A stretch of 64,000 bases of DNA from Falsihalocynthiibacter arcticus (GTDB taxonomy: Bacteria; Pseudomonadota; Alphaproteobacteria; Rhodobacterales; Rhodobacteraceae): positions 2,757,501 to 2,821,500 of the forward strand of contig NZ_CP014327.1 in NCBI RefSeq assembly GCF_000812665.2. The letters are read 5' to 3'. Of the stretch, positions 1 to 64,000 are shown piece after piece; position 1 is the stretch's first letter; the number at the start of each line of letters is the position of its first letter. Under the pieces are notes generated by a model. It was given only the letters and a program-made list of their open reading frames with translations, had not been told where the DNA came from and searched no databases. The position numbers were made by a program, and so were the translations under genes.

Positions 1-1049
1 GGAATGCGGTTCAGGATGATCCCATCCATCCCCGCCCAACTGTAATCAATGCCGACACCTTTGAGGCGCGGAAATGTGCGTTCCAATGCGGGGCGAAGTT
101 CCGCCGCGATGTCGCCGCTGTCGCGTCCCGAATAATTGGTGCCGCCGCCAAACATGACGCGATTGTCCGCTGTCAGACGGTAGTAATCCAAAATGAAACG
201 CCCGTCATAGACCGCGATATCCTGTGGATTGATCGCCCGCGCGACGTCGGCATCCAGTGGTTCGGTCACCATATTTGCCAAAGAAGCGGGGAACAATTTT
301 CCGCGCAGCTTTTCCTGCTCCAGTAGATGATAGGCATTACCGGCAAGGACAAGTTTATCCGCTGTGATGACGCCGTTTTCGGTCACAAGTTTTGGCCGTG
401 CGCCGTATTCAATGGCTGTAACCTTAGTGTTCTCGAAAATCTGCGCGCCCAGCGATTGGGCCGCCAGCGCTTCACCCACACATAGGTCCAGCGAATGCAC
501 GTGCATGTTGCGACGGTTGAGCAACCCGCCGATATAGAGATCGGATTCCAGATACTCGCCCATTTTGTCCGCGGGGACCATTTCAAGGTGATCCTGCATG
601 CCGCGGGCGCATCCTTGCTCAAAGGTCGCCGTCAACTCGCGCAGATGGCTTTTGTTCAAGGCCGTTTGCATTTGCCCGAACTTTAAATCGCACTTAATCC
701 CGTATTTTTCCACACGGTTTTTGATGATGTCGTGGCCCCGCCACCGTAAATCCCAAACAAATTCAGAGGCTTGATCGCCTAAGGTTCGTTTGAATTCGCG
801 CTCCATTGCTGTATCGCCAGACAGGCTGCCGGTGATCTGTCCGCCATTGCGCCCCGTCGCGCCCCAACCGATTTGGTTGGCTTCGCAGACAGCCACGCGC
901 AGGCCGCGTTCAGCCAGTTCAACGGCCGTTGCAATCCCCGTAAACCCCCCGCCAACGATGGCGACATCAACATCGATGTCACCATCCAACGCTGGAAACC
1001 CGTCCTTATGACGGGCCGAAGCGGCATAGTAGCTTTTAGCGTGCTCCAA
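1..1049 (-). CDS. FAD-dependent oxidoreductase, PuuB-like, partial (C-terminus beyond the window)
   Basis: This is a DAO-family flavoprotein of the gamma-glutamylputrescine oxidase type; its C-terminal end lies outside the window. The minus strand reads through from the window edge. A dinucleotide-binding motif (VAIVGGGFTGIATA) lies near residue 30, followed by the GWGATGRNGGQ motif shared with the PuuB paralogues at 5485-6795 and 10499-11785, and LDYYRLTADNRVMFGGG near the cut end. No ATG fits: the frame opens after a TGA, and the best start is TTG at 1049, six bases past the gabD stop and preceded by a purine-rich stretch. It is the last gene seen of the leftward puu/gab operon. It should oxidise a gamma-glutamylated amine or a related amino compound; the exact substrate is unknown. 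Confidence 0.85.
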   Translation of the reverse strand, partial: MEHAKSYYAASARHKDGFPALDGDIDVDVAIVGGGFTGIATAVELAERGLRVAVCEANQIGWGATGRNGGQITGSLSGDTAMEREFKRTLGDQASEFVWDLRWRGHDIIKNRVEKYGIKCDLKFGQMQTALNKSHLRELTATFEQGCARGMQDHLEMVPADKMGEYLESDLYIGGLLNRRNMHVHSLDLCVGEALAAQSLGAQIFENTKVTAIEYGARPKLVTENGVITADKLVLAGNAYHLLEQEKLRGKLFPASLANMVTEPLDADVARAINPQDIAVYDGRFILDYYRLTADNRVMFGGGTNYSGRDSGDIAAELRPALERTFPRLKGVGIDYSWAGMDGIILNRI

Positions 1050-1054
1050 CTTTC

Positions 1055-2512
1055 TTACTGCACTTCACCAAAACACATGTACTTTAGCTCAAGGTAATCT
1101 TCTGTGCCATATTTCGAGCCTTCGCGCCCGAGACCAGATTGCTTAACCCCGCCAAATGGGGCGACTTCAGTAGAGATCAGACCTGTGTTGATGCCCACAA
1201 TCCCTGTTTCCAAGGCCTCGGCCACGCGCCAGATCCGATTAACGTCTTGTGCATAGAAATACCCAGCGAGGCCGAATTCAGTGTCATTCGCCATGCGGAT
1301 CACTTCTTCTTCGGTTTCAAAACGGAAAAGTGGCGCCAAGGGGCCAAAGGTTTCTTCGCGCGCGACGGCCATGTCGAGCGTCACGTCCGTAAGAATTGTG
1401 GGCTCAAAGTAGGTTCCGCCCAAGGCATGCCGCTTGCCGCCCATGGCAATTTTTGCGCCTTTTCCCGTGGCATTGGCGATGTGCTCTTCGACCTTGAGCA
1501 CAGCCGCGTCACTGACCAATGGGCCTGTTGTGATGCCGGCCTCCATGCCATTGCCGATAGTCAGCGCCGACATCGCCGTTTGAAGTTTGGCCGCGAAGGC
1601 CTCATAAACGCCGGATTGAACGTAAATACGGTTGGCGCAAACGCAGGTTTGACCGTTGTTGCGGAACTTCGAGATCATGGCGCCCGTGACGGCCGCATCC
1701 AAATCGGCGTCGTCAAAAACGATAAACGGCGCGTTGCCGCCCAGCTCCAAGCTCATTTTTTTGATGGTGTCCGCGCATTGTTTCATTAGGATTTTCCCAA
1801 CGCGCGTGGACCCCGTGAAGGTGATTTTCGCCACTTTGGGGTTTTCGCAGAGTTCCTGTCCCGTTTCGGCGGCATTGCTCGACGGGATGATATTCAAAAC
1901 CCCTGCTGGAATGCCCGCACGTTCGGCCAAAACGGCCATGGCCGTTGCCGACAAAGGCGTGAGTTCCGCGGGCCGCGCCACGAAGGTACAGCCAACCGCC
2001 AAAGCGGGAGCGACCTTGCGAGCGATCATTGCGTTGGGGAAATTCCAAGGCGTAATGGAGCCAACAACGCCAATGGGCTGCTTGATCACAAGGATACGTT
2101 TGTCGCGTTGGTGGCCCGGAATAACATCGCCATAGATGCGCTTTGCTTCTTCGGCGAACCACTCAATAAAGGACGCGCCGTAGAGGATTTCGCCTTTGGC
2201 TTCGGCCAATGGTTTGCCCATTTCCGCCGTTAGGATGGTGGCTAAATCATCGGCGTTCGCAACCAAGAGGTCGTACCATTTGCGCATAACCCCCGCGCGT
2301 TCCTTGCCCGTCCATTTGGCCCATTCCTTTTGGGCTTTATGGGCGTATTCGATTGCGTCGCGAACCATCTCAACGGGCACATCGGCGACCCGTACAATTT
2401 CTTCGCCGGTCGCCGGATTGAGAACGGCGAAGGTCTTCTCGGTCTCAATCCACTTGCCATTAATATAGGCGCGCGGTTCCAAAAGGCTGGGATCGTTTAA
2501 AGCGAGGGTCAT
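1055..2512 (-). CDS. gabD: NAD(P)-dependent succinate-semialdehyde dehydrogenase
   Basis: It oxidises succinate semialdehyde to succinate, the last step of GABA degradation. The 485-residue protein is full length for the aldehyde dehydrogenase superfamily. Visible elements are the TPWNFP cofactor motif near residue 154, FTGSTRVGK near 232, general base Glu256 in LELGG and catalytic Cys290 in GQTCVCANR. The second cysteine two residues after the nucleophile is typical of GabD enzymes. Its ATG overlaps the gabT stop by one base (TAATG), so the two are probably translationally coupled. The pairing with gabT supports the substrate call over other aldehyde dehydrogenases. Confidence 0.93.
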   Translation of the reverse strand: MTLALNDPSLLEPRAYINGKWIETEKTFAVLNPATGEEIVRVADVPVEMVRDAIEYAHKAQKEWAKWTGKERAGVMRKWYDLLVANADDLATILTAEMGKPLAEAKGEILYGASFIEWFAEEAKRIYGDVIPGHQRDKRILVIKQPIGVVGSITPWNFPNAMIARKVAPALAVGCTFVARPAELTPLSATAMAVLAERAGIPAGVLNIIPSSNAAETGQELCENPKVAKITFTGSTRVGKILMKQCADTIKKMSLELGGNAPFIVFDDADLDAAVTGAMISKFRNNGQTCVCANRIYVQSGVYEAFAAKLQTAMSALTIGNGMEAGITTGPLVSDAAVLKVEEHIANATGKGAKIAMGGKRHALGGTYFEPTILTDVTLDMAVAREETFGPLAPLFRFETEEEVIRMANDTEFGLAGYFYAQDVNRIWRVAEALETGIVGINTGLISTEVAPFGGVKQSGLGREGSKYGTEDYLELKYMCFGEVQ

Positions 2513-3792
2513 TATGCATCTACCTTTGCTGCGGAGATTGAATCTTCAAGGATATCAAGCGCTTCAGCAAAGATATCGTCGGGAATAGTGATCGGCGCAA
2601 GGAAGCGAAGGACGTTGCCATACACGCCACAAGTGAGCAACACGAGGTTGCGTTTGAGCGCTTCCATCCGCACGCGGTTAGTGAAATCCGCATCCGGCTT
2701 GGAGCCATCAACGGTGTTAAATTCTGTGGCCACCATAAAACCTTGGCCACGAACATCAACCATTTGTGGCGTTGTTTGCCTGATTTGCTCTAGGCGCTGT
2801 TTTAGGCGCGAGCCAAGTTCGTTGGCGCGGGCGCAAAGGTCTTCTTCCTCAATCACATCCAAAACGGCGTGCGCCGCTGCAATTCCAAGGGGATTTCCGC
2901 CGTATGTTCCGCCCAAACCACCAGGATTTGCGGCGTCCATAATCTCGGCTTTTCCCGTTACCGCAGCAAGGGGCAGGCCGCCCGCAAGCCCTTTGGCCAT
3001 CGTCGTAATATCGGCGGATACATCATAACCATCCATCGCAAACATTTGCCCCGTACGCGCAAATCCTGTCTGAACTTCATCCGCGATCATGACGATCCCG
3101 TGCTCATCACACAGGCGGCGCACTTCGCGCATGAGGGCCGCGGGGGCGGCGTAAAATCCACCTTCGCCTTGGACGGGTTCGATAATGATCGCGGCAACGC
3201 GGGTGGGATCAAGGTCTGCTTTGAAAAGCTTGGTCAAGGCGGCCATCGACTCGTCGGTCGAGACACCATGTAATTCAATCGGAAACGGGATGTGATAGAC
3301 ATCGGGCATCATGGCGCCGAAGCCCTTTTTGTAGGGCTCAACCTTGCCCGTTAGCGACATGCCCATAAACGTGCGTCCGTGAAAACCACCGCCAAAGGCG
3401 ACAACCGCAGGGCGTCCGGTATAAGCGCGTGCGATTTTGATCGAATTCTCAACCGCTTCCGCGCCCGTGGTGACAAACACGGTGCGTTTTTTAAAGTCAC
3501 CAGGAACGATTTCATTCAGCCTCTCACCCAAGCTGATGTAGTTTTCATAGGGCAAAACTTGATGGCAAGTATGGGTGAAACGGGTCATTTGGTGTTGGAC
3601 GGCGGCCATGACTTTCGGGTGGCAATGCCCCGTGTTGACCACCGCAATCCCCGCCGCAAAGTTGATGTAACGGGTGCCTTCAACGTCCCAAACTTCGGAG
3701 TTTAACGCACGGTCAACATAGATTTGCGTCATCATGCCTACGCCACGGGCAATTGCCCCCGTGCGGCGTTCTGCGATTGCTGCGTTTGTCAT
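2512..3792 (-). CDS. gabT: 4-aminobutyrate aminotransferase
   Basis: A class III PLP aminotransferase that moves the amino group of GABA to 2-oxoglutarate, giving succinate semialdehyde for the adjacent GabD. Counting from the chosen start, PLP lysine is Lys267 in TMAKGLAGGLP, the cofactor-binding aspartate lies in MIADEVQTG, and the family motif EPVQGEGG begins at Glu205. The frame is open to an ATG at 3804, but the ATG at 3792 has a GGAG Shine-Dalgarno six bases upstream, lying just inside the longer version, so 3792 is preferred (426 residues). The gene lies 33 bases after the glutamine amidotransferase gene and overlaps gabD by one base. Taurine or beta-alanine aminotransferase is possible but less likely here. 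Confidence 0.92.
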   Translation of the reverse strand: MTNAAIAERRTGAIARGVGMMTQIYVDRALNSEVWDVEGTRYINFAAGIAVVNTGHCHPKVMAAVQHQMTRFTHTCHQVLPYENYISLGERLNEIVPGDFKKRTVFVTTGAEAVENSIKIARAYTGRPAVVAFGGGFHGRTFMGMSLTGKVEPYKKGFGAMMPDVYHIPFPIELHGVSTDESMAALTKLFKADLDPTRVAAIIIEPVQGEGGFYAAPAALMREVRRLCDEHGIVMIADEVQTGFARTGQMFAMDGYDVSADITTMAKGLAGGLPLAAVTGKAEIMDAANPGGLGGTYGGNPLGIAAAHAVLDVIEEEDLCARANELGSRLKQRLEQIRQTTPQMVDVRGQGFMVATEFNTVDGSKPDADFTNRVRMEALKRNLVLLTCGVYGNVLRFLAPITIPDDIFAEALDILEDSISAAKVDA

Positions 3793-3825
3793 TTCGGTCT
3801 CCATTATCTTTATGGCGATAAGCTC

Positions 3826-4506
3826 TTAAGGGCGGTCAGCTTTGAAAAACTTCTCGATGTGGTCGGCGAAGGATGCGGAGGTTAGGTCCTCTCCCGCTCG
3901 CTTTGCCGCGTTTTCGCGGATGTCATCGGGCAAAGCTTTTCCGCGCGTTTGGAGCAATGCGGTCAAGAATTCTCCTGTGAACTCTGGGTGCGGCTGGATG
4001 GTCAGCGCCTTGTTGCCATAAACAAGGATCGCGTTTTCGCAAAACGCGGAGCTGCCTACGACCGTGGCCTCGTCTGGCCGCTTAACAACCTGATCTTTGT
4101 GCCAAGCAATTATGTTTTGGTCGCCAAAACGCTCAGAAGTGTATTTCGCGGGGCCGACGGACCAGCCCCCCTCAAACTTTTCGATTTTTCCACCCAAGGC
4201 TTGCGCCAAAATTTGGTGGCCAAAACAAATGCCCACGATGGGGGTGCCAAGGGCGTAGGTTTCCCTGAGGAAGTCTTCGAGTGGCGCAATCCACGCGTGC
4301 CCTTCATAGACGCCAAACCGCGATCCGGTAATCAGCCAGCCGTCCGCATCCTTGGGGCTTGTCGGAAAAACGCCATCTAGCACGGGATAGTTTTCAAACT
4401 CAAATCCCCTGCCACCGAGGTAGTTCATGAAAAACGCGCCATAGTCTCCGTGCTTTTCTTGGGTTTCATCGGGCGAGCGGCCGGTTTGAAGAATGCCGAT
4501 TTTCAT
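3826..4506 (-). CDS. Class I glutamine amidotransferase, probable gamma-glutamyl-GABA hydrolase of the puu pathway
   Basis: A stand-alone GATase1 domain of 226 residues. The triad is visible as Cys94 (GICFGHQ), His173 and Glu175 (QPHPEF). The nucleophile elbow is of the GMP-synthase-like type, not the C26-peptidase type of E. coli PuuD. It sits between speB and gabT in the leftward putrescine operon, and an SD (GGAAGG) overlaps the end of speB. In the classical pathway a hydrolase must release GABA from gamma-glutamyl-GABA, and no PuuD homologue is visible here, so I infer that this protein does that job. That is a contextual inference; other gamma-glutamyl or amide substrates are possible. 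Confidence 0.82.
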   Translation of the reverse strand: MKIGILQTGRSPDETQEKHGDYGAFFMNYLGGRGFEFENYPVLDGVFPTSPKDADGWLITGSRFGVYEGHAWIAPLEDFLRETYALGTPIVGICFGHQILAQALGGKIEKFEGGWSVGPAKYTSERFGDQNIIAWHKDQVVKRPDEATVVGSSAFCENAILVYGNKALTIQPHPEFTGEFLTALLQTRGKALPDDIRENAAKRAGEDLTSASFADHIEKFFKADRP

Positions 4507-4509
4507 GGT

Positions 4510-5477
4510 CTAAATCCTTCCCACTGGGGCGGTTTTTGCGCCCAATTGTTCCGCGAGAACACAGAGCCAATCATGGGCCACATGTGCCGCCGCGATGGCC
4601 GTAATTTCCGCATGGTCAAAGGGGGGGATACCTCGACGATATCCATCCCGATGAGGTTTAACGGGGTGAGGCCGCGCACAAACTCCAACGCTTGCCAAGA
4701 GGCCAAGCCACCCGGTACGGGGGTTCCTGTGCCCGGTGCAAAGGCTGGGTCCATACCGTCGACGTCAAAACTCAGATACACAGGCGCATCGCCCGCGCGC
4801 TCAACTGCAACCTTGATCGCGGCGTCGATACCGTTGCGGTGAACCCAAGGGCTGGTCAGGATTTCAAACCCAAAGTCGCTTGCGTTATAGGTCCGCAATC
4901 CCACTTGGGTTGAGCGGCTTACATCGATGATACCCTCGTTGACAGCACGCGCAAACATGGTGCCGTGGTTCATCTCGGTGCCGTTGTCTTCCCATGTGTC
5001 GCAATGCGCATCAAATTGAATGAGGGCGATGGGGCCGTGTTTTTCTGCATGGGCCTTAAGGAGAGGATAGGCGATCGAATGATCGCCGCCAATCGTGAGA
5101 AGGCGTGTGCCTGTGGCGATGATCTCGCGGGCTTGGGCTTCGATCGCGGGTTTGATCGTTTCGGGGTGATGTGGGTCAAGAAATACATCGCCGAAATCGA
5201 CAACCGATAGGGTTTGGAACGGGTCAAAGCCCCACGGAAACGCCTGTAATTCCGCGAGTTGAACAGACGCTGCGCGCACGGCTTGCGGGCCGAGGCGGCA
5301 ACCGGGACGAAAAGTGACGGCGTTGTCAAAAGGAACGCCCAGAACCGCCACATCAACACCCGTCAAATCGCGGGAATATTTGCGCCGCAGGAAGCTTAAC
5401 GCGCCCCCGTAGGTCATCTCTTGCCATCTGCCTTTGGGGTCCGTTTTTCTAAATGCTTGATCGCCAGAATTTGTCAT
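4510..5477 (-). pseudogene. speB: Agmatinase-family ureohydrolase, broken by a one-base frameshift in a C run
   Basis: A manganese ureohydrolase that would release urea from agmatine or a guanidino acid. Metal-ligand motifs are present: GGDHS, FDAHCDT and SFDVDGMDP. The reading frame is normal up to GMDIVEVSPP. At the G7 run on the plus strand (4621-4627; C7 in the gene) it slips into a frame that continues to 4503 with unrelated sequence. The expected ending, FDHAEITAIAAAHVAHDW and on to a TAG at 4510, lies in the neighbouring frame. Adding one C restores a 322-residue enzyme of normal length, whose stop sits just before the next gene's ATG. The start at 5477 (MTNSGDQ) has a GAGGCTGAG SD and follows the puuB stop; the longer in-frame ATG at 5528 lies inside puuB. 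The break may be a sequencing error. Confidence 0.85.
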
Positions 5478-5484
5478 CTCAGCC

Positions 5485-6795
5485 TCACAATCCAAACCGG
5501 TCTTTAAAACCATAATACCAAGAGCCAATCACGGAGTAGGGCACGCGGAACATGCGCCCTCCAGGGAAAGGAATCCATGGGACTTTTGCAAATACATCCA
5601 AACGTGAACGGTCGCCGTCAATCGCTTCGGCCAGAATGCGGCCAAAGGTGTGCGATCCGGTAATGCCGTGCCCAGAATAACCATGTGCGAAATAGGTGTT
5701 GTCGTTTAGGCGGCCCATTTGCGGGACGCGGCTAAAGGATAGGGCGAAGTTGCCGCTCCATGCGTATTCGACCTTTTTATCGCGCAACTCGGGAAATACT
5801 TTGTCCATATTTTTGCGCAGTTTTGCCTCGATATTCTTGGGGTCAGCGCCGCCGTAAACGGTACCTCCGCCAAACAAAAGACGGTTATCCGCAGAGAGGC
5901 GATAATAGTCCAGAATATAGCGAATATCTTCGATGCAGGTATCCGTTGGAAGAAGGCGTTTCGCCAGATCCGCGTCCAATTGTTCCGTCGCCATAACTTG
6001 GGTCGAGACGGGCATGACGCGACTGGTAAGCCCCGGCACGACGTGGCCAAGATAGGCGTTGCCACAGAGGACCAGCGTTTTACAGGTGATTGTGCCAGCG
6101 TCCGTCGTTATGACGGGTTCCTTGGCGTCGCTATTGACGCTACGCACCATCGACATCTCAAAGATTGTGCCGCCATTTTTCTCAAAGGCGTCCGCTTCTC
6201 CGAGGGCCAAGTTGAGCGGATGCATATGCCCGCCCGCGTGGTCAATCATCCCGCCAGCATAGACGTCAGACCCGACGTAGTTCTGGATTTTGTCGGGGCC
6301 GATCATCTCTTGGGTTTCGATGCCATAGCCGCGCCACAAGGCTAGGCGCTCCTCTAGCTCCTTCATGTGAGCCGAGGTATAGGCGGTAAAAACATTGGTC
6401 GGTTTTAGGTCGCATTCAATGCCATAAGTGGCCACGCGCTCGCGGATGATGTCGCCGCCTTCCATGACCAAACCCGCAACAAAATTCGCGGTGTTTTTGC
6501 CATAGCGACGGTCGATGGTTTGCAGCGAGGCGTTCAGGCCATTAACGACCTGTCCGCCATTGCGACCAGACGCGCCCCAGCCAATGCGTGCGCCTTCAAC
6601 TATGGCAACTTGGTAGCCCTTTTCGGCCAAATGCAGCGCTGTCGAGAGGCCGGAGTATCCTGCGCCTACAACACAAACGTCGAATTTTTGATCGCCAACC
6701 AAGGGCGCACGCAACGTCCGCGTGTTCGCAGATGCGGCGTAATAGCTGGTGGTGTGTGCGCCATCACCAGCGTAGTTTTTTTGTGTAACGGCCAT
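5485..6795 (-). CDS. puuB: Gamma-glutamylputrescine oxidase-like FAD oxidoreductase
   Basis: A 436-residue DAO-family flavoprotein. The Rossmann motif VVGAGYSGLSTALHLAEKG starts near residue 42, followed by RIGWGASGRNGGQVVNG, and ILDYYRLSADNRLLFGGG lies in the second half. Known PuuB enzymes oxidise gamma-glutamylputrescine to the aldehyde, releasing ammonia and hydrogen peroxide. Its ATG overlaps the puuA stop (TAATG), and speB starts eight bases after its end, so it lies inside one operon. It is the best placed of the three PuuB paralogues here to act with the neighbouring PuuA. No signal peptide is seen, so it should be cytoplasmic. Confidence 0.88.
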   Translation of the reverse strand: MAVTQKNYAGDGAHTTSYYAASANTRTLRAPLVGDQKFDVCVVGAGYSGLSTALHLAEKGYQVAIVEGARIGWGASGRNGGQVVNGLNASLQTIDRRYGKNTANFVAGLVMEGGDIIRERVATYGIECDLKPTNVFTAYTSAHMKELEERLALWRGYGIETQEMIGPDKIQNYVGSDVYAGGMIDHAGGHMHPLNLALGEADAFEKNGGTIFEMSMVRSVNSDAKEPVITTDAGTITCKTLVLCGNAYLGHVVPGLTSRVMPVSTQVMATEQLDADLAKRLLPTDTCIEDIRYILDYYRLSADNRLLFGGGTVYGGADPKNIEAKLRKNMDKVFPELRDKKVEYAWSGNFALSFSRVPQMGRLNDNTYFAHGYSGHGITGSHTFGRILAEAIDGDRSRLDVFAKVPWIPFPGGRMFRVPYSVIGSWYYGFKDRFGL

Positions 6796-8108
6796 TAGAC
6801 GACCTCCAAATATGTTTGATATTCTAACTTCGTTACCGTTTCGAGGAACCGCTCCAATTCCTGGCGTTTTGATTGAACGATCAGTTGAAGGAGCGAAGGA
6901 TCGAAAATGTCTGCGACGATTGGCCCTTGTTCAAAGGCGTCGATTGCCGCCGCCCAATCCAATGGGAGTTGCGGCATTCCGGCTTCATACACGTTGCCCG
7001 TTAAAGGCTCGGGCGCACGTGTTTTGCCTTCAATACCCGCAAGGGCGGCACCCAAAATTGCCGCGAGAACAAGGTAGGGGTTTGCGTCCGCCCCCGCAAC
7101 ACGATGCTCAATGCGGCGCGCTTTGTTGTTTCCGCCGGGGATGCGAATGGCCGCCGTGCGGTTTTCATAGCCCCAAGCAACGGTCGTGGGGGCATGTGAA
7201 TTGGGGCGCAGTCGACGATAGCTGTTGAAATGCGGGGCAAAGAGTAGCGCACTTTCCTGCATCGCATCGGTGAGGCCGCCAATCGCTGCGCGCATGATGT
7301 CGGAGCCTTCGTCGGAGCCATCGTCAAACACATTCTCGTCTTTTTCGTTTAGCAGGGAGAAGTGAACGTGAAGCCCGCTTCCCGCGCCATCGCCATAAGG
7401 CTTGGCCATAAAGGTCGCTGTGTGGCCATGGCTTTTTGCAAAGCCTTTGACGATGCGTTTGAACATCATCGCGTCATCAGCCGCGCGCAAGGGATCGTCG
7501 GTGTGCAATAGGTTGATCTCAAATTGCCCTGCACCGGTTTCGGAAATCGCCGCATCAACGGGGATGCCACTCTCTGCACAAGCAGCATAAACGTCATCCA
7601 AAAACGGCGACAATCGCTCAAGTTCTTGCACCGAAAGCACGTTCTCGGTGTCGAACTTCTCGGACGATGGAATGCCGCCTTGTTCGTGCAGATCGGTGAG
7701 GTAAAATTCAAGCTCGGTCGCCACAACAGGGCGCAAACCAAGAGCCGCAAACCGCGCGACGACTGCCGCAAGCGCATGCCGTGAATCGGTGGGATGCGGT
7801 GCGCCATTCTCATCATACATGCAAACTGGAACAAACCCAGAAGACGCGCCCATCCAAGGCGATGGCAGGATTTCGTCGCGGATCGGTAAGCAAATCCCGT
7901 CAGCGTCACCTGACTCAAATACTAGTTCGCTGCCTTCAATATCACGACCCCAAACATCAACCGTTGCCGCCGACATGGGCATACGAAGGGAGCCGTCAAA
8001 GACTTTATCTACTTGATCAATGGGCAATCTTTTCCCACGGAAGGCGCCGTTGATATCGCAAAGGGCCACCATAACCGAATTGTACTTGGGTTCAGACTTC
8101 GTGCTCAT
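6795..8108 (-). CDS. puuA: Gamma-glutamylputrescine synthetase (glutamine synthetase family)
   Basis: A GS-like ligase that should join glutamate to putrescine using ATP, the first step of the Puu pathway. The 437-residue protein has the GS catalytic landmarks: ATELEFYLTDL, EINLLHTDDPLRAADD, GSGLHVHFSLL and a C-terminal NPYLVLAAILGAALAGI. The frame is open back to 8378, but that extension runs across the divergent GntR gene and is not credible. ATG 8108 (MSTKSEP) has AAGGAAG eight bases upstream, whereas ATG 8114 sits only two bases from it. It is the first gene of the leftward operon. A second GS-like gene lies at 11800-13188; either could use another amine. Confidence 0.9.
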   Translation of the reverse strand: MSTKSEPKYNSVMVALCDINGAFRGKRLPIDQVDKVFDGSLRMPMSAATVDVWGRDIEGSELVFESGDADGICLPIRDEILPSPWMGASSGFVPVCMYDENGAPHPTDSRHALAAVVARFAALGLRPVVATELEFYLTDLHEQGGIPSSEKFDTENVLSVQELERLSPFLDDVYAACAESGIPVDAAISETGAGQFEINLLHTDDPLRAADDAMMFKRIVKGFAKSHGHTATFMAKPYGDGAGSGLHVHFSLLNEKDENVFDDGSDEGSDIMRAAIGGLTDAMQESALLFAPHFNSYRRLRPNSHAPTTVAWGYENRTAAIRIPGGNNKARRIEHRVAGADANPYLVLAAILGAALAGIEGKTRAPEPLTGNVYEAGMPQLPLDWAAAIDAFEQGPIVADIFDPSLLQLIVQSKRQELERFLETVTKLEYQTYLEVV

Positions 8109-8213
8109 CGACATTACTTCCTTAAAATACGAGACCACAAAATAATGTGATACCCTTTGTCTAGTTGTGATAGCGTTATTGACAAGAGTCAAGCGTCCGA
8201 CTAAGGATTTAGC
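8109..8213. promoter_or_regulatory. Divergent promoter region between puuA and the GntR gene, with an inverted repeat
   Basis: The 105-bp spacer must hold both promoters. It contains an inverted repeat TTGAC-aaga-GTCAA at 8179-8192, next to the GntR start. It also has two TGTGATA repeats about 20 bases apart (from about 8144 and 8166). These are candidate operators for the adjacent GntR/FCD protein. This is inference only; no site has been matched to a known operator. Confidence 0.4.
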
Positions 8214-8927
8214 ATGAGCCAAGGGGAAAAACGCGCAATGAGTTTTAACATCCCAGAGATCGAAAATTCTGGTGAGCGGACAAGCCAAGAGTATGTCTAT
8301 GCGCGTCTTCGGAATGCAATCATGGTGGGTGCAATTCCGACAGGGGAGTCCCTGACAATGCGTGGTTTGGCAGAGCAACTTGACCTCAGCCCAACCCCCA
8401 TTCGCGAGGCCCTGCGCCGCTTGAGTTCTGAGTCCGCTATCGTGTCACAAGACAACCGTCGAATGCTCATTCCCTATATGACCCAAGGTCGTTTTGAAGA
8501 CCTGATCGCCACGCGGATCACGCTAGAATGCCACGCCGCCTTGCGCGCTTTGCCCTATGTCTCCGATATTTTGATAGAGGAGATGCGGGCGATTGATATG
8601 CAGATGGACGAGGCGTTGGTACGGCTGGATTATGATGCCCTCACGGCGTTAAATCACGTTTTTCACAACCGTCTTTATCGTGCAAACCCAGACCATATTT
8701 CGATGCCCCTTGTCGAGAGTATCTGGCTTCAATTGGGACCATTTCAGCGGGAGGTGATATCCGAACTTGGCGCGTTTTACGAAATTGACCGACACAAAGA
8801 AATCCTAACAGCCCTAGACAATCGAGATGCCGACGGGCTGTCTTCTGCCATTCAAAAAGACATCGAAGACGGCGTTGCGGCCGCTGGTCGTGACGCCATT
8901 GCTTTACGTGATGACGTTGTTATCTGA
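8214..8927 (+). CDS. GntR-family transcriptional regulator, FCD domain
   Basis: A 237-residue FadR-type regulator. The winged helix spans about residues 20-90, with the recognition segment LAEQLDLSPTPIREALRRL, and a helical FCD ligand domain follows. An AAGGA SD seven bases upstream supports the start at 8214. It is divergent from puuA and lies 26 bases ahead of puuC, so it probably controls both and senses a polyamine or pathway intermediate. E. coli uses the unrelated PuuR for this role; the assignment here rests on position. Confidence 0.88.
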   Translation: MSQGEKRAMSFNIPEIENSGERTSQEYVYARLRNAIMVGAIPTGESLTMRGLAEQLDLSPTPIREALRRLSSESAIVSQDNRRMLIPYMTQGRFEDLIATRITLECHAALRALPYVSDILIEEMRAIDMQMDEALVRLDYDALTALNHVFHNRLYRANPDHISMPLVESIWLQLGPFQREVISELGAFYEIDRHKEILTALDNRDADGLSSAIQKDIEDGVAAAGRDAIALRDDVVI

Positions 8928-8953
8928 AACGTCTCCAACCAACCGAGGTTCCT

Positions 8954-10447
8954 ATGACACAGCAAACAACAGCCCATTGGCACGCCGCGGCCAAGTCCCT
9001 GAAAATTCGGGCACATGGGATCATTGGCGGCAAATCCACACAGGCGCAAAGTGGCAAAACCTTTGCCTCCATTAGCCCGATTGATGGCGCACATCTGGCC
9101 GAGGTCCCGCTTATGGATTCGGCGGATGTCGACATGGCTGTTGCGAGCGCACGGGCGGCATTTGAAGACGGGCGCTGGTCGCATCAACCTCCTGCGGCGC
9201 GTAAAGCTGTCTTGATGCGTTTTGCGGAGTTGATCCGTGAAAGCCGCGATGAACTTGCGCTGCTGGAAACGCTGGATATGGGCAAACCGATTGCCGACAG
9301 CCTCTCCATCGACGTGCGTGCCGTTGCCAATTGCTACAGCTATTACGGCGAAGCGCTCGACAAGGTTTATGACGAGGTTGCCCCCACAGGGAAGGACTTC
9401 TTTGCCATGGTCACCAAGGAGCCGCTGGGCGTCGTGGCTGCAGTTGTACCGTGGAATTTCCCGATGCTCATGGCCTCGTGGAAGGTCGCGCCAGCCCTTG
9501 CTATGGGGAATTCAGTGATCCTCAAACCTGCCGAACAATCCTCGCTCACAGCGATCCGTTTGGCCGAACTTGCGCTCGAAGCGGGCGTTCCAGAAGGCGT
9601 TTTCAACGTGGTGACCGGACTTGGCCCTGACGTGGGCCGCGCACTGGGTATGCACATGGATATCGACGGGTTGTTCTTTACAGGCTCCACCCAAGTCGGC
9701 AAATATTTCATGGAATATGCGGCAAAATCCAACCTCAAGAAAATCGGCTTGGAATTGGGTGGCAAAAGCCCGAACATCATCCTTTCAAGCTATCGCGACA
9801 CGGCTCATGCAGCTCGCGTTTCCGCCAACTCCGCGTGGTTCAATCAGGGCGAAATGTGCACCTGCCCGAGCCGCCTGATTGTCGAAGACTCCATCCATGA
9901 CGAGGTTATCGAGGTGCTCAAAGAGGTCGCCAAAACCTATGCGCCCGGTGACCCCCTTGATCCCGAAACCTCCATGGGCGCCCTTGTTGATGCCCGCCAC
10001 ACGCAACGGGTTTTGGGCTTTGTTGATATCGCGAGGGAAGAGGGAGCCGACGTTGTCATTGGTGGCCGTAAAACGCGCGAGGAAACGGGCGGAAGTTACG
10101 TAGAACCCACGATTTTTGACAATGTGACAAACGAAATGCGGGTCGCGCAGGAAGAGATCTTTGGCCCGATGATTTCGGTCATTTCGGTGAAGGATCAGGA
10201 CGAAGCCATCAAGGTTGCTAACGACAGCCCCTATGGTTTGGCCTCGGCGGTCTGGACCGATGATCTCTCGACGGCGCATAAGATGTCCTCAAAAATCCGT
10301 GCAGGAATGGTCTATGTCAATTGCTACGATGCCGACGATATGACCACGCCTTTTGGGGGCTATAAACAGTCCGGTATCGGGCGGGACAAATCGCTGCATG
10401 CGCTTGATAAATACGTCGAACTCAAAGCGACGTGGATCAAGCTTTAA
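8954..10447 (+). CDS. puuC: Gamma-glutamyl-gamma-aminobutyraldehyde dehydrogenase-like aldehyde dehydrogenase
   Basis: A 497-residue NAD(P)-dependent aldehyde dehydrogenase of full family length. Seen are VPWNFPMLMASWKVAPAL, FTGSTQVGK, general base Glu267 (GLELGG) and catalytic Cys302 (GEMCTCPSR). PuuC oxidises the aldehyde produced by PuuB to gamma-glutamyl-GABA. Location after the puu GntR gene, across from puuA and puuB, supports that role. It is distinct from GabD at 1055-2512. Broad aldehyde specificity is usual for this subfamily, so betaine aldehyde or 3-hydroxypropanal-type substrates are not excluded. A bidirectional terminator follows. Confidence 0.87.
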   Translation: MTQQTTAHWHAAAKSLKIRAHGIIGGKSTQAQSGKTFASISPIDGAHLAEVPLMDSADVDMAVASARAAFEDGRWSHQPPAARKAVLMRFAELIRESRDELALLETLDMGKPIADSLSIDVRAVANCYSYYGEALDKVYDEVAPTGKDFFAMVTKEPLGVVAAVVPWNFPMLMASWKVAPALAMGNSVILKPAEQSSLTAIRLAELALEAGVPEGVFNVVTGLGPDVGRALGMHMDIDGLFFTGSTQVGKYFMEYAAKSNLKKIGLELGGKSPNIILSSYRDTAHAARVSANSAWFNQGEMCTCPSRLIVEDSIHDEVIEVLKEVAKTYAPGDPLDPETSMGALVDARHTQRVLGFVDIAREEGADVVIGGRKTREETGGSYVEPTIFDNVTNEMRVAQEEIFGPMISVISVKDQDEAIKVANDSPYGLASAVWTDDLSTAHKMSSKIRAGMVYVNCYDADDMTTPFGGYKQSGIGRDKSLHALDKYVELKATWIKL

Positions 10448-10463
10448 TCTTCCCACCAAAGTA

Positions 10464-10495
10464 AATCCTGCAAGCTTAGATTGGCTTGCAGGATT
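10464..10495. terminator. Bidirectional terminator hairpin between puuC and a PuuB paralogue
   Basis: A perfect 12-bp stem (AATCCTGCAAGC / GCTTGCAGGATT) with an 8-base loop sits between the converging ends of puuC (10447) and the PuuB-like gene (10499). A second, outer match TAATCT/AGATTA flanks it. No long T run follows, but position and stem strength fit a shared terminator. Confidence 0.75.
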
Positions 10496-10498
10496 AGA

Positions 10499-11785
10499 TT
10501 AAAGTTTATCGCGCAACGAATACCACAGCATAGCGAGGATCAGCATCGGGTGCTGCATTCTTGGACCACCGGGAAAACGGGGCGTCGGAATTTGCGCCAT
10601 TACATCAAACCGCTCGGATTGGCCTGCGATGGCTTCTGCTGCGATTTGGCCCGATAGGGTTCCAAGCGCAACGCCTGATCCAGAGAAGCCCGACATTGAT
10701 AAAATGTTGCCCGCATAGCGTTCATAATGCGGCAAACGGTTCATGGTGATGCCTAATGTCCCCCCCCAAGCGTGGTCGATTTGCACGTCTGCGAGCTGGG
10801 GGAATATTTCGCCCAACGGCTTGCGAACCTGTTTGGCAATGTCCTTAGGGAAGCGATAACCGTAACTCTCGGTGCCGCCAAACAGCAGGCGGTTGTCGTC
10901 GCTAAATCTAAAATAATTAACCACGAATTTTGAATCTGCGACCGCGACTTTGCCTTTAATGATCTGTTCTTGTTGCTCCGGACTCATAGGTGCGGTTGCA
11001 ACCACGTAGTTGTTGATCGGCATAACGCGGCGCGCAACATCGGAATGTAAATCGCCGATATAACCATTACAGGCTAAAACAAGTTGGTCGGCAGTTATGC
11101 AGGCCTGATCCGTGTGGATTTTGACTTTCGCCCCAGTTTCAACTTTTGAAACTCGACTGTTCTCATGCAGCTTTGCCCCTTGCTCCACCGCCATCCGCGC
11201 CAGTCCCAACACAAATTCAAGCGGATCAATGTGACCAGATTGCGTATCGAGGGAGCCGCCAAAATAGACAGGCGAATTCACCGTTGCGCGCATTTCTTCT
11301 TGGTCTAGAAACCGAACGTGCGGATAGTCGTATTGCGTGTTTAACTTGTCGACATATTCGCGACTGTGGCGCACAAAACGTTCGCGGTGATCGGCATGTA
11401 TTATGCCTGGATGGAAGTCAGCATGCACCAAATCCGAGCTGGCGAGTTCCCTGACCAACTCAACCGCCTGCGTGCCGATGGTCCAAAGCTCCTTGGCGCG
11501 CTCAAGACCGAATTTGGCTTCGAGTTCGTCTTGGTCAAGCCTCTGGCCCTGCCCAACTTGGCCCCCATTGCGCCCAGAGGCGCCAAATCCAACGCGCTGC
11601 GCTTCGACAAGGCGCACGTCATAGCCGCGCTTTGCCAAATGCAGGGCTGTTGACAGGCCGGTAAACCCGCCGCCGATAACGCAGACATCGCATGAAACAT
11701 CGCCTGCGATGGCGTCAAAACCGCCCAAATGTTTCGCCGCGGATGCGTAATAGGACGGCGGGTAGGTGCCCGCCGTGTCGTTCAC
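10499..11785 (-). CDS. FAD-dependent oxidoreductase, PuuB-like (second copy)
   Basis: A DAO-family flavoprotein of about 428 residues with VIGGGFTGLSTALHLAKRG, VGFGASGRNGGQVGQG and FRFSDDNRLLFGG, matching the two PuuB paralogues in the window. The frame extends to an ATG at 11833 inside the glutamine synthetase-like gene, but that ATG has no SD. A GTG at 11785 lies 15 bases after the upstream stop, with GAGGG ten bases before it, and gives a start (MNDTAGTYPP) like its relatives, so GTG is chosen. It pairs with the GS-like gene 11800-13188 as a second glutamylation/oxidation module. Its amine substrate may differ from that of the first module. Confidence 0.87.
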   Translation of the reverse strand: MNDTAGTYPPSYYASAAKHLGGFDAIAGDVSCDVCVIGGGFTGLSTALHLAKRGYDVRLVEAQRVGFGASGRNGGQVGQGQRLDQDELEAKFGLERAKELWTIGTQAVELVRELASSDLVHADFHPGIIHADHRERFVRHSREYVDKLNTQYDYPHVRFLDQEEMRATVNSPVYFGGSLDTQSGHIDPLEFVLGLARMAVEQGAKLHENSRVSKVETGAKVKIHTDQACITADQLVLACNGYIGDLHSDVARRVMPINNYVVATAPMSPEQQEQIIKGKVAVADSKFVVNYFRFSDDNRLLFGGTESYGYRFPKDIAKQVRKPLGEIFPQLADVQIDHAWGGTLGITMNRLPHYERYAGNILSMSGFSGSGVALGTLSGQIAAEAIAGQSERFDVMAQIPTPRFPGGPRMQHPMLILAMLWYSLRDKL

Positions 11786-11799
11786 AGTAAGGAGGTCCC

Positions 11800-13188
11800 T
11801 CACACGTTTAACAACAGATGCTGCCGCTCCCATGGTGAAATTTCACGCTGGTACTCCTCGTTTTCCGCAAGCTTAATATCCAAATAAAGCTGACAGAACT
11901 CAGGGCCCAGAATTTCCCAGACTTCCTTGGCATCCGCGAAAATATCGAGCGCTGCGTTCAGGCTTGGAGGGAGACGGTCGTCCGTTTCCCAGACCTCGTT
12001 TCGGGCTTCCGCACGCGGCTCAATCTTGTTTTTCATGCCAAGCAAACCACAGGCCAGAGACGTCGCAATCGCCAGATACGGATTGCAATCCATTCCGATT
12101 ACGCGGTTTTCCAATCGGCGTCCTTCTGGAGGGGAGTGCGGAACGCGCAAGCCAGTCGTGCGGTTGTCGGCGGCCCATTCCAAATTGGCGGGCGCGCTTT
12201 GTCCCTCAACGGTAATGCGACGGTAGGAGTTGATATAGGGGGCGAGCAACGGCACAGATTGCATCAGATATTTTTGCGACCCTCCGATGAAGTGATAAAA
12301 CTTTTCGGTGGCAGAGCCATCCTCATTCGAGAAGATATTTTTGCCGGTTTCTTTGTCGACAATCGATTGGTGAAGGTGCATCGCGCTTCCGGGTTCGTCG
12401 CGCATCGGTTTCGCCATAAAGGTTGCGAAAATGCCGTTCAAAAGCGCCGCTTCACGGATGGTGCGCTTGAAATAGAACACTTGGTCGGCGAGCAACAACG
12501 GGTCGCCATGTTGTAGATTAATCTCGATCTGGCCCGCGCCGCCCTCCTGAATGACGGTGTCGATTTGCAATCCCTGCGCCTCTGCGAAATCATAGATCGT
12601 ATCAATAACGGGCCCATATTCGTCCACTGCGGACATTGAGAAAACTTGCCGTCCGGCACTTTTGCGCCCCGTGCGGCCAATCGGTGGCTCGATGGGCTCA
12701 TTTGGATCGACGTTTGGCTTGGCCAGATAAAACTCGATTTCTGGGGCGACAACAGGTTTCAATCCTAGTTCATCATAGAGCTTTAGAACCCGTCGCAGTA
12801 CATTGCGCGGCGCAACTTCCAAATCCGCACCCTCGCGCGTTTTCATATCACAGATAATCTGCAACGTCGGTTCACCCGCCCAAGGGGCCGCGGATGCGGT
12901 GTTCATATCTGGAACGAGGATAACGTCTTTTTCAAGCCACTGGTTCTCGATTTCCATATCCACAAACTCACCGGAAATCGTCTGATAAAAGAGCGAAATT
13001 GGCAGGTAGAATATCTCGTCTGGTTTAAACTTATATGCGGGCATCGCCTTGCCGCGCGATGTCCCAACGAGGTCTGGAATGATGCATTCCACCTCGTCAA
13101 TGGAGCGACCATCAAGGTATTCCAAAAAAGCAGTTGGAAGACTGTCAGCCCACGATTCGGTTTTCTTGATTTTCCTAATTTTAGACAC
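11800..13188 (-). CDS. Glutamine synthetase family protein (gamma-glutamyl-polyamine synthetase-like, second copy)
   Basis: A GS-family ligase of 462 residues. Landmarks are PVVAPEIEFYLAKP, EINLQHGDPLLLADQ, PGSAMHLHQSIV and NPYLAIATSLACGLLG. The frame is open to a TTG at 13218, but AAAGGAAG lies six bases before a GTG at 13188, which is the likely start. It clusters with a PuuB-like oxidase, a GntR/FCD regulator and potFGHI, so it probably glutamylates a polyamine. The sequence differs clearly from PuuA at 6795-8108 (longer insertion after the EIEFYL motif), which suggests another substrate such as spermidine or ethanolamine. That last point is inference. Confidence 0.86.
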   Translation of the reverse strand: MSKIRKIKKTESWADSLPTAFLEYLDGRSIDEVECIIPDLVGTSRGKAMPAYKFKPDEIFYLPISLFYQTISGEFVDMEIENQWLEKDVILVPDMNTASAAPWAGEPTLQIICDMKTREGADLEVAPRNVLRRVLKLYDELGLKPVVAPEIEFYLAKPNVDPNEPIEPPIGRTGRKSAGRQVFSMSAVDEYGPVIDTIYDFAEAQGLQIDTVIQEGGAGQIEINLQHGDPLLLADQVFYFKRTIREAALLNGIFATFMAKPMRDEPGSAMHLHQSIVDKETGKNIFSNEDGSATEKFYHFIGGSQKYLMQSVPLLAPYINSYRRITVEGQSAPANLEWAADNRTTGLRVPHSPPEGRRLENRVIGMDCNPYLAIATSLACGLLGMKNKIEPRAEARNEVWETDDRLPPSLNAALDIFADAKEVWEILGPEFCQLYLDIKLAENEEYQREISPWERQHLLLNV

Positions 13189-13208
13189 TTGAAGCTTCCT
13201 TTGCGATC

Positions 13209-13220
13209 TTTTGATCAAAA
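13209..13220. promoter_or_regulatory. Palindrome TTTTGATCAAAA, candidate GntR operator
   Basis: A perfect 12-bp palindrome lies in the 34-bp gap between the GntR stop (13223) and the GTG of the GS-like gene (13188), just ahead of its SD. An 11-of-12 match recurs at 13936-13947 in the potF promoter. Shared by the two units that flank the regulator, it is a good candidate for its operator. Confidence 0.5.
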
Positions 13221-13222
13221 AT

Positions 13223-13870
13223 TCAATTCGATGATGTGGTCGCGAGATTTAGACTTTGTTCTAAGTCCCCAGCCATGGCAATCGCCGCAGCTTCCTCATC
13301 CCGCCGTGCGAGAGCCTCTAGGAGCTCTGAATGTTTATCCGGTAGGTTTTCTGTTCCATAGCGACTGCAATTGACGCGCAGACTTGGCCCAACTTGCACC
13401 CAAAGAGAGAGTGCCGCGCGAAAAAGGACGGGCGCTTGCGCCAAGGCATATATCTTGAAATGGAATCGATTGTTTCGTTCGAGGTATGTTTCGATATCGC
13501 CCGTCTCAATGGCGGTGTCGATTTCCGCGTCAATCGATGTTAATTCCTCAATATCTTGTTTAGTAATGTTTTTTATCGCCCGCCGTGTAAGCTCCGGCTC
13601 AACCTTTAAGCGCAAAAAATAGACGTCCTGAAAATTTTCAATATTCATTTCCGGCACGACAATCCGCCGATTGCCAAGCGTAACTAGTGCATTTTCCGCC
13701 GCAAGCCGCCGTATTGCCTCGCGCACTGGGGTCATACCCGCACCAAGACTTTCGGTTAATCCCATGATGGTTAGAGGCTGTCCGGGCGAAAAACGACCAA
13801 GCAATATCATGTCGCGCAGGCGCTCATAAACCGCTTGGTGTTCTGGAATTTTTTTGGCTTCTGTTGTCAT
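13223..13870 (-). CDS. GntR-family transcriptional regulator, FCD domain (second copy)
   Basis: A 215-residue FadR-type regulator: an N-terminal winged helix (LTIMGLTESLGAGMTPVREAIRRLAAENAL) and a C-terminal all-helical FCD domain that binds a small acid or amine ligand. It lies upstream of the second GS/PuuB pair on the same strand and is divergent from potF. Matching palindromes on both sides (13209-13220, 13936-13947) suggest it controls polyamine uptake and the second catabolic pair. It is only distantly similar to the GntR at 8214-8927. Confidence 0.87.
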   Translation of the reverse strand: MTTEAKKIPEHQAVYERLRDMILLGRFSPGQPLTIMGLTESLGAGMTPVREAIRRLAAENALVTLGNRRIVVPEMNIENFQDVYFLRLKVEPELTRRAIKNITKQDIEELTSIDAEIDTAIETGDIETYLERNNRFHFKIYALAQAPVLFRAALSLWVQVGPSLRVNCSRYGTENLPDKHSELLEALARRDEEAAAIAMAGDLEQSLNLATTSSN

Positions 13871-13926
13871 CTAATTTACAAACTACTTTTTATGGGCTGA
13901 CATCTTTTTCACGAATTTTGTTGCTT

Positions 13927-13955
13927 TTGTCAAACTTTTGATCAAATTATTATCT
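13927..13955 (+). promoter_or_regulatory. potF promoter with an embedded palindrome
   Basis: TTGTCA (13927-13932) and TTATCT (13950-13955) are separated by 17 bases, a plausible sigma-70 promoter. The palindrome TTTTGATCAAAT (13936-13947) falls exactly between the two boxes, where a bound repressor would block polymerase. The potF ATG follows at 13974. Predicted from sequence only. Confidence 0.5.
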
Positions 13956-13973
13956 ACACATTCGGAGGTGACG

Positions 13974-15053
13974 ATGAAATTAATTCCAATTACTGTTGCA
14001 ATCAGCCTTGCGGCGACATTTGCAAATGCACAAGAGGTTCGGGTCTATAACTGGTCCGACTATATCGACGAAGAACTTTTGGAAAAGTTCGAGAAGGAAA
14101 CCGGCTACAAGCTAATATACGATGTTTTCGACAGCAACGAAGTTCTCGAAACTAAAATGCTGACAGGGGACTCTGGCTACGACGTTGTTGTCCCAACGGC
14201 GGATTTCCTTCAGCGTCAAATCGTGGCGAAAGCTTTCCAGAAATTGGACAAGTCGCAACTCCCGAATATCGACAATATGTGGGACGTCATCGAGGCGCGT
14301 ACCGCGCAATATGATCCAGACAACGCGTATTCCATCAACTATATGTGGGGCACGACGGGTCTTGGGATCAATCTGGGTAAAGTTCGGGAAGTGCTGGGCG
14401 AGGATGCCCCGCTCTCTAGCTTGGACCTCGTGCTGAAGCCAGAAAACATGGAAAAGCTGGCCGAATGTGGCGTGTATTTCCTTGACGCTCCAACGGAAAT
14501 CATCCCGATGACGTTGAAGTTCTTGGGCGAAGATCCAAATACAACTGATCCAGACGTCATTGCGAAAACAGAAGATACGCTGCTTGCTGTGCGTCCTTAT
14601 ATCAAGAAGTTCCACAGCTCGGAGTATATCAACGCGCTTGCGAATGGCGACATTTGCGTGGCCGTCGGTTGGTCTGGGGATATTCTGCAAGCACGGGATC
14701 GCGCGATCGAAGCTGACAATGGAGTTGAGATTGTTTTCAATGCCTTCAACAAAGGTTCCCTGATGTGGTTTGACCAAATGGCCATCCCTGTTGACGCTCC
14801 AAATCCAGAGGGCGCGCATGCGTTTTTGAACTTCATCATGGATGCCGAGAATATGGCGGCTGCGTCGAATTACGTCTATTATGCCAACGGCAACAAGGCG
14901 AGCCAAGAGTTCTTGCTTGAGGATGTGATCGGCGACACGGCGATCTATCCTGACGAAGAAACCGTCCAAAACCTGTACACAAAATCACCCTACGAGGCGA
15001 AGCTACAACGGGTTGTGACGCGCTTGTGGACCAAAGTTAAGTCTGGCACCTAA
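13974..15053 (+). CDS. potF: Putrescine/polyamine ABC transporter, periplasmic binding protein
   Basis: A 359-residue PotF/PotD-type binding protein. A clear Sec signal peptide (MKLIPITVAISLAATFANA) is followed by EVRVYNWSDYIDEELLEKF, the classic start of the mature polyamine-binding family. The start at 13974 has a strong GGAGGTGAC SD; the open frame upstream to 13938 lies in the promoter. It binds putrescine or spermidine in the periplasm for PotGHI. It is followed by a hairpin (15076-15099) before potG. Position beside puu-type genes favours putrescine. Confidence 0.93.
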   Translation: MKLIPITVAISLAATFANAQEVRVYNWSDYIDEELLEKFEKETGYKLIYDVFDSNEVLETKMLTGDSGYDVVVPTADFLQRQIVAKAFQKLDKSQLPNIDNMWDVIEARTAQYDPDNAYSINYMWGTTGLGINLGKVREVLGEDAPLSSLDLVLKPENMEKLAECGVYFLDAPTEIIPMTLKFLGEDPNTTDPDVIAKTEDTLLAVRPYIKKFHSSEYINALANGDICVAVGWSGDILQARDRAIEADNGVEIVFNAFNKGSLMWFDQMAIPVDAPNPEGAHAFLNFIMDAENMAAASNYVYYANGNKASQEFLLEDVIGDTAIYPDEETVQNLYTKSPYEAKLQRVVTRLWTKVKSGT

Positions 15054-15075
15054 GTTTAGGTGATTTATAATACTC

Positions 15076-15099
15076 CGCCCGAGCCACACGGCTTGGGCG
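15076..15099 (+). terminator. Hairpin between potF and potG (partial terminator or 3' stabiliser)
   Basis: A 10-bp stem (CGCCCGAGCC / GGCTTGGGCG, one G-T pair) with a 4-base ACAC loop is followed by TTTCTTT. It sits 23 bases after the potF stop and ahead of potG. It probably reduces read-through or protects the potF message so that binding protein exceeds transporter. Confidence 0.65.
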
Positions 15100-15119
15100 T
15101 TTCTTTCTGGAAAGATGAC

Positions 15120-16250
15120 ATGAACCAAAACGCCATTTTTGCCCCTTGGGAAGATGCTAAAGCAAAGCCGCTGATCTCCTTTGATAATGTCACCAAGCGT
15201 TACGGAGATTTTACCGCCATCGACAAGATGAGCTTGGCAATTTATCCGAAAGAGTTTTTCGCTTTGTTGGGGCCCTCGGGCTGCGGGAAAACCACGTTGA
15301 TGCGGATGCTCGGCGGCTTTGAAGAAGCTAGCGAAGGCACAATCACCATCGACGGGCAGAATATGGCTGGCATCCCTGCCAACAAGCGTGCGGTTAATAT
15401 GATGTTCCAATCCTACGCGCTGTTTCCCCATTTGACGGTTGCCGACAATCTGGCGTTTGGTTTGAAGCGCTCTGATATGCCGAAATCCGAAATTCAGGGC
15501 CGCGTCGAAGAGATGTTGCGCCTTGTTCAGCTACAGAAATTCGCCAAACGCAAACCGCACCAGCTTTCCGGTGGCCAGCGACAACGTGTGGCCTTGGCGC
15601 GCGCATTGGCCAAGGCGCCGAAACTGTTACTGCTCGACGAACCTCTTGGAGCGTTGGACAAAAAACTGCGCCACGAGACTCAGTTTGAGCTTATGGACAT
15701 TCAGGAAAAAACGGGCACGACCTTTGTGATTGTGACCCACGATCAGGAAGAAGCCATGACCATGGCCAGCCGGATTGCCGTTATGGACCACGGAAAACTG
15801 GTGCAGGTTGACACCCCCGCGCGCGTCTATGAATCGCCCAATTCCGTTTATGTGGCCGACTTTATTGGCGACGTGAACATCATTGAGGGCACGGTCACGG
15901 AAATTTCCGAAGATGCCGCCGAGCTTTCATGGTCGGAGCATAATAATGGCCTTCGCGCCATGGTGGGGGAAGGCGTTACAAAGGGATCGTCCGCCGCTTT
16001 TGCCATTCGCCCCGAAAAAGTTACGATCGACACCGAAGAGCCGGTTGATCGGCACAATCGCGTGACAGGGCAGGTCGAAGACATTGCTTATCTTGGCAAT
16101 ATTTCGACGTATTATGTGCGCTTGGCGACGGGCCAGTTGGTAAAAGCGCAAACGGCAAATAATCGCCGTATTTCACGCAGGAATATCACGTGGAAAGATA
16201 CCGTCTGGTTGTCGTGGACCGACACCGCCGGCATCATTTTACACAAATAG
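15120..16250 (+). CDS. potG: Polyamine ABC transporter ATP-binding protein
   Basis: A 376-residue ABC ATPase with Walker A (GPSGCGKTT), signature ([15 protein letters not shown]), Walker B ([12 protein letters not shown]) and the H-loop (VTHDQEEA), then a C-terminal TOBE-like domain (about residues 285-370). ATG 15120 is preferred; the GTG at 15060 would place the transcriptional hairpin inside the gene. It energises uptake through PotH and PotI. The end is 9 bases from potH. Confidence 0.92.
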
Positions 16251-16259
16251 GGGCACAGC

Positions 16260-17156
16260 ATGAAATTCTCTCGTTCGCTTTTGATCGGCATCCCCTATTT
16301 CTGGCTTTTCATCCTGTTTTTGGTGCCGTTCGGGATCGTTCTTAAAATATCGCTCTCCGATATCCAACTCTCGATTCCGCCTTATACGCCGACGCTCGAC
16401 TTTTCCGAAGGCTGGGCAGGGTTTCGAGAATTTCTAAGCGCGCTAGATTTTGAGAATTACATTTTCTTGACCGAGGATGACCTTTATTGGAAGGCCTATC
16501 TCTCCAGTATTAAAATCGCGACTGTGTCGACGTTTTTCACCCTTCTTGTGGGGTTTCCCATTGCTTACAGCATGGCCAAAGCGCCTGATGAGTGGCGTCC
16601 GAGCTTGATGCTTTTGATCATTCTGCCCTTCTGGACCAGCTTCCTCATCCGTGTTTATGCGTGGATTGGTATTCTGTCGAACGAGGGTTTTTTAAATCAA
16701 TTCCTAATGGGGTTTGGCCTCATTTCCGAGCCACTCACCATTCTGAACACAAATACGGCGGTCTATATTGGCATCGTTTATACCTACCTCCCTTTCATGG
16801 TTTTGCCGATTTATGCCACCTTGGAAAAGCTAGACGGCACCTTGATAGAGGCCGCAGAAGACCTTGGCTGTACGCGATTCTCGGCATTCTGGTCGGTCAC
16901 GGCCCCGCTTTCAAAACCGGGGGTCATTGCGGGTTGTTTTCTGGTTTTCATTCCGGCTTTGGGCGAGTTTGTCATCCCGTCCCTTTTGGGGGGATCCGAG
17001 ACATTGATGATCGGTAAAGTGTTGTGGGAAGAGTTCTTCTCAAACCGCGATTGGCCTGTGGCTTCGGCGGTTGCAACGATCCTCTTGCTGCTCTTGATTG
17101 TTCCAATCGTATTGTTCCAACGCAACGAGCAAAAACAGCGGGAGGAGGGGCAATGA
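16260..17156 (+). CDS. potH: Polyamine ABC transporter permease PotH
   Basis: A 298-residue inner-membrane permease with about six predicted membrane segments. The EAA-type loop appears as EAAEDLGCTRFSAFWSVTAPLSKPG, which contacts the ATPase. The N-terminal segment (IPYFWLFILFLVPFGIVLKIS) matches PotH-type proteins. It lies between potG and potI, and its TGA overlaps the potI ATG in an ATGA, consistent with coupled translation of a heterodimeric channel. Confidence 0.92.
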   Translation: MKFSRSLLIGIPYFWLFILFLVPFGIVLKISLSDIQLSIPPYTPTLDFSEGWAGFREFLSALDFENYIFLTEDDLYWKAYLSSIKIATVSTFFTLLVGFPIAYSMAKAPDEWRPSLMLLIILPFWTSFLIRVYAWIGILSNEGFLNQFLMGFGLISEPLTILNTNTAVYIGIVYTYLPFMVLPIYATLEKLDGTLIEAAEDLGCTRFSAFWSVTAPLSKPGVIAGCFLVFIPALGEFVIPSLLGGSETLMIGKVLWEEFFSNRDWPVASAVATILLLLLIVPIVLFQRNEQKQREEGQ

Positions 17157-17968
17157 GACGTCTAACTGGCTTCAACATCATCGCCCTCACGCTTGGGTTT
17201 GCATTCCTTTATATCCCCATCCTGATCCTCGTGATTTTCAGTTTCAACGAGTCCAAACTGGTGACGGTTTGGGCGGGGTTTTCCACCAAATGGTATGGCG
17301 AGTTGCTGCAAAATCAAGCGTTCCTTGATGCGGCGTGGGTCACCGTCAAGGTTGCCTTTTTCTCGTCTATTATCGCGACCATCCTTGGTACGATGGCGGC
17401 GTTTGTTCTTGTGCGTTCGGGGCGGTTTTTCGGACGCACACTATTCTCAGGAATGATTTATGCGCCATTGGTGATGCCCGAAGTTATCACGGGTCTGTCG
17501 CTTCTATTGCTCTTTATTTCGATAGGGATGCCGCGCGGCGTGGTCACCATCGTTCTGGCCCACGGAACGTTTTCGATGTGCTATGTCTCGGTTGTGGTTT
17601 CGTCGCGGATGGCGTCGTTTGATCGCTCCCTCGAAGAGGCGGCCTATGACCTTGGCTGTTCCGGTTGGGATGCTTTCAAGAGCGTGACTTTGCCCATTAT
17701 CGCCCCCGCCGTCATCTCTGGCTGGTTGCTGGCCTTTACATTGTCGCTCGACGATTTGGTGATAGCAAGCTTCACCACAGGCCCGTCGTCGACCACACTT
17801 CCGATCAAAATCTACTCGTCCGTTCGGATGGGGGTTAGTCCGGAAATCAACGCGCTCTCAACGATTATTATCGGTATCGTGACGTTTGGCGTCTTAACGG
17901 TGTCGATCCTCTCTAAACGCGCAATCACCCGCCAACGCTTGGCTGAGCGCGCTGCAGAACAACACTGA
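17153..17968 (+). CDS. potI: Polyamine ABC transporter permease PotI
   Basis: A 271-residue permease partner of PotH, with about six membrane segments and the coupling loop EEAAYDLGCSGWDAFKSVTLP. The start at 17153 overlaps the potH stop (ATGA) and has a GGAGG SD; the frame upstream to 17024 is inside potH. It is the last gene of the pot operon. No clear terminator follows; about 70 bases on, the FNR box of the nos remnant begins. Confidence 0.92.
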   Translation: MRRLTGFNIIALTLGFAFLYIPILILVIFSFNESKLVTVWAGFSTKWYGELLQNQAFLDAAWVTVKVAFFSSIIATILGTMAAFVLVRSGRFFGRTLFSGMIYAPLVMPEVITGLSLLLLFISIGMPRGVVTIVLAHGTFSMCYVSVVVSSRMASFDRSLEEAAYDLGCSGWDAFKSVTLPIIAPAVISGWLLAFTLSLDDLVIASFTTGPSSTTLPIKIYSSVRMGVSPEINALSTIIIGIVTFGVLTVSILSKRAITRQRLAERAAEQH

Positions 17969-18041
17969 TAGCGCGCTTGGTTGCAATGAGAAAACGAACC
18001 TGATGATGTCCCCCGATTCTCAAAGATTGGTTGAGTTGAAC

Positions 18042-18055
18042 TTGCGTTAGATCAA
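18042..18055 (+). promoter_or_regulatory. FNR/NNR-type box in front of the nos remnant
   Basis: TTGCG-ttag-ATCAA matches the TTGAT-N4-ATCAA consensus at 8 of 10 bases; TTGCG is a common variant left half in alphaproteobacterial denitrification promoters. Its centre is about 41 bases before the ATG at 18090, so either the leader is extremely short or the start is slightly further in. It implies that the remnant genes were once induced by low oxygen or NO. Confidence 0.6.
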
Positions 18056-18089
18056 GGACGATTGATTCTTCCATCGCTAGTTAAGCAGC

Positions 18090-18533
18090 ATGAAGAACTC
18101 CTTTGCACATTTTTCCAGATTATTACTGATCGTGAGTTTCGCCTTGAGCAGTGCTGTTGCCGTAGCTGGCAGTAGTGACACAGGCGTTTTCATGGAAATT
18201 TGCGCCGACGGTGTAGCTAAAACGGTGCGGATCGACGACGACAGCAATGCAGTTGACCCTTCGCACACCTGTAATGGTTGCGTGATGTGCTGTCTGCAGA
18301 TCGGCGCGGATCTGGAAAATTCTTTTGGCCAGAAGCTGACCTTCGCGCAGCTGGAACTTAAAAAAGATCTCGCTTCTTACCAAATACCCTTAATTCAAAA
18401 ACGTGGCATTCGCCCGAACCCACGCAGCCCTCCCCTAACTGAATTTTCAGGCCTGATCTCAACTGATACTATAGAGTTCACCCTGAAAACACAGAGCGAC
18501 GGGCGCCCTTACCTGAAGGATGCTGTCGCATGA
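18090..18533 (+). CDS. Exported cysteine-rich protein, probable NosC-like
   Basis: A 147-residue protein with a signal peptide (about residues 1-26, ending in AVAVAGS) and a compact cysteine cluster, CNGCVMCCLQ, near residues 62-71. The rest has no domain I recognise. It is under an FNR-type box and overlaps the nosR start by four bases (ATGA), the place held by nosC in Paracoccus-type nos operons. I therefore call it NosC-like; the function of NosC is not established. A role in metal or redox handling is suggested by the cysteines but not shown. It seems intact although the genes it served are gone. Confidence 0.6.
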   Translation: MKNSFAHFSRLLLIVSFALSSAVAVAGSSDTGVFMEICADGVAKTVRIDDDSNAVDPSHTCNGCVMCCLQIGADLENSFGQKLTFAQLELKKDLASYQIPLIQKRGIRPNPRSPPLTEFSGLISTDTIEFTLKTQSDGRPYLKDAVA

Positions 18534-18931
18534 CGCTCCATAAAAACCTCCTGAATTTCGTCGCATTCGTTGTGACATTGTTTTTCTTAGCGCTCCCCGC
18601 AGCCGCTGAATCGGTTCTCGCCAAACTGCTCCCCAGTGTTCTGGTCGAGGAATTGGTCGAAGGGGCGGATGCCTTTGGTGCCATGAGCGCGGAAATTCCA
18701 GCGGTGGAGGTTCTCAAAGACGGAGAGCGCATCGGTTGGGCCTTTGTTACGTCCGATTATGTTTCGACCACTGGCTATTCTGGCAAACCCATTCACACCA
18801 TGGTCGCGCTCGACGACGCGGCACAGGTGGCGGGTGTGCTTCTTGTCAAACACTCCGAACCGATTGTTTTGATTGGTATTCCCGACGCAAAGATGAAAGC
18901 GCTGGTAGCCAATTTGTCAATCGCAGAGTAA
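18530..18931 (+). pseudogene. nosR: 5' fragment of nosR, truncated by an IS21 element
   Basis: NosR is a large membrane flavo-iron-sulfur protein (about 700 residues) needed for nitrous-oxide reductase expression and activity. Only the signal peptide and the start of the FMN-binding domain remain (133 codons). Matching stretches are GADAFGAMSAEIPAVEV, TSDYVSTTGYSGKPIH and EPIVLIGIPDAKM. About residue 128 onward (SIAE and the stop) is read from the IS end. The membrane part and ferredoxin-like C-terminus are absent, and no nosZ follows on the other side of the IS. It cannot function as NosR. Confidence 0.75.
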
Positions 18932-18983
18932 AAAGGGTCCAGATCGCGGCGTAAAACTGGTCCACTGACTTCTCGTTTGTCGT

Positions 18984-19031
18984 GCGCTTTGGTGCGCGTG
19001 CTCCCCATTTAGCTAACGCGTGCCAAAGCGC
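18984..19031. repeat. Imperfect inverted repeat inside the left end of the IS
   Basis: A 16-base arm at 18984-18999 pairs with 19016-19031 at 14 of 16 positions around a 16-base loop. It lies just beyond the istB stop on its transcribed side, so it may terminate istAB transcription or limit read-through into the IS end. Confidence 0.5.
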
Positions 19032-19077
19032 ATGTTGGCCCTTGGGCCGACATTGTTCTGATCTTGATGTGTTTTGG

Positions 19078-19830
19078 TTATTGGCGGCTCTTACGGCTAT
19101 GTTTGAGCCGGTAACTCTCGCCATTCATCTCCAGGATATGGACGTGATGGGTCAAACGATCCAGCAAAGCGCCTGTGAGCCGTTCGGAACCAAAGACTTC
19201 GGTCCACTCATCGAAAGGCAGGTTCGAGGTGATTATAATTGAGCCGCGTTCGTAGCACTGGGATATCACCTCGAAGAGGAGTTCCGCACCAGATTTGCTG
19301 AGGGGCACAAATCCCAATTCATCAATGATCAACAGGTTCTGGCTCGTCAGGTGCTTTTGAAGCCGCTGCAATCTCCGCTCATCCTGCGCTTCAATCAGAT
19401 CATGGACCAGGGCTGCCGCCGTCGTGAAGCGCACTTTCAACCCTCTTTGGCATGCCGCCAACCCAAGCCCCAAAGCAATGTGCGTCTTACCGGTTCCCGA
19501 TGGGCCGAGGGCGATGATATTTTCTCTGCGATCTATATAATCACATCGTGCGAGGTCCATTGTCAGCGGTTTGTTCAAGCTGGGCATAATCTTGAAGTCA
19601 AAGCTATCCAGGCTTTTGGTGCTTGGGAACTTCGCCGCTTTGATCCGCCGTTCGATCATCCGGCGCTCCCGATCTATCAGTTCCATCTCGCACAGGCGCG
19701 CCAAATATTGAATGTGATCCTTATTCTCGGCAGCACATATCTGGGCTTGTTTTGCGTACTCCCCTTGGAACGTTGGCAAGCGTAACTTCTTGAGGTGATG
19801 TTGCAGAAGGATTTGGGGGGCTTGGGTCAT
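19078..19830 (-). CDS. istB: IS21-family helper ATPase IstB
   Basis: A 250-residue AAA+ ATPase. Walker A is GPSGTGKTH near residue 109 and Walker B is LLIIDELGF near 170. IstB assembles on DNA and directs the IstA transposase to target. The start overlaps the istA stop by four bases, the usual coupling. It appears intact, so the element may still be mobile. Confidence 0.93.
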   Translation of the reverse strand: MTQAPQILLQHHLKKLRLPTFQGEYAKQAQICAAENKDHIQYLARLCEMELIDRERRMIERRIKAAKFPSTKSLDSFDFKIMPSLNKPLTMDLARCDYIDRRENIIALGPSGTGKTHIALGLGLAACQRGLKVRFTTAAALVHDLIEAQDERRLQRLQKHLTSQNLLIIDELGFVPLSKSGAELLFEVISQCYERGSIIITSNLPFDEWTEVFGSERLTGALLDRLTHHVHILEMNGESYRLKHSRKSRQ

Positions 19831-21326
19831 GCCGCGGTCCCTCCCATCAGGCTCATGTAGCTGGCCGGACGTGTTGTTCCAACGTTTGCCTTTGGCAGAT
19901 AAGGATAGAAGTCCAAATCCAAGCGCGGTGGGCGCTTCTCAACTCGGCACAACACAAGGTGTTTTACAGCGTCATAGCCAATCGCGCCCAGATCAATGGC
20001 ATGCTGGATCGCACCCTGCACAACATCCATCTCAAAGGTTTCCAAAAGGCGCAGGACTTGAACATATTCCCGCTTGCCCGGCTTACCCATTCTGGCTTCG
20101 AGCAGTCGGTGCAAGGTAGCGAAGACATCCGGTAGATCCCAGCCCTGCAAAGGGGCGGCTTGATCCAAAGCCCCCACCTTCTGCTCAATCAAAGGCAGGA
20201 AGTGGAGCGGGTCAAAGATCATGTCCGCTTTGGCGTAAGACCGCTGATGCCGTGCTATCACCTCATTGCCGCAGCCAATAATGACCTCATGCACAAAGCC
20301 ACGCACGTGGACGTCGTGATGGGCATAGGCCACGGGCACAGAGTAATCATTGCTACGGTAGCGCACCATTGAGATTGATGTGGCCCGCGTGCTGACATGG
20401 TCGCAGGCCTCATACTCTGCGACAGGCAACCCCATCAGGGCATCAAGATCGGATATCAAACGCTGGCCAATAGTCTGGCTGTGTCCGCGCAATTTGTCAC
20501 TCTGGCGTTCCAAACACCTCTGTTCCAAGTGCGCATTCAGATCATCAAAACTGTCGTAACGTGGCGCAGGCACCATGAAGTTGCGTCGAGTGTATCCGAC
20601 CATGCCCTCAACGTTGCCTTTGTCGTTCCCCCGCGCAGGCCGACCAAACTTGTCATCAAACAGATAATGCGATTGCAGTTCTGTAAACCGGCGTGTGCGA
20701 ACACGTGTTCTGTCCCCTAAAATACGCGCAACAGCGATCTTGGTGTTGTCATAGAGAATGGATTGGGGGATGCCGCCGAAGAACGCAAAGGCAGACACGT
20801 GGCCGTCGCAAAACGCTTCTGTCGTCTCCGCAGGGTATCCCTTCACAAACACTGCGTCCGAATGCGGTAGGCTCATCACGAAGAAGTGGATCTTACATTC
20901 TACGCCGCCAATCACGCCAAGGGTCTCACCAAAATCAACCTGCGCGTGGCCGGGCCGATGCGACAACGGCACAAACACCTCTTTCGTGCGCCGCTTTTGC
21001 TCGCGTACGTAATACGTCACAGTCGTCAAGCTGCCAGTATATCCATGCTCGGCTCTCAGGCGTTCATAGATGCGCTTTGCTGTATGGCGTTGTTTTTTGA
21101 TCAGGGTTTTATCAGTCCGAAGTATCTCGTCGATGATGCCAACATAATCATCAAGCGTGGGGCGACGTGGCGCTTCTGAACGACGATAACCAGGAGGGAG
21201 TTCATGACGTAGCATCTTCGCTATCGTCTTACGGTCCTTGTTGAAATAACGCGCCGCTTCACGAGCAGACATGCCGTCCTTCAAACAAGCACGGCGCACA
21301 CGACTATAAATATCCACAGAATACAT
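19827..21326 (-). CDS. istA: IS21-family transposase IstA
   Basis: A 499-residue DDE transposase with an N-terminal helix-turn-helix (MSAREAARYFNKDRKTIAKML) and an rve catalytic core beginning at PGHAQVDFGE. The remaining acidic residues lie in the core to about residue 280. A C-terminal Mu-type segment includes STRATSISMVRYRSNDYSVP. It is full length for the family, and the reading frame is unbroken. Confidence 0.93.
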   Translation of the reverse strand: MYSVDIYSRVRRACLKDGMSAREAARYFNKDRKTIAKMLRHELPPGYRRSEAPRRPTLDDYVGIIDEILRTDKTLIKKQRHTAKRIYERLRAEHGYTGSLTTVTYYVREQKRRTKEVFVPLSHRPGHAQVDFGETLGVIGGVECKIHFFVMSLPHSDAVFVKGYPAETTEAFCDGHVSAFAFFGGIPQSILYDNTKIAVARILGDRTRVRTRRFTELQSHYLFDDKFGRPARGNDKGNVEGMVGYTRRNFMVPAPRYDSFDDLNAHLEQRCLERQSDKLRGHSQTIGQRLISDLDALMGLPVAEYEACDHVSTRATSISMVRYRSNDYSVPVAYAHHDVHVRGFVHEVIIGCGNEVIARHQRSYAKADMIFDPLHFLPLIEQKVGALDQAAPLQGWDLPDVFATLHRLLEARMGKPGKREYVQVLRLLETFEMDVVQGAIQHAIDLGAIGYDAVKHLVLCRVEKRPPRLDLDFYPYLPKANVGTTRPASYMSLMGGTAA

Positions 21327-21382
21327 CTCCCGCCCTCCGAATAAACGAAGGACACAAACTGGCGGAATTTTACTCCGCTACA

Positions 21383-23058
21383 ACTGCGATATGTCGAAGC
21401 TGTTTCTGTGGCCCAGTATTGCAGTGCGTTTTACACGTGCGTGGGTTGCGCAAGATTTCATTCCAATATCCAACGGAGCCGTATTCCAAAATCCCGAGAC
21501 GGATCGCGCAGGCTTTGTTGCCCAACTTCGCGAAGCAAGCCTCACAGGCCATCCGGCGGTTATGTCGTTTGACCTGACAACCAAATATGCTGCGGAGCTT
21601 ATTGCAACTCTGCCGGACCTGTTTGCCGATTTGCGGCGCGACGGGTTCACGTTTGCGCCCTTGGCCGAAGTTGCTAACCTTGGTACGGCGGATATAGCCC
21701 CGCTCGATCCGAATTCAATGAGGGCGCGCGACACGGTCACCTATCGCCTTCTCAACTTCTGGTATTTTGGCCTGACGACAACCTTCCTTGTCTTGCTCGT
21801 TTTTGCGATTGCCAGATCGCTAATTTACCTCGTTTTGGCTTTCTTTCGCAAACCTTCGCCACAGCGTGACCCTGAATACCTTCCGGGGATTACAGTTGTG
21901 GTGCCAGCCTATAACGAGGCGAACGTTATTGTGCGGAGCGTTTGGTCAATTCTGGGTTCGAACTATCCCAACTTTGAAATCATCGTGGTGGATGATGGCT
22001 CGTCTGACGGAACCTATGAGTCGGTCAACGCAGAGTTTCACAATCATCCACGCGTAAGGATCATCCGGCAAGAAAACGGCGGCAAATGGCAGGCCGAGAA
22101 CCACGCGTTGCAGTATATCAAAACGCCCTTCTTTGTGGGGGTGGATGCCGATACTATTTTAGATCCTGATGCTCTAGGTTGGTTGGTTCAGCACTTCAAA
22201 GACGAGCGTGTCGGCGCGGTGGCTGGCTTTGTGGAGGTCGGCAATCGAAAGGGGTATCTGACGTCCTGCCAAGCGCTGGAATACCTCGTCAGCCAAGCGG
22301 TCACGCGGCGCAGTTTCGAAGCCATCAACGGTATTTTTGTTGTGCCCGGTGCGATCGGGGCTTGGCGGGTTGCGGCAGTTGAGGCCGCAAATAGGTATTC
22401 GGGCGATACAATCACCGAGGATGCTGACCTAACGGTTGCGGTACATCGCGCCGGTTATACCGTGCGATTTCAAGAACAAGCGCGCGCCTATACTGAGGCC
22501 CCCGAACAGACCAAAGCTTTCTTAAAGCAACGGCGGCGCTGGACGTTGGGGATGCTGCAAACGTCGTGGAAACATTGGCGCTCTATTCCAGAACGCCGTG
22601 CGATAGGGCTTGTGTCGATTATGGACGCGATCTGGTTTAGTCTGTTGACGAGTATGGTGTCGCCCTTCGTCGATTTGCTTTTGCTTAGCCTTCTGGTCAA
22701 GACGTTGATTGAATATAGCCTTCATGGAGCGCTCAACGTCACAGGATTTCCAACCGTGGTCTTGATCAGCTATTTTGTTCTTGTGGTTATCGACATGACC
22801 TACACTCTTGCAGCGTTCTGGTTTGAACGAAAGTTCGACCTAAAACTGCTGTTGCTGACAATTATCCTGCGTTTTGGATACCGGCAACTGATCTATTTTT
22901 CGTCCTTTCAAGCGATCAGAGACGCGATAACTGGCCGCTTGCCCGGCTGGCAAAAACTGGAACGTACAGCTTCCCGACTAAGCGGCAACCTAAATTTGGT
23001 GAGCCCAGCTCTTGTGAGCATAAAACAAACAGACTCGGGCCGGAAAATGAGAACTTAA
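21383..23058 (+). pseudogene. 5'-truncated polysaccharide deacetylase-GT2 fusion protein
   Basis: The frame opens at the IS right edge (first ATG 21391, 555 codons). The first 75 or so residues look like the tail of a NodB-type deacetylase domain (GHPAVMSFDLTT, LPDLFADLRRDGFTFAPL). A membrane span follows, then a family 2 glycosyltransferase domain: VVVPAYNEAN, VVDDGSSDG, DADT, ITEDADLTV and QRRRW, with three or more C-terminal membrane segments. The QxxRW motif marks processive synthases of beta-linked polymers. The deacetylase catalytic part and the native start are missing, evidently lost with the IS event. The GT half could still be made from ATG 21391, but without its natural promoter. 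Confidence 0.7.
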
Positions 23059-23096
23059 AACCTGTCAGTCGGGTTGCAGAACGAAAGTAGTTGCAG

Positions 23097-25064
23097 ATGA
23101 AATATCGTCCAGAGATCGACGGACTGCGAGCCATAGCAGTTCTCGCGGTCATTGTTTATCATGCTGATAATACATTCTTGAGAGGAGGGTTCCTTGGGGT
23201 GGATGTCTTCTTCGTGATTTCGGGTTTCTTGATCTCGCAATTGATTGCGGAGGATTTGAGACTCGGACGATTTACCTTCAGGAACTTCTATGAGCGCCGC
23301 GCGCGGCGCATCCTGCCTGCGCTCTTTGTTGTCCTTGCCACCTGCATTCCCTTTGCGCTGGCATGGATGTTGCCGTCTCAACTGGCCGATTTTGGCAAAG
23401 GGTTGGTTGCAGCCTCGCTTTTTTCTTCGAATTTCCTGTTTTGGTCGGACACGGGATATTTCATGGCGGATGCCGACCTCAACCCACTGCTTCACACATG
23501 GAGCCTCGCCGTTGAGGAACAGTTTTATCTGTTTTTCCCCTTGGCGGCCCTATTGGCGTGGAAAGTATCGCAGCGCTTTGCGGCCATCTTGCTCGTGGCC
23601 AGTATGGTCGCAAGTTTTGCCGCTTGCCTTTACTTCGCAACCTCGGCCCCAGCCGCCAATTTTTACCTACTGCCCACCCGCGCATGGGAACTTCTGGCCG
23701 GTGGAATTAGCATGATGGTCGCGCGCCAATTTGCACAGAAACCTGTCACAGTCGCCAAACCGGTTGCCACGATTTTAGCGACATTAGGTCTGTTCGCTGT
23801 CATTTCATCCCTCTTGCTGCTTGACGCCTCTACGCCCGTTCCGTCGCTCTCGACACTCCCCTTAGTTGTGGGTACTTCCTTGATTTTAGTGTTTGCAGTT
23901 GGCAACACTCCAGTCGCATCGCTTTTGTCGTGGCGACCATTGGTTGCCATGGGGTTGATCAGTTACAGCGCGTATCTGTGGCATCTTCCCGTATTGGTTT
24001 TTGCGCGACTATACGATTCAACACCCCCAAGTATCCCCTACGTTCTCGGCTTGATTGCCTTGTCGATCTTGTTGGCGACGCTCACCTACCACTTCGTTGA
24101 AAAACCCTTCCGCAAACGTAACAAAAGTGCCGTGATATCCTTGCGCGGGCTTGTCTCGGTACTGTTAGGCGCGGGCGTATCTCTCGCCGTCGTCGGTGTC
24201 GTGCTGGCAATGGGATTGACCAATCCACACCGCGACCCGTCAGTGTTTTCTGACCCAGAAATCGAGGCAAAACTCGCCACTAATTACGGCCTGTCCGAAG
24301 ATTGCGAGGGAGCCTTTACGCTTTCCCCGAACTGCCGCACCTCCGACACACCCGGTGTGCTGCTATGGGGAGATAGTTTTTCCATGCATCTGGCCGAAGC
24401 GATTGAGGTCGGCACAAAATGGCAAGGTATGGTGCAACATACGAAATCGGTTTGCGCCCCAATCCCGGGCCTTTCCGTCGTCACTCCTGAATATCCTGAC
24501 GCATGGGCGCGCGGTTGTCTGGATTTCAACGAACAGGTGTTGGCTTGGTTGGCGGATCAACCGTCGATCAAATACGTCGTCATGTCTTCGCCCTTTGGCC
24601 TGATTTACAACGAACTGCTGTTGGCCAACGGGGAGCACGTAACCGAAGGGCAGCAAGAGTTGGTACGTCAATCCCTCCTCGAAACGTCCCGCAAACTCAA
24701 AGCCATGGGCAAGTCCTTGGTAGTTGTTTCCCCTCCGCCTGTCACTGGCGAAAATATAGGACAGTGTCTGGCGGCTACTTTGCGGTCGGGTCGCTCCGAC
24801 GATAGCTGTGACTACACGCGCAGCGATTTTCATCCTGCGAGCACCGCCAAAATAGACTTTTTGCGGACATTGGACCCCGAGATATCGGTCTTATATCTTG
24901 AGGATTTCCTGTGCCCGAATGGCGTGTGTGACACAATGATCGGATCGACATTCATGTTTCGCGACGATGGACATCTCTCGATCGAAGGATCGCGCTATCT
25001 CGGGACGCATACTGATTTCATGCGTAAAATCATTGCTAAATCCAATTTAGGGTATGGAGCTTAG
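23097..25064 (+). CDS. Acyltransferase family 3 protein with C-terminal SGNH domain (OafA/OatA-like)
   Basis: A 655-residue membrane protein. The N-terminal half is acyltransferase-3, with about ten membrane segments; motifs are RPEIDGLRAIAVLAVI, FRNFYERRARRILPA and HTWSLAVEEQFYLFFP. The C-terminal half is an extracytoplasmic SGNH hydrolase-like domain: the block I serine is in LLWGDSFSMH (about residue 425) and the closing Asp/His in RDDGHLSIEG. Such proteins O-acetylate cell-wall, LPS or exopolysaccharide sugars. It follows the deacetylase-GT2 remnant by about 40 bases, so it likely modified the same polymer. ATG 23097 is chosen over an upstream TTG. Confidence 0.88.
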   Translation: MKYRPEIDGLRAIAVLAVIVYHADNTFLRGGFLGVDVFFVISGFLISQLIAEDLRLGRFTFRNFYERRARRILPALFVVLATCIPFALAWMLPSQLADFGKGLVAASLFSSNFLFWSDTGYFMADADLNPLLHTWSLAVEEQFYLFFPLAALLAWKVSQRFAAILLVASMVASFAACLYFATSAPAANFYLLPTRAWELLAGGISMMVARQFAQKPVTVAKPVATILATLGLFAVISSLLLLDASTPVPSLSTLPLVVGTSLILVFAVGNTPVASLLSWRPLVAMGLISYSAYLWHLPVLVFARLYDSTPPSIPYVLGLIALSILLATLTYHFVEKPFRKRNKSAVISLRGLVSVLLGAGVSLAVVGVVLAMGLTNPHRDPSVFSDPEIEAKLATNYGLSEDCEGAFTLSPNCRTSDTPGVLLWGDSFSMHLAEAIEVGTKWQGMVQHTKSVCAPIPGLSVVTPEYPDAWARGCLDFNEQVLAWLADQPSIKYVVMSSPFGLIYNELLLANGEHVTEGQQELVRQSLLETSRKLKAMGKSLVVVSPPPVTGENIGQCLAATLRSGRSDDSCDYTRSDFHPASTAKIDFLRTLDPEISVLYLEDFLCPNGVCDTMIGSTFMFRDDGHLSIEGSRYLGTHTDFMRKIIAKSNLGYGA

Positions 25065-25233
25065 TAACGGGGAAATATTCGCGTTGATGCCAGCTATGGG
25101 AAAATGTTTCACTGAGGTCTGGCGTCGCTAAATCCAAAAGAATTGCATATAAATTCAAGAAAAGGCTGCTCGCCAGATTTTAGATTTAGAGGCGCCGTGC
25201 AAATTACGTTTTTAAGACAATTTGCTCAAATAT
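25065..25233. other. Short AT-rich spacer without a recognised gene
   Basis: A 169-bp stretch between the acyltransferase stop and the DUF3302 remnant. It has no open frame of note, no clear SD and no strong hairpin. Confidence 0.5.
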
Positions 25234-25554
25234 ATGATTTTTATGCCTATCACATTGTTAAATTACGTTTCTCGCTCTCTGATTTCCTTCTTAATCGTGG
25301 GGATCGTTGTCGTCCATGAAATCCCGGGGAAAGTCGCAAAAGCGCGCAACCACCCACAGTTGGATGCGATTAAGATCTCCAGTTATTTAGGCTTACTTGT
25401 CTTTCCACTATGGATACTTGCCCTCATCCGGGCACATTTCCGCCCTTGGACTGTTTCAGGTCTTGAGGGGATAATTCCGAAAGTCCTCCGCTGGAACAGA
25501 AATAGCCCCCGCCAACGACCCCTTCATCATACAACCCAGTCAGGACGCCAGAAA
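25234..25554 (+). pseudogene. DUF3302 (YiaW/YibI-like) membrane protein, frame now fused to the next gene
   Basis: A small inner-membrane protein with two membrane segments; the signature VVHEIPGKVAKARNHPQLDAI followed by a tryptophan-containing span matches DUF3302 proteins such as E. coli YiaW. In that family the gene is separate and sits before an HlyD-type partner. Here no stop separates them, and the tail (RPWTVSGLEGII onward) reads straight into the HlyD start. In a shifted frame the tail ends LEQK and then a stop at about 25503, so a frameshift near 25465 is likely. The start is uncertain; no good SD is visible. Confidence 0.55.
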
Positions 25555-26581
25555 ATGGAATTCCTTGTTACGATTGCCTATCTGTTTTTGATCCGGTTGT
25601 TTTTCTTTGATTTTAAATGGTTGAAGTTCAATCTTGTGTGGGGGCTTTTGTGCTCTGGCCTTCATACTTCGGCCGCTTTGGTTGAGGTTGCTTTTATTGG
25701 ACAACTTACTCCTTATTCGGATTCCGCGTTTGTCCAGAGATACGCCGTCCAGATTGGGCCCCAATTTTGCGGCACAGTAACAGAGGTTCACGTTAAACAG
25801 GACGACATAGTGAAGCTCGGCGGTCCTTTGTTCAGTCTTGAGAAGGACACGTTCCAAGCTATGGTCGATGAAAGTCAAGCCCGTCTGGTTTTGGCCAAGC
25901 AAAATATAAAAATCATGTAGGCGCAATTGACCTCTGCCGAAGCAAATGTTGCGCATCAGGAAAGCTTTCTTGAGCAGACTTCCGTTGAGGTTGAGCTTTC
26001 CGAAGCAGCTGTCTTGGTGGCACAGGCCCGAGCGAAATATGATGTCGACGATGCGGCCAGACAAACAATACTGGCAGAAGAAGGTGCTGCACGAAAGGGC
26101 CAAGCGGAGCTTGCGCGTCAGCCCGCGGCGGTCTCAACCGAACTGATTGCGCGTGATAGCTCCGAGCTGGACGTTGCAAAGGCAGCCTACGAAGAAGCAA
26201 AACTGTCGCTTGATGCGATGATCGATGGCAAACATGCCTCCGTTAGATTGGCTGAGGCGGCGTTGGCCCATTCCACAGCAGTTTTGAAGGACCGCACAGT
26301 CTATGCGCCCTCGGATGGTAAGGTTCTGAACCTCCAGCTTCAACCCAGCAATGTTGTGCGGCTTAAAACGCCCGTCCTGACATTCGTGAACGAAGCCGAT
26401 CCTTGGATTTTGATGAAAATTCGCCAAAAAGATGCGCAGCATATCACCGTTGCGTTTTGGGGCTAAGGGGATCGCTGCGATTTATACCGCCGACGCGGCC
26501 AATAATCTTAAGGTCTTGCGGAAAATTGAACTGCGTACCGAGAGTTATCTTAAATACGTTTACAATTCATTCCGAGGATAA
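25555..26581 (+). pseudogene. HlyD/YiaV-like membrane-fusion protein, decayed
   Basis: The N-terminus (MEFLVTIAYLFLIRLFF) has one or two membrane spans; a biotinyl-lipoyl-like segment (GTVTEVHVKQDDIVKLGG), a coiled coil (to about 26280) and a second half-barrel (YAPSDGKVLNLQLQPSNVV) follow. A TAG at 25918-25920 interrupts the coil (probably CAG to TAG). The frame stops at 26464-26466. The expected C-terminus (GIAAIYTADAANNLKVLRK, to a TAA at 26579-26581) is found one frame over, and about 60 residues that YiaV has between these parts are missing. So there is a nonsense codon, a frameshift and an internal deletion; it is non-functional. YiaV/YiaW pairs are linked to envelope integrity, but their substrate is not known. 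Confidence 0.72.
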
Positions 26582-26840
26582 ACGCGTCCGTTTTAACTCC
26601 TGACGCTATCCCTTTTTATGCATGACGCTTTCAAGGTTGACCGTAACGAGGCTTACTTGGGCTGAGATATGTTTATACGGTTCTGGATGTAAAACCGCAG
26701 CGCCCAATTAGGTTGGAGGGTGGACCAGCGGTCAAATTTTGTTCTATACAACGGACAACAATTTGATCTTGCGTCAAAAAACTGAGAGTTCATATTTTGG
26801 TTCTTCTCGACCTTCGGCGCGCCAACAATGAGGGACTACA
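26582..26840. other. Non-coding region upstream of gadB
   Basis: A 259-bp spacer after the HlyD remnant that should carry the gadB promoter. A GAGGGA SD is present six bases before the ATG at 26841. I see no convincing operator or hairpin. Confidence 0.5.
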
Positions 26841-28235
26841 ATGGTCGATACCACTAAGACGCCTGCGCCATCTAACCATTTCGACGAAATTTACGGCTCC
26901 GACGAGATGTCGGTCCCGCTTTCAGAGAGCATCTTTCCCGGAAGCGAAAGTGACCCGCGCAATGTCTATGCGTCGATCCGCGACGAGTTGATGCTTGACG
27001 GCAACTCGCGCCAAAACCTCGCAACGTTCTGCCAGACTTGGGAAGAGCCTGAAATTCACCAGCTGATGGATGATTGCATCGACAAAAACATGGTGGATAA
27101 AGACGAATATCCACAGACTGCGGAGATCGAGCAGCGCTGTGTTCGTATGCTTGCGGACCTATGGAATGCACCCAGTGGCGCGGCTACAGGCTGTTCCACG
27201 ACGGGGTCGAGTGAGGCGGCGATGCTGGGTGGATTGGCGATGAAGCGCCGCTGGGAAGCCCGCCGCAAAGCCGAGGGCAAGCCCATAGACAAGCCCAACC
27301 TGATCACCGGTCCCGTGCAGGTTTGTTGGCATAAATTCACCCGCTATTGGGATGTGGAACACCGCGAAATTCCGATGGAAAACGGACGCCTTTTGATGAC
27401 GCCAGAAGAGGTGTTGAGCCTGTGTGACGAGAACACCATTGGTGTCGTGCCCACGCTTGGCGTGACCTTCACGGGGCAATACGAACCCGTTGAGGCGGTT
27501 TCTGCGGCGCTCGACAAGTATGAGGCTGAAACGGGCCTTGATATTCCGATCCACGTTGATGGCGCTTCGGGCGGGTTTCTTGCGCCGTTCTGTGCTCCTG
27601 AATTGATGTGGGATTTCCGCCTGCCACGGGTGAAGTCGATCAACGCGTCCGGACATAAATTTGGCCTCGCGCCGCTTGGTGTGGGCTGGATCGTTTGGCG
27701 CAGCGCCGACGATCTTCCGGAAAACTTGGTGTTCTGGGTGAATTATCTGGGCGGAAATATGCGCGATATCGGGCTTAATTTCTCGCGTCCGGGCGGGCCT
27801 ATCACGTGCCAATACTATAATTTCCAACGACTTGGGCGGGAAGGTTACACCAAAATCCACAAGGCGTGCTACGCGACCGCGCAATATCTCGCGGCCGAAA
27901 TTGGCGCGCTTGGGCCGTTTGACATTGTCTACGATGGCGATATGACGTCTGGTATCCCCGCTCTGTGTTGGACGCTCAAACCCGATGTTGATCTTGGATT
28001 TACCCTGTTCGATTTGGCCGATCGTCTGCGGATTTATGGCTGGCAAGTGCCCGCATATACCTTGCCTGCAAACTGTCAGACCCAAGCTATTCAACGCATT
28101 TTGGTGCGCAACGGAGTCAGTCGCGACCTTGCTACGCTCCTGATGCGCGACATCCGTAAAGCGTTGGCACATTTGACAAAACATCCGGCGGAAACACCGC
28201 TTGGCGAAAATGCCGCCGGTGGTTTTCATCATTGA
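26841..28235 (+). CDS. gadB: Glutamate decarboxylase
   Basis: A PLP enzyme that converts glutamate to GABA and CO2 while consuming a proton. The 464-residue length fits GadA/B. PLP lysine is Lys273 in [10 protein letters not shown]; substrate/cofactor motifs include [13 protein letters not shown] and [13 protein letters not shown]. The C-terminus ends in two histidines (GGFHH); in E. coli GadB a penultimate-region histidine closes the active site at neutral pH, so acid gating may be conserved. No glutamate/GABA antiporter is adjacent, but a membrane protein is translationally coupled. GABA made here could enter GabT/GabD. Confidence 0.95.
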
Positions 28236-29125
28236 CCGAAGACTGTCGCATCCCCTCCACTGATGGGCCGAAAGTCAGCGCTGCAAGCGGCCCATGGCCG
28301 TTTGTAACGCGTCGGCAATATGCGCATCGTGGGCAACAGCACGTCTGGCGCTCGCGAGATCATCGCAAGGGATTGCGGCGGGCATTTTTGCCCACTTATA
28401 GTGACGCGTGGAAACCAGAAAGCCTGAACGTCTGGATCGGCAGCGGGTTCTCGATTGGATCGTTCTTGTTCATCGCCGGTTCGATTCTAACGCTGTGGCC
28501 TGTGGCTGCGCACACCTTTTCGATGTCTGGATTTGACGTTAATGCGGTCTTTTTCCTCGGTTCGATTTTTTTCACGATAGCGGGATACCTGCAGTTGTTT
28601 CAGGCCGCGAACTCGGGCGCATTACCGCATGAAAACGCTGAACCTCGGCGGTTTGTATTGATTGGCTGGCAACCCTCTCAAATCGGCTGGCTTAGTAGTT
28701 TTTTGCAATTCCTGGGAACGCTTTTATTTAATGCCTGCACCTTTATGGCGTTGCTGTCGATTGAAAGCTGGCTTCAGCAGGACTTAGCGATTTGGGTACC
28801 AGATCTGCTTGGGTCCATCCTTTTTCTCACCTCTGGATATCTGGCATTTATTGAGACTTGCCACCGCTATTGGTCGTGGCGACCGTGGGATATCTCGTGG
28901 TGGGGCGCGTTGGTCAATTTCGCGGGTTGCGTCGCGTTTATGATCTCTGCCGTTATGGCCTTCGTGCCGTCAGGTGGCGCGAGCAGTGCTGTTATTACTG
29001 CGTCGGTCGCTTGGACGTTGATTGGAGCCATTGGTTTTTTTGCGGGCGCTGTGCTCGTGCTGGTGGAATGCCGCGTAAACGCCTCTCCACCAGTTGCGTT
29101 GCCGTCCACAACTCCGACCTTATAA
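28232..29125 (+). CDS. Membrane protein coupled to gadB, YrhK-like repeats
   Basis: A 297-residue protein with about six membrane segments from residue 68 on, after a hydrophilic, arginine-rich N-terminus. Two halves look alike: a span pair with a small-residue motif ([17 protein letters not shown] and [18 protein letters not shown]), resembling the YrhK domain. The start overlaps the gadB stop by four bases (ATGA), so the two are co-translated. It is not an amino-acid antiporter of the GadC family. The function is unknown; a link to acid stress or GABA handling is inferred only from the coupling. Confidence 0.75.
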
Positions 29126-29130
29126 GGCGC

Positions 29131-29922
29131 TTACTGGTTAAGGGTGCGCCAAAGATCGTTCACGTGGTCGGCGATGATTTCGGGGACCTCAAGGCAGGGC
29201 AGATGCCCAACACCTTGGATGATTTCCAGCTTTGAATCCGCAATCAAGTCAGAGAGTGCACGTACAAGTTCGGGCGGCGTCGCTTTGTCTTCGGAGCCGC
29301 CAATGCAGATTGTAGGGACGGCTATCGCGCGGGTTGATACGGTTAGGTCCGCGTCGCGAATGGCTCTGCATGATTGCGCATAGCCCTCGACGGTGGTTCG
29401 CGTCAGCATGTTGCGATATCCCGCCAATTGCGCGGATTTAGTCTTGTGGAATTCTGCTGAAAACCACCTTTCCATCACCGCATCCGCCATGGGTTCCAGG
29501 CCCGTGGCTTCGACCGCGTCGATACGCTGGTTCCACGTGGCGTCGTCGCCGATTTTCGCACCCGTGTTGCTCAACACAAGCCCCGCGACCAGATCGGGGC
29601 GAAGGGCAGCAAGAGATTGGGCGATCAATCCACCAACGGATACGCCGCAAATGATGGCCGCTGTGAGGCCAAGATGGTCCATCAAACCGGCCACATCTTG
29701 AGCGAGGCCTTCAATGCTGATCGCTCCCATATCACTCAGACCGTGCCCGCGTTTATCCATCATCAATTTAGGAACATCAGGCAGTTTGTCTGCCACGCCC
29801 TGCCAAATCCGAAAATCTGTTCCCAAGGAGTTGAGGAAGACAACGGGCTTCGCCGCTTTTGTTTCGGAGTGGAAGCTGTAGTGCAAATTGGTGTCGCGGA
29901 TTTTTTCGAATTGTAATGACAT
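29131..29922 (-). CDS. pcaD: 3-oxoadipate enol-lactonase (alpha/beta hydrolase)
   Basis: A 263-residue alpha/beta hydrolase. The nucleophile is Ser95 in CGVSVGGL, the acid lies in GGSEDKATPP and the base is His240 in GVGHLP. PcaD hydrolyses 3-oxoadipate enol-lactone in the beta-ketoadipate pathway. ATG 29922 (MSLQFEK) is preferred over the upstream in-frame ATG at 29979, whose extension has no family similarity. No other pca gene lies nearby, so an orphan enol-lactonase or a related ester hydrolase is possible. It converges on the gadB unit with a 5-bp gap. Confidence 0.75.
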   Translation of the reverse strand: MSLQFEKIRDTNLHYSFHSETKAAKPVVFLNSLGTDFRIWQGVADKLPDVPKLMMDKRGHGLSDMGAISIEGLAQDVAGLMDHLGLTAAIICGVSVGGLIAQSLAALRPDLVAGLVLSNTGAKIGDDATWNQRIDAVEATGLEPMADAVMERWFSAEFHKTKSAQLAGYRNMLTRTTVEGYAQSCRAIRDADLTVSTRAIAVPTICIGGSEDKATPPELVRALSDLIADSKLEIIQGVGHLPCLEVPEIIADHVNDLWRTLNQ

Positions 29923-30344
29923 AGTGTGGCTGCCCGTTATCCAAGGTTGGAGCGTACCAGTTGCGGTACGCGTTTTCAAAAACCTGCGGCGCGAAACCGC
30001 ACCGACCTAATACATAACGTATCACAGGCTGATCTGCGTGCACTTCATTTTTTATGTCTGTGATGAATTTAGTGATGGAGGGTGGTTGAGTATATCTATT
30101 AAATTCAATAAGTTACTATTCTATTCTAATGCGTCACATCAATCTCAGTGGGCAAGCGACACTATCTAAATATGCGACCTCACGCGCGCTATCAAGATTC
30201 CCCAGGCATGTTTTTTGCTAGAATTTGACAGAAGCGCCCCGAAAGTTTCGGAAATTTCTAGCGCTACGTTTTAGGCAAAACAAGCGTTGTTAGTTACAAA
30301 AGCAACTGATATTTTAGACGCAATGGCAATTGTCGGAGGCCTCC
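29923..30344. promoter_or_regulatory. Intergenic region with the divergent pcaD and hmgA promoters
   Basis: A 422-bp AT-rich spacer with no supported gene. Close to hmgA, an imperfect inverted repeat AGTTAC-aaaa-GCAACT (30292-30307) is a candidate operator. A second short repeat, CGAAA-gt-TTTCG, lies near 30239-30250. The hmgA SD is GGAGG, five bases before the ATG, and is itself part of the palindrome GGAGGCCTCC. No regulator gene is adjacent. Confidence 0.4.
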
Positions 30345-31706
30345 ATGAATACGCAAATTCCACCAAACCGAATGATTCAGGCCCCGTCCTTGCCGGGACC
30401 CAACACGGGTTACATGCCCGGGTTTGGCAATGACTATGAGACCGAAGTGCTTGAGGGGGCGTTGCCACAGGGCATGAATAGTCCGCAGAAATGCAACTAT
30501 GGTCTGTATGGTGAGCAGCTGTCAGGAACGGCGTTCACCGCGCCAAGTCATCAAAACGAACGCACGTGGTGTTATCGAATTCGTCCGTCGGTTAAGCATT
30601 CGCACCGATATGAAAAAATCGATCTGCCGTATTGGAAATCCGCGCCGAACGTCCTGAATGATGTGACCAGCCTTGGGCAATATCGCTGGGATCCGGTGCC
30701 CCACGGCGATCATCCACTGACGTGGTTGACGGGGATGCGCACGATGACGACGGCGGGAGATGTGAACACTCAAGTCGGCATGGCGACCCATATTTATCTG
30801 GTCACTGAAAGCATGGAAGACAGCTATTTCTTCTCGGCAGACAGCGAAATGCTGGTGGTGCCACAGGAGGGGCGACTGCGGTTTTATACCGAGCTTGGCA
30901 TTCTGGATGTGGAGCCTAAGGAAATCGCGATTATCCCGCGCGGGCTTGTGTATCGCGTCGAAGTGCTTGAGGGGCCTGCCCGCGGATTTGTCTGCGAGAA
31001 TTATGGACAGAAATTTGAGCTGCCGGGGCGGGGTCCGATTGGGGCGAATTGTATGGCTAACCCGCGCGACTTTAAGGCGCCTGTTGCAGCCTATGAAGAT
31101 CGCGAAGTGCCCTCAACTGTGACCGTGAAATGGTGCGGCCAGTTCCATGAAACCAAGATCGGCCAGTCGCCGTTGGATGTGGTGGCATGGCATGGAAATT
31201 ACGCGCCCGTGAAATACGACCTGCGGACGTATTGCCCTGTTGGGGCGATCTTGTTTGATCATCCAGACCCTTCGATTTTTACCGTTCTGACGGCGCCTTC
31301 GGGGCAAGCTGGGACGGCCAATATCGACTTTGTGCTGTTCCGCGAGCGCTGGATGGTGGCCGAAGATACCTTCCGTCCGCCTTGGTACCACAAGAATATT
31401 ATGTCCGAGATGATGGGCAATATTTATGGCAAGTATGATGCCAAACCGAAGGGGTTTGTGCCCGGCGGGATTAGTTTGCACAATATGATGTTGCCGCATG
31501 GTCCAGATAAAAATGCGTTTGAAGGCGCGTCCAATGCCGACCTCAAGGCCGAGAAACTCGACAACACGATGTCGTTTATGTTCGAGACCCGTTTTCCCCA
31601 ACATCTGACCGCATTCGCTGGTAAGGAAGCGCCGCTTCAGGATGACTATATCGATTGTTGGGAGAGTCTTGAGAAGAAATTCGACGGGACTGCGGGCAAG
31701 AAATGA
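30345..31706 (+). CDS. hmgA: Homogentisate 1,2-dioxygenase
   Basis: An Fe(II) ring-cleaving dioxygenase that opens homogentisate to maleylacetoacetate in tyrosine/phenylalanine breakdown. The 453-residue protein has the family's hallmarks: [12 protein letters not shown] at the N-terminus, [19 protein letters not shown], and [16 protein letters not shown] with the iron-binding His and Glu. The start at 30345 has a GGAGG SD and gives the usual N-terminus; the frame to 30330 adds only five residues. fahA follows after about 80 bases. maiA (maleylacetoacetate isomerase) and hpd are not in the window. Confidence 0.96.
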
Positions 31707-31789
31707 AAAGTTATTTTATGTTTAAGTCGCAATGGAATATGTGATGTGACGCGCCGCGCCGATCAACAGCAGATTGTTAAGGGGACATC

Positions 31790-33051
31790 ATGACGAAATT
31801 GCATCGCTCTTGGGTGGAAAGCGCCAACAACGCCTCGACTTCTTTCCCACTCAATAACTTGCCCTACGGTGTGTTCTCTGTGGGCGAAACCTCTCCGCGA
31901 TGCGGGGTGGCTATTGGGGACTATATCCTTGATATTCAATTGCTTGAAGGCGCAGGGCTGCTCGACTTTAACGGTGCATTTGGGGGGGGGCGTGGAACGC
32001 GTTTATGGCTCAAGGCCGCAGCAAATGGGATGCGCTGCGCACGCGTTTGATCGAGTTGTTGGCCGAGGGAAGCAAAGAGCAGGAGCGCGTCGCGGCCTAC
32101 TTGGTTGCCCAGTGTGAGGCCACCCTACACATGCCCTTTCAAGTGCGCGAATACACCGATTTTTACGCAGGCATTCAGCACGCCAAAAATATGGGTGAAA
32201 TCCTGCGTGGGTCGCCTGATTTGCCCGCGAATTGGTTGCACATTCCCATCGGTTATAATGGGCGCGCGTCCTCGATTGTGGTGTCGGGCACGCCGATCCA
32301 CCGCCCCAACGGCCAGACTAAAGCGCCGGACGCCGAGGTGCCATCCTTTGGCCCAACCAAACGTTTGGACATCGAATTGGAATTGGGCGCCATCGTGGGG
32401 ACGGGCACTAAGTTGGGCCAACCGATTACGGTGGATGAGGCCGACGACATGATCTTTGGCTATGTTCTGCTCAATGATTGGTCTGCGCGCGATATCCAAG
32501 GCTGGGAATACCAACCGCTAGGCCCGTTTCAAGGCAAAGCCTTTGGCACAAGCATCAGCCCGTGGATCGTAACGTCTGCCGCGCTAAACCCCTTCCGCGC
32601 GGCGACACCACCGCGTGTAAAGGCGCTGCTACCCTATTTGAACGGCACAAAAAACGGGTTGTATGACATTGATCTTGAGGTGCTGATGCAACCCCAAGGG
32701 GCTGCGACAGCCACCGTAATCAGCAGAACCAACTACAATCGCATGTATTACTCTGCCGCCGAACAACTGTGCCACCACGCAAGCAGCGGTTGCGCCATGA
32801 ACACGGCGGATTTGTTGGGATCGGGCACAATTTCGGGGCCCACACGCGACGAGTTTGGATCGCTCATGGAACTCAGCTGGGCAGGGCGCAAACCCTTCGC
32901 CTTAGACACTGGCGAAATCCGCAGCTTCATCGAAGACGGTGACACGCTAACTTTGCGAGGTAAAGCGCAAGGGGACGGGTATATCATTGGGTTTGGCGAC
33001 AGTAGCGGGACGATACTTCCCGCTGTAACTCTTGGCCCCTCAGAAGCCTGA
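31790..33051 (+). pseudogene. fahA: Fumarylacetoacetase, broken by a frameshift in a G run
   Basis: FahA hydrolyses fumarylacetoacetate to fumarate and acetoacetate, the last homogentisate step. The first frame (from ATG 31790, MTKLHRSWVESAN) is normal to LDFNGAF, then enters a G9 run (31982-31990) and stops at 32050. The rest, beginning AWNAFMAQGRSKWD, continues in another frame to 33051. Ten Gs would restore one open frame of about 420 residues, the usual length. Metal and active-site motifs survive: YTDFYAGIQHAKNMG, ELELGAIVG and DWSARDIQGWEYQPLGPFQGK. Because the rest is undamaged, a one-base sequencing miss is likely. Otherwise the homogentisate pathway would be blocked. Confidence 0.88.
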
Positions 33052-33086
33052 CAAATAGTATTCCATAACTAGATTTCAAAAATGTG

Positions 33087-33140
33087 TTGACTGGCTGGAA
33101 CGTTCCAAATAATAGTGGATTCGAAATTGGAACGTTCCAA
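33087..33140 (+). promoter_or_regulatory. Sigma-70-like promoter with two LacI-type operators
   Basis: TTGACT (33087-33092) and TAATAG (33110-33115) are 17 bases apart. Between them lies TGGAACGTTCCA (33096-33107); a second copy, TTGGAACGTTCCAA (33127-33140), lies just after the expected start site. Their centres are 32 bp apart, about three helical turns. The core GGAACGTTCC is a perfect palindrome with a central CG, as LacI-family proteins bind. A LacI regulator is encoded at 47346-48374 in the operon that starts here. Confidence 0.75.
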
Positions 33141-33158
33141 AAATGGTTGGGAGATAGT

Positions 33159-34160
33159 ATGAACTGGGGATTGATTGGGGCGAGCACGATTGCAGCCGGG
33201 CATATGATTTCGGCGATCCGGTCTTGTGCGGGCAATCAGATTATTTCAGTGCTCAGCGCAAATGCTGAACGGGGTGCGGAGTATGCAAAGACGCATGATA
33301 TCAGGTCCTCCACAACGGATCTTGAGGCGATGCTTGCCGACCCGAATCTTGATGCCGTCTATATCTCAACCACAAACGAAAAGCATAAATTTCAAGCGCT
33401 TGCTGCGATTGCTGCGGGCAAACATGTGCTGTGTGAAAAGCCTTTGGCGATGTCCTGTGCGGATGCGCTTGAGATGGTCAATGCTGCCGAGGAAGCGGGC
33501 GTTGTTCTCGCGACGAACCACCATTTGCGCAATGCAGGGTCGCATTTGAAAATCAAAGAGTTGATCGATGCGGGCCGGATTGGCAATGTGCAGGCTGTGC
33601 GCGTTTTCCATGCGGTTTACCTGCCTGAATCGCTTCAAGGCTGGCGTATTAACAGTGCGGCGGCGGGGGGCGGTGTCATACCAGATATCGTTGTGCATGA
33701 CGCGGACACGGTTGGCTTTCATCTCGGGGAATATCCGTTGGAAGTGACCGCAATTGAGGCCTCCGGCAGTTTGGGGCAGGGGGTTGAGGATTCAGTCATG
33801 TCTGTCTGGAAAATGCCGTCAGGAATATTGGTCCAGACCCATGAAGGTTTCACGCTTCGCCACGCCGAAACGGGTCTCGAATTTCATGGCACCAAAGGGT
33901 CGATCATTGCCAAAAACGTAATGACGCAACAGCCCATTGGGCAAGTTGAATTGCGCACGGCGGACGGCGTTGAGGAGATTAAGTTCAGCGATCATAATCT
34001 CTATGCGCGGTCGATAGATCACTTTATGGGCGCGGTTGCTGGGCAGGGTCAGCCAGCCGCGACAGGGCGCGATGGCGTGCGCTCGCTTGCCGTCGCCGCA
34101 GCCGTCAAACAGGCCGCGACCACGGGAACCCGCGTCGCTGTCAATTACGGAGGCTTGTAA
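33159..34160 (+). CDS. Gfo/Idh/MocA-family oxidoreductase
   Basis: A 333-residue NAD(P)-dependent dehydrogenase. The Rossmann start is GLIGASTIAAGHMI; the family's EKP motif is seen as LCEKPLAM (about residue 92), and a catalytic-region segment as GGGVIPDIVVHDADTVGF. Such enzymes oxidise or reduce sugars, inositols and related cyclic polyols. It is the first gene after the LacI-type promoter, and the CoA-transferase gene follows in three bases. ATG 33159 has GGGAGA upstream; the earlier in-frame starts lie in the operator region. The substrate is unknown. Confidence 0.88.
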   Translation: MNWGLIGASTIAAGHMISAIRSCAGNQIISVLSANAERGAEYAKTHDIRSSTTDLEAMLADPNLDAVYISTTNEKHKFQALAAIAAGKHVLCEKPLAMSCADALEMVNAAEEAGVVLATNHHLRNAGSHLKIKELIDAGRIGNVQAVRVFHAVYLPESLQGWRINSAAAGGGVIPDIVVHDADTVGFHLGEYPLEVTAIEASGSLGQGVEDSVMSVWKMPSGILVQTHEGFTLRHAETGLEFHGTKGSIIAKNVMTQQPIGQVELRTADGVEEIKFSDHNLYARSIDHFMGAVAGQGQPAATGRDGVRSLAVAAAVKQAATTGTRVAVNYGGL

Positions 34161-34163
34161 GCC

Positions 34164-35738
34164 ATGCTTTCGAAGATTGTGTCCGCCGCAGAGGCGGTCT
34201 CGAAAATTAAGGACAGGGACGTTGTGACTGTGTCGTCGTCGTCTGGATTGGGGTGTCCTGATCTGGTGCTCAAGGCACTTGGCAACCGGTTCGCACAGGA
34301 GGGCCATCCTCGCGATTTGACCACTTTGCACCCGATTGCGGCGGGCGATATGTACGGCATCAAAGGTATCGATCATCTTGCGCAAGACGGCTTGCTGGCG
34401 CGGATCATTGCGGGGTCCTATCCCAGCGGCCCCTCCTCTTTGCCGATGCCTGCCATTTGGGAAATGCTGACGGAAAACCGCGTGGCGGCGTATAATGTGC
34501 CGTCGGGTATTCTGTTTGATATGCACCGAGATGTGGCCGCCAGAAGGCCGGGCGTTTTGACCAAAGTGGGGCTTGAGACATTCGTTGATCCAGTGCGGGA
34601 AGGCTGCGCGATGAATGAACGAGCTGCCGCCGAACCAATTGTCCATAAACAGGAATTTGCGGGAGAAACATGGCTGCATTTTCCGAATATCGTACCCAAT
34701 ATTGCGATTATTCGCGCCACCACCGCCGACGAACGCGGCAATCTCACCTTTGAACACGAAGGTGCAACGCTTGGCGCGTTAGATCAGGCAATTGCCGTGC
34801 GCAATCATCGTGGCATCGTTATCGCGCAAGTGAAACGTGTGACGGCGGCGGGTTCGCTCCGTCCACATGACGTGCATATCCCCGGACATTTGGTCGATTA
34901 TGTAGTGATTGACCCTGATCAAAAACAGACAACAGAAACCACGTATGATCCTGCGATTTCGGGGGAAATTATGCGTCCGTGGGACAGTTTCTCCCTTCCT
35001 GAATATGGCGTCGAGAAGGTTATTGCGCGCCGCGCTGCGATGGAGCTGAAGGAGGGGGATACCGCCAACCTAGGGTTTGGAATTTCGGCGAATGTGCCAC
35101 GGGTCCTTCTGGAGGAAGGGTATCCGCAATCGGTGACGTGGACGATTGAACAAGGTGCTGTCGGCGGCGTCCCATTGACTGATTTCGCCTTTGGCTGTGC
35201 CTCCAACGCGGATGCGATTTTGCCGTCGCCAACGCAGTTTACCTACTTTCAAGGGGGCGGGTTTGACGTCTCGTTCCTGTCGTTTTTAGAGGTAGATCGC
35301 GACGGAAATGTCAACGTGTCAAAGCTGGGGAAGAAGCCCTATTTGACGGCGGGATGCGGCGGGTTCGTCGACATCACGGCCCACGCCCGCAAGATTGTTT
35401 TCTCGGGATATTTCGCCGCAGGTGCCAAATTGGAAGTGTCCGAGAGCGGAATTCGGGTCGCGGCACAGGGGAATTTTACCAAAATGGTAGAGATGGTTGA
35501 GCATGTTACTTTTGCGGGGCAACGCGCGCGACGCCAAGGGCAAGACGTTATTTACATCACCGAAAGATGCGTGATGCGCCTGGAAGACAACGGTCTCGTT
35601 GCCTTCGAAATTATGCCCGGAATTGATCCGGAGGTTGACATAATCGCCGCAAGTGAAGGTCGCGTTGCTGTGGCTAAAGACGTTAAAATTATGCCGCTTT
35701 CACTGCTGTCCGAAGGGAAGATGGGGTTGAAGCTATGA
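34164..35738 (+). CDS. Acyl-CoA:acetate/3-ketoacid CoA-transferase, single-chain (YdiF/family I-like)
   Basis: A 524-residue protein made of fused alpha and beta CoA-transferase domains. The C-terminal domain has the active-site glutamate in VTWTIEQGAVGG (about residue 333) and an oxyanion loop GFGISANVP. It transfers CoA to a carboxylic acid, making an acyl-CoA. The next gene, an enoyl-CoA hydratase, overlaps by four bases, so the acid made upstream is probably activated and then hydrated or dehydrated. Which acid is not known. Confidence 0.87.
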   Translation: MLSKIVSAAEAVSKIKDRDVVTVSSSSGLGCPDLVLKALGNRFAQEGHPRDLTTLHPIAAGDMYGIKGIDHLAQDGLLARIIAGSYPSGPSSLPMPAIWEMLTENRVAAYNVPSGILFDMHRDVAARRPGVLTKVGLETFVDPVREGCAMNERAAAEPIVHKQEFAGETWLHFPNIVPNIAIIRATTADERGNLTFEHEGATLGALDQAIAVRNHRGIVIAQVKRVTAAGSLRPHDVHIPGHLVDYVVIDPDQKQTTETTYDPAISGEIMRPWDSFSLPEYGVEKVIARRAAMELKEGDTANLGFGISANVPRVLLEEGYPQSVTWTIEQGAVGGVPLTDFAFGCASNADAILPSPTQFTYFQGGGFDVSFLSFLEVDRDGNVNVSKLGKKPYLTAGCGGFVDITAHARKIVFSGYFAAGAKLEVSESGIRVAAQGNFTKMVEMVEHVTFAGQRARRQGQDVIYITERCVMRLEDNGLVAFEIMPGIDPEVDIIAASEGRVAVAKDVKIMPLSLLSEGKMGLKL

Positions 35739-36517
35739 GCAATGTACATCTTGATCTCACCGATGGTGTCGCAGAGTTACGACTGGATAATCCCACCAAA
35801 CTCAACGCCTTGACGCCCGCAATGCTTGCCGACCTTGAGCGCCATTTGACTGTACTGGAAACGAATGCCGATTTGCGTTGTGTCGTCCTTACGGCGCAAG
35901 GGGATCGCGCGTTTTGCGTGGGGGCAGATATCAACGCGTGGGCGGACTTGTCGCCGATGGATTTCGCACGCTATTGGATCCGCAGCGGCCATCGGATTTT
36001 TGACCGTATCGCGCGCCTTCACGTGCCGACAATTGCGGTGCTTTCCGGCCACGCTTTTGGCGGCGGGCTGGAACTCGCGGCTGCCTGTGATTTGCGTGTG
36101 GCGAGCCCGCGCGCAACGCTGGCTCTTCCTGAAACAGGGGTTGGGATTGTGCCAGGATGGTCCGGAACACAGCGCCTAGTTCAGTTGATGCCAGCGGCCA
36201 TTCTAAAAGAGCTGGTCCTAACGGGGCGTCGGTTAAGTGCTGAGCGCGCCTATACGTTGGGGTTTGTGAATTCCGTTTCCGATGATCCGCGCGGCGACGC
36301 ATTTGCTATGGCCGCCGAGATAAAAACCAAGTCGCCACAGGCCACTGAGGTGGCGAAATATATGTTGGCGGCGGCGCTAAATGAGGAGCGCAGCGCCATG
36401 ATCGAGGCTTTAGGCGGTGCGGTTATGGCCGCCTCGCCAGACAAAACCGAAGGGGTTGCCGCGTTTCGCGCCAAACGCCCTGCAAATTTCAAGGATAATT
36501 CCCGTGATGACACATGA
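35735..36517 (+). CDS. Enoyl-CoA hydratase/isomerase family protein
   Basis: A 260-residue crotonase-fold protein. The oxyanion-hole segments are CVGADINAWADL and HAFGGGLELAAACDLRVASP; the catalytic-glutamate region reads LALPETGVGIVPGWSGTQRL. It could hydrate a 2-enoyl-CoA, or isomerise or hydrolyse a related thioester. Its start overlaps the CoA-transferase stop (ATGA) and its end overlaps the next ATG by 11 bases, a tightly packed operon. Confidence 0.88.
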   Translation: MSNVHLDLTDGVAELRLDNPTKLNALTPAMLADLERHLTVLETNADLRCVVLTAQGDRAFCVGADINAWADLSPMDFARYWIRSGHRIFDRIARLHVPTIAVLSGHAFGGGLELAAACDLRVASPRATLALPETGVGIVPGWSGTQRLVQLMPAAILKELVLTGRRLSAERAYTLGFVNSVSDDPRGDAFAMAAEIKTKSPQATEVAKYMLAAALNEERSAMIEALGGAVMAASPDKTEGVAAFRAKRPANFKDNSRDDT

Positions 36518-38030
36518 TCTGACACTGATCTCTGGAGCGGGTGCTGTTCCTGCCCCCACGGATGTTTTTATTGCGCAACACCTCATTAACGGCGCTTGGG
36601 TCTCGAGTGCGTCTGGCCAAACGTTTGATCGTTTTTCGCCCGCCAATGGGCAGTTGGTTACGCAGGCCGCGTTGGGCGGCGAAGCCGAAGTTGAGGCGGC
36701 GATTGCCGCAGCACGTACCGCATTTGATGATCGGCGATGGTCGGATACCTCTGGCAAGGAACGCGCGACATTTCTGTTGAAAGTTGCCGACCTTATCGAC
36801 GCCAATCGGTCGCGCATCGCCCTGTATGAAACGATGGAAAGCGGCAAGCCCATCGCCCAAGCCGAAGCGGAAATCGAAGGGGCAGCCGACATCTGGCGCT
36901 TTGCGGCCTCGCTTGCCCGCACGATCCATGGTGACAGCCACAACACGCTCGGCCCCGATATGCTCGGGGTTGTCCTCAAAGAGCCGATTGGTGTTGTTTC
37001 AATGATTACGCCGTGGAATTTTCCGTTCCTTATCGTGTCGCAAAAACTGCCCTTTGCCTTGGCGGCAGGCTGTACCGCCGTTATCAAACCCTCCGAGTTG
37101 ACCTCGGCAACCACTGTGATCCTCGGCCAGCTTTTGATCGAGGCCGGATTGCCCGCTGGGGTCGTGAATATCGTTTTGGGCTACGGCGATCCTGTCGGCA
37201 CAAACCTCACCAATCATCCCGATGTCGATATGGTGTCGTTTACAGGCTCCACTGCAGTTGGCAAAGCGATCGTGGCCGCGACCTCCAAAACGTTAAAGAA
37301 AGTCTCGCTGGAACTTGGCGGCAAAAACCCGCAGGTCATTTTCCCCGATGCCGATTTGGATGAAGCCGCAGATGCGATTGTGTTTGGTATATATTTCAAT
37401 GCGGGCCAATGTTGCAATTCTGGTTCACGGATTATCGTACATCATGATATTGCCGCGGTGCTAATACAGAAAATTGTTGAATTATCACGCAAGGTTCCAT
37501 TCGGTGATCCGCTGAATCCGTCCACAAAGGTAGGGGCTATTATTTCTTCACAACACCAAGCCAAAATAGACGGTTATGTGAAAGACGCAGTTAAGGCTGG
37601 CGCAACCGTTGCGATTGGCGGCGCACCCCTTACCATTGACGGGATGTCGGGCGAGTTTTATCAGCCGACGGTCGTGGCAAATGTGACCAAAAATATGGCA
37701 ATTGCCTCTGAGGAAGTCTTTGGACCCGTTTTATCCGTCCTAACGTTTACAACATTTGACGAAGCTTTGGAAATCGCGAATGGTGGCGATTATGGATTGT
37801 CGGCGGGAGTCTGGAGCCAAGATATTAGCACCTGTTTGAAATTTGCACGGCGGGTTCAAGCGGGAACTGTTTGGACCAACACGTGGATGGACGGGTTTGC
37901 AGAGCTGCCTTTTGGCGGCGCGAAAGAAAGTGGATTGGGCCGGGAGTTGGGCCACCACGGAATGGATGAATATCTTGAGACAAAGACCGTTCAAATGAGG
38001 ATCGGCAAAACGCGCTCCAGATGGGTCTAA
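36507..38030 (+). CDS. Aldehyde dehydrogenase
   Basis: A 507-residue NAD(P)-dependent aldehyde dehydrogenase. Seen are ITPWNFPFLI, FTGSTAVGK, general base Glu269 (LELGG) and catalytic Cys303 (AGQCCNSGSR). The chosen ATG at 36507 gives MTHDLTLI; the open frame before it lies in the hydratase gene. It resembles broad-range betaine or polyol-derived aldehyde dehydrogenases. In this operon it should turn an aldehyde made by one of the GMC or SDR enzymes into an acid, perhaps the substrate of the CoA-transferase. Confidence 0.87.
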   Translation: MTHDLTLISGAGAVPAPTDVFIAQHLINGAWVSSASGQTFDRFSPANGQLVTQAALGGEAEVEAAIAAARTAFDDRRWSDTSGKERATFLLKVADLIDANRSRIALYETMESGKPIAQAEAEIEGAADIWRFAASLARTIHGDSHNTLGPDMLGVVLKEPIGVVSMITPWNFPFLIVSQKLPFALAAGCTAVIKPSELTSATTVILGQLLIEAGLPAGVVNIVLGYGDPVGTNLTNHPDVDMVSFTGSTAVGKAIVAATSKTLKKVSLELGGKNPQVIFPDADLDEAADAIVFGIYFNAGQCCNSGSRIIVHHDIAAVLIQKIVELSRKVPFGDPLNPSTKVGAIISSQHQAKIDGYVKDAVKAGATVAIGGAPLTIDGMSGEFYQPTVVANVTKNMAIASEEVFGPVLSVLTFTTFDEALEIANGGDYGLSAGVWSQDISTCLKFARRVQAGTVWTNTWMDGFAELPFGGAKESGLGRELGHHGMDEYLETKTVQMRIGKTRSRWV

Positions 38031-38068
38031 ATCCATAAAGACGACAACGCAAAAAGGGAGGAAACCAA

Positions 38069-39318
38069 ATGCGTAAATTTATGAAACTTACTACTTCTAC
38101 TTTGGCCACACTTGCGATCACGGGCAGCATGGCTGTTGCCGCAGATGTTGAGGTCCTACACTGGTGGACTTCTGGGGGGAGGCCGCAGCGCTGAACGTGC
38201 TCAAGCAAGACCTCGAAAGCCAAGGCATCGGTTGGCAAGATATGCCCGTTGCGGGCGGTGGCGGCGATGCGGCGATGACCGTTTTGCGCGCACGTGTTAC
38301 AGCAGGAAACGCACCAACAGCCGTTCAAATGTTGGGCTTTGATATCCTCGATTGGGCCGATCAAGGCGCTTTGGCGAACCTCAACGATGTTGCTGCCGCT
38401 GAAGGCTGGGACGCGGTTGTTCCAGAAGCATTGCAAGCCTTTTCCAAGGTGGATGGCCAGTGGGTTGCAGCCCCTGTTAACGTCCACTCGACCAACTGGG
38501 TTTGGGCAAATAAAGCGGTGCTAGAAGCCAATGGTATTGCTGTTCCAACGACATGGGAAGAGTTCGAAGCGGCGGTAAACACCCTCGCAGCAGCGGGCCT
38601 CACCCCCATCGCTCACGGTGGCCAAGCTTGGCAGGATGCGACCATTTTTGATGCGGTTGTCATGTCTACGGGCGGGCCCGATTTCTACAAGGCGGCCTTT
38701 ATTGATTTGGACCCCGAAGCACTGGGCTCGGACACAATGAAACAAGCGTTCGACCGCATGTCTTTCATTCGCGCAAATGTGGACGACAACTTCTCGGGTC
38801 GCGATTGGAACCTTGCAACGTCGATGGTCATTAATGGCGAAGCGGGCTTCCAAATGATGGGCGATTGGGCCAAGGGCGAATTCTTGAATGCGGGTAAAGT
38901 TCCCGGCGAAGATTTCCTTTGCTTCCGCTTTCCAGGCACCCAAGATCAAGTCACGTTCAACGCGGATCAATTCGCAATGTTCAGCCAAGGCGATACGGTA
39001 TCTGATGAGCAAGCAGCCCTTGCAACAGCGATCTTGTCCCCGTCCTTCCAATCGGCGTTCAACGTGGTCAAAGGCTCCGTTCCTGCCCGCACTGATGTGA
39101 GCGACGAGGCCTTCGATGCCTGTGGTAAACAAGGCATTGCCGATCTCGCAGCCGCTTCTGCATCCGGTAATCTCTATGGATCAATGGCGCACGGACACGC
39201 ATCGAATGCGTCCGTTAAGAACGCGATCTATGACGTTGTAACCGCTCACTTTAATGGCGAATACGACAGCGAAACAGCGACGTCAGAATTGGTCGACGCA
39301 GTCTCCATCGCGCAATAA
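38069..39318 (+). pseudogene. Sugar ABC transporter substrate-binding protein, frameshifted at a G run
   Basis: A family 1 extracellular solute-binding protein. From ATG at about 38069, after a GGGAGG SD, it has a signal peptide ending SMAVAA and then [12 protein letters not shown]. At the G6 run 38174-38179 the frame is lost and would stop at about 38194. [16 protein letters not shown] and the remaining 375 or so residues follow in the next frame to 39318 (a GTG at 38164 opens it). Seven Gs give one continuous protein of about 416 residues, normal for the family. HWWTSGGE-AA is the typical start of glucose/mannose-type binding proteins. Probably a one-base sequencing miss; if real, the transporter lacks an exported receptor. 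Confidence 0.85.
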
Positions 39319-39330
39319 GATCTCTACATC

Positions 39331-39357
39331 TGGGCCGACCTCGCGTGGGTCGGCCCA
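39331..39357 (+). terminator. Hairpin between the sugar-binding protein and permease genes
   Basis: A perfect 10-bp stem (TGGGCCGACC / GGTCGGCCCA) with a 7-base loop sits 12 bases after the stop and 34 bases before the permease ATG. It has no T run, so it may act as an mRNA stabiliser more than a true terminator. Confidence 0.6.
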
Positions 39358-39391
39358 CCCTGCAATCGCTTTCAAAAACAGGGAGAGCACT

Positions 39392-40288
39392 ATGGCGCAG
39401 CCAACTGCCCAGCCAGATTTCAAAACACGCCTACAAAACTGGATTCCCAAGCTCGTCCTGTCTCCCTCGGTGGCAATGGTCTTTGTCTTTGTCTATGGAT
39501 TTATCATTTTCACCGTCTATCTGTCGTTTACCGATAGTCGGATGCTCCCCAGTTTTGGCTGGGTCGGATTTGAGAATTATGATAAGCTTTTTCGCCTAAG
39601 TCACTGGACGATTGCCCTCAAGAACCTCGCCATTTTTGCCTCGCTCTATATCATTATTTGTACGGTGATCGGCCTTGCACTGGCGATCTTCCTTGACCAA
39701 AAAATTCGCGGCGAGGGCGTTTTGCGCCCGATCTATCTCTATCCCATGGCCTTGAGCTTTATTGTGACGGGTACGGCATGGAAATGGCTGCTCGACCCCG
39801 GAATTGGGCTTGAACATACCATGCATCTTTGGGGCTGGACCAGCTTCCAATTCGATTGGATCAAGAACCGCGACTATGCGATTTACACCGTGGTCCTTGC
39901 CGCCGTCTGGCAAACCAGCGGGTTTGTGATGGCGATGTTCTTGGCTGGCTTGCGCGGCATAGACAACGAAATCCTCAAAGCGGCGCAAATGGATGGGGCC
40001 TCGAATTGGAACCTTTATCGCCGCATTATCATCCCGCAATTACGTCCCGCATTTCTGTCGGCCTTTGTGATCCTCAGCCACCTTGCGATCAAGTCCTACG
40101 ACCTCGTCATCGCCTTAACGGGCGGCGGTCCGGGGCGGGCGACGGAACTACCCGCAACCTTCATGTACTCCTATACCTTCTCGCGAAACCAGATGGGGAT
40201 CGGGGCCTCAAGTGCTGTGATCATGCTCATGACAATCGCTGCGATTATGATCCCCTACCTCTATGCTGAACTCAAGGAGGGCAAATAA
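39392..40288 (+). CDS. Sugar ABC transporter permease (MalF/UgpA-type)
   Basis: A 298-residue permease with about six membrane segments and the coupling loop EILKAAQMDGASNWNLYRRIIIPQLRP. ATG 39392 has a GGGAGAG SD; the frame upstream runs into the binding-protein end. It forms the channel with the next gene, whose ATG overlaps its stop (TAATG). The ligand should be a monosaccharide, disaccharide or related polyol, not known here. Confidence 0.9.
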   Translation: MAQPTAQPDFKTRLQNWIPKLVLSPSVAMVFVFVYGFIIFTVYLSFTDSRMLPSFGWVGFENYDKLFRLSHWTIALKNLAIFASLYIIICTVIGLALAIFLDQKIRGEGVLRPIYLYPMALSFIVTGTAWKWLLDPGIGLEHTMHLWGWTSFQFDWIKNRDYAIYTVVLAAVWQTSGFVMAMFLAGLRGIDNEILKAAQMDGASNWNLYRRIIIPQLRPAFLSAFVILSHLAIKSYDLVIALTGGGPGRATELPATFMYSYTFSRNQMGIGASSAVIMLMTIAAIMIPYLYAELKEGK

Positions 40289-41169
40289 TGTCTGCTGCTT
40301 CTGCCGATAGCGCCATTCGCACAGGTCGTGTGACGCGCGTCTTTATCTATCTGTTCTTGCTCCTTTTTGTCCTGTTTTACGCGCTTCCCTTGTTTGTGAT
40401 GGTGGTGAACTCCCTCAAACCTCTGGCCGAGATTACGGGTGGCAATATGCTGGCCTTGCCCGAAATCTGGACATTTGACGCCTGGCGCAGTGCGTGGTCG
40501 ACCGCTCAAATTGGTGTCGAGCCAACGGGCCTGAAACCCTACTTCTGGAACTCCCTCAAAATGGTGGTGCCTGCTGTTGCGATTTCGACGGTTTTGGGGG
40601 CGTTGAATGGCTACGTACTTACCAAATGGCGCTTCCGCTATGACACATTTCTCTATGGATTGGTGTTGTTTTCCTGCTTTATCCCGTTCCAAATCGTGCT
40701 GATCCCAATGGCCCGCGTTCTTGGCTTGTTGGATATCGCGGGAACAACTTCTGGCCTTGTGTTGGTGCACGTCGTCTACGGTGTCGGCTTCACCACCCTC
40801 TATTTTCGCAATTACTACGCCGCGTTCCCGACGGAACTTGTGCAGGCGGGAATGATCGACGGCGCGGGTTTCTTTCGCATCTTCTGGCGCATTCTTTTGC
40901 CAAGTTCAGGGCCGATCATCGTGGTGTCCGTTATCTGGCAATTTACCAATATCTGGAATGACTTCCTGTTTGGCGCATCCTTCGCGGACTTTGATAGCCA
41001 ACCGATGACCGTCGCCCTCAACAACCTCGTTCAGAGTTCGACTGGGGTCAAAGAATACAATGTCCACTTTGCAGGCGCGATCTTAGCCGCCCTGCCAACA
41101 CTCCTCGTCTACATCGTCGCTGGTCGGTACTTCGTCCGCGGTTTGATGGCTGGCTCAGTGAAAGGCTAA
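40288..41169 (+). CDS. Sugar ABC transporter permease (MalG/UgpE-type)
   Basis: A 293-residue partner permease with six membrane segments, an N-terminal span (VFIYLFLLLFVLFYALPLFVM), and the coupling loop VQAGMIDGAGFFRIFWRILLPSSGP. It is the usual second membrane subunit of CUT1-type sugar importers. The ATPase gene follows after four bases. Confidence 0.9.
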   Translation: MSAASADSAIRTGRVTRVFIYLFLLLFVLFYALPLFVMVVNSLKPLAEITGGNMLALPEIWTFDAWRSAWSTAQIGVEPTGLKPYFWNSLKMVVPAVAISTVLGALNGYVLTKWRFRYDTFLYGLVLFSCFIPFQIVLIPMARVLGLLDIAGTTSGLVLVHVVYGVGFTTLYFRNYYAAFPTELVQAGMIDGAGFFRIFWRILLPSSGPIIVVSVIWQFTNIWNDFLFGASFADFDSQPMTVALNNLVQSSTGVKEYNVHFAGAILAALPTLLVYIVAGRYFVRGLMAGSVKG

Positions 41170-41173
41170 TCCA

Positions 41174-42289
41174 ATGGGTTTTCTCGATATTAACAATGCA
41201 ACGAAATCCTATGGCTCCGTGCAAGTGCTGCACAATGTGGATATATCTGTTGAAGAGGGGGAGTTTCTGGTCCTCGTCGGCCCCTCCGGCTGTGGGAAAT
41301 CTACTCTGCTGAATATGATCGCGGGTCTAGAGGAAATCACGACAGGCGACATCAGTATCAAAGGCAACCTTATGAACGGGGTGCATCCCTCGCAACGCAA
41401 CATCGCGATGGTGTTTCAAAGCTATGCACTTTACCCGAATATGACCGTGGGTAAAAACATCACCTTTGGTTTGGAAATGCACGGAGTGCCCAAACCCGAG
41501 CGCGAAAAAGCCTTGGCGGATGTGGCCAAACTGCTCCAAATTGAACTGCTTTTGGATCGTAAACCGGGGCAACTTTCGGGCGGCCAACGCCAACGTGTGG
41601 CGATGGGGCGTGCTCTTGTGCGCAAACCGGATGTGTTTTTGTTTGACGAACCATTGTCGAATTTGGATGCCAAATTGCGGGTCGATATGCGGACCGAGAT
41701 CAAGAAACTGCATCAAAAACTCGGTACAACCATCGTTTACGTGACCCACGATCAAATCGAAGCCCTGACCCTGAGCACGCGGATCGCGGTAATGAACGGC
41801 GGTTATGTACAGCAATTGGGCACGCCGAAGGAAATCTACGACACCCCCGCCAACCTGTTTGTGGCCTCCTTTATGGGGTCTCCGTCGATGAATTTACTGC
41901 CCATGACTGTGCAGGTCGAAGGCGAGTCCGTTTACGTAAAAACCCAAACCAAAGACGGCGAAGGCGTGCGCCTGAAATGCGTGAATTCCGCCGATGCATT
42001 GCGTGCCTATGACGGGCAAAAAATCACCATGGGCATTCGCCCCGAGGCGATCACCGACCCAGATGGCGCCGACCAATCTTCGCGTCATATCGAGGCGGTT
42101 CAAGCCCGTGTCGAAGTGACCGAACCCGCAGGATCAGACACCTTCGTCACCTGTACCTTCGGCGGATTTGAATGTGTCGCACGGATGCGTGCGGATGCCG
42201 AAGTGAAGCCAGGTGAAATCGCTCCGTTTGCGATCAACATGGAAAAAGCGATTCCGTTTGATCCGCAAACCGAAAACCGCATTGCCTGA
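41174..42289 (+). CDS. Sugar ABC transporter ATP-binding protein (MalK/UgpC-type)
   Basis: A 371-residue CUT1 ATPase. Walker A GPSGCGKST (about residue 38), signature [15 protein letters not shown], Walker B VFLFDEPLSNLD and VTHDQIEA are all intact, and a C-terminal OB/TOBE regulatory domain follows (GIRPEAITDPDG onward). It would normally be labelled UgpC or MsmK-like; the transported sugar cannot be read from it. Confidence 0.9.
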   Translation: MGFLDINNATKSYGSVQVLHNVDISVEEGEFLVLVGPSGCGKSTLLNMIAGLEEITTGDISIKGNLMNGVHPSQRNIAMVFQSYALYPNMTVGKNITFGLEMHGVPKPEREKALADVAKLLQIELLLDRKPGQLSGGQRQRVAMGRALVRKPDVFLFDEPLSNLDAKLRVDMRTEIKKLHQKLGTTIVYVTHDQIEALTLSTRIAVMNGGYVQQLGTPKEIYDTPANLFVASFMGSPSMNLLPMTVQVEGESVYVKTQTKDGEGVRLKCVNSADALRAYDGQKITMGIRPEAITDPDGADQSSRHIEAVQARVEVTEPAGSDTFVTCTFGGFECVARMRADAEVKPGEIAPFAINMEKAIPFDPQTENRIA

Positions 42290-42313
42290 TTGGCACAAGG
42301 GAGTTTTGGCTTT

Positions 42314-43810
42314 GTGAAACCCGATATTGTCATCATCGGCTCTGGAATGGGCGGCGCAACTTTGGCTGCGTCCCTCGCTCCAACCGGCGTTCAAATTGTC
42401 ATGCTGGAACGTGGCGATTATATGCGCCCAAGTCCCGAGTGTCGGGACGACGACGCCATTTTTAAACGTGGTTTTTTTCGGTCTGATGAGCAGTGGCTTA
42501 CGCCGTCGGGCGCAGGTTTTAGCCCCGGCAACTTCTATTATGTCGGGGGAAACACGAAATTCTACGGCGGTGTGATGTTGCGCTATCGCGCCGAGGATTT
42601 CACTGAGATGCAACATTTAGGCGGAACCTCCCCCGCATGGCCGCTTTCTTACACGGATTTCGCCCCTTGGTATGACAAGGCCGAAGCGCTTTTTGATGTG
42701 CGTGGCCACGCGGGCGAGGACCCAACAGACCCTATTCGCGCTGGAGCCTATCCCTATCCCGCGGTCCCAGATGAGGCATCTATTGCGGATGTCCGCGCAC
42801 GATTGCGCCGTGCAGGCGTGTCGCCCGCGAGCCTGCCGTTGGCCGTGGACATCGAACATTGGCTCATGGGGGGCGACGACTCTTGGGATGGCCATCCCGA
42901 CACAACGGGGGCCAAGCGCGACGCCGAAAGTGTTGGCATTGCCAAAGCAAAACAATACGAGAATTTCACGCTCATTACGGGCGCAATGGTTAAACGTTTG
43001 CAGACGGATTCAAAACAGCGGATCACCGAAATTCACTATGAAAAAGACGGTGAATTTCACACCCTCAAGCCCAAAATCGCGATTCTATCCGCAGGCGCGG
43101 TGAATTCGGCAGCGTTGCTTCTGCGCTCTGCGAACGACGCACATCCCACGGGACTGGCCAATAGCTCCGATCTTGTTGGGCGGCGGTTCATGAACCACAA
43201 TTGCACGGCGCTCATGGCGATAAATCCATGGCGAGCAAATACGGCGATTTATCAGAAAACGCTTTATTTCAATGATTTCTACTTAAAAGGGGGCCCAAAC
43301 AACTCCCCCTTGGGTAACATGCAATTGCTTGGAAAAATCACAACGCCCATCCTGCGCTCGCAAGCCCGCATACCCACGCGCGTGGCGGATTGGATCACCC
43401 GACATTCGGTCGATTGGTATGCCATGAGCGAAGACCTTCCGTCGCTTGAAAGCCGCGTGACGCTGAAGGGGGACCAAATCGTTCTGGATTGGAAACGCTC
43501 GAACTGGGAAGCCCACGAAGCCCTTGTTGCGCAGGCAAAGAAAGTGATGCGCAAAGCGGGCTATCCTATCATGCTTTCCCGAGCTTTCGACCGTGCGACG
43601 CCTTCGCATCAGTGCGGTACCGCCGTTTTTGGCACCGACCCAAAAGCAAGCGTTTTGGACCTGCATTGTCGTGCGCATGATCACCCAAATCTATTCGTCG
43701 TCGACGCCAGCTTTTTGCCAAATTCCGCAGCTGTGAACCCCGCGCTGACCATTGCCGCTCAGGCGTTGCGTGTCGCTGAGCATATTAAAAACAAGGACTT
43801 AAAAGAATGA
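42314..43810 (+). CDS. GMC-family FAD oxidoreductase
   Basis: A 498-residue GMC flavoprotein: N-terminal IVIIGSGMGGATLAASLAP, the FAD-contact segment NTKFYGGVMLRYRAEDF, and the C-terminal motif DASFLPNSAAVNPALTIAAQALR with the catalytic His/Asn pair. It resembles the large subunits of membrane-linked sugar or alcohol dehydrogenases (glucoside/fructose/gluconate types). No small subunit or cytochrome is adjacent. The frame is open to a TTG at 42290, but GTG 42314 follows an AAGGGAG SD and starts the FAD motif (MKPDIVIIG), so it is preferred. Confidence 0.82.
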   Translation: MKPDIVIIGSGMGGATLAASLAPTGVQIVMLERGDYMRPSPECRDDDAIFKRGFFRSDEQWLTPSGAGFSPGNFYYVGGNTKFYGGVMLRYRAEDFTEMQHLGGTSPAWPLSYTDFAPWYDKAEALFDVRGHAGEDPTDPIRAGAYPYPAVPDEASIADVRARLRRAGVSPASLPLAVDIEHWLMGGDDSWDGHPDTTGAKRDAESVGIAKAKQYENFTLITGAMVKRLQTDSKQRITEIHYEKDGEFHTLKPKIAILSAGAVNSAALLLRSANDAHPTGLANSSDLVGRRFMNHNCTALMAINPWRANTAIYQKTLYFNDFYLKGGPNNSPLGNMQLLGKITTPILRSQARIPTRVADWITRHSVDWYAMSEDLPSLESRVTLKGDQIVLDWKRSNWEAHEALVAQAKKVMRKAGYPIMLSRAFDRATPSHQCGTAVFGTDPKASVLDLHCRAHDHPNLFVVDASFLPNSAAVNPALTIAAQALRVAEHIKNKDLKE

Positions 43811-44568
43811 AACCGGTTGCCCTGATCACAGGTGGACAAAAAGGCATTGGCCTTGGAATTGCCCACGCCCTTGTGGAAAACGGCTATCGGGTGGCGCTTG
43901 CCGCCGACAGTGCGCCTGACAGTAACGCGGTACGTGACGCCCTTGGAAAACTGGGCGTGGATGCGCTGTATTACCAACATGATCTTCGGGATGTTGCTTC
44001 GGTGGGGCACTTATTGGATCAGATTGAAGCTGATTTGGGGCCTGTCGCGAGCCTTGTTTCAAACGCAGGGGTGCCCGCAAAAGTGCGCGGCGATTTGCTG
44101 AACCTCACCCAAGATAGTTATGACTTTGTGATGGACGTAAACCTCAAAGGGGCGTTCTTTTTGGCCCAAGCAGTGGCACAGCGGATGCTCGCTTCGCCTG
44201 CAAGCGCAAACTATCGGTCCATCGTATTTGTCACTTCCGTCAGCGCCGCGATGGTGTCGATTGAACGGGGGGAATACTGCCTGTCTAAAGCGGGGGCGGC
44301 GATGATGGTGCAACTCTTTGCTGCACGACTGGCAGAGGACGGCATTGGCGTGTTTGAGTTGCGGCCTGGAATTATCGAAACCGACATGACCGCTGGCGTA
44401 AAGGACGCCTACACGCCCCGCATTGAAGGTGGCTTGGTTCCTGCAAAACGATGGGGTACTCCAAGCGATATCGCAAGCATCGTGGTGCCACTTGTGCGGG
44501 GGCAAATGGCTTTCGCCAATGGGGCCATCATTCCAGTGGATGGCGGCCTGTCCATCCATCGATTGTGA
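43807..44568 (+). CDS. SDR-family oxidoreductase (3-ketoacyl-ACP reductase-like)
   Basis: A 253-residue classical short-chain dehydrogenase: cofactor motif TGGQKGIGLGIA, SNAG, catalytic Ser in FVTSVSAAM, and Tyr/Lys in EYCLSKAGAAM. The start overlaps the GMC stop (ATGA). In a sugar-type operon it more likely acts on a polyol, keto-sugar or hydroxy acid than on fatty-acid intermediates. Confidence 0.87.
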   Translation: MKPVALITGGQKGIGLGIAHALVENGYRVALAADSAPDSNAVRDALGKLGVDALYYQHDLRDVASVGHLLDQIEADLGPVASLVSNAGVPAKVRGDLLNLTQDSYDFVMDVNLKGAFFLAQAVAQRMLASPASANYRSIVFVTSVSAAMVSIERGEYCLSKAGAAMMVQLFAARLAEDGIGVFELRPGIIETDMTAGVKDAYTPRIEGGLVPAKRWGTPSDIASIVVPLVRGQMAFANGAIIPVDGGLSIHRL

Positions 44569-44575
44569 GGATGCA

Positions 44576-46171
44576 ATGACTAAATCAGATGACTTTATTA
44601 TCGTCGGGGGTGGGGCAGCAGGATGCGTTCTGGCCGCTCGACTCTCCGAAAATCCGCAAACTTCTGTTCTGCTTCTGGAGGCTGGCGGGCGCGATTGGCA
44701 CCCCTTCTACAAGATGCCCGCTGGCTTTGCGAAAATGACCAAGGGCATTGGCAGTTGGGGTTGGCATACCGTTCCGCAAAGGCACATGAACGATATGGTG
44801 ATCCGTTATACGCAGGGCAAAGTGATCGGTGGTGGGTCGTCGATCAACGCCCAGATTTACACCCGCGGCAATGCTCTGGACTATGATGAATGGCGACAAA
44901 TGGGCTGTACAGGCTGGTCGTATGAAGGCGTCCTGCCGTATTTTCGCAAGTCCGAAGACAATGACACGTATGGCGGAGAATTTCATGGGCAAGGCGGGCC
45001 CTTGGGGGTTTCCCAACCTCGCGCGCCTTTGCCGATTTGCGACGCATATTTCGCCGCAGGGGCCGAACTCGGGATTCCGCGCAACCATGATATGACGGGT
45101 GAGACGCAGGATGGAGTTGGCTTTTATCAATTGACTCAACGGGATGCGCGCCGATCTTCAACCTCGGTTGCCTTTCTTGATCCCGCGCGAGGGCGGTCCA
45201 ATTTGACCGTGCGCACCGATGCAATGGTCCGGAAGATCCTTGTCGAAAATCACCGCGCGGTTGGTGTTGAAGTTCTGGCGAAGAACGGCTCCGAAACTCT
45301 GCATGCAGATGCGGAGGTCATTGTCTCGGCGGGGGCCATCGGCTCACCAACGCTGTTGATGCGTTCGGGTATCGGTCCCGCCGATCACCTGCGCGACGTA
45401 GGCGTGGATGTGACGTTTGATCAGCCCGAAGTGGGATCAAACCTACAGGATCATCTTGATCTTTTCACAATTTCGGAATGCACGGGCGACCATACCTATG
45501 ACAAATATGCCAAGCCGTATTGGTCGGTGGTCGCGGGCCTGCAATACATCTTCTCCAAAAGCGGGCCCGTCGCCTCAAGCTTGTTTGAAACCGGTGGCTT
45601 TTGGTACGCGGAGGAGGGGGCGCGTTCGCCCGATATTCAATTCCACCTCGGTCTTGGGTCGGGCATCGAGGCGGGCGTTAGCAAAATGCGCAATCCGGGT
45701 GTGACGCTGAATTCGGCTTATTTACGGCCCCGTTCGCGCGGAACCGTGCGCCTTGCGACAGCGGATCACGCCGACGCGCCGTTGATTGATCCAAACTACT
45801 GGGCCGATCCGCATGACCGTGAAATGTCCATTCGCGGGTTAAAACTTGCCCAAGAAATTATGCGGCAGGATGCCCTTAAGCCCTTCGTGCAGTCGGAAAT
45901 CCTCCCGGGGAAAGATGTGCGCACGGACGAGGATTATTTCAACTTTGCCTGCCAAAACGCCAAAACCGATCATCACCCCGCAGGCACATGCCGGATGGGC
46001 GCGGACGCGGCGGCAGTAGTTGACCCACAGCTTAAATTCAACGGCATTGCTGGATTGCGGGTCGTGGATGCCTCGATCATGCCACGCCTTATTTCCTCGA
46101 ATACAAATGCGCCAACGATCATGATTGCGGAAAAAGCAGCCGACATGATCCGCGCTGAACATGGACTTTGA
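44576..46171 (+). CDS. GMC-family oxidoreductase, choline/alcohol dehydrogenase-like
   Basis: A 531-residue GMC flavoprotein, distinct from the one at 42314. It has FIIVGGGAAGCVLAARLSE, GKVIGGGSSINAQIYTRG and the C-terminal HHPAGTCRMG plus DASIMPRLISSNTNAPTIM with active-site His/Asn. Members oxidise choline, aliphatic or polyethylene-glycol-type alcohols, transferring electrons to a quinone or oxygen. ATG 44576 has GAGGA upstream; the open frame before it is inside the SDR gene. Choline is unlikely, as no betaine genes are near. Confidence 0.87.
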   Translation: MTKSDDFIIVGGGAAGCVLAARLSENPQTSVLLLEAGGRDWHPFYKMPAGFAKMTKGIGSWGWHTVPQRHMNDMVIRYTQGKVIGGGSSINAQIYTRGNALDYDEWRQMGCTGWSYEGVLPYFRKSEDNDTYGGEFHGQGGPLGVSQPRAPLPICDAYFAAGAELGIPRNHDMTGETQDGVGFYQLTQRDARRSSTSVAFLDPARGRSNLTVRTDAMVRKILVENHRAVGVEVLAKNGSETLHADAEVIVSAGAIGSPTLLMRSGIGPADHLRDVGVDVTFDQPEVGSNLQDHLDLFTISECTGDHTYDKYAKPYWSVVAGLQYIFSKSGPVASSLFETGGFWYAEEGARSPDIQFHLGLGSGIEAGVSKMRNPGVTLNSAYLRPRSRGTVRLATADHADAPLIDPNYWADPHDREMSIRGLKLAQEIMRQDALKPFVQSEILPGKDVRTDEDYFNFACQNAKTDHHPAGTCRMGADAAAVVDPQLKFNGIAGLRVVDASIMPRLISSNTNAPTIMIAEKAADMIRAEHGL

Positions 46172-46174
46172 TAG

Positions 46175-47335
46175 ATGCGCTTACCCACATATGAAAATAC
46201 GCTCAAAACCTACACATTGATTGGCGATCCATTGGTGCCGCAAGTGCCGTCGGTTCCTTTTACCCGCACAGCGTTTGCCGCCGCGCATGTGGTTTCTGAT
46301 CCGTTGGCCGAACGCGCGCCATGGGTGGGACGCCCTGCGGTGGATTGGGAAAATACACTTAAGTTTCGCCACACGCTTTGGGATCAGGGTCTCGGGTTGG
46401 CGGAAGCGATGGACACAGCCCAACGCGGGATGGGGGTTGATTGGCTCACAGCCAAGGAATTGATTGAACGCACGATGATCGAGGCCAAAGCGCATCCGTT
46501 AAAACCGCGCGTCGCCTGTGGTGCGGGCACCGATCAATACGACATCAGCGCGTTGACCTCCGAAGACATGCTCATTCGCGCCTATTCCGAACAAATGGAA
46601 GCGATTGAGGCGGCAGGTGGCCAAGTCATCATCATGGCAAGCCGCGCTATGGTTGCTGCGGGAACGGGTCCAGATTTCTATGCCCGTGTTTACGGTCGCT
46701 TGATTGAGCAGGCCAAGGAGCCAATCATCCTGCATTGGCTTGGCGATATGTTTGACGCGCACCTCAAAGGTTATTGGGGGGCGGATGATCTGGACGCCGC
46801 TGCGGACTCCGTTTTGGACATCATCACGGCGCATGAAGACAAGATCGACGGCATCAAAATATCGCTGCTGGAACAAAGCCGCGAGGAGGCCCTTCGGGCG
46901 CGTCTTCCAGAGTCTGTACGCCTTTATACCGGCGATGATTTTAACTATGCTGCCTTGATCGAAGGGGACGGAACACGGTTTTCACACGCTTTGCTCGGGA
47001 TATTTGCCGCCATCGCTCCCGCCGCCTCGCAAGCGCTTACGGCCTTGGCCAAGGGCGATTCCGCAACCTTCCATGCGCTTCTTGGCCCTACGGTTCCGCT
47101 CAGTCGAGAGATATTCAAAGCTCCGACGCAGTTCTATAAAGCAGGCATCGCTTTTCTCGCGTGGCTCAATGGCGCCCAGAGCCATTTTATTATGCCCGCT
47201 GGGTTCCAAGCCTCGCGTGAAATCGCGCACTACGCCGAGGTGTTTCGTTTGGCCGATCAGGCCCGCCTTCTTAGCCAGCCGGATTTGGCTGTCTATCGAA
47301 TGAAGCAACTTTTATCTCTGCATGGAATCGAATAA
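46175..47335 (+). CDS. DUF993 family protein (TIM-barrel, aldolase-like)
   Basis: A 386-residue cytoplasmic protein of the DUF993 family, distantly related to dihydrodipicolinate synthase-type aldolases. Conserved stretches seen are VACGAGTDQYD, ILHWLGDMFDAHLKGYWG, DGIKISLLEQ and LYTGDDFNYAALI. The lysine in KISLL may be the Schiff-base residue, by analogy with the DHDPS fold; this is inference. DUF993 genes often travel with Gfo/Idh dehydrogenases and sugar transporters, as here, but no reaction is known to me. It is a candidate carbon-carbon lyase of the pathway. Confidence 0.82.
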   Translation: MRLPTYENTLKTYTLIGDPLVPQVPSVPFTRTAFAAAHVVSDPLAERAPWVGRPAVDWENTLKFRHTLWDQGLGLAEAMDTAQRGMGVDWLTAKELIERTMIEAKAHPLKPRVACGAGTDQYDISALTSEDMLIRAYSEQMEAIEAAGGQVIIMASRAMVAAGTGPDFYARVYGRLIEQAKEPIILHWLGDMFDAHLKGYWGADDLDAAADSVLDIITAHEDKIDGIKISLLEQSREEALRARLPESVRLYTGDDFNYAALIEGDGTRFSHALLGIFAAIAPAASQALTALAKGDSATFHALLGPTVPLSREIFKAPTQFYKAGIAFLAWLNGAQSHFIMPAGFQASREIAHYAEVFRLADQARLLSQPDLAVYRMKQLLSLHGIE

Positions 47336-47345
47336 AGGTCATTGA

Positions 47346-48374
47346 ATGAACAAAAAGCCAACAATAATCGACGTCGCCGCCCATGCGGGCGTGTCAAAGT
47401 CGACCGTTTCGTTGGTGGTTCAAAACAGCCCCTTGGTCAAAGACGACACGCGCAAATTGGTGCAGGAGTCGATGAAAGCGCTCAATTATGTCCGCAATCG
47501 CGCCGCAGCAACGTTGCGCGGATCGGGCACGGGGCTTGTTGGACTTGTGATCAATGACCTGCGCAACCCGTTTTTCACCGAATTTGCAGCAAGCGCACAG
47601 ATGGCGTTTTCCGATCATGGGCTGGCCACGGTGATTGCGAATTCAAATGAAGACCCGAAAATTCAGCACCAAGTGATCCAATCCATGCTTGAACATGAGG
47701 TTTCCGCGCTTTTGATTTCTCCGTGTTATGGCGACACAAAAGGGACCTTTGATGCAATCGCGCAGTCGGGCATTCCAACCCTTCAGGTGTTGCGACAAGC
47801 GGATATGCGCGCGGATATTTTTCCGTTCTACTCGCTTGATTATGGTGCGGGCAGTCAGTTGGCGGTTGAGCACTTGATCGGTCAAGGCATTCGCGAGATT
47901 GCCTTTGTCGGCGGTGAAAAGGGCGTGGCCATCACTAGCGAACGCATGTCGGCCTATCAAACTGGGATAATTGATAAGGGCTTGCAGGGGCATGTTTTTC
48001 ACGGGCGGGCCACGCGGGTCTTTGGTCGGGAAGTCGCTTTTAAACTGCTCAGGGAGCATCCGACAGTCAAAGCGGCAATCTGTTTCAATGATCTCGTTGC
48101 CTTGGGGATGATGTCCGCATTTGCACAGTCGGGGGTCGTTGTTGGCAAGGATTTCTTTCTGATTGGGTTCGATGACATCGAAGAATGCAGCCACGTCTAT
48201 CCGCAGCTTAGCTCGGTTCATTGCGATATCGCGGAATTTGGGCGGCAAAGTTCGAGGATCGTTCTGGATTGGCTTGAAACGGGGATTCAGCCGATGTGCC
48301 CCGACCGTGCTCCGGTGCATCTGGAAATCAGACAGTCGAGCGTCGTGCCCTCATCTTTGCAATCACCAGAATAA
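47346..48374 (+). CDS. LacI-family transcriptional regulator
   Basis: A 342-residue LacI/GalR repressor. The N-terminal helix-turn-helix reads TIIDVAAHAGVSKSTVSLV and the hinge helix RAAATLRGSGTGLVGLV; a periplasmic-binding-protein-like effector domain follows (VVGKDFFLIGFDDIEECSHVYPQLSSV). It lies ten bases after the DUF993 gene in the same operon. The paired palindromes at 33096-33107 and 33127-33140 are its likely operators, so it should repress its own operon until a sugar or pathway intermediate binds. Confidence 0.92.
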   Translation: MNKKPTIIDVAAHAGVSKSTVSLVVQNSPLVKDDTRKLVQESMKALNYVRNRAAATLRGSGTGLVGLVINDLRNPFFTEFAASAQMAFSDHGLATVIANSNEDPKIQHQVIQSMLEHEVSALLISPCYGDTKGTFDAIAQSGIPTLQVLRQADMRADIFPFYSLDYGAGSQLAVEHLIGQGIREIAFVGGEKGVAITSERMSAYQTGIIDKGLQGHVFHGRATRVFGREVAFKLLREHPTVKAAICFNDLVALGMMSAFAQSGVVVGKDFFLIGFDDIEECSHVYPQLSSVHCDIAEFGRQSSRIVLDWLETGIQPMCPDRAPVHLEIRQSSVVPSSLQSPE

Positions 48375-48384
48375 GGAATTTCCC

Positions 48385-48693
48385 ATGTTGAAGCACTGTG
48401 TTTTCGTCGATTTTCAACCGCAATACACCCAAGAAGAGCGCGACGCCGTTTTGGCGGGGTTCGCCGAGGTGGCCGCAGATGTGCCCGGAATGCTGGACTA
48501 TTGCTTTGGCCCTAACCTCGATTTTGAGAATAAATCCCCAGCGTACCGCGATGGGTTTGTCGTGACGTTTGAAAATCGTGATGCCCTGTTGGCCTATGCA
48601 AACCACCCGCATCACATGGCCTTGGGCGCACGAATGGTCGCGATGTGCAACGGCGGATACGATGGAATTATTGTATTTGATTTAAGTGTTTGA
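48385..48693 (+). CDS. Dabb (stress-responsive alpha/beta-barrel) domain protein
   Basis: A 102-residue single-domain ferredoxin-like protein with the Dabb pattern (MLKHCVFVDFQPQYTQEER near the start, GFVVTFENRDALLAYANHPHH near the middle). Such proteins dimerise; some are small enzymes or carriers in catabolic operons, others of unknown use. An AAGGAA SD lies eight bases upstream, ten bases after the LacI gene. Being in this operon it probably acts on a pathway intermediate. Confidence 0.85.
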   Translation: MLKHCVFVDFQPQYTQEERDAVLAGFAEVAADVPGMLDYCFGPNLDFENKSPAYRDGFVVTFENRDALLAYANHPHHMALGARMVAMCNGGYDGIIVFDLSV

Positions 48694-48756
48694 GTTTTAA
48701 ACGGACTTATCTTCCCCCTAGTTTCGGGGGCGTTAAAGATGAAATTGGAGAAAGAA

Positions 48757-49443
48757 ATGGCCAAATATGCCTTTGAGATGCCTTTGGCTGCTGCGCTGCC
48801 TATTGTAGGTACTGATGCGCTCTTCCCCGTAAGGCGAGTATATTGCATTGGTCGCAACTACGCCGCACATGCGCTTGAAATGGGCCACGACCCAGATCGA
48901 GAACCGCCCTTTTTCTTTCAGAAAAACCCGAACAACCTTGATGCTTCGGGCGTGTTTTCCTATCCGTCTCAATCTAGGGATGTGCATCACGAAATCGAAA
49001 TGGCCGTGATGTTGAAGTCTGGCGGCAGTAATATTCCTGTGGCCGAAGCGATGGCCTATGTGTTTGGCTACGGCGTGGCCCTCGACATGACGTGCCGTGA
49101 TTTGCAGGCGCGCATGAAGAAAATGGGTCGCCCGTGGGAAATCGGCAAAGCTTTTGAGCATTCCGCGCCGATCACTCAAGTTTACCCTGCTTCAACGGTT
49201 GGCCATCCTGACCAAGGGCGCGTTGAATTGAAGGTGAATGGCGATATTCGTCAAGAGGGCAACCTGAACCAAATGATCTGGAAGGTGCCGGAAATGATTT
49301 CCTATTTGTCGGAGTACTTCGAACTTGCACCGGGCGATGTTATTCTCACGGGAACGCCTGCTGGGGTTGGACCCGTTGAGGTCGGGGATATTATGGAGGC
49401 CACAATCGAGGGCATGGGAAAGCTGGTCGTAACGGTCGTTTGA
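48757..49443 (+). CDS. Fumarylacetoacetate hydrolase family protein
   Basis: A 228-residue FAH-family hydrolase/decarboxylase. Seen are YCIGRNYAAHALEMG, the metal ligands in HHEIEMAVMLKSGG, and TGTPAGVGPVEVGD. The family cleaves carbon-carbon bonds of diketo acids (acylpyruvates, 2,4-diketo-3-deoxy acids). ATG 48757 is chosen: GGAG lies nine bases upstream, inside the longer version that starts at 48739. It is the last gene of the LacI operon; a release of pyruvate from a diketo acid would suit a sugar-acid pathway. It is not the fahA of homogentisate degradation (31790-33051). Confidence 0.85.
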   Translation: MAKYAFEMPLAAALPIVGTDALFPVRRVYCIGRNYAAHALEMGHDPDREPPFFFQKNPNNLDASGVFSYPSQSRDVHHEIEMAVMLKSGGSNIPVAEAMAYVFGYGVALDMTCRDLQARMKKMGRPWEIGKAFEHSAPITQVYPASTVGHPDQGRVELKVNGDIRQEGNLNQMIWKVPEMISYLSEYFELAPGDVILTGTPAGVGPVEVGDIMEATIEGMGKLVVTVV

Positions 49444-49593
49444 CACGCTACTTGTGTGCGCAAACACATTTACGTAGGGTTGCCAATCAGACTTTGGCGC
49501 GGACTCATCACGTTTTCGATAGTTGACGCTCGCAAGTGTGGCGGTAAAACTGTTTCCAACTAAAAAGTCAAAAAATTCCACGGGAGATACTCA

Positions 49594-51174
49594 ATGAAAT
49601 CGACAAGTTTTATGCTGAGCACGGCCTTAACGGGACTGTTTGCTTTGACCGCGACACAAGGTTCCGCAGAAACATTTCGTTGGGCCTCAACGACGGATGC
49701 GCAAACGATGGACCCACATGCCGTTAATTCGACACCTGTCCTTTCATTTCTGAATAATATCTATGAAGGGCTTGTGCGTCGTGGCCGCGACATGACGATT
49801 GAACCCTCGTTGGCCGTCTCTTGGGAGCCTCTATTTGGCGAAAATGGATGGCGTTTCAACTTGCGCGAAGGAGTGACCTTTCAGGATGGCTCCGCGTTTA
49901 ATGCGCAAGACGTTTTGTTTTCGTACCAACGGGCTTCCGATGAGGCGGCGGACACGCGGTCTTGGTTTGCACCAGTAACCGAAGTGCGGATCGTGGATGA
50001 CTACACCATTGATTTCATAACCGAAGCGCCAAATCCGTTGTTTCCAGACAGCATCGCGAACTTCATGATCCTCGATCAGGATTGGGCCGAGAGCAATGAT
50101 GCAAGCCTTCCCGCCCGCGACGCCGAGAATTTCGCCACGATGAACGCCAACGGAACAGGGGCCTTTGCCTTGGCTAGTCGCGATCCCGGTGTTGAAACAC
50201 GTCTGACGCCAAATGCCACATGGTGGGGCGACGTCGAGCACAATGTGACGGAGGCGATCTTTACGCCCATCGGCAATTCGTCTACCGGATTGGCGGCTTT
50301 GCTTTCAGGAGAAATTGACTTCATCCAACCCATTCCATTGCAGGATGCGGAACAAGTCGAAGGCCGCGATGGCTTTAAGGTTTTGGAAGGCGAAGAAACC
50401 CGCGTGATCATGTTTGGTTTTGGACATGAGCACGACGCGTTGCTGTATTCTTCTGATGTCACTGATGCCAACCCCTTTCAGGACTCCAAAGTCCGGCTTG
50501 CTGCGGCCCATGCAATTGACATGGATGCCATTGATCGCGTCATCTTTCGCGGGAAAATTGAGGCGGCCAATCAGTTGGTACCTGAAGGCATTTCCGGCTA
50601 CTCAAACGCCCACACCAACCGGCCGGAATACAATCCCGAACGCGCAAAAGAATTGCTGGCCGAGGCCGGCTATCCCGACGGATTTTCCTTCGGTCTGAAA
50701 TGTACAAACGACCGTTACATCAACGACGAAGCCCTCTGTCGCGCCGCCGCATCCATGTTTGCCGCTGTGGGTCTGAATGCCGAGTTGAGTACCGGACCCG
50801 TGCGCGATTACTGGACACAACTTCGCGAAGACGATTTCGATATGTTCTTGTTGGGTTGGTCCCCCGGCACGTTCGACGCCGAGCACCCGATCCGCTTTTT
50901 GCTGAACTCGCAAGACGATGAGAAAAAGCTCGGATCGTGGAACTTTGGCAACTATTCCAATGCACGCGTCGATGAATTGCTGCCACTGATCCAAGAGGAA
51001 ATCGACCCAACTACACGTCAGACTATGATCGACGAAATCGTTGAGATCACCCAAAACGAGGTGGCCTATATTCCCCTTTATACCCAGCCGCTCATCTGGG
51101 CATCCAAAGACAATATCGACCTTACCCAACGCGCGGATAACTTCTTTATCTTGCGCTGGGTGACAGTGAACTAA
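49594..51174 (+). CDS. Peptide/opine ABC transporter substrate-binding protein (DppA-type)
   Basis: A 526-residue family 5 extracellular solute-binding protein. A signal peptide (MKSTSFMLSTALTGLFALTATQGSA) is followed by the family's mature start, ETFRWASTTDAQTMDPHAV. Other marks are YEGLVRRGRDMTIEPSLAVSWE and SWFAPV. A GGGAG SD precedes the ATG. It delivers di/oligopeptides or related compounds to the permeases that follow. The ligand is not known; the nearby 5-oxoproline genes make a pyroglutamyl or glutamyl peptide conceivable. Confidence 0.92.
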   Translation: MKSTSFMLSTALTGLFALTATQGSAETFRWASTTDAQTMDPHAVNSTPVLSFLNNIYEGLVRRGRDMTIEPSLAVSWEPLFGENGWRFNLREGVTFQDGSAFNAQDVLFSYQRASDEAADTRSWFAPVTEVRIVDDYTIDFITEAPNPLFPDSIANFMILDQDWAESNDASLPARDAENFATMNANGTGAFALASRDPGVETRLTPNATWWGDVEHNVTEAIFTPIGNSSTGLAALLSGEIDFIQPIPLQDAEQVEGRDGFKVLEGEETRVIMFGFGHEHDALLYSSDVTDANPFQDSKVRLAAAHAIDMDAIDRVIFRGKIEAANQLVPEGISGYSNAHTNRPEYNPERAKELLAEAGYPDGFSFGLKCTNDRYINDEALCRAAASMFAAVGLNAELSTGPVRDYWTQLREDDFDMFLLGWSPGTFDAEHPIRFLLNSQDDEKKLGSWNFGNYSNARVDELLPLIQEEIDPTTRQTMIDEIVEITQNEVAYIPLYTQPLIWASKDNIDLTQRADNFFILRWVTVN

Positions 51175-51198
51175 GAAAAATATCGAGAAATCAAGGCG

Positions 51199-52173
51199 AT
51201 GGCATTGTTTATATTCAAGCGGTTGATCCAATCCGTATTTGTGATGATCGCCGTCGCCTTTTTGGCTTTCTCGCTATTTCGCTTCGTTGGCGATCCGGTG
51301 AGCCAAATGACGGGGGTCGAGACTTCGGTCGCCGACCAAGACAGACTGCGCGAGGAATTGGGGCTGAATGATCCAATTGTTGCGCAGTTTTATCGCTTCA
51401 CCAGTGATCTGCTGCATGGGGAGTTCGGCTATTCCTACCGAACGCGCCAACCCGTGGCCTCCATGATTGCCACACGTATTCCTGCGACGCTCGAGCTTGG
51501 GGTTGTTGCCCTGCTGATTTCGCTGCTCGTTGGTATTCCGGCGGGTGTCTTTACCGCCCTACGGCCAAAGGGTCTCACAAGCCAAACGATCCTTCTGACA
51601 ACCCTTGTCGGGGTGTCCATTCCGACCTTTGTTATTGGCATTCTCTTGATCTTTCTGTTCGGGGTTCAGCTGGGTTGGTTGCCGACATTCGGACGGGGAG
51701 GGACCGTTCAAATTGGTGGCTGGACCTCGTCGCTCTTTACTTTAGATGGCTGGAGGTCGCTCCTTTTGCCTGCGCTGACCTTGGGCATTTACCAACTCAC
51801 ATTGACAATGCGATTGGTGCGCGCGGAAATGATGGAAGTGATGCAATCGGATTATATCCGCTTTGCCACCGCGCGCGGCATTCCGTATCGTTCACTGTAT
51901 TTCCGCCATGCTTTGGCCAATACGATGATCCCCGTTATCACGATCATTGGCTTGCAATTCGGCGGCGTGATCGCCTTTTCCATCGTCACCGAAAGCGTGT
52001 TCCAATGGCCGGGGATGGGGCTTTTGTTCCTTGAATCCATTCGGTTTGTCGATATTCCGGTGATGGGCGTTTATTTAGTTGTCATCGCCTTTTTCTTTGT
52101 CCTCGTGAACTTACTGGTCGATTTATTATACTTCGCCATTGATCCACGGTTGCGCGTGAAGGAGGACGTCTGA
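51199..52173 (+). CDS. Peptide ABC transporter permease (DppB-type)
   Basis: A 324-residue permease with six membrane segments, an N-terminal ALFIFKRLIQSVFVMIAVAFLAFSLF start, the long periplasmic loop typical of DppB, and the coupling segment DYIRFATARGIPYRSLYFRHALANTMIP. The TGA overlaps the next ATG by one base (TGATG). Confidence 0.92.
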   Translation: MALFIFKRLIQSVFVMIAVAFLAFSLFRFVGDPVSQMTGVETSVADQDRLREELGLNDPIVAQFYRFTSDLLHGEFGYSYRTRQPVASMIATRIPATLELGVVALLISLLVGIPAGVFTALRPKGLTSQTILLTTLVGVSIPTFVIGILLIFLFGVQLGWLPTFGRGGTVQIGGWTSSLFTLDGWRSLLLPALTLGIYQLTLTMRLVRAEMMEVMQSDYIRFATARGIPYRSLYFRHALANTMIPVITIIGLQFGGVIAFSIVTESVFQWPGMGLLFLESIRFVDIPVMGVYLVVIAFFFVLVNLLVDLLYFAIDPRLRVKEDV

Positions 52174-53075
52174 TGTTGGGGCGTATTTGGCGAAGCGACG
52201 GGATGTGGCTTTTCTGGCGTAGCCCTGCGGCGGTTTTGGCGGCGATTGTTGCCATTGTGATTATCGGTGGCGCGCTTCTCTCGCCTTGGATTGTTGCGAC
52301 CAGCCCCTATGATCTCGCGTCGTTTTCGCTGATGGATGGCCTCCTGCCTCCGCTTTGGCAGGGGGGCGATCCGCGCTTTCCGTTGGGGACGGACGATCAG
52401 GGGCGGGATATGATCGCGGCGATACTCTTTGGCGCACGACTGTCGCTCACCATCGGGTTGATGGCGATGGCGATTGCCTCGGTGCTCGGCATTGGGCTTG
52501 GCCTTGCCGCGGGGTATTTCGGCGGCCGGTTTGATGCCATTGTAATGCGTATTGCCGATGTACAACTGGCGCTTCCCGCGATCCTGACGGCACTTTTGAT
52601 TGATGGAATTTCGCGCGGATTATTGCCGCCGGATGTTCAACAGAGCTTTCGCGTGGCGGTTTTGACACTGGCCATTGCGCTATCCCTTTGGGTGAATTTT
52701 GCCCGCACGGCACGGGCATCGGTTTTTGTGGAACGCAACAAAGATTACGTTCAAGCGGCGATCATGATGGGGCAACATCCTTTGCGGGTGATGACGTATC
52801 ACATCCTGCCCAATATCCTCGGCCCGCTGTTGGTCATCATGACGGTCGACCTTGCTTCGGCGATTTTGCTTGAGGCGACCTTGTCCTTCCTCGGCATCGG
52901 CCTCCCCGCCGACAGCCCCTCTCTCGGCACCTTGATCCGCATTGGTATGCAGTTTTTACTGTCGGGTGAGTGGTGGATTCTCTGGGTGCCCACGCTGTTC
53001 CTTGTGGCGCTTGTGGTGTCGATTAACATCCTTGGCGATTTTCTGCGCGACGTTTTTAATCCGAAGGTGCGATGA
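52173..53075 (+). CDS. Peptide ABC transporter permease (DppC-type)
   Basis: A 300-residue partner permease: N-terminal cytoplasmic part (MLGRIWRSDGMWLFWRSPAAVLAA), LGTDDQGRDMIAAILFGARLSL, which is the DppC hallmark, and a coupling loop NKDYVQAAIMMGQHPLRVMTYHILPN. Its stop overlaps the ATPase ATG. Confidence 0.92.
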   Translation: MLGRIWRSDGMWLFWRSPAAVLAAIVAIVIIGGALLSPWIVATSPYDLASFSLMDGLLPPLWQGGDPRFPLGTDDQGRDMIAAILFGARLSLTIGLMAMAIASVLGIGLGLAAGYFGGRFDAIVMRIADVQLALPAILTALLIDGISRGLLPPDVQQSFRVAVLTLAIALSLWVNFARTARASVFVERNKDYVQAAIMMGQHPLRVMTYHILPNILGPLLVIMTVDLASAILLEATLSFLGIGLPADSPSLGTLIRIGMQFLLSGEWWILWVPTLFLVALVVSINILGDFLRDVFNPKVR

Positions 53076-54772
53076 TGCTGGAAGTTTCAGGTCTTACTGT
53101 CGAATTTCCGGGGCGTCATGGGGTTTTTACCGCCATTGAGGACGTGTCCCTGACGATTGCTCCGGGGGAAATCCATGGGCTTGTCGGTGAAAGCGGGGCG
53201 GGGAAATCGACCATCGGCGCGGCCATAATCGGCTTGCTACAGCCTCCCGGTCGGATTGCTGCGGGCACATTAACGTTGGATCAAACCGACCTGCGCGGCC
53301 TCTCGCCAAATGAGGCGCATAACGTGCGTGGTAAGCGTATTTCGATGATCTTTCAAGATCCGCAAACCAGCCTCAATCCGTTGATGACAATTGAAGATCA
53401 ATTGATCGAGACCATCCTCGCGCATGAACGGATCGACGCCAGCGAGGCCCGACAACGGGCGATCGACCTGCTCGAAGAAATTGGCATTGAAAACGCAGCG
53501 CAGCGCATCCGCGCTTATCCGCACCAGTTTTCGGGCGGGATGCGGCAGCGGGTTGTGATTGCTTTGGCGCTTTGTACGAACCCTGAATTGATCATTGCGG
53601 ACGAACCCACAACCGCATTGGACGTTGCCGTTCAAAGCCAAGTTTTGGAACTAATACGCAGAACAGCAGACACCCGTGGCATTGGTTTTCTCCTAATCAC
53701 CCATGACATCGGCGTCATCGCCCAAATCACCGATCAGGTGACCGTGCTGCGCGGGGGAAAAGTGGTTGAAACGGGGCCAACCGAGCAAGTTCTTGGCGCG
53801 CCGCAACATGAATATACCCAAGCCTTGATGGCGGCGGTTCCTCCGCTAGATCATAAAATGCAACGCTTCCTTGTGCCAGAAAGTACCTTGCCGTCTACGG
53901 CGCAGGCGAGCGAGGATGCGAGCGAATGGCTTCGGCAAGGCGCGCAAACCTTGGGCGAAGGCTTGGACGTCACAGATATTACGGTGCGTTTTTTCGGAAC
54001 TCGCACGAGCCTTTTTAAGAAACCTGCGCCCCTCGTCGCATTGGATAACGTGTCATTTTTGGTCAAGCCGGGAAGCGTTACGGGACTGGTCGGCGAAAGT
54101 GGGTCAGGGAAATCGACGCTTGCACGGGTGATCTCTGGGATGATCCAACCCGCAACAGGGCACATGCGCCTTGGCGATGAAGCGTTGCCACTCGCACGAG
54201 ATCGTGGTCGAAAAGATCCCTCTCGCAGGTTGATACAGATGGTCTTTCAAGACCCCTATTCTAGCTTGAACGGACGGCATCGGATTGGAGCGATCTTGTC
54301 GGAACCGCTATCCTTATATGGGCTTGAACCAGATGCCCAGCGACGGCGGGCACTATGTGCCGCGATGATCTCATTGGTGGGCTTGCCAGCGGACACAATC
54401 GACCGTTATCCGCATCAGTTTTCCGGCGGCCAACGTCAACGGATCGCCGTTGCGCGGTCGCTCTTGGCGCGTCCGCGAGTGCTGATTTGCGATGAGCCGA
54501 CCTCGGCGTTGGATGTGTCCATTCAAGCGCAAATCCTTAATCTGCTCAAAGATTTGCAGGATCGCTTTGGGCTAACGATCCTATTCATTAGCCATAACCT
54601 CGCCGTGGTGCGGCAGATGGCCGATGATGTTGTTGTTTTGAAGGGCGGGCAAGTGATTGAGGCGAGCCCCTCTGAGCAGTTCTTTGAAAATCCTCAAAGC
54701 GACTATTCCAAAAGCCTCTTGTCCCTCACGCCGTCAATGTCGTTACGAAAACCCTCGCATTCGGTCGGGTAA
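53072..54772 (+). CDS. Fused peptide ABC transporter ATP-binding protein (DppD-DppF)
   Basis: A 566-residue double ATPase. Domain 1 (about residues 1-265) has [24 protein letters not shown] and [12 protein letters not shown]; domain 2 (about 305-555) has [24 protein letters not shown] and [12 protein letters not shown]. Both sites look functional. This single-chain form replaces separate DppD and DppF. It is the last gene of the transporter operon. Confidence 0.93.
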
Positions 54773-54865
54773 TTCACGTGTATTTTTGCTGTTAGAAAGC
54801 TTGCGAATGCGAAGTATTAGTCGCATTATGTTGATACTTTATCTTTAATTTATCTGCGAGTTACT

Positions 54866-55384
54866 ATGACCATGCCCCCGAATAATCGCCGTATTGTTTC
54901 ATCCCGTCACTTGGCGGAGGGCGATGGCTGGGAGGCGTCGGAGTTTGAATACGGGCTGATCATTGCTCATAACGCTTTCAATCGTTGGATGCAGCGCTGT
55001 ATGACGGCGGCGGGTATGCCCGAATTGTCACCGCTCGAAATTCTGGTGCTGCACAATACCAATCATCGGGATCGTGAAAAGCGCCTTACCGATATTGCGT
55101 TTTTACTGAATATTGAGGATTCCCATACGGTAACCTACGCCCTGCGAAAACTGTTAAAGCTTGGGCTGCTGACTTCGGAAAAGCGTGGTAAAGAGGTGTT
55201 TTACAAGGCGTCGGACACGGGCCAAGAGTTGTGCCAACGCTACCGTGATGTGCGGGCGCAATGCCTACTCGAATCCTTGCCCCATTCGGGATTGGCGGGC
55301 GAAGAGTTGCGAGAGATTGCTGCCGCGCTTCGGGCTATGTCGGGCCTTTTTGATCAAGCCAGTCGCGCGGCAGCCTCGCTTTAG
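54866..55384 (+). CDS. MarR-family winged-helix regulator
   Basis: A 172-residue MarR-type protein. Helices at PLEILVLHNTNHRD precede the DNA-binding part (LTDIAFLLNIEDSHTVTYALRKLLKLGLL) and the wing (TSEKRGKEVFYKASDTG). It lies between the peptide transporter and the TRAP genes, converging with the TRAP large subunit so that their 3' ends overlap by four bases. A palindrome between dctP and pxpB (58298-58310) is a possible operator. It may control the TRAP/5-oxoprolinase genes; this is inferred from position. Confidence 0.85.
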   Translation: MTMPPNNRRIVSSRHLAEGDGWEASEFEYGLIIAHNAFNRWMQRCMTAAGMPELSPLEILVLHNTNHRDREKRLTDIAFLLNIEDSHTVTYALRKLLKLGLLTSEKRGKEVFYKASDTGQELCQRYRDVRAQCLLESLPHSGLAGEELREIAAALRAMSGLFDQASRAAASL

Positions 55385-56682
55385 TTATTCATTGCGTCGG
55401 GTAGGAAGGTGACGATTTGCGGGAAGATCGTGATCAATAGGGTGCCAAACAGCAACAGGAAAAAGAACGGCAAAGCCGCACGCGCAACCCGCAGGATATT
55501 GATGCCCGTTAGCCCTTGGATGACAAAGAGGTTGAAGCCAACAGGCGGCGTGATTTGGCTCATCTCGACGACTAGAACGAGGTAGATCCCGAACCAAAGC
55601 GGATCAATGCCCACGGCTTCGACCATGGGTAGGATGATCGAGGTGGTCAGGACGACAACCGAAATACCATCCAGAAAACACCCCAAAACGATAAAGAAAA
55701 CCGTCAGTACGGCAAGCAGTGCATAGGGCGAAAGGTTGAACGTCGCGATCCATTCCGCCAGATGGCGCGGGATGCCAGTGAAGCCCATGGAAATGGCCAA
55801 AAATGCCGCGCCCAGAAGGATAAAGGCGATCATACAGGAGGTCCGCGTGGAGGACATCAGCGCTTCCTTGAATTGCTCCCAGCCAAAGCCGCCAGAACTG
55901 AGCGCTAGAATGGTTGCAAGCACCACGCCAACGGCAGCCGCGTCGGTGGGTGAGGCAACGCCCGTGTAAATTGTGCCAATCACCCCGCCAATCAGGAGTA
56001 GAACGGGGATCAGACGGCGGGACGCTCTGAGTTTGGCGCGAAAGGGGAGCGTGATTTCTTCGGCAGGAAAGTCCGAGGGATTGCGCCATGCGCTAAACAT
56101 AACATAGCCCGCGAACAGTGAAACCAGCATGATTCCAGGCAAGATACCCGCAACAAAAAGGCGGGCGATGGATTGCTCTGTGGCTACGCCATAAACGATC
56201 AAGATGATCGAAGGCGGGATCAGGAGGCCTAAAGTAGCGGAGCCTGCGAGGGTGCCGAGGATCAGGTGTTCGGGGTAGCCGCGTTTGGTTAATTCGGGCA
56301 CGGACATGCGTCCGATGGTGGCTGCTGTGGCCGCCGAGGAACCAGATACCGCTGCAAAGATCGCGCAACCAAGCACGTTGACGTGCAGCAATCGGCCCGG
56401 AACGCGGCCAAGCCATGGTGCGAGACCAGAGAACATGTCTTGGCTCAATCGCGACCGCAGCAGGATTTCTCCCATCAAAATAAAGAGGGGCAGGGCGGCG
56501 AGGGGCCAGCTGTGGCTGTGACCCCAGAGGGTGGTCGCCAAAACGAGGCCTTGCGGCGCGTTGGAAAAGAAAACGAGCGCGGCCAATGCCATGATCGTTA
56601 GGGAAATCGCAACCCAGACTCCCATAGCAAGAAGGGAGAGCAAAAGCCCAAGCAGGAGGAGGAAAATTGCGGGGTCGGACAT
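55381..56682 (-). CDS. TRAP transporter large permease (DctM-type)
   Basis: A 433-residue membrane protein with about 12 segments. Family motifs are AVSGSSAATAATIGRMSVPELTKRGY and LGTLAGSATLGLLIPPS, near the conserved sodium/substrate region. It works with the small subunit (56686-57213) and the binding protein (57279-58241) in sodium-driven uptake of a carboxylate. The divergent pxpBCA genes suggest 5-oxoproline as substrate. Confidence 0.93.
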   Translation of the reverse strand: MSDPAIFLLLLGLLLSLLAMGVWVAISLTIMALAALVFFSNAPQGLVLATTLWGHSHSWPLAALPLFILMGEILLRSRLSQDMFSGLAPWLGRVPGRLLHVNVLGCAIFAAVSGSSAATAATIGRMSVPELTKRGYPEHLILGTLAGSATLGLLIPPSIILIVYGVATEQSIARLFVAGILPGIMLVSLFAGYVMFSAWRNPSDFPAEEITLPFRAKLRASRRLIPVLLLIGGVIGTIYTGVASPTDAAAVGVVLATILALSSGGFGWEQFKEALMSSTRTSCMIAFILLGAAFLAISMGFTGIPRHLAEWIATFNLSPYALLAVLTVFFIVLGCFLDGISVVVLTTSIILPMVEAVGIDPLWFGIYLVLVVEMSQITPPVGFNLFVIQGLTGINILRVARAALPFFFLLLFGTLLITIFPQIVTFLPDAMNN

Positions 56683-56685
56683 GGG

Positions 56686-57213
56686 CTACTCCGATCCGGT
56701 GTCAGTGAGGATGGGGGATTTGGCGCGCAGGCTTTCGAGAAGCGTGTCGACAAAAGCGAGGGTCAAAAGCGCAAGGCCCACGACCATGGTGAGTTGCGGT
56801 ATCCAGAGGGAAATGGCGATAATGCCAGTGGATTTATCCCCGTAATGCCAGCTCTCCTGTACCAAAGCGGCGGTGAAATACGTGGCATAACTCGAGACCG
56901 CCGCACCAATAACCAGCGTTCCGATCTCCAAAATCCATCTGGAGTGCTCCGGAAGGCGCTGAACCATCAGGTTGACGCGAATATGGGTGCCAGAGCGCAA
57001 CGTATATGCCATGGCCATGAAACTGGCGGTGGCAAGGAAATATCCAGCAAAATCCGCATAGGACGGGATGGTGTAGGACCAATCAGGGCCGCCGATCCGC
57101 GCGAGGATATTCAAGCTGACCTGTGCTGTTACCAGTAGGCAAATCGCCACAATGGCAAGTGCCGCGATGGCGGCGGCAAAGGTATAGAGTCGATCAAGAC
57201 TGGTGCGTAACAT
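56686..57213 (-). CDS. TRAP transporter small permease (DctQ-type)
   Basis: A 175-residue membrane protein with four predicted segments (FAAAIAALAIVAICLLVTAQ first; FAGYFLATASFMAMAYTLRSG is typical). ATG 57213 is taken; the frame to 57336 passes through the hairpin at 57237-57264 and is not coding. Three bases separate it from the large permease gene. Confidence 0.9.
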   Translation of the reverse strand: MLRTSLDRLYTFAAAIAALAIVAICLLVTAQVSLNILARIGGPDWSYTIPSYADFAGYFLATASFMAMAYTLRSGTHIRVNLMVQRLPEHSRWILEIGTLVIGAAVSSYATYFTAALVQESWHYGDKSTGIIAISLWIPQLTMVVGLALLTLAFVDTLLESLRAKSPILTDTGSE

Positions 57214-57236
57214 GGTGTGCCCCTCCCAAAGCAAAA

Positions 57237-57264
57237 AGCGCCCCGCTGTGAGCAGCGGAGCGCT
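57237..57264 (-). terminator. Hairpin between TRAP binding-protein and small-permease genes
   Basis: A 12-bp stem with one mismatch (AGCGCCCCGCTG / CAGCGGAGCGCT) and a TGAG loop. It lies 14 bases past the binding-protein stop on the transcribed strand. It probably limits read-through or protects the binding-protein message. Confidence 0.65.
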
Positions 57265-57278
57265 TGGGGTAATGTGGG

Positions 57279-58241
57279 TTACTCTTGATAGGCGTTCAGG
57301 ATCGCCAAGGCGTCGGGGCTTGCGCTTGCTTTCCAATTGTCGAGCATTGTCGCGCCGATGGATTGCAAACCGCTGACCAAAGCTTCGGAAGGTTCAACGA
57401 TGATCATGCCGTTATCGGCCATGATTTGGGTCTTGTCGGCGGCTTCTGCTTTGGACATTTCCCAACCGCGAACTTCGGCGGCTGCGGCAGATTCTAGCAC
57501 GGCAGCTTGAACTTCGGGCGCAAGCCCGTCGAAGCTGCGTTTGTTGACGACAACGATGTTTTTAGGAACCCAAGCGTCGATCGCGGTGTAATGGGACACA
57601 AAATCCCAAGCCGTGGAATTGGCACCAGTCGAGGGAGAGGTGATCATTGCTTCCACTTGGCCAGTGGCAAAGGCTTGCGCGATATCGGAGGCTTCGACTT
57701 GTACAGGGGCGGCCTTAGCGAGGGCTGCGAATTCTTCAAGGGCGGCGTTGTAAGCGCGGAAACGCAGGCCAGACAGCCCGTCGATGTCGGCGATTTCACC
57801 GTTGGTATAAAGGCCTTGGGCGGGCCATGCTACCGAGAAGAGCGGCATCAAGTCTTGTTCCGCGAGAAGGGCGGTGATGACTGGTTTTTGCGCTTCCCAA
57901 AGCTTGGTTGCATCTTCGTAGCTTGTGGCCACAAAAGGTTGGCTGTCGATGCCAAAGGCCAGATCTTCGTTGGACAGGGTAGACAAGAAAAACTCGCCGA
58001 TGGGGACCTGACGAGAGCGCACAGCGGTTTTGATTTCGCCGTGGGGGAACAAAGAACCCGCCGAATGAACGGTGATTTCAAGGGCGCCATCGGTGGCTTT
58101 TGCGACATCGTCGGCAAACTGTAGGATGTTGACCGTGTGGAAGGTGCTGTCGCCATATGGTGTTGGCATGTCCCAAGTTTCCGCGAGTGCTGGGGCGGCG
58201 AGTCCAAGGCTCATGGCGAGCGTGGCTGCATATTTTAACAT
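57279..58241 (-). CDS. TRAP transporter substrate-binding protein (DctP-type)
   Basis: A 320-residue periplasmic receptor. The signal peptide (MLKYAATLAMSLGLAAPALA) precedes ETWDMPTPYGDSTFHTVN. The carboxylate-binding arginine region appears as GLSGLRFRAYNAALEEFA, with ATGQVEAMITSP further on. Beside pxpBCA and divergent from it, it is predicted to bind 5-oxoproline or a related acid. Confidence 0.9.
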   Translation of the reverse strand: MLKYAATLAMSLGLAAPALAETWDMPTPYGDSTFHTVNILQFADDVAKATDGALEITVHSAGSLFPHGEIKTAVRSRQVPIGEFFLSTLSNEDLAFGIDSQPFVATSYEDATKLWEAQKPVITALLAEQDLMPLFSVAWPAQGLYTNGEIADIDGLSGLRFRAYNAALEEFAALAKAAPVQVEASDIAQAFATGQVEAMITSPSTGANSTAWDFVSHYTAIDAWVPKNIVVVNKRSFDGLAPEVQAAVLESAAAAEVRGWEMSKAEAADKTQIMADNGMIIVEPSEALVSGLQSIGATMLDNWKASASPDALAILNAYQE

Positions 58242-58297
58242 TTGTGATCTCCCGTTGATGGCGTTTTTATGATTGCAGTCTTTTAATGATATAACGT

Positions 58298-58310
58298 TGA
58301 CAAATTGTCA
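58298..58310. promoter_or_regulatory. Palindrome TGACAA-A-TTGTCA in the dctP/pxpB divergent promoter
   Basis: A perfect 6+1+6 inverted repeat in the 124-bp spacer between the TRAP binding-protein gene and pxpB. It overlaps TTGACA (-35-like, plus strand). Size and symmetry fit a MarR-family operator, and a MarR gene is encoded at 54866-55384. Not tested. Confidence 0.5.
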
Positions 58311-58365
58311 TTGTTTTGCGATTCTGGTCAAGCAGAATCTTTTTTGAACCCAGAAAAGGCATGAA

Positions 58366-59118
58366 ATGACCAATTCCAACGGAGATATTTCGCCTGAAGT
58401 TCTGCCTATGGGGCAAGACGGGCTGATTGTGCGCTTTGCTTTGACGAGTTCTGCGCAGGCCACAAGTGCCGTGCAGCGGTTTTTCGGCATTGCGGATGCG
58501 GCAGGCCTAAAGGGTGTGCAAGAGATCGCAGCGGCATTAACCTCGGTCCTCTTCAAATTTGACCCATTGCGCACAACACGCGCGGATTTGGCGCAAGAGC
58601 TTGGAGCCTTGCTCGCACGGTTTGATTTGCAAGCGACTGAAATGCCCGACGCGATACGTCTTTGGCATATTCCGGTTCAATTTGGCGGCACAGTTGGACC
58701 GCAATTGCAGGAGGCCGCCGCGATGGCGGGGCGTTCTGAGGCGCAGGCAATAAGCGATGTGACGGACACAGACCTACGGGTGCTGACTATTGGGTTTGCG
58801 CCGGGGCAACCTTATATTGGCCTGCTCCCGCCACAGTGGGATTTGCCGCGGCAAACAGAATTGACGCCTAAAGTTCCAGCGGGGGCTTTGGTCGTGGCCG
58901 TGCGCCAATTGGTCCTTTTTGCCAACCCAAGTGTGACGGGCTGGCGGCAAATCGGGCTTTGCGCGTTTCGGCCGTTTTTACCCACACGCAGCGAGCCTAT
59001 TGCCTTGCAACAGGGGGATGCATTGCGATTTTCTGCGGTCACTGAGGATGAAATGGCCCGCATTTCGGCGGATAATCCGGACGGGCTTGGCGGCGCACGT
59101 TGCGAGGTGCTCCGATGA
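58366..59118 (+). CDS. pxpB: 5-oxoprolinase subunit PxpB
   Basis: A 250-residue KipI/allophanate hydrolase subunit 1-type protein. It has the WHIPVQFGGTVGPQLQEAA segment and the GFAPGQPYIGLLPPQWDLPRQ motif of the family. PxpABC hydrolyses 5-oxoproline (pyroglutamate) to glutamate with ATP. It overlaps pxpC by four bases (ATGA). Allophanate hydrolysis is an alternative, but pxpA in the operon argues for oxoprolinase. Confidence 0.9.
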   Translation: MTNSNGDISPEVLPMGQDGLIVRFALTSSAQATSAVQRFFGIADAAGLKGVQEIAAALTSVLFKFDPLRTTRADLAQELGALLARFDLQATEMPDAIRLWHIPVQFGGTVGPQLQEAAAMAGRSEAQAISDVTDTDLRVLTIGFAPGQPYIGLLPPQWDLPRQTELTPKVPAGALVVAVRQLVLFANPSVTGWRQIGLCAFRPFLPTRSEPIALQQGDALRFSAVTEDEMARISADNPDGLGGARCEVLR

Positions 59119-60137
59119 GCGGCTCCTTGACGATTGAGCGGGCAGGCCCCAGCATGAGCGTGCAAGATTTGGGGCGGCCAAACCGTATCGCGCAGGGGCT
59201 TTCGGCGGGGGGCGCTGCGGACCGTCTTGCCTTGTTCGAGGCGACCGCGTTGTTAGGTTTGCCCGACGTGATCCCCGCGATCGAAATGGCGGGTATAGGC
59301 GGCGTGTTTAGCTGTGATGTGCCGATGCGCTTTGCCCTGACGGGTGCGCCAATGCGCGCGAGTATTGATGGGCGACCCGTTAGCTGGAACATGACGCATC
59401 TCCTTTTGCCCAATCAACGCCTGACAATTGGCGGCGCGTTGCACGGCACATATGGCTACCTTACCCCTGCCGCAGGATTGGTTGTGCCCGAGTGGATGGG
59501 CAGTATTTCGACCCACCTTGTGGCAGGGGTTGGCGAGGCTTTGGCAGCAGGGGATATTCTTGCGCTAAATCAGGATTTAAACATCGCCGCACCCGCGCAA
59601 AAACTTACACCTGACGCGCGTTTTTCTGGTGGAGCCATTCGGATGATTGCGGGGCCACAGACGGAATTCTTTAGCACCGAAACGCTGGCGCGCTTTCAAG
59701 CGACCACATTTCTCCGAAGCGCACAGGCCAACCGGCAAGGCCTGCGATTGGAGACCTCGGAGCCGCCGTTTGCCAATATTGCACCCAAAGGCTTGGCGTC
59801 CGAATTTATCATGCCGGGGGATATCCAAATGACGGGGGATGGCGTGCCTTTTGTTTTACTGTGTGAATGCCAAACGGTTGGGGGCTATCCGCGCATTGGC
59901 ACGGTCGTTGCACAGGATTTACCGCTTGTGGCACAGGCCACGGCGGGAGCCCATTTGCGGTTTGAAATGGTAGCGTTGGAGGTTGCCGATGCAAGTGCCC
60001 CCAATGAGGCCGAGCAGTTGCGGGTGCTGCGAACCAAGGTGCAGCCAGCCCTGCGTGACCCCCATGATATCGCGGATTTGCTCGCATACCAATTGATCAG
60101 TGGCGTGACCGCTGGCGACGATCTGGAAAGGACGTAA
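59115..60137 (+). CDS. pxpC: 5-oxoprolinase subunit PxpC
   Basis: A 340-residue KipA/AHS2-type protein. Typical motifs are SMSVQDLGRPNRIAQGLSAGGAAD at the start, RMIAGPQTEFFS, and CQTVGGYPRIGTVVAQDLP near the C-terminus. It forms the catalytic complex with PxpB and PxpA. ATG 59115 overlaps the pxpB stop and begins MSGSLTIERAG; the ATG at 59100 is a less likely start. One base separates it from pxpA. Confidence 0.9.
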   Translation: MSGSLTIERAGPSMSVQDLGRPNRIAQGLSAGGAADRLALFEATALLGLPDVIPAIEMAGIGGVFSCDVPMRFALTGAPMRASIDGRPVSWNMTHLLLPNQRLTIGGALHGTYGYLTPAAGLVVPEWMGSISTHLVAGVGEALAAGDILALNQDLNIAAPAQKLTPDARFSGGAIRMIAGPQTEFFSTETLARFQATTFLRSAQANRQGLRLETSEPPFANIAPKGLASEFIMPGDIQMTGDGVPFVLLCECQTVGGYPRIGTVVAQDLPLVAQATAGAHLRFEMVALEVADASAPNEAEQLRVLRTKVQPALRDPHDIADLLAYQLISGVTAGDDLERT

Positions 60138-60138
60138 A

Positions 60139-60897
60139 ATGGCCAAGACAATCGATCTGAACGCGGACATGGGCGAGGGTTTCGGCCCATGGAAAATGGG
60201 CAATGACGCGGCCCTTCTGGATGTTGTTAGCTCCGCCAATATCGCCTGTGGTTTTCACGCAGGTGATGCGGATACAATGGCGCAAACGATGCAAGTGGCC
60301 CTTGAGAAGGGCGTCGGCATTGGCGCGCATCCAGGCTTTGCGGATTTGCAAGGTTTCGGGCGCCGTCGCATTGCCCTGTCGGACGCTGAACTTGCGCATA
60401 TGGTCACCTATCAGTTGGGTGCAGCGGCAGCGATGGCACGCAGCGTTGGTGGGGAGGTTCGGCATTTAAAACTGCATGGCGCTCTGGCGAATATGGCTTC
60501 GGAATCTGAGGCGATGGCGCGGGTTTGTTATGAGGCCGCATTAAAAGTTCAGCCCGATATCATTCTGATGGTCTTGACCGCGACAGCGATGGAGGCTGTG
60601 GCAAAGGATTTGGGCTGTGCGTGGGCGGGCGAAATCTTTGCGGATCGGGCCTATAACGACGACGCGACGTTGGTTACGCGTGGCACTCCGGGGGCGGTTA
60701 TTACGGACCCTGACGTGGCGGCGGTGCGGATTGTTGCGATGCTTGAAGCAGGCGGAATTATCGCCCAAAGCGGTAAGGTTATCCCGTGTCAGATTGATAC
60801 CATCTGCTTGCATGGTGACGGCGAAAGCGCGGTTCCAATGGCGCGTGGGTTGCGGGCGAAACTGGAATTGTCTGGTTACGACATTCACGCATTTTAG
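60139..60897 (+). CDS. pxpA: 5-oxoprolinase subunit PxpA (LamB/YcsF family)
   Basis: A 252-residue LamB/YcsF protein with the unmistakable N-terminus IDLNADMGEGFGPWKMGND, then SSANIACGFHAGDADTM and GVGIGAHPGFADLQGFGRR, and AGEIFADRAYNDDATLV in the second half. It is the third subunit of ATP-dependent 5-oxoprolinase. It completes pxpBCA, opposite the TRAP genes; the product glutamate links to GABA and polyamine metabolism elsewhere in the window. Confidence 0.93.
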   Translation: MAKTIDLNADMGEGFGPWKMGNDAALLDVVSSANIACGFHAGDADTMAQTMQVALEKGVGIGAHPGFADLQGFGRRRIALSDAELAHMVTYQLGAAAAMARSVGGEVRHLKLHGALANMASESEAMARVCYEAALKVQPDIILMVLTATAMEAVAKDLGCAWAGEIFADRAYNDDATLVTRGTPGAVITDPDVAAVRIVAMLEAGGIIAQSGKVIPCQIDTICLHGDGESAVPMARGLRAKLELSGYDIHAF

Positions 60898-61159
60898 CTC
60901 TCTGAACGATAGATGAAGACATTCCGTCGAGTTGGGGATTTCGCCTTTCTTGCGTTTGAGAAAGCGATGCTTAGAACTGAAGATTTTCTAGGCCCGAGAG
61001 GTTGAATTTATCAAAGTGAACTACCAAGTTTAGTTTGTAAGGACGCACTAAGGATTGATATAAATAGCGATGTTGGCATTGCTGTCGCTTTGAGCGGCGC
61101 TGAAAATGATGAATAGTTCGGCCCACGTCGCGATTGAACACACAAAAGGACAAGAAAAA
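60898..61159. other. Non-coding region upstream of the NADP oxidoreductase gene
   Basis: A 262-bp spacer. A TTAGT/ACTAA pair around 61030-61052 and a GATATAAATAG stretch near 61056 look like promoter elements. No gene or terminator with support is seen after pxpA. Confidence 0.4.
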
Positions 61160-62191
61160 ATGACACAATCAACAACCGAAAATCGCCGTCTGGTACTTGC
61201 CGAAAGACCAAAAGGCGAGCCAGATGCCAACACTTTGCGGCTTGAAACGGTTGCCATACCCGTGCCCGAGAAAGGGCAAATGTTGCTCCGAAATGAGTAT
61301 TTGTCCCTAGACCCCTACATGCGTGGCCGCATGAGCGACGCGCCGTCCTATGCGGCCCCCGTTGATGTGGATGCACCAATGATTGGCGGGACCGTTTCGC
61401 AGGTTGTTTCCTCGCACCTAGACGGGTTTGCTGAGGGCGACTGGGTTGTTGCGTTTGGCGGATGGCAGGACTACGCGCTGTCGGACGGAACCGGCATCAT
61501 TAACATGGGCAAAAATCCGGAAAACCCATCGTGGGCGCTTGGCGTTTTGGGCATGCCCGGCCTCACGGCTTGGGCTGCGCTAAAGCATATCGGACAGCCT
61601 AAAGCGGGTGAAACGCTGGTGGTTGCGGGGGCAAGTGGGCCTGTGGGCGCCACCGTGGGCCAGATCGGCAAGATTTTGGGTCTGCGGGTCGTTGGCATCG
61701 CAGGCGGCGCTGAAAAATGTCAGCATGTTGTTGAGAATCTTGGGTTTGATGCCTGTATTGACTACAAAGCCGACGGTTTTGCCGAGACGTTGAAATCAGC
61801 AGTTCCAGAAGGCATCGACATCTACTTTGAGAACGTCGGCGGCGCTGTTTTCGATGCGGTTCTTCCACTGTTGAACACTTTGGCGCGTATCCCACTCTGC
61901 GGGTTGATCTCGCAGTATAACGCAACATCTCTGCCTGATGGGCCGGATCGGATGAACTATCTGATGGGGCAAATTTTGCGCAAACGTCTTACAATGCGCG
62001 GCTTTATCGTCTTTGATGATTTTGGCCAATACTATCCCGAATTCGCCAGTGAAATGGGCGCATGGGTGCGCGAAGGGAAAATCAAGTATCGCGAAGAGAT
62101 GATTGAAGGTTTGGAGCAAGCACCAGAGGCCTTTATTGGTCTTCTGAGGGGCGAAGCTTTTGGAAAACGGGTTATTCACCTCGGTAACTAA
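61160..62191 (+). CDS. NADP-dependent oxidoreductase, MDR/leukotriene-B4-dehydrogenase type (CurA-like)
   Basis: A 343-residue zinc-free medium-chain reductase. YLSLDPYMRGRMSD marks the family; the NADPH site is VVAGASGPVGATVGQIGKI, followed by GIAGGAEKCQHV. Members reduce alpha,beta-unsaturated ketones, often in electrophile or oxidant defence. ATG 61160 has AAGGA upstream and gives the usual N-terminus; the ORF opens at 61106. It is monocistronic and ends in a strong terminator. Confidence 0.9.
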   Translation: MTQSTTENRRLVLAERPKGEPDANTLRLETVAIPVPEKGQMLLRNEYLSLDPYMRGRMSDAPSYAAPVDVDAPMIGGTVSQVVSSHLDGFAEGDWVVAFGGWQDYALSDGTGIINMGKNPENPSWALGVLGMPGLTAWAALKHIGQPKAGETLVVAGASGPVGATVGQIGKILGLRVVGIAGGAEKCQHVVENLGFDACIDYKADGFAETLKSAVPEGIDIYFENVGGAVFDAVLPLLNTLARIPLCGLISQYNATSLPDGPDRMNYLMGQILRKRLTMRGFIVFDDFGQYYPEFASEMGAWVREGKIKYREEMIEGLEQAPEAFIGLLRGEAFGKRVIHLGN

Positions 62192-62198
62192 ATCAAAC

Positions 62199-62238
62199 GA
62201 AACAGGCCGCATTCATTATAAGAAGTGCGGCCTGTTTC
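62199..62238. terminator. Strong bidirectional terminator
   Basis: A perfect 13-bp stem (GAAACAGGCCGCA / TGCGGCCTGTTTC) with a 14-base loop lies between the converging ends of the NADP oxidoreductase gene (62191) and the cardiolipin synthase gene (62273). GAAA/TTTC ends give short T runs in both directions. Confidence 0.8.
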
Positions 62239-62272
62239 ACCTGAGTTTTAATGCGGGTCTAAACGACGCCCC

Positions 62273-63712
62273 CTATAAAAGTGGCCCAACAATCGAGAGC
62301 GCATTGTTCCAGAGACGTTGCCACCATTTCCAATTCTCGACTTCCTCGATTGTGACCAAGCGACACTCTTTTAAGTAGTCTTCTTGCCGCGCGCGCATTG
62401 CTTTGGTCATGTCGTGGTCTTGAAGAAGGATGTTATTCTCATAGTTGAGATCAAAGCTGCGGCGATCCATATTCGCAGACCCAATGAAGGTGATTTCATC
62501 GTCAACGGTCATTGATTTTGTGTGCAGAAGTCCCGCTTCATATTCGTAAATCGTAACGCCAGCCGCCAACAGGTCCGCGTAATAGCTGCGACTCGATGCG
62601 CCAACAGCGAAATCATCGTTGTGGGCTGGAAAAATGATGGTCGTCTTGACACCACGGTTGCCCGCGGCACAAATCGCAGCCTGTAACGCGTCGACGGGCA
62701 CGTAATAGGGCGTGGTGATGAAAAGTTCGCGCGTGGCCGAATAGATCAGGGTCACAAACATTTCCGGCATCGCGGAGGCTCGCGACGTGGGGCCCGAAGT
62801 AACCACTTGAGCGGGGAAACCTTCAGCATAGTCGGGATACGGGTGGCTCAAAACGCTTGTGATATCCTCTTTGTTGCTTTCCATCCAGTCGCCGACAAAA
62901 ACGCGTTGGTTTTGGCGCACAATCGGCCCTTCAAAGCGCATAACGGCATCCACCCACGGCGCAAATTTTGCCTTCTGAACAAATTCAGGGTCGGCGCAAT
63001 TTTGGCTGCCGCAATAGGTGATTTTATTGTCGATAACGAGGATTTTCCGGTGATTTCGCAAGTCAATGCGACCGTCAAAAATACGCGCGATTGGGTTGCC
63101 CACTTTAAGGGCGACGGCCGTATTCACGCCTGCTGCGGCCATCTCTTTCCAGAGGTCGGATTTCACCATGCTGCGCGATCCGATGTCGTCGACCATTGCG
63201 CGACAGGTCACGCCTCGGGCGGCGGCGCGTTTGAGGGCCTCTGCCATTTTTGTACCGTTGCGATCGGGCACCCAGATGTAGAAAATGAGGTGAACGTGGT
63301 CTTGGGCGGCGTCCACATCGGCAACCATCGCGTCGATCGCCGCATTGGAATTGTCCATAAGGCGCGCGGAGTTTCCACCAACGGGCGCAAACCCACTGAT
63401 CGATGTCCCGACATTAAAGAGCGGCAGATGCACGTCCTTAATTTTGGGTTGGGACATGGCAAGGCTGCCGCCCTCAGGGTCGGGGGCGCTTTCCAAGGTC
63501 GCTTTTACGTCCTTCATGCGTTTGAGGCGTTTGCGCCCGATGCTGGTTTCGCCCAGCATAATATAGGCGGCCACGCCGACAAACGGTATCGCAAGGACCG
63601 TCGCAATCCACGCAGCCCGCGCGGCGGGATCGCGGTTTGGGCGCAGAAGAATTCGAACGACACATAGCGCGACAATGAGGAAACCAGAGAGAGCAATGAG
63701 CAAAAGGGCCAC
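62273..63712 (-). CDS. cls: Cardiolipin synthase (ClsA-type phospholipase D family)
   Basis: A 479-residue inner-membrane enzyme that condenses two phosphatidylglycerols into cardiolipin. Two N-terminal membrane segments (about residues 1-60) with a basic linker precede two PLD domains whose HKD motifs are HRKILVIDNK (about residue 222) and HTKSMTVDDE (about residue 396), each followed by a conserved GS(Q/A)N. The start is a GTG at 63712; a stop lies not far upstream in frame and no ATG fits, so the true start could be a rare codon a few residues earlier. Confidence 0.9.
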   Translation of the reverse strand: MALLLIALSGFLIVALCVVRILLRPNRDPAARAAWIATVLAIPFVGVAAYIMLGETSIGRKRLKRMKDVKATLESAPDPEGGSLAMSQPKIKDVHLPLFNVGTSISGFAPVGGNSARLMDNSNAAIDAMVADVDAAQDHVHLIFYIWVPDRNGTKMAEALKRAAARGVTCRAMVDDIGSRSMVKSDLWKEMAAAGVNTAVALKVGNPIARIFDGRIDLRNHRKILVIDNKITYCGSQNCADPEFVQKAKFAPWVDAVMRFEGPIVRQNQRVFVGDWMESNKEDITSVLSHPYPDYAEGFPAQVVTSGPTSRASAMPEMFVTLIYSATRELFITTPYYVPVDALQAAICAAGNRGVKTTIIFPAHNDDFAVGASSRSYYADLLAAGVTIYEYEAGLLHTKSMTVDDEITFIGSANMDRRSFDLNYENNILLQDHDMTKAMRARQEDYLKECRLVTIEEVENWKWWQRLWNNALSIVGPLL

Positions 63713-64000
63713 CTGTTGAGCTGGAAAAGGAAAAATATAAAAGAGGTCTTTGGATTAACATAGGGCAGGAACAGGCGAAGAAGAAAGGTCATTTTGGCGT
63801 TGATCCCAAATGAAAATATGGGCGTGGGTTGTCGCTGCCACACAGCAAGATTACCAGGCCCCTCAAGGCAGGAGGCCAGAGCATAGAACCAAAGTTGGCA
63901 ACGGTGAACCTCTGGGGCGTGAAGTCTCCGGCGGTGTTGAACCTTGACAAGGTCACTGTCGATAGACGAGCAATGAGCACAAATTGTACATTTCGCGCCG
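63713..64000. other. Window end without a supported gene
   Basis: The last 288 bases hold only a 63-codon minus-strand frame (63789-63980) that resembles nothing I know and has no SD. This region may contain the cardiolipin synthase promoter and the edge of a gene beyond the window. Confidence 0.4.

Follow-up and report, generated by a model that had tools for sequence, protein, structure and literature searches.

The locus analyzed here raises the question of how a complete insertion sequence (IS) came to lie between the beginning of one gene and the end of another, unrelated one. It belongs to a window of 64,000 nucleotides (positions 2757501 to 2821500 of contig C1) from the alphaproteobacterium Falsihalocynthiibacter arcticus, whose genome assembly consists of two contigs, with a main contig of 4,329,554 bases, and is rated 99.99% complete. 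An earlier note, made from the letters of the sequence, had described an IS21 element that joins a 3'-truncated nosR gene to a 5'-truncated deacetylase-GT2 glycosyltransferase gene (hereinafter the GT gene), and had attributed this arrangement to deletion or recombination between two copies of the element. This reading of the junction proved largely right, and the observation itself is real, with one end of the element corrected.

The element is a complete IS21-family insertion sequence of 2521 bp on the reverse strand (18915..21435, TGT...ACA), with boundaries derived from the 14 full copies present in the genome. It encodes, on the same strand, the 499 aa transposase IstA (19827..21326; NF033546, 6.6e-82, 275 bits against a cutoff of 160) and, directly downstream and overlapping istA by 4 bases, the 250 aa helper ATPase IstB (19078..19830; PF01695, 2e-77; NF038214, 1.4e-85, 287 bits against a cutoff of 200); both genes are intact. 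Comparison of the ends delineates a left terminal repeat, TGTCAATCGC (18915..18924, forward strand), and an inverted right terminal repeat that reads, as the reverse complement, TGTAAAACGC (21426..21435, reverse strand) and is identical to the left one in 8 of the 10 bases. The family assignment and the left end given in the earlier note are upheld, but the right end, which had been placed at 21382, lies 53 bases farther, at 21435. The sequence shared by all 14 full copies runs to ...GCGTTTTACA and diverges beyond this point, and in the three copies that retain target duplications the duplication starts immediately after it. All full copies extend past the equivalent of position 21382, so that this boundary is ruled out. 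At the corrected ends, the outer flanks GCCAATT (18908..18914, forward strand) and CGTGCGT (21436..21442, forward strand) do not match each other, as had been maintained for the original ends. Among the plasmid-encoded IstA proteins listed, the nearest is that of Sulfitobacter sp. SK012 (72.9% identical); a megablast search of the IS DNA against plasmids produced no match.

The left flank is a 5' remnant of nosR, 128 codons long (18530..18914, forward strand), that is cut by the IS and whose frame continues into the element to a stop at 18931. The remnant matches the NCBIfam NosR model with an E-value of 9e-18 and a score of 64 bits, far under the full-length cutoff, as would be expected of a fragment, and shows 66, 50 and 62% identity to the NosR proteins of three genomes (G011, G001 and G028, respectively). 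A scan of named genomes yielded at least 570 confirmed nosR loci, of which the best 80 were analyzed; the nearest among these, one from Sulfitobacter and two from Litoreibacter, reach 73-75% identity. Upstream of the remnant lies a gene for a small protein (18090..18533, forward strand) that has no Pfam or NCBIfam family but has a homolog directly upstream of nosR in G001, a genome of the same genus (26% identity over 117 aa, E-value 3e-8). In 14 of the best 80 loci, a homolog of this protein detected at E-values of 1e-8 or lower ends at the nosR match; at the relaxed threshold of 1e-3, a homolog is present, irrespective of position, in 27 of the 80. Because the small gene also precedes nosR in relatives, the left flank appears to preserve the natural beginning of a nos operon.

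Parts of this operon appear to be gone. In the searches for the missing parts, homologs rather than the strain's own sequence were used as queries. A 784-aa NosR protein matched the genome only with residues 60-177 (50% identical), and a NosZ query found no match in this nearly complete genome, whereas the same protein matches in 72 of the 80 related loci. Among the best 80 of the at least 570 loci, nosR extends past the position of the window breakpoint in every case and is followed by nosZ (more than 50% identity, partial in a few) in those 72; in the remaining eight, no more than 268 bases separate the nosR match from the end of the locus or contig. The loss of nosZ, which the earlier note had proposed, is therefore borne out by these searches. 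Elsewhere, the nosZ match in Pseudorhodobacter ferrugineus DSM 5888 (12352-13021 of locus L122) stops after query residue 153 and is followed by an IS21-type istB fragment (55% identity) and then by the contig end, possibly reflecting an independent IS21 insertion in nosZ. A literature search on nosR with insertion sequences in Rhodobacteraceae found no report; nos clusters near IS remnants have been described in Ralstonia (PMC9973335).

To the right of the IS lies the 3' part of the GT gene (21436..23058, forward strand), which contains GT2 Pfam domains and is 63% identical to residues 592-1107 of a 1139-aa protein from G187. In this closest homolog (64%), the deacetylase domain occupies residues 474-570 and the GT2 domain residues 738-959; accordingly, the fragment in the window retains the entire GT2 domain and lacks the deacetylase half. 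Homologs at E-values of 1e-40 or better are found in 27 of the 393 other genomes of the family (28 listed matches); their frames span 1078-1365 residues, and one frame in each of G339 and G131 holds one stop. A scan of named genomes with the GT protein gave no yield. When the 1139-aa protein was used as the query, the only close counterpart in the genome was the region of residues 592-1107 (63%), the other hits being four weak matches to the GT2 region, which agrees with the 5' truncation proposed previously. A query with the N-terminal portion from a distant relative found nothing in the genome, a result that says nothing by itself.

Directly after the GT fragment lies an acyltransferase-SGNH gene (23091..25064, forward strand; PF01757 and PF19040). 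A counterpart occurs in the GT cluster in three of the five relatives whose loci were fetched, namely, directly downstream in G187 (60%) and G309 (46%) and beyond a divergent gene in G416; none was seen in the examined stretches of G150 and G153. Given the long homologs and the acyltransferase neighbor in relatives, the right flank is evidently the 3' end of a recurrent cluster that here lacks its first half. An ATG within the end of the IS, at 21391, opens the reading frame that contains the GT fragment and comprises 555 codons; a promoter scan found sites no more frequently than in shuffled sequences (4 versus a mean of 4.2). That the join made a working new gene, encoding a shorter synthase with the whole GT2 domain but without the deacetylase half, seems rather doubtful; if it did, the deletion would have altered the surface polysaccharide, which would no longer be deacetylated, at the same time as N2O reduction was lost. 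Two other genes on the forward strand of this part of the window also show irregular reading frames. A DUF3302/HlyD-type gene near the glycosyltransferase cluster (25222-26466) contains one in-frame stop, which probably points to a pseudogene, to a pair of separate genes or to an error in sequencing, and a fumarylacetoacetase gene (31790-33051) is split over the overlapping frames 31790-32050 and 32005-33051, suggesting a frameshift.

If relatives carried nosR next to the GT gene, the junction could be read as an insertion between two old neighbors. Such an arrangement was sought, and the GT gene occurs in none of the best 80 of the at least 570 nosR loci, within flanks of up to 10 kb on each side. 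Conversely, a NosR-like match at an E-value of 1e-30 or better is present in 14 of the 27 genomes with the GT gene, and one at 62% identity or higher in nine. Seven of these nine genomes carry the close nosR and the GT gene on separate contigs, so that a distance between them is not proven; in the other two, G299 and G079, they share a contig but lie 1.15 Mb and 2.47 Mb apart, respectively, in contig coordinates. In G399, a more distant NosR-like protein (41%) is encoded about 24 kb from the GT gene; because this genome has a 69% identical NosR elsewhere, we take the former to be a paralog. One other species of the genus was examined and possesses nosR but has no GT match at E-values of 1e-30 or lower. 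The evidence on the ancestral order thus comes from distant relatives, in which the loci are on different contigs or far apart, with no close relative among those compared.

A search of the genome with the element identified, in addition to the 14 full copies (L001 to L014, L001 being the copy in the window), two partial ones. The full copies fall into two groups: in the first, the window copy, L002 and L003 differ from one another at 1-3 positions and from L004 at 123-126; in the second, L005 to L014 differ mutually at 0-22 positions and from the first group at 348-366. The presence of copies only 0-3 bases different suggests recent movement of the IS. Three of the 14 full copies have target duplications at their own ends, CTCGCA in L004, GTTCGG in L008 and ATAAG in L011, compared with about 0.02 direct repeats of 5-8 bases expected by chance for 14 copies (chance rates were measured between flanks and summed over 5-8 bases). 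The short target duplication typical of the IS21 family is hence a property of this element and is detectable here when present, so that its absence at the window copy is a real difference. Altogether, 11 of the 14 full copies, the window copy included, lack a duplication, and because of this high proportion, other junctions may be scars as well. One of the partial copies, L015 (1501-1731 of that locus), preserves the right end of a related IS copy and lies some 260 bases away from L007, a full copy.

The earlier note had suggested searching for other copies that carry duplications and the matching halves; the former exist, as described above, but no matching halves were found among the 14 full copies. 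When all 14 left flanks were compared with all 14 right flanks, those of the window copy found no partner among the 13 remaining full copies, even when one mismatch was tolerated over 5-8 bases. The right flank of L015 shares no exact stretch of at least 3 bases with any of the left flanks, and the internal fragment L016 has no end and so is outside this pairing. The single cross-copy match of at least 5 bases is the 8-base sequence AATGCCGC common to L010 (left flank) and L014 (right flank), compared with about 0.2 such matches expected for 5-8 bases and about 0.005 at 8 bases; a 4-base match between L003 and L008 (for which the rate was measured) and a 3-base match between L004 and L010 are within chance. 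L010 and L014 are in opposite orientation and about 2.1 Mb apart, so that the match would fit an inversion, in a suggestive manner only. It falls short of proof of an inversion: the match is 8 bases long versus 5-6 in the other duplications. The frame obtained by joining L010 and L014 stays open for no more than 14 codons on the L010 side, and three distant homologs of the VWA-domain gene at this junction, found among 294 other genomes of the family, align only from about residue 23 of the joined peptide, beyond the junction.

Taken together, these findings make it likely that the junction is the scar of an IS-mediated deletion, produced by recombination between two copies or by an equivalent one-sided event. 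The IS has no duplication at its ends, its flanks are parts of two different genes, and the missing parts of both went undetected by homolog queries in a genome rated 99.99% complete. Judging from these comparisons, the junction is derived and DNA has been lost, given that the missing halves are absent, that nosR continues past the breakpoint in all of the best 80 loci and that the GT gene adjoins it in none. Under this scenario, nosR and the GT gene would each have received a copy of the element; recombination between the two copies, or an equivalent event driven from one side by one copy alone, would have removed the intervening DNA, leaving a single IS at the join. On the nos side, nosR would have lost its 3' part, and nosZ would have gone with it, presumably along with the remainder of the operon; the other side would have lost the 5' part of the GT gene and, we infer, its promoter. 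No duplication would remain because each original target repeat would have been split and the partner halves would have disappeared with the lost DNA. An earlier rearrangement probably brought the two loci closer together, since relatives that possess both show no neighborhood; if the ancestral distance exceeded 1 Mb, as it does in G079 and G299, essential genes would probably be lost in a single deletion of that size, so that such a step must be assumed. The order of these events and the enzyme responsible are part of the scenario. The abundance of copies without a duplication in this genome (11 of 14) is supporting context, but the absence of a duplication is no proof by itself, because so many copies lack one and because IS21 may insert without a correct duplication. 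The structural study of IS21 gives 5 bp as the observed repeat and reports that IstB is required for correct target duplications (PMC10122671).

The part of the earlier interpretation that invoked IS-mediated loss accordingly holds, given the truncated unrelated genes and their lost halves, whereas a partner for the two-copy event is missing among the 14 full copies. Within the preferred reading, there is some room for an adjacent deletion, in which a single copy in nosR or in the GT gene would have driven, through its transposase, a deletion from the IS end to a new point. This variant yields the same anatomy, with one IS, no duplication and unrelated flanks, and is indistinguishable here from two-copy recombination, so that the evidence favors neither. 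IS21 elements probably move mainly via tandem or circular intermediates, which counts against the adjacent deletion. Intramolecular replicative transposition that excises a circle has been described for other elements (PMC5142620). Outside the deletion-scar reading, reciprocal recombination between two IS copies, i.e. an inversion or exchange with later loss of the other product, would let loci that are not adjacent in relatives meet without a giant deletion. The lost product would have held the 5' half of the GT gene, an IS and the 3' half of nosR with nosZ side by side, so that one later deletion could remove both missing parts. The pair of L010 and L014 is the one cross-copy match in the genome that resembles such an event, but it is a weak case for the reasons given above. 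We regard this alternative as unlikely: it requires two steps, and without the second step the matching halves should still flank another copy, a partner that is not seen for the window copy among the 14 left and 14 right flanks, so that a deletion with a lost excised product fits.

An assembly chimera, in which the flanks of different copies of this 2.5-kb repeat were misjoined, has to be considered in a genome with 14 long, similar copies, two of them nearly identical to the one in the window. We consider it quite improbable: a main contig of 4.33 Mb in a two-contig assembly implies that the repeats were bridged, and under misassembly the true partners should remain in the genome, yet no permutation of the left and right flanks restores a duplication for the window copy and the missing gene halves are not found elsewhere. 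Simple insertion into one gene is ruled out, as the earlier note had already argued, since the two sides of the IS derive from unrelated genes. The version in which the IS inserted without a duplication at a site where a nosR fragment already adjoined the GT fragment could draw on the role of IstB in correct duplications (PMC10122671) and on the 11 copies that lack one, but it is hardly credible, for both genes would have to have been broken beforehand exactly at the IS ends, and the required neighborhood is found in 0 of the best 80 of the at least 570 nosR loci.

As an IS-mediated deletion scar, the reading favored here, the locus clearly records how an insertion sequence can contribute when a bacterium loses its nitrous oxide reductase, and hence how the ability to reduce N2O can vanish from a lineage. 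The case also indicates how common missing duplications can be in one genome, even for a single IS. A literature search on the absence of target sites found no report. As a mechanism, IS-mediated deletion is already well known and the phenomenon is ordinary. The element itself shows no essential difference from the IS21 family, with which it shares the overlapping pair of transposase and helper ATPase genes, a length of about 2.5 kb, short terminal repeats and, at three copies in the genome, duplications of 5-6 bp. In plasmids, IS events have been traced by target duplications, including deletion between two direct IS copies (PMC5142620); as in the window, an IS lies at the new join of unrelated sequences and the intervening DNA is gone, the difference being that the present case is chromosomal and its parental state is unavailable. 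A parallel in setting is IS-driven rearrangement described in Octadecabacter, of the Roseobacter group (PMC3646047), whose genome, likewise alphaproteobacterial, is rich in IS copies and appears to have been rearranged.
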